From: Aquibium carbonis
Lineage (GTDB): Bacteria; Pseudomonadota; Alphaproteobacteria; Rhizobiales; Rhizobiaceae
DNA: 34,383 bases
Reading direction: 5' to 3'
NCBI RefSeq assembly: GCF_003970795.1
Contig: NZ_RWKW01000100.1
Coordinates: 1 to 34,383 of the forward strand
This document shows, piece by piece, positions 1 through 34,383 of the stretch (position 1 is the stretch's first letter; each line of letters starts with the position of its first letter). The notes under the pieces were generated by a model, which did no database searches, had not been told where the DNA came from, and worked only from the letters and a program-made list of their open reading frames with translations. The position numbers were made by a program, and so were the translations under genes.

Positions 1-2
1 CC

Positions 3-494
3 GCCGAGGCGGTGCGGCGCGACCTGCGCGCCATCATGGCCGGCCAGCGGCCGCGCCGCCGCGCACCGGCGCCTTCGCCCGAGCGGCTTTCGCACGAGGA
101 CGACTACCAGCGACTGAAGGCGACGCTGCTCTCGGGCACCGCGCTCTCCTTCCGCGACGCGCTCTCGCAGGCGCTGGGCATCGGCGTCGAGACCGCGCGC
201 TCGATCGCCGCCTCGCGCAGCTATGACGATCTCATCGCCGCCTTCCGCCACATCGACCTGTCGGAGGAAGAAGCCTTCCTGCTGGTCTGCGCGGCCTGTC
301 CGGAGCGGTTTTCGCGCACCAGCGCCATCCGCCTGTTCCTCGAGCGCTACCGCGCCTTCTCCAGTGACGCCGCCACCGGCATCGTCCTCGCCTGGCGGGC
401 CGACCGGCTGTCGCCGCGCTCGACCCCGTCGCGCAGCGGCGGCCTGGCCTCGGTCCACGCGCTGCCGCCGCGCGGCGACGTCAAGGCGTCGTAA
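3..494 (+). CDS. DUF2336 domain protein, 3' part
   Basis: This is the C-terminal part of a DUF2336 family protein, a helical family of unknown function common in Alphaproteobacteria. The frame is open to the first base of the window, reading Ala-Glu-Ala-Val, and the GTG at 12 has no ribosome binding site, so the true start lies upstream. About 160 residues are visible. The recognisable stretch is the helical repeat around SFRDALSQALGI, then the segment LSEEEAFLLVCAACPERF and an Arg-rich helix. The last 25 residues are low in complexity (Ser/Pro/Arg). The gene converges on the DUF1491 gene and the two coding ends overlap by 14 bases. The family assignment is from sequence resemblance and no function is proposed. 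Confidence 0.7.
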   Translation, partial: AEAVRRDLRAIMAGQRPRRRAPAPSPERLSHEDDYQRLKATLLSGTALSFRDALSQALGIGVETARSIAASRSYDDLIAAFRHIDLSEEEAFLLVCAACPERFSRTSAIRLFLERYRAFSSDAATGIVLAWRADRLSPRSTPSRSGGLASVHALPPRGDVKAS

Positions 495-897
495 GCGCGA
501 CCAGGTCCTCGGCGGGCGTCGCCGTGTCCAGCTCCACGAACCAGACGTCGGAATCAAACCGCGCCTCGCGCTCGATGCGCTTTTCCAGCGCTTCGTCGTC
601 CAGCCCTTCCGCCACCACGGCAAAGCGCCGACCGCCCGTGTCATGGCCAAGGCCCGTTTCGCCGCCATGGCCGGACTTGGCCTCGTCACTGGCCCCGTCC
701 CCATAGCCAGACTGGGGCGCCGGGCCAACCAGCCGGTACAGCCCGTCGCGCCCGCGCAGCACGAGAAAGATCGCGCCGGCCTCGGCCGACCCCTTGCGCA
801 TGACGGCCGCGAACCCGCCGGCGTTGAACACCCGGCGCGTCAGGGCGGACACGAAGAACTCGGAGGTCAGGCGTGGCACGGCGGCGCGGTCTCGCAT
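481..897 (-). CDS. DUF1491 family protein
   Basis: A protein of 138 residues of the DUF1491 family, found in Alphaproteobacteria with unknown function. The family pattern is clear: after the start comes VPRLTSEFFVSALTRRVF, then FAAVMRKGSAEAGAIFLVLR (20 residues, a beta-hairpin-like core) and YRLVGPAP. The C-terminal part holds EALEKRIEREARFDSDVWFVELD. The ATG at 895-897 was chosen because similarity begins there; the same frame stays open to 1008 but that extension is Pro/Arg-rich and looks non-coding. Residues about 75-95 (GDGASDEAKSGHGGETGLGHD) are a Gly-rich loop that looks like a lineage insertion. Its 3' end overlaps the convergent DUF2336 gene. The protein is probably cytoplasmic, since no signal peptide or membrane segment is present. 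Confidence 0.8.
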   Translation of the reverse strand: MRDRAAVPRLTSEFFVSALTRRVFNAGGFAAVMRKGSAEAGAIFLVLRGRDGLYRLVGPAPQSGYGDGASDEAKSGHGGETGLGHDTGGRRFAVVAEGLDDEALEKRIEREARFDSDVWFVELDTATPAEDLVALTTP

Positions 898-1137
898 GGC
901 GGATGCGCGCGTTGTAGCGGGCGGGCGGCGATCGGGGAAGGCGGGAGATGGACGGACGCTTGCGACCTCACACGACACATGGCAGCGTTCGTCGGAATGT
1001 CCCGGCAACGGCCATTCCGTCCCGATTGACGCGGGTTTCGAAGCGACCGCTCACCGCCTTGGGATCGCGCAGGCATGCCATCGGCTCAAGAGCTGGCCGC
1101 AGTCGGCGCGCTTTGGCTGCTTTCCCAGGTCAGGGCT

Positions 1138-1770
1138 TCAACGACGCGTCGACGGACGGATGGTGCTGTAGTCAACACCAGCCTCAAAAGCTCGGGTGAG
1201 GGTTGCCAGCGTGGCGCGGAGTTGATCCTCGACAGGCGCGTTGCCTTCGATCGCCTGGGCGAGCAGTTGGGGATGAATGAAGGCCGTGACGGCATCGCGC
1301 ACCACCCTTGCCGCCTGGGACACGTCGCTGACGTGCCACTCTCCTCGGTCGACACCCTGAGCGATCAGTTTCTGGATCAGCCGGGTCATGCGCTGCGCGT
1401 AAGCGATGATCATGTCCTGGCGCTCGACCAGAATACGCCGATACAGGTCATGGATCTCCCTGTCGCCTGTGAACCGTTTGCGTTTGCGATGGTGGATGTC
1501 GAGTACCATGAGCAGCAGGCGTTCGGCAGCCGGTCCCTCCGCGTCCAACCACTTCCCGGCAAGTTCCTCTTCTTCGTCCATGGCCTCTTGAACGATGGCG
1601 TCCATAACCGCGGCCTTGGAGGGAAAGAACCGATAGAGCGCTGCGTGGCTGACCCCGAGCGCTTTGCCGATATCCACCATGTTGGTCTTGCCTTCGCCCA
1701 GCCGACGCACGAGCGCCGTCGCAGCCTCGAGGATTGCCGCAGGCGAGATGACGTTCTGCTTTTCTGACAT
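1138..1770 (-). CDS. TetR/AcrR family transcriptional regulator
   Basis: A one-component repressor-type regulator of 210 residues, a normal TetR length. The N-terminal helix-turn-helix covers about residues 8-55: helices around ILEAATALVRRLG, then MVDIGKALGVSHAALYRFFPSKAAVMDAI, the typical TetR recognition helix with its Tyr/Phe-rich end. The rest is all-helical ligand-binding and dimer domain. The ATG at 1770 is preceded by an A+T-rich leader. It is transcribed away from the epimerase/methyltransferase pair at 1866-3427, and the shared 95-base gap holds a palindrome (1809-1839) that suits autorepression and control of the divergent pair. The inducer cannot be told from sequence. Between this gene and the DUF1491 gene (898-1137) no gene or clear signal was seen. 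Confidence 0.88.
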   Translation of the reverse strand: MSEKQNVISPAAILEAATALVRRLGEGKTNMVDIGKALGVSHAALYRFFPSKAAVMDAIVQEAMDEEEELAGKWLDAEGPAAERLLLMVLDIHHRKRKRFTGDREIHDLYRRILVERQDMIIAYAQRMTRLIQKLIAQGVDRGEWHVSDVSQAARVVRDAVTAFIHPQLLAQAIEGNAPVEDQLRATLATLTRAFEAGVDYSTIRPSTRR

Positions 1771-1808
1771 GGCGAAAAATTAGGCGCGCCCCCAGCCCTT
1801 GTCAACAA

Positions 1809-1839
1809 GTTACAAATATCGTATTTTGTAATCTGTAAC
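1809..1839. promoter_or_regulatory. Candidate TetR operator (inverted repeat)
   Basis: In the gap between the divergent TetR and epimerase genes lies TTACAAA (1810-1816), an 8-base spacer, then TTTGTAA (1825-1831), a perfect 7-base inverted repeat. A second half-site pair, GTTACA at 1809-1814 and TGTAAC at 1834-1839, overlaps it. The A+T-rich block stands out sharply in this G+C-rich DNA. Position and symmetry fit an operator bound by the TetR dimer that covers promoters on both sides. This is inference from position and symmetry alone. Confidence 0.6.
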
Positions 1840-1865
1840 AACGACAGATGTGCAGAGGTGGCAAC

Positions 1866-2852
1866 ATGACCATAGCCTTCGTGACAGGTGGCACCGGCTT
1901 TCTCGGTGGCCGACTGATCAAGATGCTCGTGAACAGAGGCTGGCAGGTCCGCGCCCTGCACCGATCACCCGGTGATGCGGCGAAACTGGCGGCGCTGGGT
2001 GCCGTTCCGGTGCCGGGCGACCTCGACAGCGTCGAGGCGCTGACACGCGGGATCGGTGACGCCGAAGTGGTGTTCCACGCCGCAGCCCTGTTCAAGCTGT
2101 GGGGATCGGCGGAAGCGTTCGAGCGGGCGAATGTCGACGGCACCCGCAACGTGCTGGCAGCGGCGAAGGCGCGGGGGGTCAAGCGCTTCGTTCAGATCGG
2201 CGCGGGTGCCGTCGTCATGGGCGAAGGCAAACCGATGCTCGGTGTGAATGAAGATGCCCCGCAGACATTCCCGAAATGGGCCCCGTACACCGCCTCCAAG
2301 GGACGCGCGCAGCAACTGGTTCTCGCGGCTGACGATCCTTCAGGCATGCGCACGGCGATCATCCTGCCCCCGATGATCTGGGGCGCGGGCATGCCCATGA
2401 TCCGGGAGACAATCCATAATGTGAATGCCGGGAGGTTCAGGTGGCCGGGCGGCGGCAAGAGCCTGATGTCCACCGCGCATGTCGAGAATGTTTGCCATGC
2501 CGCCTTGCTTGCGGCCGAAAGCGCGACCGGTGGTCGCGCCTATTTCGTGACCGACGGCAGGGACCGAAACCTGCGGGAGGTCATGGGGACCTTGCTCGCC
2601 ACGCAGGGCGTCGATCCGGGCAACAGGTCTGCCCCCCTCGGCGTCGCCTGGTTCATGGCGACCGTGATGGAAGCTCTATGGCGCACCTTCCGCCTCCGCG
2701 GGGAGCCGCCGCTGACGCGCCAGATGCTGCGCCTGGTCGGCTACGACTTCACCATGTCCGACCGCCGTGCCCGGGACGAACTGGGATACGCTCCAGTCGT
2801 CACCTGGGAGCAAGGCGTCGAGGAAATGCGCGCGGGAGCTCTCCGCCCATGA
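1866..2852 (+). CDS. NAD-dependent epimerase/dehydratase (extended SDR)
   Basis: An extended short-chain dehydrogenase/reductase of 328 residues acting on a nucleotide-sugar, sterol-like or similar substrate. The Rossmann nucleotide motif TGGTGFLG is at residues 7-14, and the catalytic Tyr-x3-Lys is YTASK at about 141-145. A downstream segment (DGRDRNLREVM) is of the type seen in dihydroflavonol-reductase, 3-beta-HSD and hopanoid-associated epimerase relatives. The ATG at 1866 was chosen over the ATG at 1848 because GAGGTG sits five bases upstream and the fold starts at once. Its stop overlaps the ATG of the methyltransferase (ATGA at 2849-2852), so the two are translationally coupled. The TetR protein encoded upstream probably controls both. 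The substrate is unknown. Confidence 0.85.
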   Translation: MTIAFVTGGTGFLGGRLIKMLVNRGWQVRALHRSPGDAAKLAALGAVPVPGDLDSVEALTRGIGDAEVVFHAAALFKLWGSAEAFERANVDGTRNVLAAAKARGVKRFVQIGAGAVVMGEGKPMLGVNEDAPQTFPKWAPYTASKGRAQQLVLAADDPSGMRTAIILPPMIWGAGMPMIRETIHNVNAGRFRWPGGGKSLMSTAHVENVCHAALLAAESATGGRAYFVTDGRDRNLREVMGTLLATQGVDPGNRSAPLGVAWFMATVMEALWRTFRLRGEPPLTRQMLRLVGYDFTMSDRRARDELGYAPVVTWEQGVEEMRAGALRP

Positions 2853-3427
2853 ATTCCAGATGCGCGACCACGGACGCATTCGTCTTCTTTCGCGCATGGA
2901 GCCGAAAGCCGCTTCGCGTCGCTTCGATTGTGCCGTCCGGACATTCGCTTGGACGATTGATCACGCAAGAACTCGACGGGACCTGCGGCCCCGTCATCGA
3001 ACTCGGTCCGGGCACTGGCGCCTTTACCCGTGCCATCATCGCGCGCGGCGTCGCGGAACAGAACCTCGTTCTCGTCGAAATGGGCCGCGAGTTCGCCAGC
3101 ATGCTCTCCCGACGCTTCCCGCGAGCAACCCTCTTCGAGAGAGATGCTGCCGAACTCGGAAGCCTCGGCATTGGCGGCCCGGTCGGCGCAGTCGTTAGCG
3201 GGCTGCCGCTCCTGTCGATGTCGACGAACCAGGTCGAGGCAATCATGTCCGGCGCGTTCAAACATCTCGTTTCCGATGGCTCGTTCTACCAGTTCACCTA
3301 CGGCCCCCTGTGCCCCGTCCCTCAGAAAATTCTCAGGCTGCTGGGATTGGAATCCAAGCTCATCGGACGCGCGCTGCTGAACTTCCCACCCGCGTCCGTC
3401 TATCGGATATCGCGAAAGCCGCTGTAG
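2849..3427 (+). CDS. PmtA-like class I SAM-dependent methyltransferase
   Basis: A protein of 192 residues resembling phospholipid N-methyltransferases (PmtA type) and rRNA adenine dimethylases. Near the N-terminus is FVFFRAWSRKPLRVASIVPS, like the membrane-interacting start of rhizobial PmtA (F..FL..W...P...GAV.PSS). SAM motif I is ELGPGTG at 51-57, followed by an acidic residue after the second strand (LVLVEMGREF). If the assignment is right it methylates phosphatidylethanolamine or a similar amine using SAM. It starts inside the stop of the epimerase gene (ATGA), so the two proteins are made together; lipid-headgroup or isoprenoid-lipid modification would fit the pairing but is inference. 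PmtA activity cannot be separated from that of other small-amine methyltransferases by sequence reading alone. Confidence 0.78.
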   Translation: MNSRCATTDAFVFFRAWSRKPLRVASIVPSGHSLGRLITQELDGTCGPVIELGPGTGAFTRAIIARGVAEQNLVLVEMGREFASMLSRRFPRATLFERDAAELGSLGIGGPVGAVVSGLPLLSMSTNQVEAIMSGAFKHLVSDGSFYQFTYGPLCPVPQKILRLLGLESKLIGRALLNFPPASVYRISRKPL

Positions 3428-3451
3428 AAGGGCGTTGCGGTCCTGCTTCCC

Positions 3452-3468
3452 CGGCTCACAGAGAGCCG
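3452..3468. terminator. Weak hairpin between convergent genes
   Basis: CGGCTC (3452-3457), a five-base loop, then GAGCCG (3463-3468) form a six-base-pair stem in the 45-base gap between the convergent methyltransferase and permease genes. There is no T-run on the plus side. On the minus strand the transcript reaches it only after the permease stop. It may help 3' end formation, but evidence is thin. Confidence 0.3.
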
Positions 3469-3472
3469 TCGG

Positions 3473-5263
3473 TCAGCAGACCACCCCTTTTCCCCTACCC
3501 GCGTCCCCTCCCCCGCCCGGGCACAATTGCCGCCAGGGCAGCGCGTTCTCCGGTAAGTGGCGGCTCGTCGCTTCCAGCACGAGCATCAGCGCGGCGATGA
3601 CGCCCGTCGCCACCACGGCGAGCGCAGCCGATTCGGAGCCAAGACCGGCGTCCTCGAGGTTGAGCAGCGCGACGCCCAGCGTTTCCGTGCCGGCCGACCA
3701 GAGGAGCGCCGAGATCGTCAGTTCGTTGAAGGCGAGCAGGAACACCATCAGGCCGCCGGCCACCACCGAGGGCAGGACGATGGGCAGGATGATCGTGCCG
3801 ATGCGCTTGGCGATGCCGGCGCCGTCCATCAGGGCGGCTTCCTCGACGTCGCGCTCCAGCGACGAGACCGCCGCCGCCACCGGCTTCAGCGCGACCGCCA
3901 GGAAGGAGGCGAGATAGGCGAAGACGATGATCCAGCCGGTACCGTAGAGCGAGACGCCGAGCACGGGCAGCGGGTTGACGAAGAGCAGGATGCAGGCGAT
4001 GGCGACGACGACGCCCGGCAGGGCATAGGGCATCTCCACCACCGGCAGGATCGCGATCCGTCCGAAGGACAGCCGCCGGTCGATCGCATAGGCGACGAGG
4101 ACCGACAGCGCCGCCAGGGCGACGGCGGCGCCGCCCGCATAGGTGAAGGAGTTGGCGAAGGCGCGGCGGATCAGCGCCTGGCGCCACATCGTGTCGGTGT
4201 ATTGCGCAAAGGTCAGCGTCTCCCAGCTCAGTGTCACGCCATAGGCCGGGACCAGCGACTTGGCCACCAGCGAGGCCAGCGGCAAGAGGATGGTGGCGGC
4301 GAAGACGAGCCACAGCATCGCTTCGGCCGGCAGCGTGACGGCTCGGGCATGGACGAAGGGCTCCAGGCCGCGCTCCATGTCGGTGCGCACGCCGCGCCGC
4401 GAGGTCAGCCAGGTGGAGGCGACGACGGCGATGCCGGCAATCAGCGCGATCAGCAGCGAGATCAGCGCGGCGTCGTTGATCCCGCCGCGGCCGAAGCTCG
4501 CCAGTTGCCGGTAGACGGCCGTCGGAAGCGTGGTGACGCCGACTGGCAGGCCGAGCAGCGCCGGGATGCCGAAATTGCCCACGCCCGCCACGAAGGCCAG
4601 AAGCACCGCCGACAGGATGTTGACCCGGATGATCGGGAGCACCACGTCGATGACGATCGCCAGGGGCCTGGCGCCGTCGAGCCTCGCCGCCTCCACGAGC
4701 GCCTTGGGCACGCGCACCAGCCCGGCGGCGATGATGATGGCGACCAGCGGCGCGTGGTGTAGTCCCATCACGAAGACGATGCCGCCGAAGCCCAGCATCG
4801 GGTTGGCGGTGCCCAGCGGCGGCGCCAGCCCCACCGCGTTGAGGATCGGCGAGGACGGACCCGCCAGCGACTTGAAGGCGAGCGCCGAGATCTGTGGCGA
4901 CACCATCAGCGACAGCACGAACAGGAAGGCGAGCGCGCGCCGGGTGGGCAGCGCCATGGTCGCCAGCGCCAGCGCCACGAGGCCGCCGAGCACGACGGCG
5001 AGTGCGGTGGAACCGCCCGCGACGATCAGGCTGTTGAGGGTCGCCCTCGCGACCGACGGGCTCGTCAGAAGGTCGAAGGCCGCCGTGGCGTCGGATCGGA
5101 TGACGCTCGACGCGGCCAGCACCAGCTGCACGACGGGTAGCAGGCAGAAGACGAGCACCGAGGCGATGACGAGGGCGGAGATCAGGCCGCCCTCGTTGTC
5201 CGGCCAGTTGCGATCCCGGGCGGATGTGAGACTGCGCAATGCCGCGAAAGGCCCGTGGGTCAC
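3473..5263 (-). CDS. Iron-type ABC transporter, fused permease (FbpB/AfuB-like)
   Basis: An inner-membrane permease of 596 residues made of two tandem permease halves, as in Fe(III) or 2-aminoethylphosphonate uptake systems. Each half has several hydrophobic spans and one ATPase-docking EAA loop: EAARLDGARPLAIVIDVVLP near residue 190-210 and EEAALMDGAGIAKRIGTIILP near 485-505. The frame starts with GTG at 5263, 28 bases after the binding-protein stop, so the two form an operon. No ATP-binding subunit is found on either side; the next gene downstream is a convergent methyltransferase. The last 20 or so residues (CPGGGGDAGRGKGVVC) are odd for the family and may come from a deletion junction that removed the ATPase gene. 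Substrate is inferred from family only. Confidence 0.88.
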   Translation of the reverse strand: MTHGPFAALRSLTSARDRNWPDNEGGLISALVIASVLVFCLLPVVQLVLAASSVIRSDATAAFDLLTSPSVARATLNSLIVAGGSTALAVVLGGLVALALATMALPTRRALAFLFVLSLMVSPQISALAFKSLAGPSSPILNAVGLAPPLGTANPMLGFGGIVFVMGLHHAPLVAIIIAAGLVRVPKALVEAARLDGARPLAIVIDVVLPIIRVNILSAVLLAFVAGVGNFGIPALLGLPVGVTTLPTAVYRQLASFGRGGINDAALISLLIALIAGIAVVASTWLTSRRGVRTDMERGLEPFVHARAVTLPAEAMLWLVFAATILLPLASLVAKSLVPAYGVTLSWETLTFAQYTDTMWRQALIRRAFANSFTYAGGAAVALAALSVLVAYAIDRRLSFGRIAILPVVEMPYALPGVVVAIACILLFVNPLPVLGVSLYGTGWIIVFAYLASFLAVALKPVAAAVSSLERDVEEAALMDGAGIAKRIGTIILPIVLPSVVAGGLMVFLLAFNELTISALLWSAGTETLGVALLNLEDAGLGSESAALAVVATGVIAALMLVLEATSRHLPENALPWRQLCPGGGGDAGRGKGVVC

Positions 5264-5291
5264 GAGGGTCGATCGCGTGGCTGCGTGACGA

Positions 5292-6278
5292 TCAGTTCTG
5301 CCCGAAGATCTCGGCGAACTTCGCCTTGTCGGCCTCCGCCGATTCGAGCGCCTTGGCCGGATCCAGCGGCAAGATGTCGATGTCGGAAAGCGACGGGAAG
5401 CCGGCCGGAGCGGCGACGTCCGGGTGCGCGGGCATGTAGCCCTGCGACGCCGCCAGTTCCTGGCCCTCGCGCGAGACGAGGAAATCCACGAAGGCCTTGG
5501 CGGCGTCCGGGTTCTTGGTGCCGGACAGGATGGCCACCGGCTCGGAAATGGCCGAGACGCCCTCGGTCGGGAACACGAACTCCACCGGCGCGCCCTTCGC
5601 CTTCTCGCGGATAGGCAGGAACTCGACGATCATGCCGTAGAGCTTCTCGCCGCCGGCGACAGCCTGCAGCACGCCGCCATTGCCGCCCGACGCCTGGGCG
5701 CCGTTGGCGGCCAGCTGTTCGTAGTAGCTCCAGCCCTGCTCCAGGTTGGCGACGATCGCCTGGGTATGGATGAGCGCGGCGCCCGAGGTCAGCGGCGACG
5801 GCATCGCCACCTGGCCCTTGGCTTCCTCCTTCAGGAGGTCGCTCCACGAGGCGGGCACCATCGGGGCATTGGTGTTGTAGATGATGCCGGTGGTGATCAG
5901 CTTGGTGGGAAACCACATGCGCTCCGGATCCTGGATCGCCGCATCATAGGCCGAGACGTCCGCCTCCGGATAGGCCAGCAGCTTGCCGTCGCTGGCGAGG
6001 TCTTCCATCGTCACGCTGTCGGCGATCAGGAGCACGTCGGCCGGCGAGGCGCCGGCTTCCAGTTCCGCCAGCAGCCGCGCCATCAGCGTCGTGGTGCCGT
6101 CACGCACGAAGGTCACCGTCACGCCCGGGTGCTTGGCCATGAAGGCGTCGATGGTCTGCTGCGCGTCGTTGTTCGGCTGGCTGGTGTAAAGCGTCAGGGT
6201 GCCTTCGACGGCCGAAGCGCCGGTTGCGGCGCCCAGCAGGGCCGCGCCTGCCAGGAAGGCCTTTAGAAACATACGCAT
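5292..6278 (-). CDS. Periplasmic ABC substrate-binding protein (iron-type)
   Basis: A periplasmic solute-binding protein of 328 residues of the FbpA/AfuA/PotD-like class. A Sec signal peptide occupies roughly residues 1-23 (hydrophobic core FLAGAALLGAATG, cleavage after ASA). The mature start is GTLTLYTSQPNNDAQQTIDAF, a standard opening for ferric-binding proteins, and later segments VTFVRDGTTTLMARL and ASPADVLLIAD match the family. The ATG at 6278 has AAGGAG seven bases upstream. It is the first gene of an operon with the fused permease. Ferric ion is the likely ligand by family, but phosphonate or thiamine binding is not excluded. No iron-responsive operator was recognised in the 230 bases upstream. 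Confidence 0.87.
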   Translation of the reverse strand: MRMFLKAFLAGAALLGAATGASAVEGTLTLYTSQPNNDAQQTIDAFMAKHPGVTVTFVRDGTTTLMARLLAELEAGASPADVLLIADSVTMEDLASDGKLLAYPEADVSAYDAAIQDPERMWFPTKLITTGIIYNTNAPMVPASWSDLLKEEAKGQVAMPSPLTSGAALIHTQAIVANLEQGWSYYEQLAANGAQASGGNGGVLQAVAGGEKLYGMIVEFLPIREKAKGAPVEFVFPTEGVSAISEPVAILSGTKNPDAAKAFVDFLVSREGQELAASQGYMPAHPDVAAPAGFPSLSDIDILPLDPAKALESAEADKAKFAEIFGQN

Positions 6279-6509
6279 CTCGTGCTCCTTGGAATCGGGG
6301 AAATGCAGTCGGCGTAGTGAAGCTGTGTTACCACCCGATGACAGGCCGCGGGGCCGCCGCCGGCAACGGCTTCATTCTCCGGTTCCGTTCGGCCGGAAAA
6401 CCGCTGGAAACGCCCGCCCCCCGGCGCCCTGCCAGCCCCCGCCACCGCCTCGCCGGTTGCTTTGCAGGCGCTATGGCAATAGGCAGGAACCATTCAAGGA
6501 GAACAAGAC

Positions 6510-6668
6510 ATGGCGAGACCCCCCAACTACAATCACGAGCGCATGGAGCGCGATCGCGCCAAGGCGGCCAAGAAGGCCGAGAAGCTCGCCGCCAAGGCAG
6601 CCGCCAGGGAGCGCGGCGCCGACAAGGCCGCCACCGAGACCGAAGCGAAGAGCGAGACCGAGGAATAG
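6510..6668 (+). CDS. Small charged Lys/Ala/Glu-rich protein
   Basis: A 52-residue gene with a good ribosome binding site (AAGGAGA six bases before the ATG at 6510). It begins MARPPNYNHERMERDRAKAA, continues as a Lys/Ala helix (KKAEKLAAKAAARERGAD) and ends in a Glu/Thr-rich acidic tail. The protein should form one long amphipathic, highly charged helix and be cytoplasmic. I believe similar short basic-then-acidic proteins occur across Rhizobiales, but no function is known to me. The upstream 231 bases (6279-6509) separate it from the divergent iron-binding protein gene and must hold both promoters; no clear box was recognised there. A small hairpin follows at 6695. Confidence 0.72.
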   Translation: MARPPNYNHERMERDRAKAAKKAEKLAAKAAARERGADKAATETEAKSETEE

Positions 6669-6694
6669 ACCGCGCGGGAACGGCGTTCCGCCTC

Positions 6695-6714
6695 ACGCGC
6701 CGCATGGCGCGTTT
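6695..6714 (+). terminator. Possible terminator of the small charged protein gene
   Basis: ACGCGCC (6695-6701), loop GCAT, GGCGCGT (6706-6712) form a seven-base-pair stem followed by only three T bases, 27 bases after the stop of the 52-residue gene. Strong stem, weak tail. Confidence 0.4.
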
Positions 6715-6771
6715 CGTCCTCCCGGCGCGCGCGCCGGAAGGCCGTTCCCAAAGCCGGCCGCGCGGCGCGGC

Positions 6772-7035
6772 TCAGGCGTTGGCGGTTTTCGGGTCGGCGA
6801 AGACGCCGGCCTCGCGGGCCGCCGCTACGAAGGCGCGCCGCGCCCCGATTGGCGGCTTGTCGCCGTTCTGGACGTCCGAGCAGGCCTGGATGGCGGCGCG
6901 GTGCTTTTCGGTGCGCTTGCCGGGCCAGCGGTTCAGAAGAAAATCCGAGGTGTCGCGGGCGGTCCGGAGCGTGAGGAGTGAACCCGTCGCGTCGATCCTG
7001 ACGGTGACGGGCGTATCGAACTGATCTTTTTCCAT
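6772..7035 (-). CDS. DUF982 family protein
   Basis: A small protein of 87 residues of the DUF982 family, which is expanded in rhizobia and of unknown function. The family signature is present: FDTPVTVRI at the start, LTLRTARDTSDFLLNRWPGKRTEKHRAAIQAC in the middle (the Trp-Pro-x3 stretch before the conserved helix) and AFVAAAREAGVFA at the end. The ATG at 7035 was chosen because AAGGAG lies five bases upstream; the longer open frame to 7092 adds only unlikely residues. It stands alone on the minus strand, downstream of the caspase-like gene by 112 bases with its own ribosome site. Cytoplasmic, no membrane segment. Confidence 0.82.
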   Translation of the reverse strand: MEKDQFDTPVTVRIDATGSLLTLRTARDTSDFLLNRWPGKRTEKHRAAIQACSDVQNGDKPPIGARRAFVAAAREAGVFADPKTANA

Positions 7036-7147
7036 CGTTCTCCTTACGGCAAAGGCAAGGCGGAAGCGAGGCGATACCGACAGCACCGGCATTTTCCGAA
7101 CGGCCGGCCGATCCGGCCCTGCGCCGCGGCCCGCCCGGCCGGCCGCG

Positions 7148-10100
7148 TCAGTAGAGCGGCACCGGCCCGACGAAGCCCGACTGGGCGATCCACGGCGTCT
7201 GCCTGGCCTCGGTCGCGCGCACGACCTCGGCCTTCACCTGCGCATAGAGTTCGTCGAGCTCGACGACGCCATTGCCGTCGAGGTCGGTCTCGGGGCGGGC
7301 CAGCGCCGCCACCACCGCGCCGGTGAATGCGCCGCCGCGCAACAGCGCGCTCTCGTAGCTGAACTGCCTGCCCTTGGAGGCTGCGAGCACGGCGATCGGC
7401 CGGTCCTGCCGCAACAGCACGTCGACGGCGTCGTCGTTGCTCGGCGTACCGGCCGCGCCCGAGTGACAGGCATCGAGGAACACCATGACGCGGCCGGGAA
7501 GAGCGGCCAGCCGCCCGGCCAGCGCGTCGAAGGACAGCGCGGTGGCGGCAAGGTCGGCCAGCCGCGTGTTGCGGTGGGCAAGGTGCAGGCGCCCGGTTTC
7601 GTCGGTGAGCCCGTGGCCGGCGACATGCAGGAACAGTGTGTCCTGCGGCTGCATGCGCGCGGCGATCGCCTCCAGCCGCGCCGACAGGGTGGTCGCGAGG
7701 TCCGGATCGTCGAGCAGCGTCTCGACTTCGACGTCGCCGTAGCGCCCCGGCTTTTCGAAGGCCTGCGCGAAGGCCCGAGCATCGGCGACGGCGAAGCTCA
7801 GCGGCGATATGCCCGGGTCGTCGAACCGGTCGGTGCCGACCGCCAGCACGAAGAGCCGGCCCTGCGCCGGCCCGGTCCCGAGGGCCGTGCGCGGCAGCGT
7901 CACCGTGCGGCTGGAGAGACCCTTGCGGTCGGTCGCCTGCAAGGCAAACCAGCGTGTCTCCGGCAGGGCGGGAAGCTCGATCTCCAGCTCCGTCCGGTCG
8001 CCCGACACCGGCGTCCGTGCAATCCGCATGCCGTCGCGATAGACCGACAGCCCCGCCAGCCCACCGGTGGCCGAGAGCCGAAGGCGCACGCGCGCCTCGT
8101 CCTGCAACACCAGATCCACCTGCGGAGGCCGGCCGATCGCGGGCGGCGCGTCGAGCCTTGCGCGGCTGCCGAGACGCGCTTCCACCAGCCGGTCGGTCTT
8201 CAGCGGCGCGGCCAGGTTCTGCAGCGAATAGAGCACCGGGTCGCCGGGAAACTTCACCTGCACGTAGCGCGCACCTTCCGGGGTCGACTGGTAGCGCAGG
8301 TCCGGGTCCATCACCACCAGCTCGTCGTCGACATACAGCCCCGACAGCGTCTGCGTGCCGTCGGCCAGGGCATAGACGTAGAAGCGGCCGTCGCGGTCGA
8401 GCTGCAGCATGTGCGCGCCGTCGGCAAGCAGGCCGAGCAGGTCGATGTCGTCGGCCGAGGACGGCGAGCGGATGGTGGACACGAGGTCCATCGTCGCGGG
8501 ATCGACGACGAGGATGCGCCGGTCGCGCCCGGCGATCGCCAGCCGGTTGGGCGAAAGCGCATGGACGGCCAGTGGCGCCTCTGCAAACAGCGGCAGGATT
8601 CCCTTGAGCTCGATCTCGTCCTCGTCCCAGTCGTCGGAGACGAAGAGATAGGGATGCCCCGACAGGAGCGCGGCGCGCTGGCCGTCGCGGTCATGGCGCA
8701 GGAAGGTTGCCAGGCCGTAGGCCGCCGACGACGAGCCCATCCGGCAGACGCGCTGGTGGATGATGGAGACGCCGCCGGCCGCGGCCAGCGTCCAGACATA
8801 GGCTTCCGTGTCGGTGCAGGTGTCGAACTGCTCGTCGAGCAGCGCGGTCGCTTCCCGGGCGCACAGCGTCCGCGCCTCGTCGAGCGTCAGCCGGCGCGCC
8901 ACCATGGCGGGCATGGCCGCCTGGCAGTTCTGCGGCCGCGCGGCCAGCGCGCGCAAATTCTCCTCGATCGGCTCGCCTTCGTCGTCGTAGTAGTCGAGCT
9001 CGTCCCAGGACGAATCGTCTTCCGGCAGCTCCAGCGCCTCGAACTGCGCGTCGGTCAGTTCGCGCAGCAGTCTCGGCGCCTGGCGCAAGGTGACGCCGAA
9101 TTCGGCCAGCCGCACCAGCGCCCGGCGCTGCGCCCCGATCCCGACCGATTTCGACAGCGCCGCCGCGCCGCGTGTCAGGCCGGTGCCGTCGTCGATCCGC
9201 GCCGCCTCGGCGGTGTCGATCCGGGCCCGGTCCTGCACGCGATGGGTGGCGACGGGTTCGGGTGGCCGGTCGTCGTCGGGGTTGAACAGCACCCAGCTTC
9301 GGGCGTCCGCGGATCGGAGGTCGACCGTCTCGACCAGCGCCGCGTCGTCGAGGCCGAAGCCGGGCACGGCGGGGGCCTCCAGCGCGTCGAAGTCGAAGAA
9401 GCGGTGCCGGGACGGATCGATCAGGTCGACCACGTCGAAGGTCCTGCCGGTCGGCCCATGGCCGAGCTTCATCACGCCGTCGGCGCCGCGCAGTTCCGCC
9501 ACGCCGCCATCGGCGAAGGTACAGGCGCCGCAGCCATGCGCATTGACCACCGGCTCGCGGTCGTCATGCAGCATCTGCCGGAAGGTCACCGCACCGGCGC
9601 CCACATGACCGACGAACAGCAGGCTGTCGTTCCAGGCCCAGTGCAACGCATGGACGAAGTCGCTGCGCGACCCGCCGCCGCCGTCGAGCCGGAGGACCGG
9701 ACGTTCCGCGTAGAGATCGACGACGACGAGATCGCTGCGCAGGTGCGAATAGCCTTCCTCCAGCTCGATCGCGGGACCGACCGCATGGACGTAGCGCGAG
9801 CCCGGCGAGAAGTTCGGCTCGAAACCGGGGCCGGCATAGACCAGCGCGCCCGTCTGCGCGTTCAGCACGCGAAACGATTCCGTGCGCACTTCGAGGAGAA
9901 ACCGCCCGTCGTTGGACAGGATGGTTTGCGTCGGCGTCTCGACGTCGAAGGGGTCCTGCACGATGATCCGCGGCCGGCCGGGCGAGAGCTCCAGCGCAAG
10001 GCTTTCGCCGGGCGCCACGACCGGTTCGCCGGCCCATGTCAGAAAGACGGGCACATAGGCGAGCGCCCAGTCCAGCGTCAGGCCGCCCGTCACATAGGGC

Positions 10101-10477
10101 AGGATGTCGAGCCGGCCGGCGCCGTGGTCGCCATCATGCAGCGGGATGAAGACGCGCATCCGGTCCTGCGCGAAATCGAGCCCGAAGGGTGCCGGCGCAC
10201 CCGGTTCCAGAGCCATGAACCCGCTGCCGGAAAAGCGCACCTCGCGCGGCATCGCCAGCACCAGGTAGCGCGCGCCGGGGCAGGCTTCGGGCGCGGCCCA
10301 GGGGTCCGTCCAGGCGATCGTCAGCGGCGCACCGCTGCCCGGCTCCCCGGTCAGGATCTCGAACGGCTTCGCCCCGGTCGATGGAACCTGGCACGCGCCG
10401 GTCTGGGACCAGGCAGGCGCAACGCCCGCAAGAACGGGCAAAACCAGCAGAAGCAGAGTTGCAAGCAAGCGAAGCAT
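7148..10477 (-). CDS. Exported caspase-like (peptidase C14) protein with beta-propeller-like N-terminus
   Basis: A protein of 1109 residues. A Sec signal peptide (about 1-24, LLATLLLLVLPVLAGVAPA) is followed by a long region with WD40-like repeats in two blocks: about 190-330 (ILSNDGRFLLEVR, LVVVDLYAERPVLRL) and about 640-780 (RILVVDPATMDLVSTI). A Cys-containing insert lies near 520-630 and an Ig-like stretch precedes the protease domain. The C-terminal 237 residues are a p20-type caspase domain starting at GRLFVLAVGTDRF. His955 lies in HVAGHG and Cys1004 in FLDACHSG, so the catalytic dyad is intact. Near the C-terminus DLDGNGVVELDEL resembles an EF-hand loop, common in bacterial caspase homologs. 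It is predicted to act in the periplasm or outside the cell. The gene stands alone; its targets and trigger are unknown. Confidence 0.87.
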   Translation of the reverse strand: MLRLLATLLLLVLPVLAGVAPAWSQTGACQVPSTGAKPFEILTGEPGSGAPLTIAWTDPWAAPEACPGARYLVLAMPREVRFSGSGFMALEPGAPAPFGLDFAQDRMRVFIPLHDGDHGAGRLDILPYVTGGLTLDWALAYVPVFLTWAGEPVVAPGESLALELSPGRPRIIVQDPFDVETPTQTILSNDGRFLLEVRTESFRVLNAQTGALVYAGPGFEPNFSPGSRYVHAVGPAIELEEGYSHLRSDLVVVDLYAERPVLRLDGGGGSRSDFVHALHWAWNDSLLFVGHVGAGAVTFRQMLHDDREPVVNAHGCGACTFADGGVAELRGADGVMKLGHGPTGRTFDVVDLIDPSRHRFFDFDALEAPAVPGFGLDDAALVETVDLRSADARSWVLFNPDDDRPPEPVATHRVQDRARIDTAEAARIDDGTGLTRGAAALSKSVGIGAQRRALVRLAEFGVTLRQAPRLLRELTDAQFEALELPEDDSSWDELDYYDDEGEPIEENLRALAARPQNCQAAMPAMVARRLTLDEARTLCAREATALLDEQFDTCTDTEAYVWTLAAAGGVSIIHQRVCRMGSSSAAYGLATFLRHDRDGQRAALLSGHPYLFVSDDWDEDEIELKGILPLFAEAPLAVHALSPNRLAIAGRDRRILVVDPATMDLVSTIRSPSSADDIDLLGLLADGAHMLQLDRDGRFYVYALADGTQTLSGLYVDDELVVMDPDLRYQSTPEGARYVQVKFPGDPVLYSLQNLAAPLKTDRLVEARLGSRARLDAPPAIGRPPQVDLVLQDEARVRLRLSATGGLAGLSVYRDGMRIARTPVSGDRTELEIELPALPETRWFALQATDRKGLSSRTVTLPRTALGTGPAQGRLFVLAVGTDRFDDPGISPLSFAVADARAFAQAFEKPGRYGDVEVETLLDDPDLATTLSARLEAIAARMQPQDTLFLHVAGHGLTDETGRLHLAHRNTRLADLAATALSFDALAGRLAALPGRVMVFLDACHSGAAGTPSNDDAVDVLLRQDRPIAVLAASKGRQFSYESALLRGGAFTGAVVAALARPETDLDGNGVVELDELYAQVKAEVVRATEARQTPWIAQSGFVGPVPLY

Positions 10478-10669
10478 GGCTGGATTTCGATCCCCCGTGC
10501 AGAGTTTCGCGAGTAGGCATCGGCGACGCCGGAACTGTCAACGATCGCGTACACGCGCCGGCCGGGCGCCAGAAACCGTCAGCATTTCGCTGGAATTATG
10601 TCCGGCTGTAAGAATTCGCGAGCGGGCGGGCACAGGCCTGACCTGTCGCCGCCTGCCCCGCCCCCTGCG

Positions 10670-11416
10670 TCACCGGGCCATCAGCGCGAACACGCCCCAG
10701 CCCAGATGGTCGCGCGTATAGGTGGCGTGGCGTTCCGGCTCCGTTGTCAGCTTGGCTCGAATGTCCCCGGCAAGTTCGTCATCGGGGTTCGCGTCGAGCC
10801 ATCGGCGCATCGTCAGCCACTTGGCCGCCTCGTACCTGTCCCAGCCGTCCTGGTCTGCCAGAACCATCTCGACGACGTCGTAGCCGAGGTTGCGGAAGGT
10901 CGCGAGAAGCCCCGGAAGCAGGTGGAAGTCCGAAATCGAACCGGCAAGGCATCCCCGGGCGATCTCGTCCGTGGCCGGCAACCGAATCCAGTATGGCTCG
11001 CCGACGAGGATCATTCCGCCGCTCTGGAGGCTTTCGGCCAGAAGCGCGATGGTGCCGGCCACGCCGCCGCCGATCCATGTCGCGCCGACACAGGCTGCGA
11101 CGCCGACCTTCTCGCCGGCCACATGGCCGGCCGCGTCGCCGTGGATGAAGGTGACGCGATCCGCCACGCCCAGTTCGTCGGCCCTTTGCCTCGCCTGTTC
11201 GGTGAACAGCCGGCTCATGTCCACGCCCGTGCCGCGGATGCCGTGATCGCGGGCCCAGGTGCACAGCATCTCGCCCGAGCCGCTGCCAAGGTCGAGCACG
11301 CGGGTCTCCGGTTCCAGGCGCAACGCCGCGCCGAGAGTGGCGAGCTTGTCGGCCGTGAACGGGTTGTGGATGCGATGCGCGCTTTCGGTGACGTTGAAGA
11401 TCCGCGGGATGTCCAT
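10670..11416 (-). CDS. SAM-dependent methyltransferase (ubiE/cyclopropane-synthase-like fold)
   Basis: A class I methyltransferase of 248 residues. Motif I is VLDLGSGSGEM at about residues 39-49, followed by GTGVDMSRLFTEQAR (acidic residue of strand 2) and VTFIHGDAAGH (motif II region). Further on come ACVGATWIGGG and GGMILVGEPYW, matching the strand 4 and strand 5 regions of small-molecule methyltransferases. The ATG at 11416 (MDIPRIFNV) was preferred to the ATG at 11461, whose extra 15 residues look unlike the family. The gene is followed after 192 bases by the caspase-like gene on the same strand. The 10478-10669 gap shows no clear signal. Substrate unknown; it is annotated at superfamily level. 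Confidence 0.82.
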   Translation of the reverse strand: MDIPRIFNVTESAHRIHNPFTADKLATLGAALRLEPETRVLDLGSGSGEMLCTWARDHGIRGTGVDMSRLFTEQARQRADELGVADRVTFIHGDAAGHVAGEKVGVAACVGATWIGGGVAGTIALLAESLQSGGMILVGEPYWIRLPATDEIARGCLAGSISDFHLLPGLLATFRNLGYDVVEMVLADQDGWDRYEAAKWLTMRRWLDANPDDELAGDIRAKLTTEPERHATYTRDHLGWGVFALMAR

Positions 11417-11492
11417 GGCTGAAAGGCCTTCCTGTCGACGATGGGATTCGGTGAAGCCCATCGTATCCGAAAAAAGGTCCCGTCAGCCGTCC

Positions 11493-12411
11493 TCAGTTCG
11501 TCAGGCCGATTTCCTGCATCTTGGCAAGCAGCCTGTCGTCCGGTTCGCCGGTCACCGGCAGGCGGAAAAGCGCCTGGAATTCGCGGATGGCGGCGCGGGT
11601 CTTTTCGCCGATCACCCCGTCGATCTCGATGCCCTCGTTGCCGAAGGCGCGCAGGCCGGCCTGCACCCTGACCACGTTGGACTGCAGCGCGGCCGCGGCA
11701 CGGGCCTCGCGCAGGAGGTCGGCGGTGTCGGCTGCGCCGCCGATGTTGGCGGCTTCGCGCGAGCGGGGCACGGGCGCAGCGACCGGAACCGCCGCATAGG
11801 CCTGCTCGGACGCGACGGCGGGAGAGGCCGGCAGCGGCACCGGCTGTCCGGCCGGCAATGCACGGGCGGCCTGGCGGTCGGCGCCGATCCCCAGCGCTTC
11901 CATCAGCCGGTCGTCGATCTCGGCGGTCGCCTCCATGCCGAGCGTCTTCTGGTAGCCGGCGATGGCGGCGCGCGTCTGCGGTCCCATCAGCCCGTCCACC
12001 GTGCCGCGATAGAGGCCGAGGCTCTCCAGCGCGATCTGCACGCGCATGGTGCGCTCCTGCACGGGCGCGGGCTGCACCGGCGCGGCCTGCATCGGGGCGG
12101 CCGCGGCCTGCTCGTCCCCCGGTGAGACCGAATTGGTCACCTCCGACGTCGGCTGCATCAGAGCCGCGGGCCGCGGCGCGGGCTGCGACACCGGCTGCGG
12201 GGCCGGCGCCGGCGCCGGGCGCTGCACCACGAAGCGTGTTTCCATCAAAGGGCCGGGATGGCGATAGGGCTGGTTCCACAGGGCGTTGGCCGACACGTAG
12301 AACAGCACCACCAGGAAGGCCGTGGACGAGCCGACCAGCACCGGGTTTTCCGCGATCGCGGCGCCCGACGCGGCGACGGCGCCGCCGACGAAGGCCGCCA
12401 GGGGTGACGGC

Positions 12412-12437
<26 letters not shown>
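11493..12437 (-). CDS. Membrane-anchored protein with two peptidoglycan-binding domains
   Basis: A protein of 314 residues. After a short basic cytoplasmic head, one hydrophobic span (about 40-60, VLVGSSTAFLVVLFYVSANA) anchors it. A Pro/Ala/Gln-rich linker crosses the periplasm. Two PG_binding_1 domains follow: the first around MRVQIALESLGLYRGTVDGL and GPQTRAAIAGYQ, the second around VRVQAGLRAFGNEGIEIDGV and GEKTRAAIREFQ. Both carry the usual Asp-Gly and Thr-Arg-Ala-Ala-Ile signatures, so both should bind cell-wall stems. No catalytic domain is attached. The ATG at 12437 lies inside the 3' end of the histidine kinase gene (26-base overlap), so the pair is probably translationally coupled. The kinase may work with this wall-contacting protein, but this is inference. 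Confidence 0.85.
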
Positions 12438-14259
<1,822 letters not shown>

Positions 14260-14640
14260 CCCCGGTTTAATGAATGAATAAGGCAGGGCATGGCGATCGC
14301 CTCGGCAACCCCGAAAACGACCGCGGGCTGCATCATCCTTGGGCAAGCTTGGGTTGATGGTTAACGGAGCGTGTCCACGCCCGCGCCCGGCAAGAGCTGC
14401 GGCCGCCCGGCATTCCGGAGCGATTGCCAAACCTTTTCAGCAACATGGGTGGTTGCCAAAGGCTTTCGGCATCCACGCGCATTTGCCTCGAATCAAAGGC
14501 AGCGCCAACCCTTCCCATTTGCATCAAATTTGAGGAAAATTGCGAAACCGGCTGCAATCGGGCGTTGGGAGCCGTCCTGTATCACGGCCTCGACAGCCCG
14601 CGCATTCGTGGCGGGCCCTGGGATGACGGGACGTAAGGCA
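14260..14640. other. Intergenic region between divergent genes, no gene seen
   Basis: These 381 bases separate the histidine kinase (minus) from the DUF5330 gene (plus) and must hold both promoters. The sequence is less G+C rich than its surroundings, with A+T clusters around 14265-14280 and 14520-14545. One GANTC site (GAATC, 14493-14497 region), the methylation target of the alphaproteobacterial methylase CcrM, is visible. No convincing -35/-10 pair, CtrA-type box or hairpin was found, and short open frames here have no ribosome sites. Confidence 0.4.
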
Positions 14641-14943
14641 ATGGGTTTCCTGATCCGGACGAGTTTCTGGTTTTCGCTGGTTCTCCTGTTCCTGCCGATC
14701 GCGCCGGGCGAGGACACCGAGACGGTCAGCCCGCTCGCCGCGCTGGTGGCGGCGCGGGATGCGATCGGCGACGTCGGCGGCATGTGCGAGCGCGAGCCGC
14801 AGGTCTGCGAGACCGGCCGCGCCGCGCTGCAGACCATCGGCGTGCGGGCCCGCGAAAGCGCCCGCATCGCCTACCAGATGCTGGAGCCGGAACCGACCGC
14901 CGACGACGCCATCACCACCGGCGGCGTCTCCCCCGCCGAATGA
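14641..14943 (+). CDS. DUF5330 domain protein, secreted
   Basis: A short protein of 100 residues of the DUF5330 family, seen in Rhizobiales and of unknown function. The first 20 residues (FLIRTSFWFSLVLLFLPIAPG) form a signal peptide or single membrane anchor. The middle carries the family core: VSPLAALVAARDAIGDVGGMCEREPQVCETG, with two Cys residues that could form a disulfide in the periplasm, then helix AALQTIGVRARESARIAYQML. The ATG at 14641 follows a weak AAGG site; upstream open frame is not coding in character. A near-perfect intrinsic terminator follows at 15033-15069, so the gene appears to be transcribed on its own. Confidence 0.78.
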   Translation: MGFLIRTSFWFSLVLLFLPIAPGEDTETVSPLAALVAARDAIGDVGGMCEREPQVCETGRAALQTIGVRARESARIAYQMLEPEPTADDAITTGGVSPAE

Positions 14944-15032
14944 CCTGACCGCGACCGACTGCGGCCACGCCGCGACGAACCGGCGGGCCGCTCCGTCGTT
15001 CCCCTTTCGATCGACTGCCGGACTCCTGGCGC

Positions 15033-15069
15033 GCCGCATGCATGGGCCTCGTGCATGCGGCTTTTTTTT
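15033..15069 (+). terminator. Strong intrinsic terminator after the DUF5330 gene
   Basis: GCCGCATGCA (15033-15042), a nine-base loop, and TGCATGCGGC (15052-15061) form a perfect ten-base-pair stem followed directly by eight T bases (15062-15069). This is a textbook Rho-independent terminator on the plus strand. It lies 90 bases after the DUF5330 stop and 85 bases before the sufE start, and separates the two transcripts. Confidence 0.9.
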
Positions 15070-15153
15070 CGTTGCGCCGAAATCGGCGGGCGCCCGGTTC
15101 AACAGGCCGGTGTTCCGCTCTATATGGCGGTCAACAGGGACGCAAAGAGCATC

Positions 15154-15582
15154 ATGGCCGCCGACATCCAGTCCATCATCGACGATTTCGCCTTCATCGA
15201 CGACTGGGAGGACCGCTATCGCTACGTGATCGACCTTGGCCGCGACCTGCCGCCCTTTCCCGAAAGTGCCCGCACCGAGGAAAACCGCGTGCCGGGCTGC
15301 GTCAGCCAGGTCTGGCTCACCACCAGCCGCGGCGGCGGCGACGATCCGGTCATCGAGTTCGCGGGCGATTCGGACGCGCACATCGTGCGCGGGCTCGTGG
15401 CGCTGATGCTGGCGCTCTATTCCGGCCGCCGGGCGAGCGAGATCGTCGCCACGGATGCGGAGGGGATGCTCGCCGGCCTCGGCCTCGACGAGCATCTGAC
15501 GCCCCAGCGCTCCAACGGGCTGCGCTCGATGGTCAAGCGCATCCGCCACGACGCCAGCCTGGCGCTTTCCCACCCGGCCTGA
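15154..15582 (+). CDS. sufE: Cysteine desulfuration protein SufE
   Basis: SufE accepts persulfide sulfur from the cysteine desulfurase SufS and passes it to the SufBCD scaffold for Fe-S cluster assembly, in the cytoplasm. The 142-residue product matches the family in length and order: IQSIIDDFAFIDDWEDRYRY, then LGRDLPPFP, then the active-site loop NRVPGCVSQVWL with Cys49 as sulfur acceptor, and RGLVALMLALYSGR near the middle. The start at 15154 has AAAGAG upstream; an in-frame ATG at 15124 is an alternative that adds ten residues. The other suf genes are not in this window, which is usual in Rhizobiales. Its stop lies 12 bases from the stop of the convergent DUF6456 gene. Confidence 0.94.
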   Translation: MAADIQSIIDDFAFIDDWEDRYRYVIDLGRDLPPFPESARTEENRVPGCVSQVWLTTSRGGGDDPVIEFAGDSDAHIVRGLVALMLALYSGRRASEIVATDAEGMLAGLGLDEHLTPQRSNGLRSMVKRIRHDASLALSHPA

Positions 15583-15594
15583 GGTCGCCCGGCG

Positions 15595-16401
15595 TCACGG
15601 CCGGGCGGTGCGGGGCCGATAGTCGCTCGCGCCCCAGTGGAGGATGCGGCCGGTCTGGCGCCTCGTCTCCGGCGCGTAGTGGCGCGCCAGCGCCGACAGC
15701 GCCGCCTTGAGCACGACCTTGGCCGAGCGGACCGGCCAGCCGCGTTCCGCCTCCACCGTCTCCAGCCCCTTCAGGAAGCAGCAGACGTCCAGCAGAAGGC
15801 CCGCGAGTTCGGGACCGACCGCCTCGATGGCGCGATCGACCCGCGCGCGCGCCGCCAGCGCGGCATCGGTCAGGTCGAGCGGGCTGCCGCCCGGTCCGCC
15901 CGATCCGCCGCCGCCGAGCGAGTCCCAGTTGACGCCGAGCCGCGGCACGAGCAATCCCCTTGTGTAGTCGCTGCGCAGCCGCTCGCCGGCGCCAAACAGC
16001 ACCGCATCGAGGAACGGCCGGCCGTTGCGGTCCTTCAGGCGGGCGAGCTTGAACAGCGGCGACTCGCGGATGTTCACCGCCGCCGCGCGCGGGCCGTCAT
16101 CCGTCTCCACCGTCGCGACGCCGAGTTCGCCGCGCTGGAGCAGCAGCGGCCGCTCGGTCTCCCGGAACCGCGCATAGGCGGCGCGGCCCGTCTCCGTCAG
16201 CCGCACCATGCCGTCGCCGAAGCGCTCGATGCAGTTGGCTTCCACGAGCACGTCCAGGGACGTGACCTCGACGCTGATCACGCCCAGCCGGTCGGAACGC
16301 ATCCGGACCCGCCCACGCTGGGCTGCCTCCTCCACATGCGCCTCGCCGCCGGCGAGGAACCGCAGGATGCGAAGCCGAACCTTGTCCACCGCGCGCCTCA
16401 C
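15595..16401 (-). CDS. DUF6456 domain protein (winged-helix-like N-terminus)
   Basis: A protein of 268 residues. The N-terminal part (about 1-85) looks like a winged-helix DNA-binding fold: KVRLRILRFLAGGEAHVEEAA, then LDVLVEANCIERFGDGMVRLTETGRAAYAR. The C-terminal part is the DUF6456 domain, with NIRESPLFKLARLKDRNGRP and FLDAVLFGAGERLRSDY, a Gly-rich loop, and DVCCFLKGLETVEAERGWP at the end. The probable start is GTG at 16399-16401, which overlaps the stop of the DnaA-like gene (GTGA), so the two are translationally coupled; a second GTG lies 12 bases on. The frame is open upstream to 16902, but that stretch is the shadow of the DnaA-like gene. Probably a DNA-binding regulator working with its upstream partner; function unknown. 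Confidence 0.82.
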   Translation of the reverse strand: MRRAVDKVRLRILRFLAGGEAHVEEAAQRGRVRMRSDRLGVISVEVTSLDVLVEANCIERFGDGMVRLTETGRAAYARFRETERPLLLQRGELGVATVETDDGPRAAAVNIRESPLFKLARLKDRNGRPFLDAVLFGAGERLRSDYTRGLLVPRLGVNWDSLGGGGSGGPGGSPLDLTDAALAARARVDRAIEAVGPELAGLLLDVCCFLKGLETVEAERGWPVRSAKVVLKAALSALARHYAPETRRQTGRILHWGASDYRPRTARP

Positions 16402-16835
16402 CAGCGGCACTCCAGTCCGCGAAGCGCCGCGCCGGCCACCCGTTCGGTCATCGCCACGATGGCATCGAAATCGGCGTCGTCGCGCATGTCCTCCACCAGG
16501 TGGCAGGCATGCAGCACGGTGGTGCGATCCCGCCCGAAGCCACGTCCCACCTCCGACATCGACAGGCCCATGATCACATGCGTCACATACATCGCGATCT
16601 GCCGCACGCGCGACACGCTGGTCGTGGCGCGGCCGGAGGCGCGCAGTTCGCGGCCGCTGACGTTGAACAGCGCCGAGCAGATGTCGATCATGCAATCGCA
16701 GACGAAGACCACCCGCTCGGGCGGGCGCGCAACCGCCATGGACGGGCGGGCGCCGCGATCGTGCGGCGGCGTCGCCGACAGCGGCGGCGCGATGGTGGAG
16801 ATGCGAAGGATCTGGCAGGCATTTGGCGATGGCAC
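16398..16835 (-). CDS. Free-standing DnaA domain IV-like protein
   Basis: A 145-residue protein whose C-terminal two thirds match DnaA domain IV, the part that binds DnaA boxes. Residues about 57-90 give VSGRELRASGRATTSVSRVRQIAMYVTHVI, and the signature GRDRTTVLHACHLVEDM follows at about 101-117. This is the DnaA motif GRDHTTVLHA with Arg in place of His. The ATPase and oligomerisation domains are absent. The start is a GTG at 16835, eight bases after GGGGGA; the ATG at 16852 is in another frame. The gene overlaps the DUF6456 gene (GTGA). Such truncated DnaA-type proteins occur in Rhizobiales. It may be a transcription factor or modulate replication initiation, but neither is shown here. Confidence 0.88.
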   Translation of the reverse strand: MPSPNACQILRISTIAPPLSATPPHDRGARPSMAVARPPERVVFVCDCMIDICSALFNVSGRELRASGRATTSVSRVRQIAMYVTHVIMGLSMSEVGRGFGRDRTTVLHACHLVEDMRDDADFDAIVAMTERVAGAALRGLECRW

Positions 16836-16856
16836 GGAACATTTCCCCCTTTGAAT

Positions 16857-16870
16857 AGGAATATGTTCCT
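16857..16870. promoter_or_regulatory. Near-palindrome upstream of the DnaA-like gene
   Basis: AGGAA (16857-16861) and TTCCT (16866-16870) are perfect five-base inverted arms around a four-base A+T centre. The site lies 22 bases upstream of the GTG start, just before the ribosome site, in an A+T-rich stretch with TTATA nearby. It could be an operator for the DnaA-like/DUF6456 operon. No DnaA box (TTATCCACA) was found. Inference only. Confidence 0.35.
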
Positions 16871-17053
16871 CTTATACCGAAACTCCGCGAGGGTGTGAAC
16901 AAAACCGCAACGCCGAAAATCGCGACTTTCTCTCAACATCCTGCTTTTGTTCGATCTTTTCTGCACTTTTCGCGAAAGGCAGACGAATTCTTTCCCCGCC
17001 CCCCACGCCTCCGACGATCATGCGGTGTCGATTTCACCCCATCGGAGGCTGCC

Positions 17054-17542
17054 GTGACGACACTACCGCAAGAGGCGCGCGCCCATGTCGCGGCGAAGGC
17101 GCTCGCCATCCGCCAGGCGTCGATCCGCGCCGCCTTCTTCCTGGCGACGGGCCAGGACATCGAGGCCGCATTGGCCCTGGTCGGCGAGGCGCGGCTTGCC
17201 GTGCGACGGCGGCTGGAACGCCTCATCGAGCGCGAGCGGATCCGCGGCGCCGCGCGCCACTGGGCCTACGATCTCAACCGCCACATCGCCCTGAAGCAGG
17301 CGCTCGACCAGCTCGGCGGCAGCCCACGTCAGCGCAGGGGCCGCACGACGAAAAACGGCGGCGCCGGAAGGCGCCACCGTTTTGGTGGAGAAAAGACGTC
17401 GGAGCCGCTTAGCGAGACGACTTCGGCTTGCGCCCGAGGCCCATCTTCTTGGCCAGCTGCGAGCGCGCGGCCGCATAGTTCGGCGCGACCATCGGATAGG
17501 TCGGATCGAGGTTCCACTTCTCGCGGTACTGGTCCGGCGTGA
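17054..17542 (+). CDS. Conserved helical protein with an unusual C-terminal run-on
   Basis: Start is GTG at 17054 with GGAGG six bases upstream. The first about 95 residues look like a real protein: [77 protein letters not shown]. It is all-helical, rich in Arg and Ala and without membrane spans. After Leu-Gly-Gly the frame runs on through a transcription terminator hairpin (17351-17383) and 134 bases into the convergent mucR gene, giving a Ser/Arg/Pro-rich tail that looks non-coding. Possibly the original stop was lost. A true length near 95-110 residues is likely. No family name is recognised. It sits between the DnaA-like operon and mucR, a place suggesting a regulatory role. Confidence 0.6.
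17351..17383. terminator. Bidirectional hairpin, probable mucR terminator
   Basis: AACGGCGGCGCC (17354-17365), loop GGAA, and GGCGCCACCGTT (17370-17381) form a twelve-base-pair stem with one G-U or A-C mismatch depending on strand. On the minus strand it ends in a T-run (17351-17355 complement) 26 bases after the mucR stop, so it is a good terminator for mucR. On the plus strand a TTTT follows, and the run-on frame of the 17054 gene passes through it. Confidence 0.82.
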
Positions 17543-17837
17543 GGCTGTAGTGCGTCATCAGGTGGCGCTTCAGCGACTTGAAGTGCTTTCCGTCCTCGAG
17601 GCAGATGATGTAGTCGTCGTGGACCGACTTCTTCGGATTGACTGCCGGCTTCGGCTTTTCGGCCGGCGCCTGTTCGGCGGTCGTGCCCACCCGGCCGAGC
17701 GCGGCATGGATGTCGGCGATGAGGTTCGGAAGTTCGGACACGGGAACGGGATTGTTGCTGACGTAGGCGGCAACGACGTCGGCGGTCAGCTCGATGAGCA
17801 TGTTGCCCTGAGTCAGGTTCGACTCGGATAGTTCCAT
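17409..17837 (-). CDS. mucR: MucR/Ros family transcriptional regulator
   Basis: A 142-residue regulator of the Ros/MucR family, which controls exopolysaccharide, motility, virulence and cell-cycle genes in Rhizobiales. The N-terminal oligomerisation half is [31 protein letters not shown]. The zinc-finger half is [22 protein letters not shown] followed by [13 protein letters not shown], with candidate ligands Cys79, Asp82, His92 and His96. Asp replaces the second Cys of a classical finger, as known for MucR and some Mesorhizobium homologs. The ATG at 17837 (MELSESNL) was chosen since the open frame upstream to 17942 is poorly coding. The long A+T-rich leader (17838-18124) suits a MucR-type autoregulated promoter. 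A terminator lies at 17351-17383. Confidence 0.94.
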
Positions 17838-17942
17838 AATGATCAGGCCCCAGTTAGTTAGCTTGTGGTTTGTAATCGGCGTTCTAAGCGCCGGTACGTA
17901 TGGGAACGCGAAAATGTCGATGAACGACTCGCCTACCATCAC

Positions 17943-17973
17943 GATAAATGGGACACGACAGTTACCAAGTCAA
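17943..17973 (-). promoter_or_regulatory. Candidate mucR promoter
   Basis: Reading the minus strand, TTGACT (17968-17973) is followed by 18 or 19 bases and then ATTTAT or TTTATC (17943-17949). This resembles a -35/-10 pair, about 100 bases upstream of the mucR ATG. The surrounding DNA is strongly A+T rich, the kind of DNA MucR binds, so autoregulation is plausible. Spacing is slightly long. Confidence 0.38.
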
Positions 17974-18124
17974 TTATGAATGATGAGATTACAGAAAAAT
18001 AATGTAACAACATGTTTTAGTGGTTCATGATCTTTCTGAACTGCAACTTTCGCGAGATGTGTGCAGCATTCGAATAAAAGTCCCGAAACATTCATCCACG
18101 TGTCTGGCGTGCGACTGGTTCCGA

Positions 18125-18475
18125 TCATTCTTTCTGATGAGACCCACGGGGTGGCATCTCGTCGTGAACTGATCCTTCCCAAAGCGGATAGCCCGCTGCA
18201 TAGGCCGCCTTGGCCAGCAGATGGGCCGAGATCGGCGCCGTCATCAGGAAGAAGACCACGCCGGCAAGCGCCCGCGAGGCAACCGCCGTGTCGTCTGTGT
18301 AGACCGCCACCGCGATCAGCATGACGCAGGCGCCGAGCGTTCCGGCCTTCGAGGCGGCATGCATGCGCGTGTAGAATTCCGGCAGTCGAAGAAGACCGAC
18401 GGAAGCAACGAGCGCGAAGGCCGCGCCGATGACCAGAAGGATGCCGGTCAGGTAGTTGGTGATGATGTCCGTCAC
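18125..18475 (-). CDS. mnhG: Mrp Na+/H+ antiporter subunit G
   Basis: A 116-residue integral membrane subunit (MnhG/MrpG/PhaG) of the multi-subunit Mrp cation/proton antiporter. The family motif [19 protein letters not shown] is at about residues 30-48, flanked by three hydrophobic spans ([50 protein letters not shown]). The C-terminal tail is short, hydrophilic and cytoplasmic. The ATG at 18475 overlaps the stop of mnhF (ATGA), showing translational coupling. It is the last gene of the seven-gene operon. Downstream (17838-18124) is the A+T-rich leader of mucR, which runs on the same strand. Confidence 0.93.
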
Positions 18476-18813
18476 AGTTTCACCTCCGGATTGCGCGGCG
18501 CCGTCTCGCCTTCGGCGGCGTTCTTCTCGCGGTAGCTGCCGCGGCTCAGAACGAACCGGGCGAAAGCCACGGTCGCCAGGAAGCCCACCAGGCCGAGCGC
18601 GATCGCCACGTCGACATAGAGCGTGATGCCCGAGCGGATGCCGATGACGGCGATGAAGCCGAGGGCGACGGCCACCAGCATGTCCAGCGCCACGATGCGG
18701 TCGGGCAGCGTCGGTCCGCGCACGACGCGATAGACGGTCGTGAGAAAGGCCAGGCAGAGCAGCGCGAGCGCGGTGGTGACGGCGCCGGCCAGGAAGGTTT
18801 CGCTGCCGTTCAC
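18472..18813 (-). CDS. mnhF: Mrp Na+/H+ antiporter subunit F
   Basis: A 113-residue membrane subunit (MnhF/MrpF) with three hydrophobic spans. The family motif [19 protein letters not shown] sits between spans one and two. Spans include [18 protein letters not shown] and [10 protein letters not shown] followed by [20 protein letters not shown]. The start is GTG at 18811-18813, with GGAGG seven bases upstream, overlapping the mnhE stop by four bases. The Lys/Glu-rich tail after residue 90 is cytoplasmic. In the Mrp complex F is one of the small subunits shared by all known operons; in studied bacteria loss of it abolishes antiport. Confidence 0.92.
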
Positions 18814-19283
18814 CGGAATGCCTCCATGATCTTGCGCTCGAAGCCGGTGGCGATGTCCATGCGCGCCTGGTCGGGATCCGAACAGTCGAGCGCGTGGATG
18901 TAGAGGAAGCGCCTGTCCTCCGAGACGTCGACGGCCAACGTGCCGGGCGTGAGCGTGATCAGGCAGGCCAGCAGGGTGATCTCGTAGTCCTTGTCCACCT
19001 TCAGCGGATAGGCGAAGATGCCGGGCTTGAGCTTCATGTCGGGCGTCACTACCAGCACGGCGACGCGCCAGGCGGAGAGGATGAGCTCGTAGACGAACAT
19101 CAGCGCCAGCGACAGAACGCGGCGGGTGCGCGCGAAGTAGCCGAGCGAGCCGACCTGCTCGCGGATGAGGAACAGGGCGCCGGCGCCCAGCGCGTAGCCG
19201 AACAGGAAATTGATGAAGGTGGCCGACCCGGTCACCACCATCCAGGCCAGCGCGAGCAGAATATTGGCCAGATAGAGCATCAT
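18810..19283 (-). CDS. mnhE: Mrp Na+/H+ antiporter subunit E
   Basis: A 157-residue membrane subunit (MnhE/MrpE). It starts with a hydrophobic pair, [19 protein letters not shown] and [15 protein letters not shown], then a long soluble domain. The family signature [32 protein letters not shown] is seen at about 100-132. The ATG at 19283 has AAGGTGG upstream; a second ATG follows at once. The start overlaps the mnhD stop (ATGA) and its own stop overlaps the mnhF start, so D, E and F are tightly coupled. Length and order match other seven-gene Mrp systems. Confidence 0.93.
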
Positions 19284-20848
19284 GATCCACCTTGCGCCGC
19301 AAAGACCGAGCCGATGTAGGCTGCGGGATCCGAAAGACCGGCCGCCGCCAGGCCGGCGACGTGCAGGAACGGCTCGGGCCAGAGCCCGATCCAGACCGCC
19401 GGGACGAGAAGCACGAACACGGTGCCATATCCGGCGACCGCATCGATCGGCCGCGTTTGCGACCGCAGCGACGTGTCCTGCTCGGGCCGCCAGAAGGCCA
19501 GCGCGAAGACGCGGCCGAGCACGATCGTGGTCAGCACGCTGGACACCAGGATCGCTGCGGTCAGCCACCAGGCGTTCCCCTCGATCGCGGCCTTGACCAG
19601 CACCACCTTCGGCCACAGGCCCGACAGGGGCGGCAGCCCCGCCGCCGCCAGCACCATCGCCAGCATCATCGCCGCCAGCAGCGGGTGCGACCGGTAGAGC
19701 CCGCCCAGATCGTGCAGCGAGAAGCTGCCGGCCGCCTCGCGCATCAGGCCCACCACCAGATAAAGCGCGGTCATGATCAGGATCGAGTGGACGGCGTAGA
19801 GCACGGTGCCGGTCAGCGCCAGCGGCGAGCCGATCGCCAGCCCCGCCAGCATGGTGCCGATGCCGGAAATGACCACGAAGCCGACGATGCGCCGCGTGTC
19901 GCTCTGCGCCAGCGCCCCGAGCGCGCCTAGGACCATGGTCAGGATGGCCACAACCGCGATCACGTCCGACAGGATGGCGCGCTCGACGGGAAAGAGCGTG
20001 GTGAAGGTGCGCAGCAGCGCATACACGCCGACCTTGGTCAGCAGGCCGCCGAACATGGCCGAGGTGACGATGCGCGGCGTGTGGTAGGACGCCGGCAGCC
20101 AGAAGTTCAGCGGAAACGCCGCCGCCTTCATGCCGAAGGCCAGAAGGAACAGCGTGGCGATCGTCATCAGCGGACCGTTTTCGCGCAGGCCGTCGGCCTT
20201 GCGGGCGATGTCGGCCATGTTGAGCGTGCCGAAGACGCCGTAGAGATAGCCGATGGTGATCAGGAACACCGTCGTGGCGATCAGGTTCAGCACGGCGTAT
20301 TTCACCGCGCCGTCGATCTGGCGGCGCTCGGATCCCAGGATCAGGAGGCCGAAGGACGAGATGACGAAGACCTCGAACCACACGTAAAGGTTGAAAAGGT
20401 CTCCGGTCAGGAAAGCGCCGTTCACGCCGGCGATCATCAGCAGCAGGAAGGGATAGAAGCCGTAGCGGCGGCCGGTGGCGTCGATGTCGCGCAGCGCGAA
20501 GACGGCCGCCGCCGACGTGGCGAAGGTCGCGGCGGCGGCAAAGGACGCGCCCAGCACGTCGGCGGTGAAGCTGATTCCGAACGGCGGCAGCCAGCGTCCC
20601 ATGGTCATCACCAGCGCGCCGTCGCCGACCACGCGCGACAGCAGCATCAGCGTCGAGACGAGCGTGGCCAGCAGCACCGCGAAGGTCACGGCAGCGTGGA
20701 GATGCGTGCGGTGGCGCACCATCATCAGCAGGGCGCCACCGAGGATCGGCAGCGCCACGGGCGCGATCACCACCCAGTCGAGCAGGCTCGTCGCGGCCTG
20801 CACCAGGGCTGCGCTGGTGTCCACCGGAGCGGAGGTTACGGCTGCCAT
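19280..20848 (-). CDS. mnhD: Mrp Na+/H+ antiporter subunit D
   Basis: A 522-residue polytopic membrane protein (MnhD/MrpD), related to the proton-pumping subunits NuoM/NuoN of complex I. The core motif of that family is seen: [20 protein letters not shown], then [18 protein letters not shown], with conserved Lys residues in membrane spans. A cytoplasmic loop [17 protein letters not shown] and [20 protein letters not shown] (with the conserved Glu) precede it. The ATG at 20848 lies eight bases after the mnhC stop. D and A are thought to form the ion-translocating channels. The gene is full length, without frameshift. Confidence 0.95.
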
Positions 20849-20855
20849 GTCTGTC

Positions 20856-21232
<377 letters not shown>

Positions 21233-21233
<1 letters not shown>

Positions 21234-21652
21234 CAGTCTTCCTCCCTCTCTTCCAGGGCGAGCGCGATCGAGGTGATCGCGCCGACCACGACGAAATAGA
21301 CGCCGAAGTCGAAGAACAGCACCGTCGACAGGTCGAGCGTGACTCCCAGCAGGTGGACCTCGGTCCAGAGGCCGGTCAGGAACGGCACGCCCATGGCGAG
21401 CGACGCCAGCCCGGCCACGGTCGACAGAAAGAGGCCGAAGCCGGCGATCGCCATCGGGTGGAAATACAGCGCGCGGCGCACCGGCGTCACGCCGCAGGCG
21501 ATGCCGTAGATGGCGAAGGCGGACGCGGCGATCAGGCCGCCGATGAAGCCGCCGCCCGGCTCGTTGTGGCCGCGCAGCAGCACGAACACCGAAAACATCA
21601 CCATCAGGCTGGCGAGGTAGGGCGCGGCGGTTCTGAAGATCACCGTCTGCAT
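21233..21652 (-). CDS. mnhB: Mrp Na+/H+ antiporter subunit B
   Basis: A 139-residue membrane subunit (MnhB/MrpB) with four hydrophobic spans. The hallmark [20 protein letters not shown] is at about residues 27-46. Later the motif [21 protein letters not shown] marks the family C-terminus. The ATG at 21652 is just one base from the mnhA stop. In some rhizobial pha operons the B domain is fused to A; here it is a separate gene, so this is the seven-gene arrangement. Confidence 0.94.
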
Positions 21653-21653
21653 G

Positions 21654-23999
21654 TCAGGACTTCGCCTCCGTCACGTCCGTCGACCGCGGAAGCCGTATGC
21701 GGATCAGGGCGAGGATCGCCAGCCCGGTGATCATCACCACGGCGATCTCGCCCAGCGTGTCGAGCCCGCGGAAGTCGACGATGATGACGTTGACGATGTT
21801 GCGGCCGTGGGCGATCACGTAGGAATAGGTGCTGAAGAAGTCCGACAGCGTGGAATCGAAGGGGATCTGCGTGACCTTCAGCAGCAGCACCGCGAAGCCG
21901 ATGCCGCAGGCGCCGGCAATGCCGACGTCGACCATCTTTTCCGCGGTCGGGCGGTGGTCGCTCGGATAGAGCCGCAGCCGCGTCATGACCAGTGCCAGGA
22001 TCACCACCGACAGCGTCTCGACCATGAACTGCGTGAAGGCGAGGTCGGGCGCGCCGAACAGCAGGAACAGCAGCGCCACCGCGAAGCCCTGGATGCCGAG
22101 CGACACGATCGCGGTCAGCCGGTCGGCCGCGTAGGCCACGGCGCCGAGCCCGATCGCGGCGATGGCGAACACCGTCCATTCGTAGAAGGTCATCCGCGGG
22201 AAGGTCGGCATTGCCGGCAGTTCGCCGAACATCAGCATCGGCGCCCAGATCGCCACCGCGATCATGACGAAGGTGACCGTCATGTACACCTCCATCCGCC
22301 CGTTCTGGATCACGCCGGTCACGGCGTTGGCGAGCCGGATCAGGCCGCGGATCGCCTGGTCGAATCCCCGGTCCGGACCCCAGCCGATCGCAGCCAGCAC
22401 GGCGGCCATGGCGTCGCGGGCGCGGTCGAGCATCAGGAAGATCGCGATGCCGAGCGCGATCGTGACGATCGAGAGCAGCAGCGCCAGGCTCGCATGCGGG
22501 ACGACGGAGATATAGATCTCCACCGGCGCGCCGGCCACGGCCGCGGCCATGGGTTCCGACACGTAGTGATGCGTCACGCCGGAGAAGATCGCGGCGACGC
22601 AGCCGACGATGGCGAGCGTCAGCGGTCCCAGCCAAAGCAGCACCGGCCCCTCATGCGCGTGCTTCGGCGTCTCGACGGCGGCGCCGAGGAAGGGCTTCAG
22701 CGCCACCGCGAAGCCGATCACCAGCATCAGCGCGTTGCCGATTATGGCGACCGCCGTGAACAGCGCGTTCCAGCCGCCGGAGAAGTCCAGCGCGGCATAG
22801 ATTTCCTCCTTGGCGAGGAAACCGAAGAACGGCGGCAGCCCGCCCATGGAGAGGGCCGCCAGGAGGGCGGCGGCAAAGGTGATCGGCATGGCGCTGCGCA
22901 GGCCGCCGAGCCAGCGCACGTCGCGGGTGCCGGCCTCGTGGTCGATCAGGCCGGCGACCATGAACAGCGCGCCCTTGAACAGGGAGTGGGCGACGAGATA
23001 GAGCACCGCCGCCTCGATCGCTATCTCGGAGCCCAGGCCGGTCAGCATCACCAGCAGGCCGAGCGAGGCGACCGTCGTGTAGGCCAGCATCAGCTTCAGG
23101 TCGGTCTGGCGGATGGCCAGCAGCGTGCCGACCAGAAGCGTCGTGCCGCCGAAGATGGGCAGGATCGTCTCCCACCACACCGTGTCGCCCAGCACCGGGT
23201 TCAGGCGCATCAAAAGGTAGACGCCGGCCTTCACCATGGTGGCCGAATGCAGATAGGCCGACACCGGCGTCGGCGCCTCCATGGCGTTGGGCAGCCAGAA
23301 GTGGAACGGGAACTGCGCCGACTTGGTGAAGGCGCCGCCCAGCACCAGCACCAGCGCCAGCAGGTAGAAGGGTGCGGCGCGCAGCGCATCGCCCGACGAC
23401 AGCAGGCCCGACAGCGTCCCCTCCCCGGTCGCGGCCCAGATGACGAGCAGGCCGGCCAGCAGCGACAGCCCGCCCAGCCCGGTCACCACCAGCGCCTGCA
23501 GCGCGGCGCGCCGCGAGGCCTCGCGGGAATGGTCGAAGCCGATCAGCAGGAAGGAGGTGATCGAGGTCAGTTCCCAGAACACGAACAGCGTCATGAAGGA
23601 GTCCGACAGGACCAGCCCCTGCATCGCGCCCATGAACATCAGGATGAAGGAGAAGAAGCGTCCCTGCTGCTCATGGCCCTTCAGGTAGCCGCCGGCATAG
23701 AGCACGATCAGCGTGCCGATGCCGGAGATCAGCAGCGCGAAGGTCAGCGACAGACCGTCGATGAACCAGGAGAAGTCGACGCCGAGGCTGGGGATCCAGG
23801 CATAGCCGCCGGTGACCGCGCGGCCGGCCGCCACGTCGCCGAGATAGCCGAAGAAATGGACGAACAGAAACAGTGGCGCGAGCGCCAGAACCCAGGCTGC
23901 GTTGTGCTTGAGGATGCGGGTCAGCGCGGGGGCAATCGCGGCGGCCAGAAACGGCAAGATCAGCGCAAGAAATGTAACCGACTGCGATGCGTCCGCCAT
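21654..23999 (-). CDS. mnhA: Mrp Na+/H+ antiporter subunit A
   Basis: The largest subunit, 781 residues, related to NuoL in its N-terminal two thirds. It has the antiporter signature [20 protein letters not shown] then [20 protein letters not shown], with [19 protein letters not shown] and [16 protein letters not shown] before it. The C-terminal third carries MbhD/DUF4040-like ([37 protein letters not shown]) and MbhE-like ([20 protein letters not shown]) parts. It is first in the mnhABCDEFG operon. The upstream gap to the SH3-like gene (24000-24224) must carry the promoter, but no clear box was seen. Function: Na+ or K+ extrusion coupled to proton entry, for alkaline and salt tolerance. Confidence 0.95.
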
Positions 24000-24224
24000 C
24001 CAGGAGTCCCGTCCCCGCCATTGTGTGGGTCACGCCGCGCGTGCCGGGGGACAGATAGCGACTCGGTCTTATCCTCGCAAGCAAATGCCGCGCGGCCGCG
24101 ACTTTTGTGCCCAGGCGTTTCAACGGCCGGCAACCCTCGCAATTCCAGCTTGTTCGGCGCGCGACCGCGCCGCCGGGCCGGCACCGCTCTTGGGCAATGC
24201 TGGCCTGGCGAAAGCACGCCGCGC

Positions 24225-24593
24225 TCAGTACGGGGTGATGTACTTGCCGTAGACCCAGCCGGTGGCGAAATTGCCGTTTTGTGCCGGGTCGTGCCACACC
24301 TCGCACCAGCGATAACGCACGGCCTGCGCCTTCTTCCAGCCGGGCTGGCCGGCCACCTGGTCGAGGTGCAGGCCGCCGGTGCAGCGGCCGGTCATCTGCA
24401 GGACCGTTCCGTTCGGATAGGCCGACTGGATCTGCGAGGTGCTTGCCGGATACTTGCGCACGTTGAGCACGTCGCCCCACGACACGTTGGCGACTTCCCA
24501 GGCATGGAAGGTGGAGGCCTGCGCACCGGCCGACAGGCCGGCGACGAGGGCAAGGGCGGCGAATGCGGAGGCGATGCGAAGCTGCGGTTTCAT
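24225..24593 (-). CDS. Secreted SH3-like domain protein
   Basis: A 122-residue exported protein. The signal peptide (about 1-26) has core IASAFAALALVAGLSAGAQA. The mature part resembles a bacterial SH3 domain: DVLNVRKYPASTSQIQSAYP, then NGTVLQMTGRCTGGLHLDQV, ending in CEVWHDPAQNGNFATGWVYG. The LNVRKYP and ATGWVYG elements are the usual first and last strands (LNVRsgP and .GWV...yl). Two Cys residues could form a disulfide. It is transcribed from 24593 on the minus strand after GGGAGA, divergent from oligopeptidase B, upstream of the Mrp operon. Cell-wall or surface ligand binding is typical for such domains, but its role is unknown. Confidence 0.8.
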   Translation of the reverse strand: MKPQLRIASAFAALALVAGLSAGAQASTFHAWEVANVSWGDVLNVRKYPASTSQIQSAYPNGTVLQMTGRCTGGLHLDQVAGQPGWKKAQAVRYRWCEVWHDPAQNGNFATGWVYGKYITPY

Positions 24594-24699
24594 CGTGTTT
24601 GTCTCCCAAAGCATTTGAACAGGCCCGGAGAATGACATAGCTGACTTGAACAGCCGCCGACCGCCCCGTTCATTTCCCATTCAAGCAAGCGACGTGCCC

Positions 24700-26811
24700 A
24701 TGGCCAAGACAATTTCCTTTCCGTCCCTCGCCGCGCCCCACGCGGAGAAGCGGCCGGTGACCGACACGCATCACGGGGCCACCCGCACGGATGCCTATGC
24801 CTGGCTCAGGGCGGACAACTGGCAGGAGGTGTTTCGCGATCCCGCCGTGCTCGACCCGGCGATCCGGGCGCATCTGGAGGCGGAGAACGACTACCAGAAG
24901 GCCATGCTGGCCGATCTCGAGCCTTTGCGGAAGCAGCTGTTTGCCGAGATGAAGGGCCGCATCAAGGAGGACGATTCCTCCGTGCCGATGAAGGACGGCC
25001 CGTTCGCCTATGGCTCCTCCTTCGTCATCGGCGGCGAGCAGCCGCGCTATTTCCGCACCCCGCGCGACGGCGGCGCGGAGCAGATCCTGCTTGACGGCGA
25101 CGCCGAAGCGCAGGGCCAGGCCTATTTCCGGCTCGGCGGCACCGATCATTCGAGCGATCACGCGCGACTCCTGTGGTCCTATGACGACAAGGGCTCGGAA
25201 TTCTACACGCTCAAGGTCCGCGACATCGCCTCGGGTGCGGATCTGCCCGACATCGTGACCGACACCGGCGGTGGCGGGGTCTGGACGGCGGCGAACGACG
25301 GCTTCTTCTACACCCGTGTCGACGCCAACCACCGGCCGTCGAAGATCCTGTTCCACGCGCTCGGCGACGACGCAGCCAACGACCGCCTCGTCTACGAGGA
25401 GACCGATCCCGGCTTCTTCATGAATGTCGGCGGCACCCGCACCAACGACTGGATCCTGATTTCGATCAACGACCACGAGACGTCGGAGTACCGGCTCATC
25501 CCCGCCGCCGAGCCGACCGCCGAGCCCAGGATCGTGCGGCCGCGCGAACTGGGCGTCCAGTATGACCTCGAGGAAGGCGGCGACGTCTTCTTCATCCTCA
25601 CCAATCTCGACGGCGCCAAGGACTTCAAGGTCATGACCGCCCCGGCCGCCGATCCCCGGCCGGAGAACTGGGCCGACCTCGTGCCGCACGAGCCGGGCCG
25701 GCTGATCCTGGCGGTGATGGCCTTCCGCGACCATCTGGTCCGGCTGGAGCGCAAGGACGGCCTGCCGCGCATCGTGGTGCGCGAGCGCGCCAGCGGTGCC
25801 GAGCATTCGATCTTCTTCGACGAGGAGGCCTATTCGCTCGGGCTGATTGGCTCGCTCGAATACGACACCACCGTCATCCGCTTCAGCTATTCCTCGATGA
25901 CGACGCCCTCGCAGGTCTACGACTACGACATGGCGACGCGCGAGCGCACGCTCCTGAAGACGCAGGAGGTCCCGTCCGGCCACGACGCCGACCACTACGT
26001 GACGCGCCGCCTGATGGCGCCCTCGCATGACGGCGAACTGGTGCCGGTGTCGCTGCTCTACCACCGCGACACGCCGCTCGACGGTTCGGCGCCGTGCCTG
26101 CTCTACGGCTATGGCTCCTACGGCATCGCCATTCCCGCCGCCTTCAACACCAACTGCCTGTCGCTGGCCGACCGCGGCTTCGTCTACGCCATCGCCCATG
26201 TGCGCGGCGGCAAGGACAAGGGCTTTGCCTGGTACGAGGAGGGCAAGCGCGCGCGCAAGATGAACACGTTCCTCGACTTCATCGCGGTTGCCCGCCACCT
26301 CGTCGCCGAGGGCTTCACCGCGCATGACCGGATCGTGGCGCAGGGCGGCTCGGCCGGCGGCATGCTGATGGGAGCGGTCGCCAACATGGCGCCCGAAGCC
26401 TTCGGCGCCATCGTCGCGGAGGTGCCCTTCGTCGACGTCTTGACGACGATGCTCGACGAGACGCTGCCGCTCACCCCGCCGGAATGGCCCGAATGGGGCA
26501 ACCCGATCGCGTCCGCCGCCGACTATGCGACCATCGCCGCCTATTCGCCCTACGACAATGTCGGCGCGAAGGACTATCCGCCGATCCTCGCGGTCTCGGG
26601 CCTGACCGACCCGCGCGTGACCTACTGGGAACCGGCCAAGTGGGTGGCCAAGCTCCGCGACGAGAAGACCGGCGACAGCCCGGTGCTCTTCCGCATCAAC
26701 ATGGAGGCCGGCCATGCCGGCGCCTCGGGCCGCTTCTCGCGGCTGGAGGAGATCGCCTACACCTACGCCTTCGCGCTGAAGATGGCGGGGAAGGCGGAGG
26801 TCACCGGCTGA
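24700..26811 (+). CDS. ptrB: Oligopeptidase B (protease II), S9A family
   Basis: A serine oligopeptidase of 703 residues that cuts short peptides after Arg or Lys. The N-terminal helix block includes DAYAWLRADNWQEVF, then a seven-bladed propeller (about 85-420) and the C-terminal alpha/beta-hydrolase. The catalytic triad is visible: Ser551 in GGSAGG, Asp637 in GLTDPRV and His672 in AGHAGASGR. Family features YGSYG (residues 471-475) and RGG (502-504, with the preceding His-Val) are kept. The ATG at 24700 was chosen because homology starts at once; an in-frame ATG at 24646 lies too far upstream. The enzyme is cytoplasmic, without signal peptide. It follows the divergent SH3-like gene and ends eight bases before the DUF5615 gene. 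Confidence 0.93.
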   Translation: MAKTISFPSLAAPHAEKRPVTDTHHGATRTDAYAWLRADNWQEVFRDPAVLDPAIRAHLEAENDYQKAMLADLEPLRKQLFAEMKGRIKEDDSSVPMKDGPFAYGSSFVIGGEQPRYFRTPRDGGAEQILLDGDAEAQGQAYFRLGGTDHSSDHARLLWSYDDKGSEFYTLKVRDIASGADLPDIVTDTGGGGVWTAANDGFFYTRVDANHRPSKILFHALGDDAANDRLVYEETDPGFFMNVGGTRTNDWILISINDHETSEYRLIPAAEPTAEPRIVRPRELGVQYDLEEGGDVFFILTNLDGAKDFKVMTAPAADPRPENWADLVPHEPGRLILAVMAFRDHLVRLERKDGLPRIVVRERASGAEHSIFFDEEAYSLGLIGSLEYDTTVIRFSYSSMTTPSQVYDYDMATRERTLLKTQEVPSGHDADHYVTRRLMAPSHDGELVPVSLLYHRDTPLDGSAPCLLYGYGSYGIAIPAAFNTNCLSLADRGFVYAIAHVRGGKDKGFAWYEEGKRARKMNTFLDFIAVARHLVAEGFTAHDRIVAQGGSAGGMLMGAVANMAPEAFGAIVAEVPFVDVLTTMLDETLPLTPPEWPEWGNPIASAADYATIAAYSPYDNVGAKDYPPILAVSGLTDPRVTYWEPAKWVAKLRDEKTGDSPVLFRINMEAGHAGASGRFSRLEEIAYTYAFALKMAGKAEVTG

Positions 26812-26818
26812 TGGCTGA

Positions 26819-27163
26819 TCAGGCGCGTCGTCGATAGAGTTCCAAGCAGACGGCACCCCTGCGATCGATGAAGTCCGCGATCAGGGGAGCGCTACTTCGC
26901 AACAACTGTTCGATGACGGCAGTTGGCTGGTTTCCACATCGGAGCCAGATGACCTTTGGTGGTGCCCCTCGGTGCGCCGCCAACTCGGCGAAATCTGCGT
27001 CGAGCGTGACGATCGTGAACCCGTCTCGACCTGCAACGGTCCAGAGCATAGCGTCGCTCGCCTGGGCAAGTCCCATCGCTGTCGTCTGCTGTGAATTCGG
27101 AAAGACGTCGGCCAGCGCTCGGCATAGCCGAAAGCTCAGGTTCTGATCGAACAGCAGCTTCAC
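26819..27163 (-). CDS. DUF5615 PIN-like protein (toxin-like partner)
   Basis: A 114-residue protein of the DUF5615 family, related to PIN-domain RNases. It starts VKLLFDQNLSFRLCRALADVFP, with the conserved acidic Asp in LLFDQNLS. The second acidic pair is in GFTIVTLDADFAELAAHRGAPP, and VIWLRCGN follows, matching the family. The start is GTG at 27161-27163, overlapping the stop of the DUF433 gene (GTGA), so the pair is coupled as in toxin-antitoxin modules. Predicted role: ribonuclease toxin held in check by the DUF433 protein. The toxin activity is inferred from the arrangement; DUF5615 toxins are only partly characterised. Confidence 0.85.
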   Translation of the reverse strand: MKLLFDQNLSFRLCRALADVFPNSQQTTAMGLAQASDAMLWTVAGRDGFTIVTLDADFAELAAHRGAPPKVIWLRCGNQPTAVIEQLLRSSAPLIADFIDRRGAVCLELYRRRA

Positions 27164-27387
27164 GCCGCGGTGACGGTGCGCCTTTCGCGATCGGCGGCAT
27201 AGGCCAGCGCGGCGCGAATGTCCTCACGCGTCAGTTCCGGATAGTCGGCGATGATTTGCTCGTCGGACATGCCCACCGCCAGCCAACCGAGAATGTCGGC
27301 GACGGCAATGCGCGAGCCCCTGATGCAGGCCCGCCCTCCCCGCTTTCCGGGTTCCTGAGTGATGATGGCTTGGTAGTCGGTTTCCAT
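27160..27387 (-). CDS. DUF433 domain protein (antitoxin-like)
   Basis: A 75-residue protein of the DUF433 family. The signature RGGRACIRGSRIAVADILGW is at about residues 16-35, followed by LAVGMSDEQIIADYPELTREDIRAALAYAADRE, a compact helix-turn-helix-like arrangement. DUF433 genes pair with DUF5615 genes, with the DUF433 gene first, as here. The ATG at 27387 has no clear ribosome site, and a perfect palindrome (27381-27395) lies over the start codon, so autoregulation or leaderless translation is possible. Upstream, the gap to the diheme cytochrome gene (27388-27496) holds the promoter. Confidence 0.87.
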   Translation of the reverse strand: METDYQAIITQEPGKRGGRACIRGSRIAVADILGWLAVGMSDEQIIADYPELTREDIRAALAYAADRERRTVTAA

Positions 27388-27395
27388 CGTGGAAA
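27381..27395. promoter_or_regulatory. Palindrome over the DUF433 start codon
   Basis: TTTCCA (27381-27386), spacer TCG, TGGAAA (27390-27395) is a perfect six-base inverted repeat that contains the start codon on the minus strand. GGTAG (27372-27376) and CTACC (27397-27401) lie just outside and extend the symmetry imperfectly. This is where an autoregulating antitoxin would be expected to bind. Confidence 0.5.
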
Positions 27396-27496
27396 ACTAC
27401 CACATCAAACACGCAGAGCGAATGCCGTTTCGAGAAGTGGCAATCCGGCGTACCAGGCGCATCGTTTCGCTGCGCCCGCCGCACTCGGCAATCCCC

Positions 27497-28423
27497 CTAC
27501 CGCCGGGCCGGGTAGCCGTTCGGATGGCCGGGGATGGCCTTGAGATAGGCCGCGATCGCCTCGCGGTCCTCGGCCGGCAGCATCGCCATGTTCTTCTGCA
27601 CGTCCACCATCGAGCCGCCGACCGAATCGAAGTCGGGCGTGAAGCCGGTTTCGAGATAATAGGCGATGTCGGAAGCCGACCAGGAAAGGCCCTGGGGGGT
27701 GATGTTGGGAACGATGCCCTGGCCTTCGGCGGAGACGGCGCCGGCCAGCCACTCGCCCGTCTTCAGGCCGCCCGACAGGTCGCGCGGCGTGTGGCACTCG
27801 CCGCAATGGCCCGGGCCCTCGACGAGATACTGGCCGAGCAGCACCTCGGCTGACGCGCCCTCGATCGACGCCACCGGGGCGGGGTCGAGATGAAGACGCT
27901 TCCACAGCCCGATGCCGCGGCGGATGTTGAACGGGAAGCCCAGCCGCGTCTCCGGCGCCTTGCCTTCGACGGCCGGCACCGTCTTCAGGAAGGCGAACAG
28001 GTCGGCCACGTCGTCGGGGATCATGCGGGCATAGGAGGTGTACGGGAAGGCCGGGTAGTAGTGCCGGCCGTCGGGCGAAACGCCGTGCTGCATGGCGTTG
28101 GCGAAATCCGCGATGTCCCAGGCGCCGATGCCGTCGGTGGGATGCGGGGAGATGTTGGGCGCCACGAACTCGCCGAAATCGGTCTTCAGCCGCAGGCCGC
28201 CGGCCAGCGACAGCCGGGCCTCGCCGTCGCCGCCCGGCGCCGCATGGCAGGAGGCGCAGCCGCCGGCCCAGAAGATGCGCTCGCCCTCGGCCGCATCTCC
28301 CGGTGGAAAGGCGGCCACGACCTCACCCGGAAACGTCCGGGGGATCGTGAGCCACCAGAAGGCAAGCGCGGATGCGCCGGTGAGAGCGACCGCCGCGATG
28401 GCGAGCTTGCCGATCAGCTTCAT
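27497..28423 (-). CDS. Membrane-anchored diheme cytochrome c
   Basis: A 308-residue periplasmic cytochrome c. One N-terminal hydrophobic segment (LAIAAVALTGASALAFWWLT) is an uncleaved anchor or signal. Two heme-binding sites are seen: CASCH (residues 56-60) and CGECH (207-211). Each is followed by a Met/Pro-rich region that may supply axial ligands. The layout matches the diheme cytochrome c subunits that pass electrons from periplasmic dehydrogenases to oxidases. No dehydrogenase lies next to it. The cytochrome c' gene lies directly upstream on the same strand (15 bases), so the pair is probably one operon. Confidence 0.91.
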   Translation of the reverse strand: MKLIGKLAIAAVALTGASALAFWWLTIPRTFPGEVVAAFPPGDAAEGERIFWAGGCASCHAAPGGDGEARLSLAGGLRLKTDFGEFVAPNISPHPTDGIGAWDIADFANAMQHGVSPDGRHYYPAFPYTSYARMIPDDVADLFAFLKTVPAVEGKAPETRLGFPFNIRRGIGLWKRLHLDPAPVASIEGASAEVLLGQYLVEGPGHCGECHTPRDLSGGLKTGEWLAGAVSAEGQGIVPNITPQGLSWSASDIAYYLETGFTPDFDSVGGSMVDVQKNMAMLPAEDREAIAAYLKAIPGHPNGYPARR

Positions 28424-28438
28424 TCGAAGGCTGTGTCC

Positions 28439-28873
28439 TCAGCCGCGCTTGGCGCGGTAGGGCTGGTGGCAGGCGCCGCAATTGCCGCCGATCACGCCCA
28501 GCGCCGCGCCCACGGCCGCCTGGTCGGCGGGCGGGTTGGCGGCCACACCGGCGACGTCGGCCTTGAACTTCTCGGCCTTGGCCTCGAAGTCGGCGAGGTT
28601 TTCCCAGATCGCCGGAAGCGCGTCGGTGCCCTCGCCCGAACCGGCCGGGAACAGCGCGGCGACGTCGAACTTCATGGCGTTGGCGTTGAGCGCCTCGACC
28701 GCGGCGTTCACCACGGCGGCGTCGAAAGGCTGTTCGCCGCGGGCGATCGGTGCGAGCTGGCCGAGCGCGCCGCCGAACGACTTCATCATCGCCTCACGAT
28801 CCTCGGCGGGACCGGCAATCGAAGCCGAAACCGCGAATGTGAGCGCCGCTGCGGCGAAAATCATCTTCTTCAT
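28439..28873 (-). CDS. Cytochrome c' (class II)
   Basis: A 144-residue periplasmic cytochrome c'. The signal peptide ends near residue 21 (FAAAALTFAVSASIA). The mature protein is a four-helix bundle with one C-terminal heme site CGACH (132-136), as is typical. The family start EDREAMMKSFGGALGQLAPI and the segment ALPAIWENLADFEAKAEKF are present. Class II cytochromes bind NO and may protect against nitrosative stress. The first ATG (28876) and the second (28873) are adjacent; the second has GGAGG six bases away and was chosen. It lies 15 bases upstream of the diheme cytochrome gene and should be co-transcribed with it. Confidence 0.92.
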   Translation of the reverse strand: MKKMIFAAAALTFAVSASIAGPAEDREAMMKSFGGALGQLAPIARGEQPFDAAVVNAAVEALNANAMKFDVAALFPAGSGEGTDALPAIWENLADFEAKAEKFKADVAGVAANPPADQAAVGAALGVIGGNCGACHQPYRAKRG

Positions 28874-29016
28874 CATCGTCCTCCGGATGCCTTGCTTGGG
28901 AAGCAGCCTTGCTGGGGTTGGTGGAGCCGTCCGGTGCCCACAATGGCAAAGTTCGCGTTCACGCGCGTTCACGCTCGCGTGAAGCCACGATAAGCCTCCA
29001 CGACACACCGTCAACG

Positions 29017-29044
29017 AAAAACGCCCCGACCAAGGTCGGGGCGT
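29017..29044 (-). terminator. Strong terminator after sodB
   Basis: On the minus strand ACGCCCCGACC and GGTCGGGGCGT (29034-29044 and 29021-29031) form a perfect eleven-base stem with a tiny loop, followed by a T-run (29017-29021 complement). It lies 28 bases after the sodB stop. It fits a Rho-independent terminator for sodB. Confidence 0.88.
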
Positions 29045-29072
29045 CGGGGGCGTGAATGTCGACCGAAGGCGA

Positions 29073-29675
29073 TCAGGCCGAAGCCTTTTCCCAGCACTCA
29101 AGCACGTAGTCCCAGTTGATCAGGTTGTCGACGAAGGCCTCGAGATACTTCGGCCGCGCGTTGCGGTAGTCGATGTAGTAGGAGTGCTCCCACACGTCGA
29201 CGCCCAGGATCGGAGACGCGCCGTGGACCAGCGGATTCTCGCCGTTCGGGGTCTTGGAGATTTCCAGCTTGCCGTTCTTGACCGAGAGCCAGGCCCAGCC
29301 CGAACCGAACTGCGTGGTGCCGGCGGCGATGAAGTCGGCCTTGAACTTGTCGTAGCCGCCGAGGTCGCTGTCGACCGCCTTCTGCAGCGCGCCCGGCAGG
29401 CTCTTGCCGCCGCCGCCCTTCTTCATCCACTTCCAGAAATGGATGTGGTTGTAGTGCTGGCCGGCATTGTTGAAGAGCCCGGCGTTCTTGCCGTACGACT
29501 GCTTGACGATCTCCTCGAGCGACAGCCCGTCCATGCCGGCTTCGGCGGCGAGCTTGTTGCCGTTGTCGACATAGGCCTTGTGATGCTTGTCGTGGTGATA
29601 CTCGAGCGTCTCCTTCGACATGAAGGGCTGGAGCGCCTCGTAGTCGTAGGGAAGTTCGGGAAGTTCGAAAGCCAT
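29073..29675 (-). CDS. sodB: Superoxide dismutase, Fe-type
   Basis: A 200-residue superoxide dismutase converting superoxide to H2O2 and O2 in the cytoplasm. Metal ligands are visible: His27 in LEYHHDKHHKAYV, His77 in AGQHYNHIHFW, Asp160 and His164 in GVDVWEHSYY. The Gln at 73 (in NNAGQHYNH) and the Gly at about 145 in NGENPL match Fe-SOD rather than Mn-SOD, so iron is the likely metal. The start at 29675 has GGAG upstream (CAGGAGATCGACC). The gene stands alone and ends at a strong terminator. Fe versus Mn preference is inferred from those two positions. Confidence 0.94.
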   Translation of the reverse strand: MAFELPELPYDYEALQPFMSKETLEYHHDKHHKAYVDNGNKLAAEAGMDGLSLEEIVKQSYGKNAGLFNNAGQHYNHIHFWKWMKKGGGGKSLPGALQKAVDSDLGGYDKFKADFIAAGTTQFGSGWAWLSVKNGKLEISKTPNGENPLVHGASPILGVDVWEHSYYIDYRNARPKYLEAFVDNLINWDYVLECWEKASA

Positions 29676-29783
29676 GGTCGATCTCCTGTGATCGTCTGCG
29701 GGGTCGGTGAACGGGTTGGACTTCATATAGGGCAGCCGGCCGCGCGATGCGAGACCGCGCGTTCCGCCGCCGTCGCGTGGGGG

Positions 29784-30659
29784 TCAGGCCGCGTGGCCGT
29801 GCGCCCAGTCCCAGTAGAGGTCGCGCGCCTTCTTGGCGACGGGCCCGGCCTGCAGCGTCCGGTCCTCGATCTGGATGACGGGCACCACCTTGGAATGGTT
29901 GCCGGTCGAGAAGATTTCGTCGGCGCCGAGGAAGTCGGCCACCGTCAGGCTCTTTTCCACCACCGCCTGGCCGGCCTCGCGCAGCAGGCCGATGGTGCGG
30001 GCGCGGGTGATGCCAGACAGGAAGGTGCCGTTGGCGATCGGCGTGAAGGCCACCCCGTCCTTGACCATGAAGATGTTCGACGCGCCGGTCTCGGCCACGT
30101 TGCCCAGCATGTCGAGCACCAGAGCGTTGTCGAAGCCGCGCGACCGCGCCTCCAGGATCGCCCGGCCGTTGTTGGGGTAGAGGCAGCCGGCCTTGGCGTT
30201 GGTCGGCATGGTCTCGATCGTCGGCCGCCGGAACGGCGACACCGTCAGCGAAAAGCCGGCCGGCGGGATCATAGGCGATTCGTAGAGGCACAGGCAGAAG
30301 CGGGTCGAGGCCGGGTCGGACGGCACGCCCATGTAGCCGCCATGCTCGGCCCAGTACATCGGGCGGATATAGACCGCCGTCTGGCCGTCGAACTTCTTCA
30401 GCCCGTCCAGCGTCAGGCCGACGATCTCCTCCATGGTCATCGTCGGCTGCAGGCCGAGCGCCAGCGCCGAGGCGTTGACGCGGGCGGCATGCAGGTCGAG
30501 GTCGGGCGCGACGCCCTCGAACCAGCGCGCGCCGTCGAAGACGCTCGATCCGAGCCACATCACATGGCTTCGAGGCCCCACCAGCGCGACGTTGCCCTCG
30601 TGCCAGTCGCCGTCGACATAGGTCCAGGTGAGGCTCTGCGCTTTGGTATCGACCGTCAT
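29784..30659 (-). CDS. Branched-chain aminotransferase-like enzyme (class IV PLP)
   Basis: A 291-residue fold-type IV aminotransferase. The PLP-binding lysine is Lys156 in PTNAKAGCLYPNN, and Glu190 in AETGASNIFMV binds the pyridine nitrogen. Also typical are SSVFDGARWFEG near the start and SGITRARTIGLL after the lysine. Branched-chain amino acids are the usual substrate (valine, leucine, isoleucine biosynthesis and degradation). D-amino acid aminotransferase or aminodeoxychorismate lyase activities are close relatives, but the Ser-Gly-Ile-Thr-Arg motif favours the IlvE/BCAT type. ATG at 30659 follows AAAGGTGG. Confidence 0.87.
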   Translation of the reverse strand: MTVDTKAQSLTWTYVDGDWHEGNVALVGPRSHVMWLGSSVFDGARWFEGVAPDLDLHAARVNASALALGLQPTMTMEEIVGLTLDGLKKFDGQTAVYIRPMYWAEHGGYMGVPSDPASTRFCLCLYESPMIPPAGFSLTVSPFRRPTIETMPTNAKAGCLYPNNGRAILEARSRGFDNALVLDMLGNVAETGASNIFMVKDGVAFTPIANGTFLSGITRARTIGLLREAGQAVVEKSLTVADFLGADEIFSTGNHSKVVPVIQIEDRTLQAGPVAKKARDLYWDWAHGHAA

Positions 30660-30807
30660 GATCCGTCCACCTTTCTGTCGGGCCTATGGATAGCGGCTCG
30701 TCCTGCCGCGTCAATCGTCCGGTGCGGCGTTTTTCTTGCGCCAGCGCGATGCTTGACCCATGCGTCACGATCGGATCAAGTCTATGGCTCACTGACAGGA
30801 TCGCCGC

Positions 30808-31470
30808 ATGCGCCATTCCGCCTACGTCTTCGATGCCTATGGCACGCTGTTCGACGTGCATGCCGCCGTGCGCCGCCACGCGGAAGCGATCGGGCCGGAC
30901 GGGCAGCTGCTGTCCGACATCTGGCGCGCCAAGCAGCTCGAATATTCCTGGGTGCGCACGCTGATGGGCGCCTATGTCGATTTCTGGCAGCTGACCCAGC
31001 AGGCGCTCGACCATGCCTTCGCGCGGGTGCCCAGCGCCGACCGGTCGCAGCGGCAGAACCTGCTCGACGCCTACTGGCGGCTCGACTGCTATCCGGAGGT
31101 GCCGTCCGTGCTGAAGGCCCTGAAGGCGCAGGGCGCGCGGCTGGCCATCCTGTCCAACGGCTCGCCGGCCATGCTGGCGGCGGCGGTCAAGTCGGCCGGG
31201 CTCGACCTCGTGCTCGACGACGTCTTCTCCGTCGATGCCATCGGAAAATTCAAGACCGATCCGGCCGTTTACGACATTGTGACCACGGCGTTACGGGTCT
31301 ACCCGAACGCCGTCTCCTTCCAGTCGTCGAACCGCTGGGACGTTGCGGGCGCTGCGAAATTCGGCTTCCGCACGGTCTGGATCAACCGCGCCGGGCAACC
31401 CGACGAGTATCTCGACCATCCGCCGTCCGTGATCCTGCCCTCGCTTGGAGGCTTGCCGAACCTCGGCTGA
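30808..31470 (+). CDS. Haloacid dehalogenase type II-like hydrolase
   Basis: A HAD superfamily protein of 220 residues of the (S)-2-haloacid dehalogenase type. The nucleophile motif is FDAYGTLFD with Asp9, followed by motif II LSNGSP, the lysine stretch KFKTDPAVYD and motif IV-like VSFQSSNRWDVAGAAKFGF. The SSN..D segment is a hallmark of L-2-haloacid dehalogenases. Thr stands where Pro is usual in KPDP, a small oddity. The reaction would be hydrolysis of a 2-halo acid to the D-2-hydroxy acid; the physiological substrate may be a phosphate ester or other halogenated acid. It is divergent from the aminotransferase gene. Confidence 0.88.
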   Translation: MRHSAYVFDAYGTLFDVHAAVRRHAEAIGPDGQLLSDIWRAKQLEYSWVRTLMGAYVDFWQLTQQALDHAFARVPSADRSQRQNLLDAYWRLDCYPEVPSVLKALKAQGARLAILSNGSPAMLAAAVKSAGLDLVLDDVFSVDAIGKFKTDPAVYDIVTTALRVYPNAVSFQSSNRWDVAGAAKFGFRTVWINRAGQPDEYLDHPPSVILPSLGGLPNLG

Positions 31471-31568
31471 TCGGGGATACCGCAAGCATGACCACCGTGC
31501 GGCGAAATCGGGGCAACCGTTTGGCCGCACGGGCGTTGTGCCGCTTCCTAGAGGGGTTACAGATTTCG

Positions 31569-32279
31569 ATGACCGGACGTACGACTTCCAACGGAGGCGT
31601 TTCGAGGCGCTTCCTCCTGACCGCGGGCGCGATCGGCGTCACCCAGCTCGCGCTATCCGCCTGCACCACATCGCGTCCCATGCCGCAGCTGCCATCGCTG
31701 CCGCGCTTCGGCGACGAGAGCTATGGCGGTTTCGACCCGGCCCAGATCTACGCCGCGCGCAGCGATGGCGGGTTCAACATCCCGGCCGTGCCCTACCAGA
31801 AGATCCCGGCGCGCTTCCTGCGCCAGTATGTCTCCGATCCCACCGGCGAGGCGCCGGGGACCATCGTGGTCGACACCTCGAAGCACTTCCTCTATCTCGT
31901 CCAGCCGGGCGGGCGGGCGCTGCGCTACGGCGTCGGCCTCGGCCGCGCCGGCTTCGAGTGGTCGGGCCGCGCCGTCATGCAGTGGAAGCGCGCCTGGCCG
32001 ACCTGGACGCCGCCGGCCGAGATGATCGCGCGCCAGCCCGAGCTGGCGAAGTACAGTGCCGAGAATGGTGGCATGCGGCCGGGCCTCGACAATCCGCTCG
32101 GCGCCCGAGCGCTCTACATCTTCAAGGACAATGTCGACACGCTCTACCGCCTGCACGGCTCGCCGGAATGGTTCTCCATCGGCAAGTCGGTCTCGTCGGG
32201 CTGCGTGCGCCTGATCAACCAGGACGTCATCGACCTCTACGACCGCGTCCCCAACAAGACGCCGATTCTCGTTCGGTAG
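31569..32279 (+). CDS. L,D-transpeptidase (YkuD), Tat/lipoprotein-type signal
   Basis: A 236-residue cell-wall enzyme that makes meso-DAP to meso-DAP cross-links or attaches proteins to peptidoglycan. The N-terminus has a twin-arginine-like motif (SRRFLLTAGAIG) followed by a lipobox-like LSAC with Cys32. The YkuD domain starts at GTIVVDTSKHFLYLVQPGGR. Catalytic residues are His196 in LHGSPEW and Cys212 in SSGCVRL. The ATG at 31569 is preferred because the signal follows directly; an in-frame ATG at 31488 would add 27 basic residues. Several Ldt copies are common in Rhizobiales. Confidence 0.9.
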   Translation: MTGRTTSNGGVSRRFLLTAGAIGVTQLALSACTTSRPMPQLPSLPRFGDESYGGFDPAQIYAARSDGGFNIPAVPYQKIPARFLRQYVSDPTGEAPGTIVVDTSKHFLYLVQPGGRALRYGVGLGRAGFEWSGRAVMQWKRAWPTWTPPAEMIARQPELAKYSAENGGMRPGLDNPLGARALYIFKDNVDTLYRLHGSPEWFSIGKSVSSGCVRLINQDVIDLYDRVPNKTPILVR

Positions 32280-32648
32280 AGGTTCGCCGAAACACGGGTT
32301 TTCCCAAGCGCGGGTTTTCTCAGGCGGGTCAGGGGTTCCAACAGTTGGGGCGCGATCGCGGCCGGAGTGTTGGAACTTGTGGCGCCATCGGTGGCTGGCA
32401 AGCGATAAGCGGGGGGCAACCGAGCCGCGTCGAAAAGGGTCGGGATGGCGGGTTTCGACGACGTTCTAGCCGTTCATTTTCCGAATGCAAATTGCCAGAA
32501 GCTGCCTTTCAACCGCCTTCATCCGAGACGGCTCCACGCAGTGAAAGGGATGCATTTGCCATTCGATCGATTGTCGGGGTAATGCCGTCCTCACGCTACG
32601 TTCGAAAGATTAGGCCTGCCTTTGTGAGAAAGGGAAGTAGAGGCAAGC
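32280..32648. other. Intergenic region before the Shedu gene
   Basis: These 369 bases contain no convincing gene. The left part is G+C rich and holds the repeated CGGGTTTTC (about 32295 and 32311) and an inverted repeat at 32335-32376. From about 32450 the base composition turns A+T richer, as in the Shedu gene, which suggests that the edge of a transferred segment lies here. No tRNA, integrase site or target duplication could be recognised. Confidence 0.45.
32335..32376. repeat. Inverted repeat with 24-base loop
   Basis: GTTCCAACA (32335-32343) and TGTTGGAAC (32368-32376) are perfect nine-base inverted arms with a G+C-rich loop that includes GCGCGATCGCG. It lies 56 bases after the L,D-transpeptidase stop. 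No T-run follows, so a Rho-independent terminator is doubtful; a recombination or protein-binding site is also possible. Confidence 0.6.
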
Positions 32649-33896
32649 CTATGGGCTTGGCTTCGTGATAACGGTCGCACCGCCCAGGGCAACAATCGTG
32701 TTGTCGAGCCGGCGAAGCAGGTCATCGTATGTGATGATGTCCATCATGTTCGCATACTGACGTTTGATCACCTCGAAGTCGAGCAGGTGCCCGTCGGTCA
32801 TCGCGGCACCACTGATCTGGTCCCGCCCCACGATGATAATTGCCTTCGGATTGGCGATACGGATTTTCATGCCAGGCGGCAGATGGGTTGAGTACTCCGT
32901 CGTCAGTGCCTTCTCGCCAGCAACGCCCCACTTCGACAGATGGAAAAGGTATTTTTCTGCCTGCATGATACTGCCGGACAGCTCCGAGGTCGGGATGCTG
33001 TTCCCTCGATACTTGCTCTTCTGCAGGATTTTGTCGTCAAATGGCTTCTTCACCTCGATGACGTCAATATTGCCGTTTGCATCTACCAGGGCTATGTCGA
33101 TGTATCGAGAGGTTTTCTTGGTGGAGTCCGAGTAGTAGTCGTTGATAGTGACGTTCTCCAGGACCTTAATGTACTTCGGGAAAAGGAGCGGCAAGAACGA
33201 GATCATCATCTTCTGCCACTCGCCCTCGGACAGTTTTGTTTTCTTCTCGAGAGCCTCTTTAATGTGGTCTCGGATGATGATGTATTTTTCGATCTCCAAT
33301 TCCTTGAGGAACTCGAGATCGATTTTGGCCGATTTGGAACCTGACATTTTCTTGTTCAGGTAAGTCTCATAGCGGCCTTGAGCATCCTTCAGGCCATCCA
33401 CATAACCGGCCAGGATCGTGTGCACCCGAGCACCGGCATACCGGGTGATTTCACCTGTGCTGGGAAACCTCTTCAGGAGGTCCTTGAAAACGTCTATCGG
33501 AATAGCTGAAGGGTGCGTCCCGCCGACATAGATTGGATCGGTAGTTTCTAAAAGTTCGCTCAATCGTCCGAAAATGGAGATGTTGCGATAGGCGGCGAAG
33601 AGCTTGCGCTCCCACTTGGTACCCACAGGCATAAACACGTCATTGTCGATACCCAATTTGCGCCCCGCTATGCGCATGTACGTCCCGTCGATCTCAGCAA
33701 AATTGAAAACGTACTCATACTTGCCAAAATCGGTTGTATCAGTGGGCGGGTCCAAAAGGTCCGCCTTTTCAAAGTAAAATACACCGGTGATAGGAACGGC
33801 GCCCTTCTTCTTGAGGTCTTCCCACACCCACTCGTTCCCGCCATATTCTGTGCTGTACGCTAGCTCTAAACCTTTGGCGGTAGCTTTAATTTTCAA
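32649..33896 (-). CDS. Shedu-family (DUF4263) anti-phage nuclease
   Basis: A protein of 415 residues. The C-terminal half fits the Shedu SduA nuclease domain (DUF4263), a PD-(D/E)XK fold. The pre-core helix is EGEWQKMMISFLPLLFPKYI (227-244 region), followed by the active-site strands SRYIDIALVD with Asp267 and VIEVKKPFDD with Glu281 and Lys283. Later parts are ELSGSIMQAEKYLFHL, then KAIIIVGRD and FEVIKRQYANMMDIITYDDL, ending in LLRRL, all typical of the family. The N-terminal half (about 1-190) is not recognised and probably is the sensing domain. Shedu proteins act alone, cleaving phage DNA upon infection. Codon use is much richer in A and T than the neighbours, a sign of horizontal transfer. 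It has no partner gene. Confidence 0.86.
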   Translation of the reverse strand: MKIKATAKGLELAYSTEYGGNEWVWEDLKKKGAVPITGVFYFEKADLLDPPTDTTDFGKYEYVFNFAEIDGTYMRIAGRKLGIDNDVFMPVGTKWERKLFAAYRNISIFGRLSELLETTDPIYVGGTHPSAIPIDVFKDLLKRFPSTGEITRYAGARVHTILAGYVDGLKDAQGRYETYLNKKMSGSKSAKIDLEFLKELEIEKYIIIRDHIKEALEKKTKLSEGEWQKMMISFLPLLFPKYIKVLENVTINDYYSDSTKKTSRYIDIALVDANGNIDVIEVKKPFDDKILQKSKYRGNSIPTSELSGSIMQAEKYLFHLSKWGVAGEKALTTEYSTHLPPGMKIRIANPKAIIIVGRDQISGAAMTDGHLLDFEVIKRQYANMMDIITYDDLLRRLDNTIVALGGATVITKPSP

Positions 33897-34204
33897 TTCT
33901 CGTCCCCCGATCTGCAGGGAACACTAGATGAGATTTCGCGCCATTGCCAAGGCTTCATGCGTTCTTGAGCGCAATTCTAGCGGTGCGCGCTCACGACATA
34001 GGACTGTGGGCCTAGTACGACCGCTTGGGGCCTGGACGGGCGGCGTCGCCCTGATCGCACCAGTCGATCAGGTAGAGGTGTCCATTGTCGCAACTTTGGC
34101 TTGAAATTGGCAAACCCACCGATGTCTGCTTTCTTCGAAATTCTTCCAGAACAGGCCATTCCGCTCTCCCACCCCATCTCAGCCATCTAGGCCAAAGCGC
34201 CCCC
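33897..34204. other. Region between Shedu and HerA-like genes, possible remnant
   Basis: These 308 bases lie upstream of the Shedu gene and downstream of the HerA-like gene on the same strand. They must include the Shedu promoter; no clear -35/-10 pair was recognised. A minus-strand frame ending at 34012-34014 is open for about 60 codons back to the HerA-like stop and contains CDNGHLYLIDWCDQGDAARP, which looks protein-like, but has no start codon with a ribosome site. It may be a decayed gene fragment at the insertion edge, or chance. Confidence 0.35.
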
Positions 34205-34383
34205 CTACCGCTTCAAGCTCCCCAAGATCCCCCGGATCAGCGCCCGGCCGAGCGAGGTGCCCACCGAGCGCACCACCGACTTGACGGCCGCCTCGGTGAC
34301 GGTCTGGCGGTTCGAGGCTCGCGGGCGCGGGGCCGAGGGGGCGCGGGGTGCGGTGGTGCGCGAGGGGGCGCGGGTGGTGGGCG
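34205..34383 (-). CDS. HerA-like helicase/ATPase (DUF853), C-terminal end
   Basis: The window ends inside this gene. The visible 58 residues begin in a Pro/Thr/Arg/Ala-rich linker (PTTRAPSRTTAPRAPSAPRP) and end in the conserved tail NRQTVTEAAVKSVVRSVGTS followed by LGRALIRGILGSLKR and the stop at 34205-34207. That tail is characteristic of the DUF853 / HerA-like helicase domain family in Proteobacteria. The ATPase domain lies outside. The gene is G+C rich like the core genome and appears to be chromosomal housekeeping flanking the Shedu insert. HerA-like ATPases are sometimes linked to DNA-end processing, but this DUF853 type is common in genomes without defence partners. Confidence 0.8.
   Translation of the reverse strand, partial: PTTRAPSRTTAPRAPSAPRPRASNRQTVTEAAVKSVVRSVGTSLGRALIRGILGSLKR

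What the first reader, a model, noticed from the sequence alone, without database searches (positions are those of the whole stretch)
32649..33896. Lone Shedu-type nuclease in an A+T-rich insert
The reading frame has a clear PD-(D/E)XK core (Asp267, Glu281, Lys283) and the DUF4263 pattern, with an N-terminal half of about 190 residues that I do not recognise. Shedu is an established single-gene anti-phage family, and its N-terminal domains are variable and thought to set specificity. The insert sits between core genes and differs in codon use, so it is probably a recent defence acquisition. The N-terminal half could be a new sensor type.
Basis: partly seen in the sequence, partly recalled or inferred. 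Interest (0 to 1): 0.78.

Follow-up and report, generated by a model that had tools for sequence, protein, structure and literature searches.

The report
Ordinary EcSduA-type Shedu defence nuclease
This is one more copy of an already solved single-gene anti-phage nuclease (Shedu, the type that grips free DNA ends), sitting in a small variable slot of a bacterial chromosome; its supposedly unknown front half matches the known DNA-end clamp.

Summary
In detail: window 32649-33896 (- strand, TTG start, 415 aa) is an open gene whose C-terminal part matches Pfam SduA_C/DUF4263 (116 bits, cut-off 27), with D267, E281 and K283 in place. The proposed novelty does not hold. The protein is 61% identical (247 of 406 aligned positions) to E. 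coli SduA (8PS4; 8PS5 bound to DNA), and residues 1-190 searched alone hit 8PS6, the crystal structure of that N-terminal domain, at 1.3e-54. PADLOC's SduA model PDLC04067 matches nearly end to end at 654 bits. Same-type genes lie on plasmids, in prophages and in other Proteobacteria. No match was found in the 4 other congeners or in 396 other genomes sampled from the order at E <= 1e-20. It occupies a convergent slot between an L,D-transpeptidase and a HerA-type gene, where three of four congeners carry other genes. Most likely it binds free phage DNA ends with its N-terminal clamp and nicks them with the PD-(D/E)XK core, as reported for the E. coli protein. A new member of a known kind; low interest.

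The parts
32649..33896 (-). sduA: EcSduA-type Shedu nuclease, 415 aa, TTG start
33345..33851 (-). N-terminal DNA-end-clamp domain, residues 16-184 (homologous to 8PS6)
   Evidence: phmmer of residues 1-190: 8ps6_A 1.3e-54 over residues 16-183, 8ps4_A 4.2e-54 over 22-184; PADLOC SduA 230 bits; no Pfam match
32715..33230 (-). SduA_C / DUF4263 PD-(D/E)XK nuclease domain, residues 223-394; D267, E281, K283
   Evidence: PF14082 116.3 bits, coordinates; residues
31569..32279 (+). Left flank: YkuD L,D-transpeptidase, convergent with sduA; conserved in the genus
   Evidence: PF03734 6.4e-22; best match in each of the 4 other congeners at 81-88% DNA identity; 1.7-kb alignment through this locus in all four at 75-87%
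34205..34383 (-). Right flank: 3' end of a HerA_C gene, cut off by the contig end
   Evidence: 81-89% DNA identity over 116-139 bp in 3 of 4 other congeners, where G002's gene is HerA_C by Pfam; the window fragment itself was not scanned; stop position read
32335..32376 (.). 42-bp palindrome GTTCCAACAGT-N20-ACTGTTGGAAC (one mismatch) after the transpeptidase gene; a feature of the slot, not of sduA

Best explanation
The gene encodes an EcSduA-type (type I) Shedu protein. Inferred mechanism, carried over from the E. coli protein: a homotetramer whose N-terminal clamp domains hold free double-stranded DNA ends, such as those of injected or recombining phage DNA. [quoted passage not shown] Shown here: sequence homology over nearly the full length, conserved catalytic residues, single-gene layout, unusual composition, patchy distribution. 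Inferred: tetramer, end binding, nicking, phage defence.
For: 61% identity (247/406) to E. coli PI7 SduA, whose 408 residues align to the 8PS4/8PS5 chain with no difference that I could see in the printed alignment. phmmer of the window protein to 8PS4: 1.1e-160. N-terminal half to 8PS6: 1.3e-54. PADLOC SduA 1.5e-197 over 403 of 407 model positions. 42 of 190 N-terminal and 94 of 196 C-terminal columns are invariant among the window protein and 8 full-length relatives (of the 13 rows four were dropped: L005 cut, L009 and L010 interrupted, L025 frameshifted). Foldseek's three best PDB hits are 8ps5, 8ps4 and 8ps6. The mechanism of EcSduA is taken from a review (PMC12904381, passages seen).
Against: No activity was tested. 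The N-terminal half is more divergent (47% to E. coli) than the C-terminal half (73%), so end preference or phage range may differ. The structure model is weak (mean pLDDT 65.9, pTM 0.47) and its superposition on 8PS4/8PS5 is poor (TM 0.46-0.48, rmsd 17.6), so the fold match rests partly on sequence. Expression is not shown: of the two promoter-like sites found, only the one at 34113-34084 lies upstream on the gene's strand, and two is one standard deviation above the shuffled mean.
Confidence: 0.88

Rival explanations
1. The N-terminal half is a new sensor type unrelated to known Shedu N-terminal domains.
For: No Pfam family matches residues 1-190 at E up to 1; it is more divergent than the nuclease half.
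Against: 8PS6 at 1.3e-54 and PADLOC SduA at 230 bits for residues 1-190 alone; 46-52% identity to the N-terminal halves of the 8 full-length relatives.
Confidence: 0.01
2. A DUF4263 nuclease working with an unseen partner, or with an enzymatic N-terminal domain such as the GHKL ATPase of VcSduA.
For: Shedu N-terminal domains are diverse; VcSduA has a GHKL domain (PMC12137116, passages seen). The contig ends 487 bp upstream of the start codon, so genes beyond the HerA_C gene are not seen.
Against: Pfam finds no ATPase or other enzymatic domain in residues 1-190; the neighbours are a transpeptidase and a HerA_C gene kept in congeners without sduA; in the four annotated records read (P2-EC31, two plasmids, E. 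coli PI7) the neighbours differ.
Confidence: 0.03
3. A degraded or silent relic of a past insertion.
For: TTG start; no clear promoter; some relatives are broken: the Noviherbaspirillum copies match only from residue 251 and the P2-EC31 record matches in two frames.
Against: Full-length open frame that aligns with 8 intact relatives along both halves, with D267, E281 and K283 kept; a purine-rich GGGGGA stretch just before the TTG.
Confidence: 0.08

Closest known systems
Escherichia coli SduA (EcSduA; PDB 8PS4, 8PS5, 8PS6), type I Shedu
   Same: Homology over nearly the full length, 61% identity, same two-domain layout, same PD-(D/E)XK residues, single gene.
   Different: N-terminal half 47% and nuclease half 73% identical; nine extra residues at the C-terminus; lies in a chromosomal slot of an unnamed GC-rich bacterium, whereas the E. 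coli PI7 copy lies in a prophage.
SduA genes of Aureimonas altamirensis, Pararhizobium arenae, Pseudomonas thivervalensis and P. citronellolis (L004, L008, L003, L006)
   Same: 61-64% identical over residues 1 or 2 to at least 405.
   Different: Other hosts and loci; function not tested here.
Bacillus cereus Shedu (PDB 8TI8, 8TI9)
   Same: Similar fold by Foldseek (E 3e-5 to 3e-3 for seven chains).
   Different: 16-18% identity; no sequence match by phmmer at E up to 1.
VcSduA (type I-D Shedu)
   Same: DUF4263 nuclease domain (PMC12137116, passages).
   Different: GHKL ATPase N-terminal domain, not found here.

Membership tests
Shedu (SduA) | SduA_C / DUF4263 domain over its curated cut-off | tested here: met
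   116.3 bits against 27
Shedu (SduA) | PD-(D/E)XK catalytic residues | tested here: met
   D267, E281, K283 present and the same in the window protein and 8 of 8 full-length relatives; their catalytic role is inferred from the motif
EcSduA-type (type I) Shedu | N-terminal domain homologous to the EcSduA DNA-end clamp | tested here: met
   residues 16-183 to 8PS6 at 1.3e-54
EcSduA-type (type I) Shedu | single-gene system | tested here: met
   flanked by a YkuD transpeptidase and a HerA_C gene that congeners keep without sduA; the contig ends 487 bp upstream of the start codon
EcSduA-type (type I) Shedu | homotetramer | not testable with these tools
   only a monomer of low confidence was predicted
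[quoted passage not shown] protects against phage | not testable with these tools
   needs the bench
type I-D Shedu (VcSduA-like, GHKL N-terminus) | N-terminal GHKL ATPase domain | tested here: not met
   no Pfam match in residues 1-190 at E up to 1

The most novel reading that the evidence does not exclude
The slot, not the nuclease, is the unusual part: a 42-bp palindrome next to the transpeptidase gene marks an integration hot spot that takes up single cargo genes (sduA here, NTP_transf_8 with or without a further frame in congeners), with the palindrome multiplying along with the cargo. Against it: G001 has cargo without a palindrome, and two genomes of other genera (G035, G108) have the palindrome without evident cargo, which a simple terminator or binding site of the transpeptidase gene explains as well.
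Probability: 0.06. Interest if true: 0.45.

Novelty: new member of a known kind. Interest (0 to 1): 0.13.

Why it matters
It adds a further host to a defence nuclease whose structure and mechanism are already published, and it shows the single-gene spread of the EcSduA type across plasmids, prophages and chromosomal slots. It does not open a new question about Shedu sensing.

Tried and rejected
New sensor domain: rejected, because residues 1-190 searched alone hit 8PS6 and the SduA models. NCBIfam gave no family. The nuclease half alone also gave a NERD match (0.0053, 17.7 bits, under its cut-off of 22.1), not taken as evidence. No tRNA in the window and no Rfam family at gathering scores, so no tRNA integration site was seen. 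No long direct repeats bound the insert: only 14-nt pairs were found in 32200-34383. The structure prediction came out weak with a 6-row alignment and adds little beyond sequence. A literature search for 'GSU2403' with 'nucleotidyltransferase' found 0 papers.

Full report
Observation. The frame at 32649-33896 (- strand) is real: 415 codons from a TTG to a stop, none inside. Its C-terminal half carries SduA_C/DUF4263 at 116.3 bits against a cut-off of 27, the only such match in this draft genome of 188 contigs. The gene is poorer in GC (51.3%, GC3 67.8%) than four neighbours (61-70%, GC3 88-94%).

Identity. PADLOC's SduA model PDLC04067 matches residues 2-404 at 654.5 bits. phmmer against the PDB finds two distinct sequences: 8PS4/8PS5 ('Shedu effector protein', residues 22-406, 1.1e-160) and 8PS6 (residues 14-183, 9.3e-54). 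Residues 1-190 alone still hit 8PS6 (1.3e-54), 8PS4 (4.2e-54) and the SduA models (230 and 179 bits); Pfam has no match for that half, which may be why it looked unknown. The SduA of E. coli PI7 aligns to the 8PS4 chain over all 408 residues with no difference that I could see; the window protein is identical to it at 247 of 406 aligned positions. Over residues 1-190 identity to that protein is 47%, over 210-415 it is 73%. Among the window protein and 8 full-length relatives 42 of 190 N-terminal and 94 of 196 C-terminal columns are invariant; of the 13 rows four were dropped: L005 (cut by a contig end), L009 and L010 (interrupted) and L025 (frameshifted record).

Structure. AlphaFold2 with a 6-row alignment gave a weak model (pLDDT 65.9, pTM 0.47). 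Foldseek ranks 8ps5 (E. coli SduA bound to DNA), 8ps4 and 8ps6 (its N-terminal domain) first; B. cereus Shedu chains 8ti9 and 8ti8 follow, with VC1899 (1xmx) and Card1 (6xl1) among them. TM-scores to 8ps5 and 8ps4 are only 0.46-0.48 with rmsd 17.6, so the domains are not packed reliably and the ranking leans on sequence. The sequence match carries the argument.

Distribution. Relatives: 8 loci in genome contigs from 27 pattern matches (Pseudomonas, Aureimonas, Zoogloea, Serratia, Pararhizobium, Noviherbaspirillum), 7 of 72,556 plasmid records (5 covering at least 80%), 1 of 50,697 phage records, P2-EC31, 62 of 5426 E. coli genomes at DNA level (none covering 80% of the query), and 10 loci in viral contigs from 72 pattern matches. 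In E. coli PI7, the one E. coli copy read, it lies between a tail-fibre assembly gene and a tail-sheath gene of a prophage, and the P2-EC31 record calls its site the Z-region. A second defence-enriched P2 locus that holds fun is described in PMC9519451 (passages); that this is the same place is my inference. In a sample of 397 genomes of the window's order only its own has the gene at E <= 1e-20, and 1 of 61 (its own) among close relatives at E <= 0.001; the two samples overlap.

Locus. The left flank, a YkuD L,D-transpeptidase, is found in 4 of 4 other congeners and the right flank, the end of a HerA_C gene, in 3 of 4 (the fourth, G003, is 69% complete). Between them G002 holds an NTP_transf_8 gene, G004 an NTP_transf_8 gene and a 211-aa frame without Pfam match, and G001 an AI-2E transporter gene. 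G000 shows no NTP_transf_8 match. So sduA sits in a variable, convergent intergenic slot. This supports horizontal acquisition; it gives no date.

Palindrome. A 42-bp palindrome follows the transpeptidase gene here (32335-32376), with 2 copies in G002 and 3 in G004, and none in G001 or G003, at up to 3 mismatches. Among 199 genomes sampled from the family 7 have it at up to 2 mismatches, 5 of them in four other genera. Of the four of these read, three have it at the transpeptidase/HerA junction (genes named by eye) and one between another converging pair. It belongs to the slot and not to sduA. A terminator or a binding site is the plain reading; a cargo hot spot is the bold one.

Mechanism. 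A 2026 review states that EcSduA forms a homotetramer whose N-terminal clamp binds DNA ends and that end binding leads to nicking at a fixed distance by the PD-(D/E)XK domain; T6 escapes by mutating UvsW (PMC12904381, passages). With 61% identity over both domains the same mechanism is the best inference. Not shown here: oligomer, end binding, nicking, defence, expression.

Verdict. A genuine but ordinary member of EcSduA-type Shedu.

Noticed in passing
window 32335-32376; L021 2621-2662 and 2689-2730; L022 2925-2966, 4024-4065, 4092-4133; L034-L036 1501-1542: A 42-bp palindrome GTTCCAACAGT-N20-ACTGTTGGAAC with conserved arms and variable centre lies after the YkuD transpeptidase gene: 1 copy in this genome, 2 in G002, 3 in G004, 0 in G001 and G003, all in this slot. 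It occurs in 5 further genomes of four other genera among 199 sampled; of the four read, three have it at the transpeptidase/HerA junction (L034, L035, L036, genes named by eye). In G002 and G004 the cargo gene starts 4 bp after a copy. Terminator, binding site or something else: unknown.
   Followed up: partly
L037 1501-1542: In G032 a two-mismatch copy of the same palindrome lies between the converging ends of an ABC-transporter ATPase-like frame and an Lrp-like frame (names by eye), not at the transpeptidase gene.
   Followed up: no
L036 867-1532: In G174 the slot holds a further 221-aa frame of unknown kind that overlaps the palindrome at its start.
   Followed up: no
L009 3607-6471 (L010 not read upstream): The sduA of Noviherbaspirillum denitrificans matches only from residue 251; just upstream lie 505-aa and 285-aa frames that look like IS21-type IstA/IstB (by eye). 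A second such partial copy lies on a 4.8-kb contig.
   Followed up: partly
L025 (AJ512677.1): In the P2-EC31 record sduA matches in two frames, so the annotated 362-aa 'putative lysogenic conversion protein' ends early relative to its relatives; sequencing error or real frameshift.
   Followed up: no
window 17409-18475: Another GC dip of the window (57%) holds ordinary genes: a Ros/MucR regulator and a Na+/H+ antiporter subunit.
   Followed up: yes
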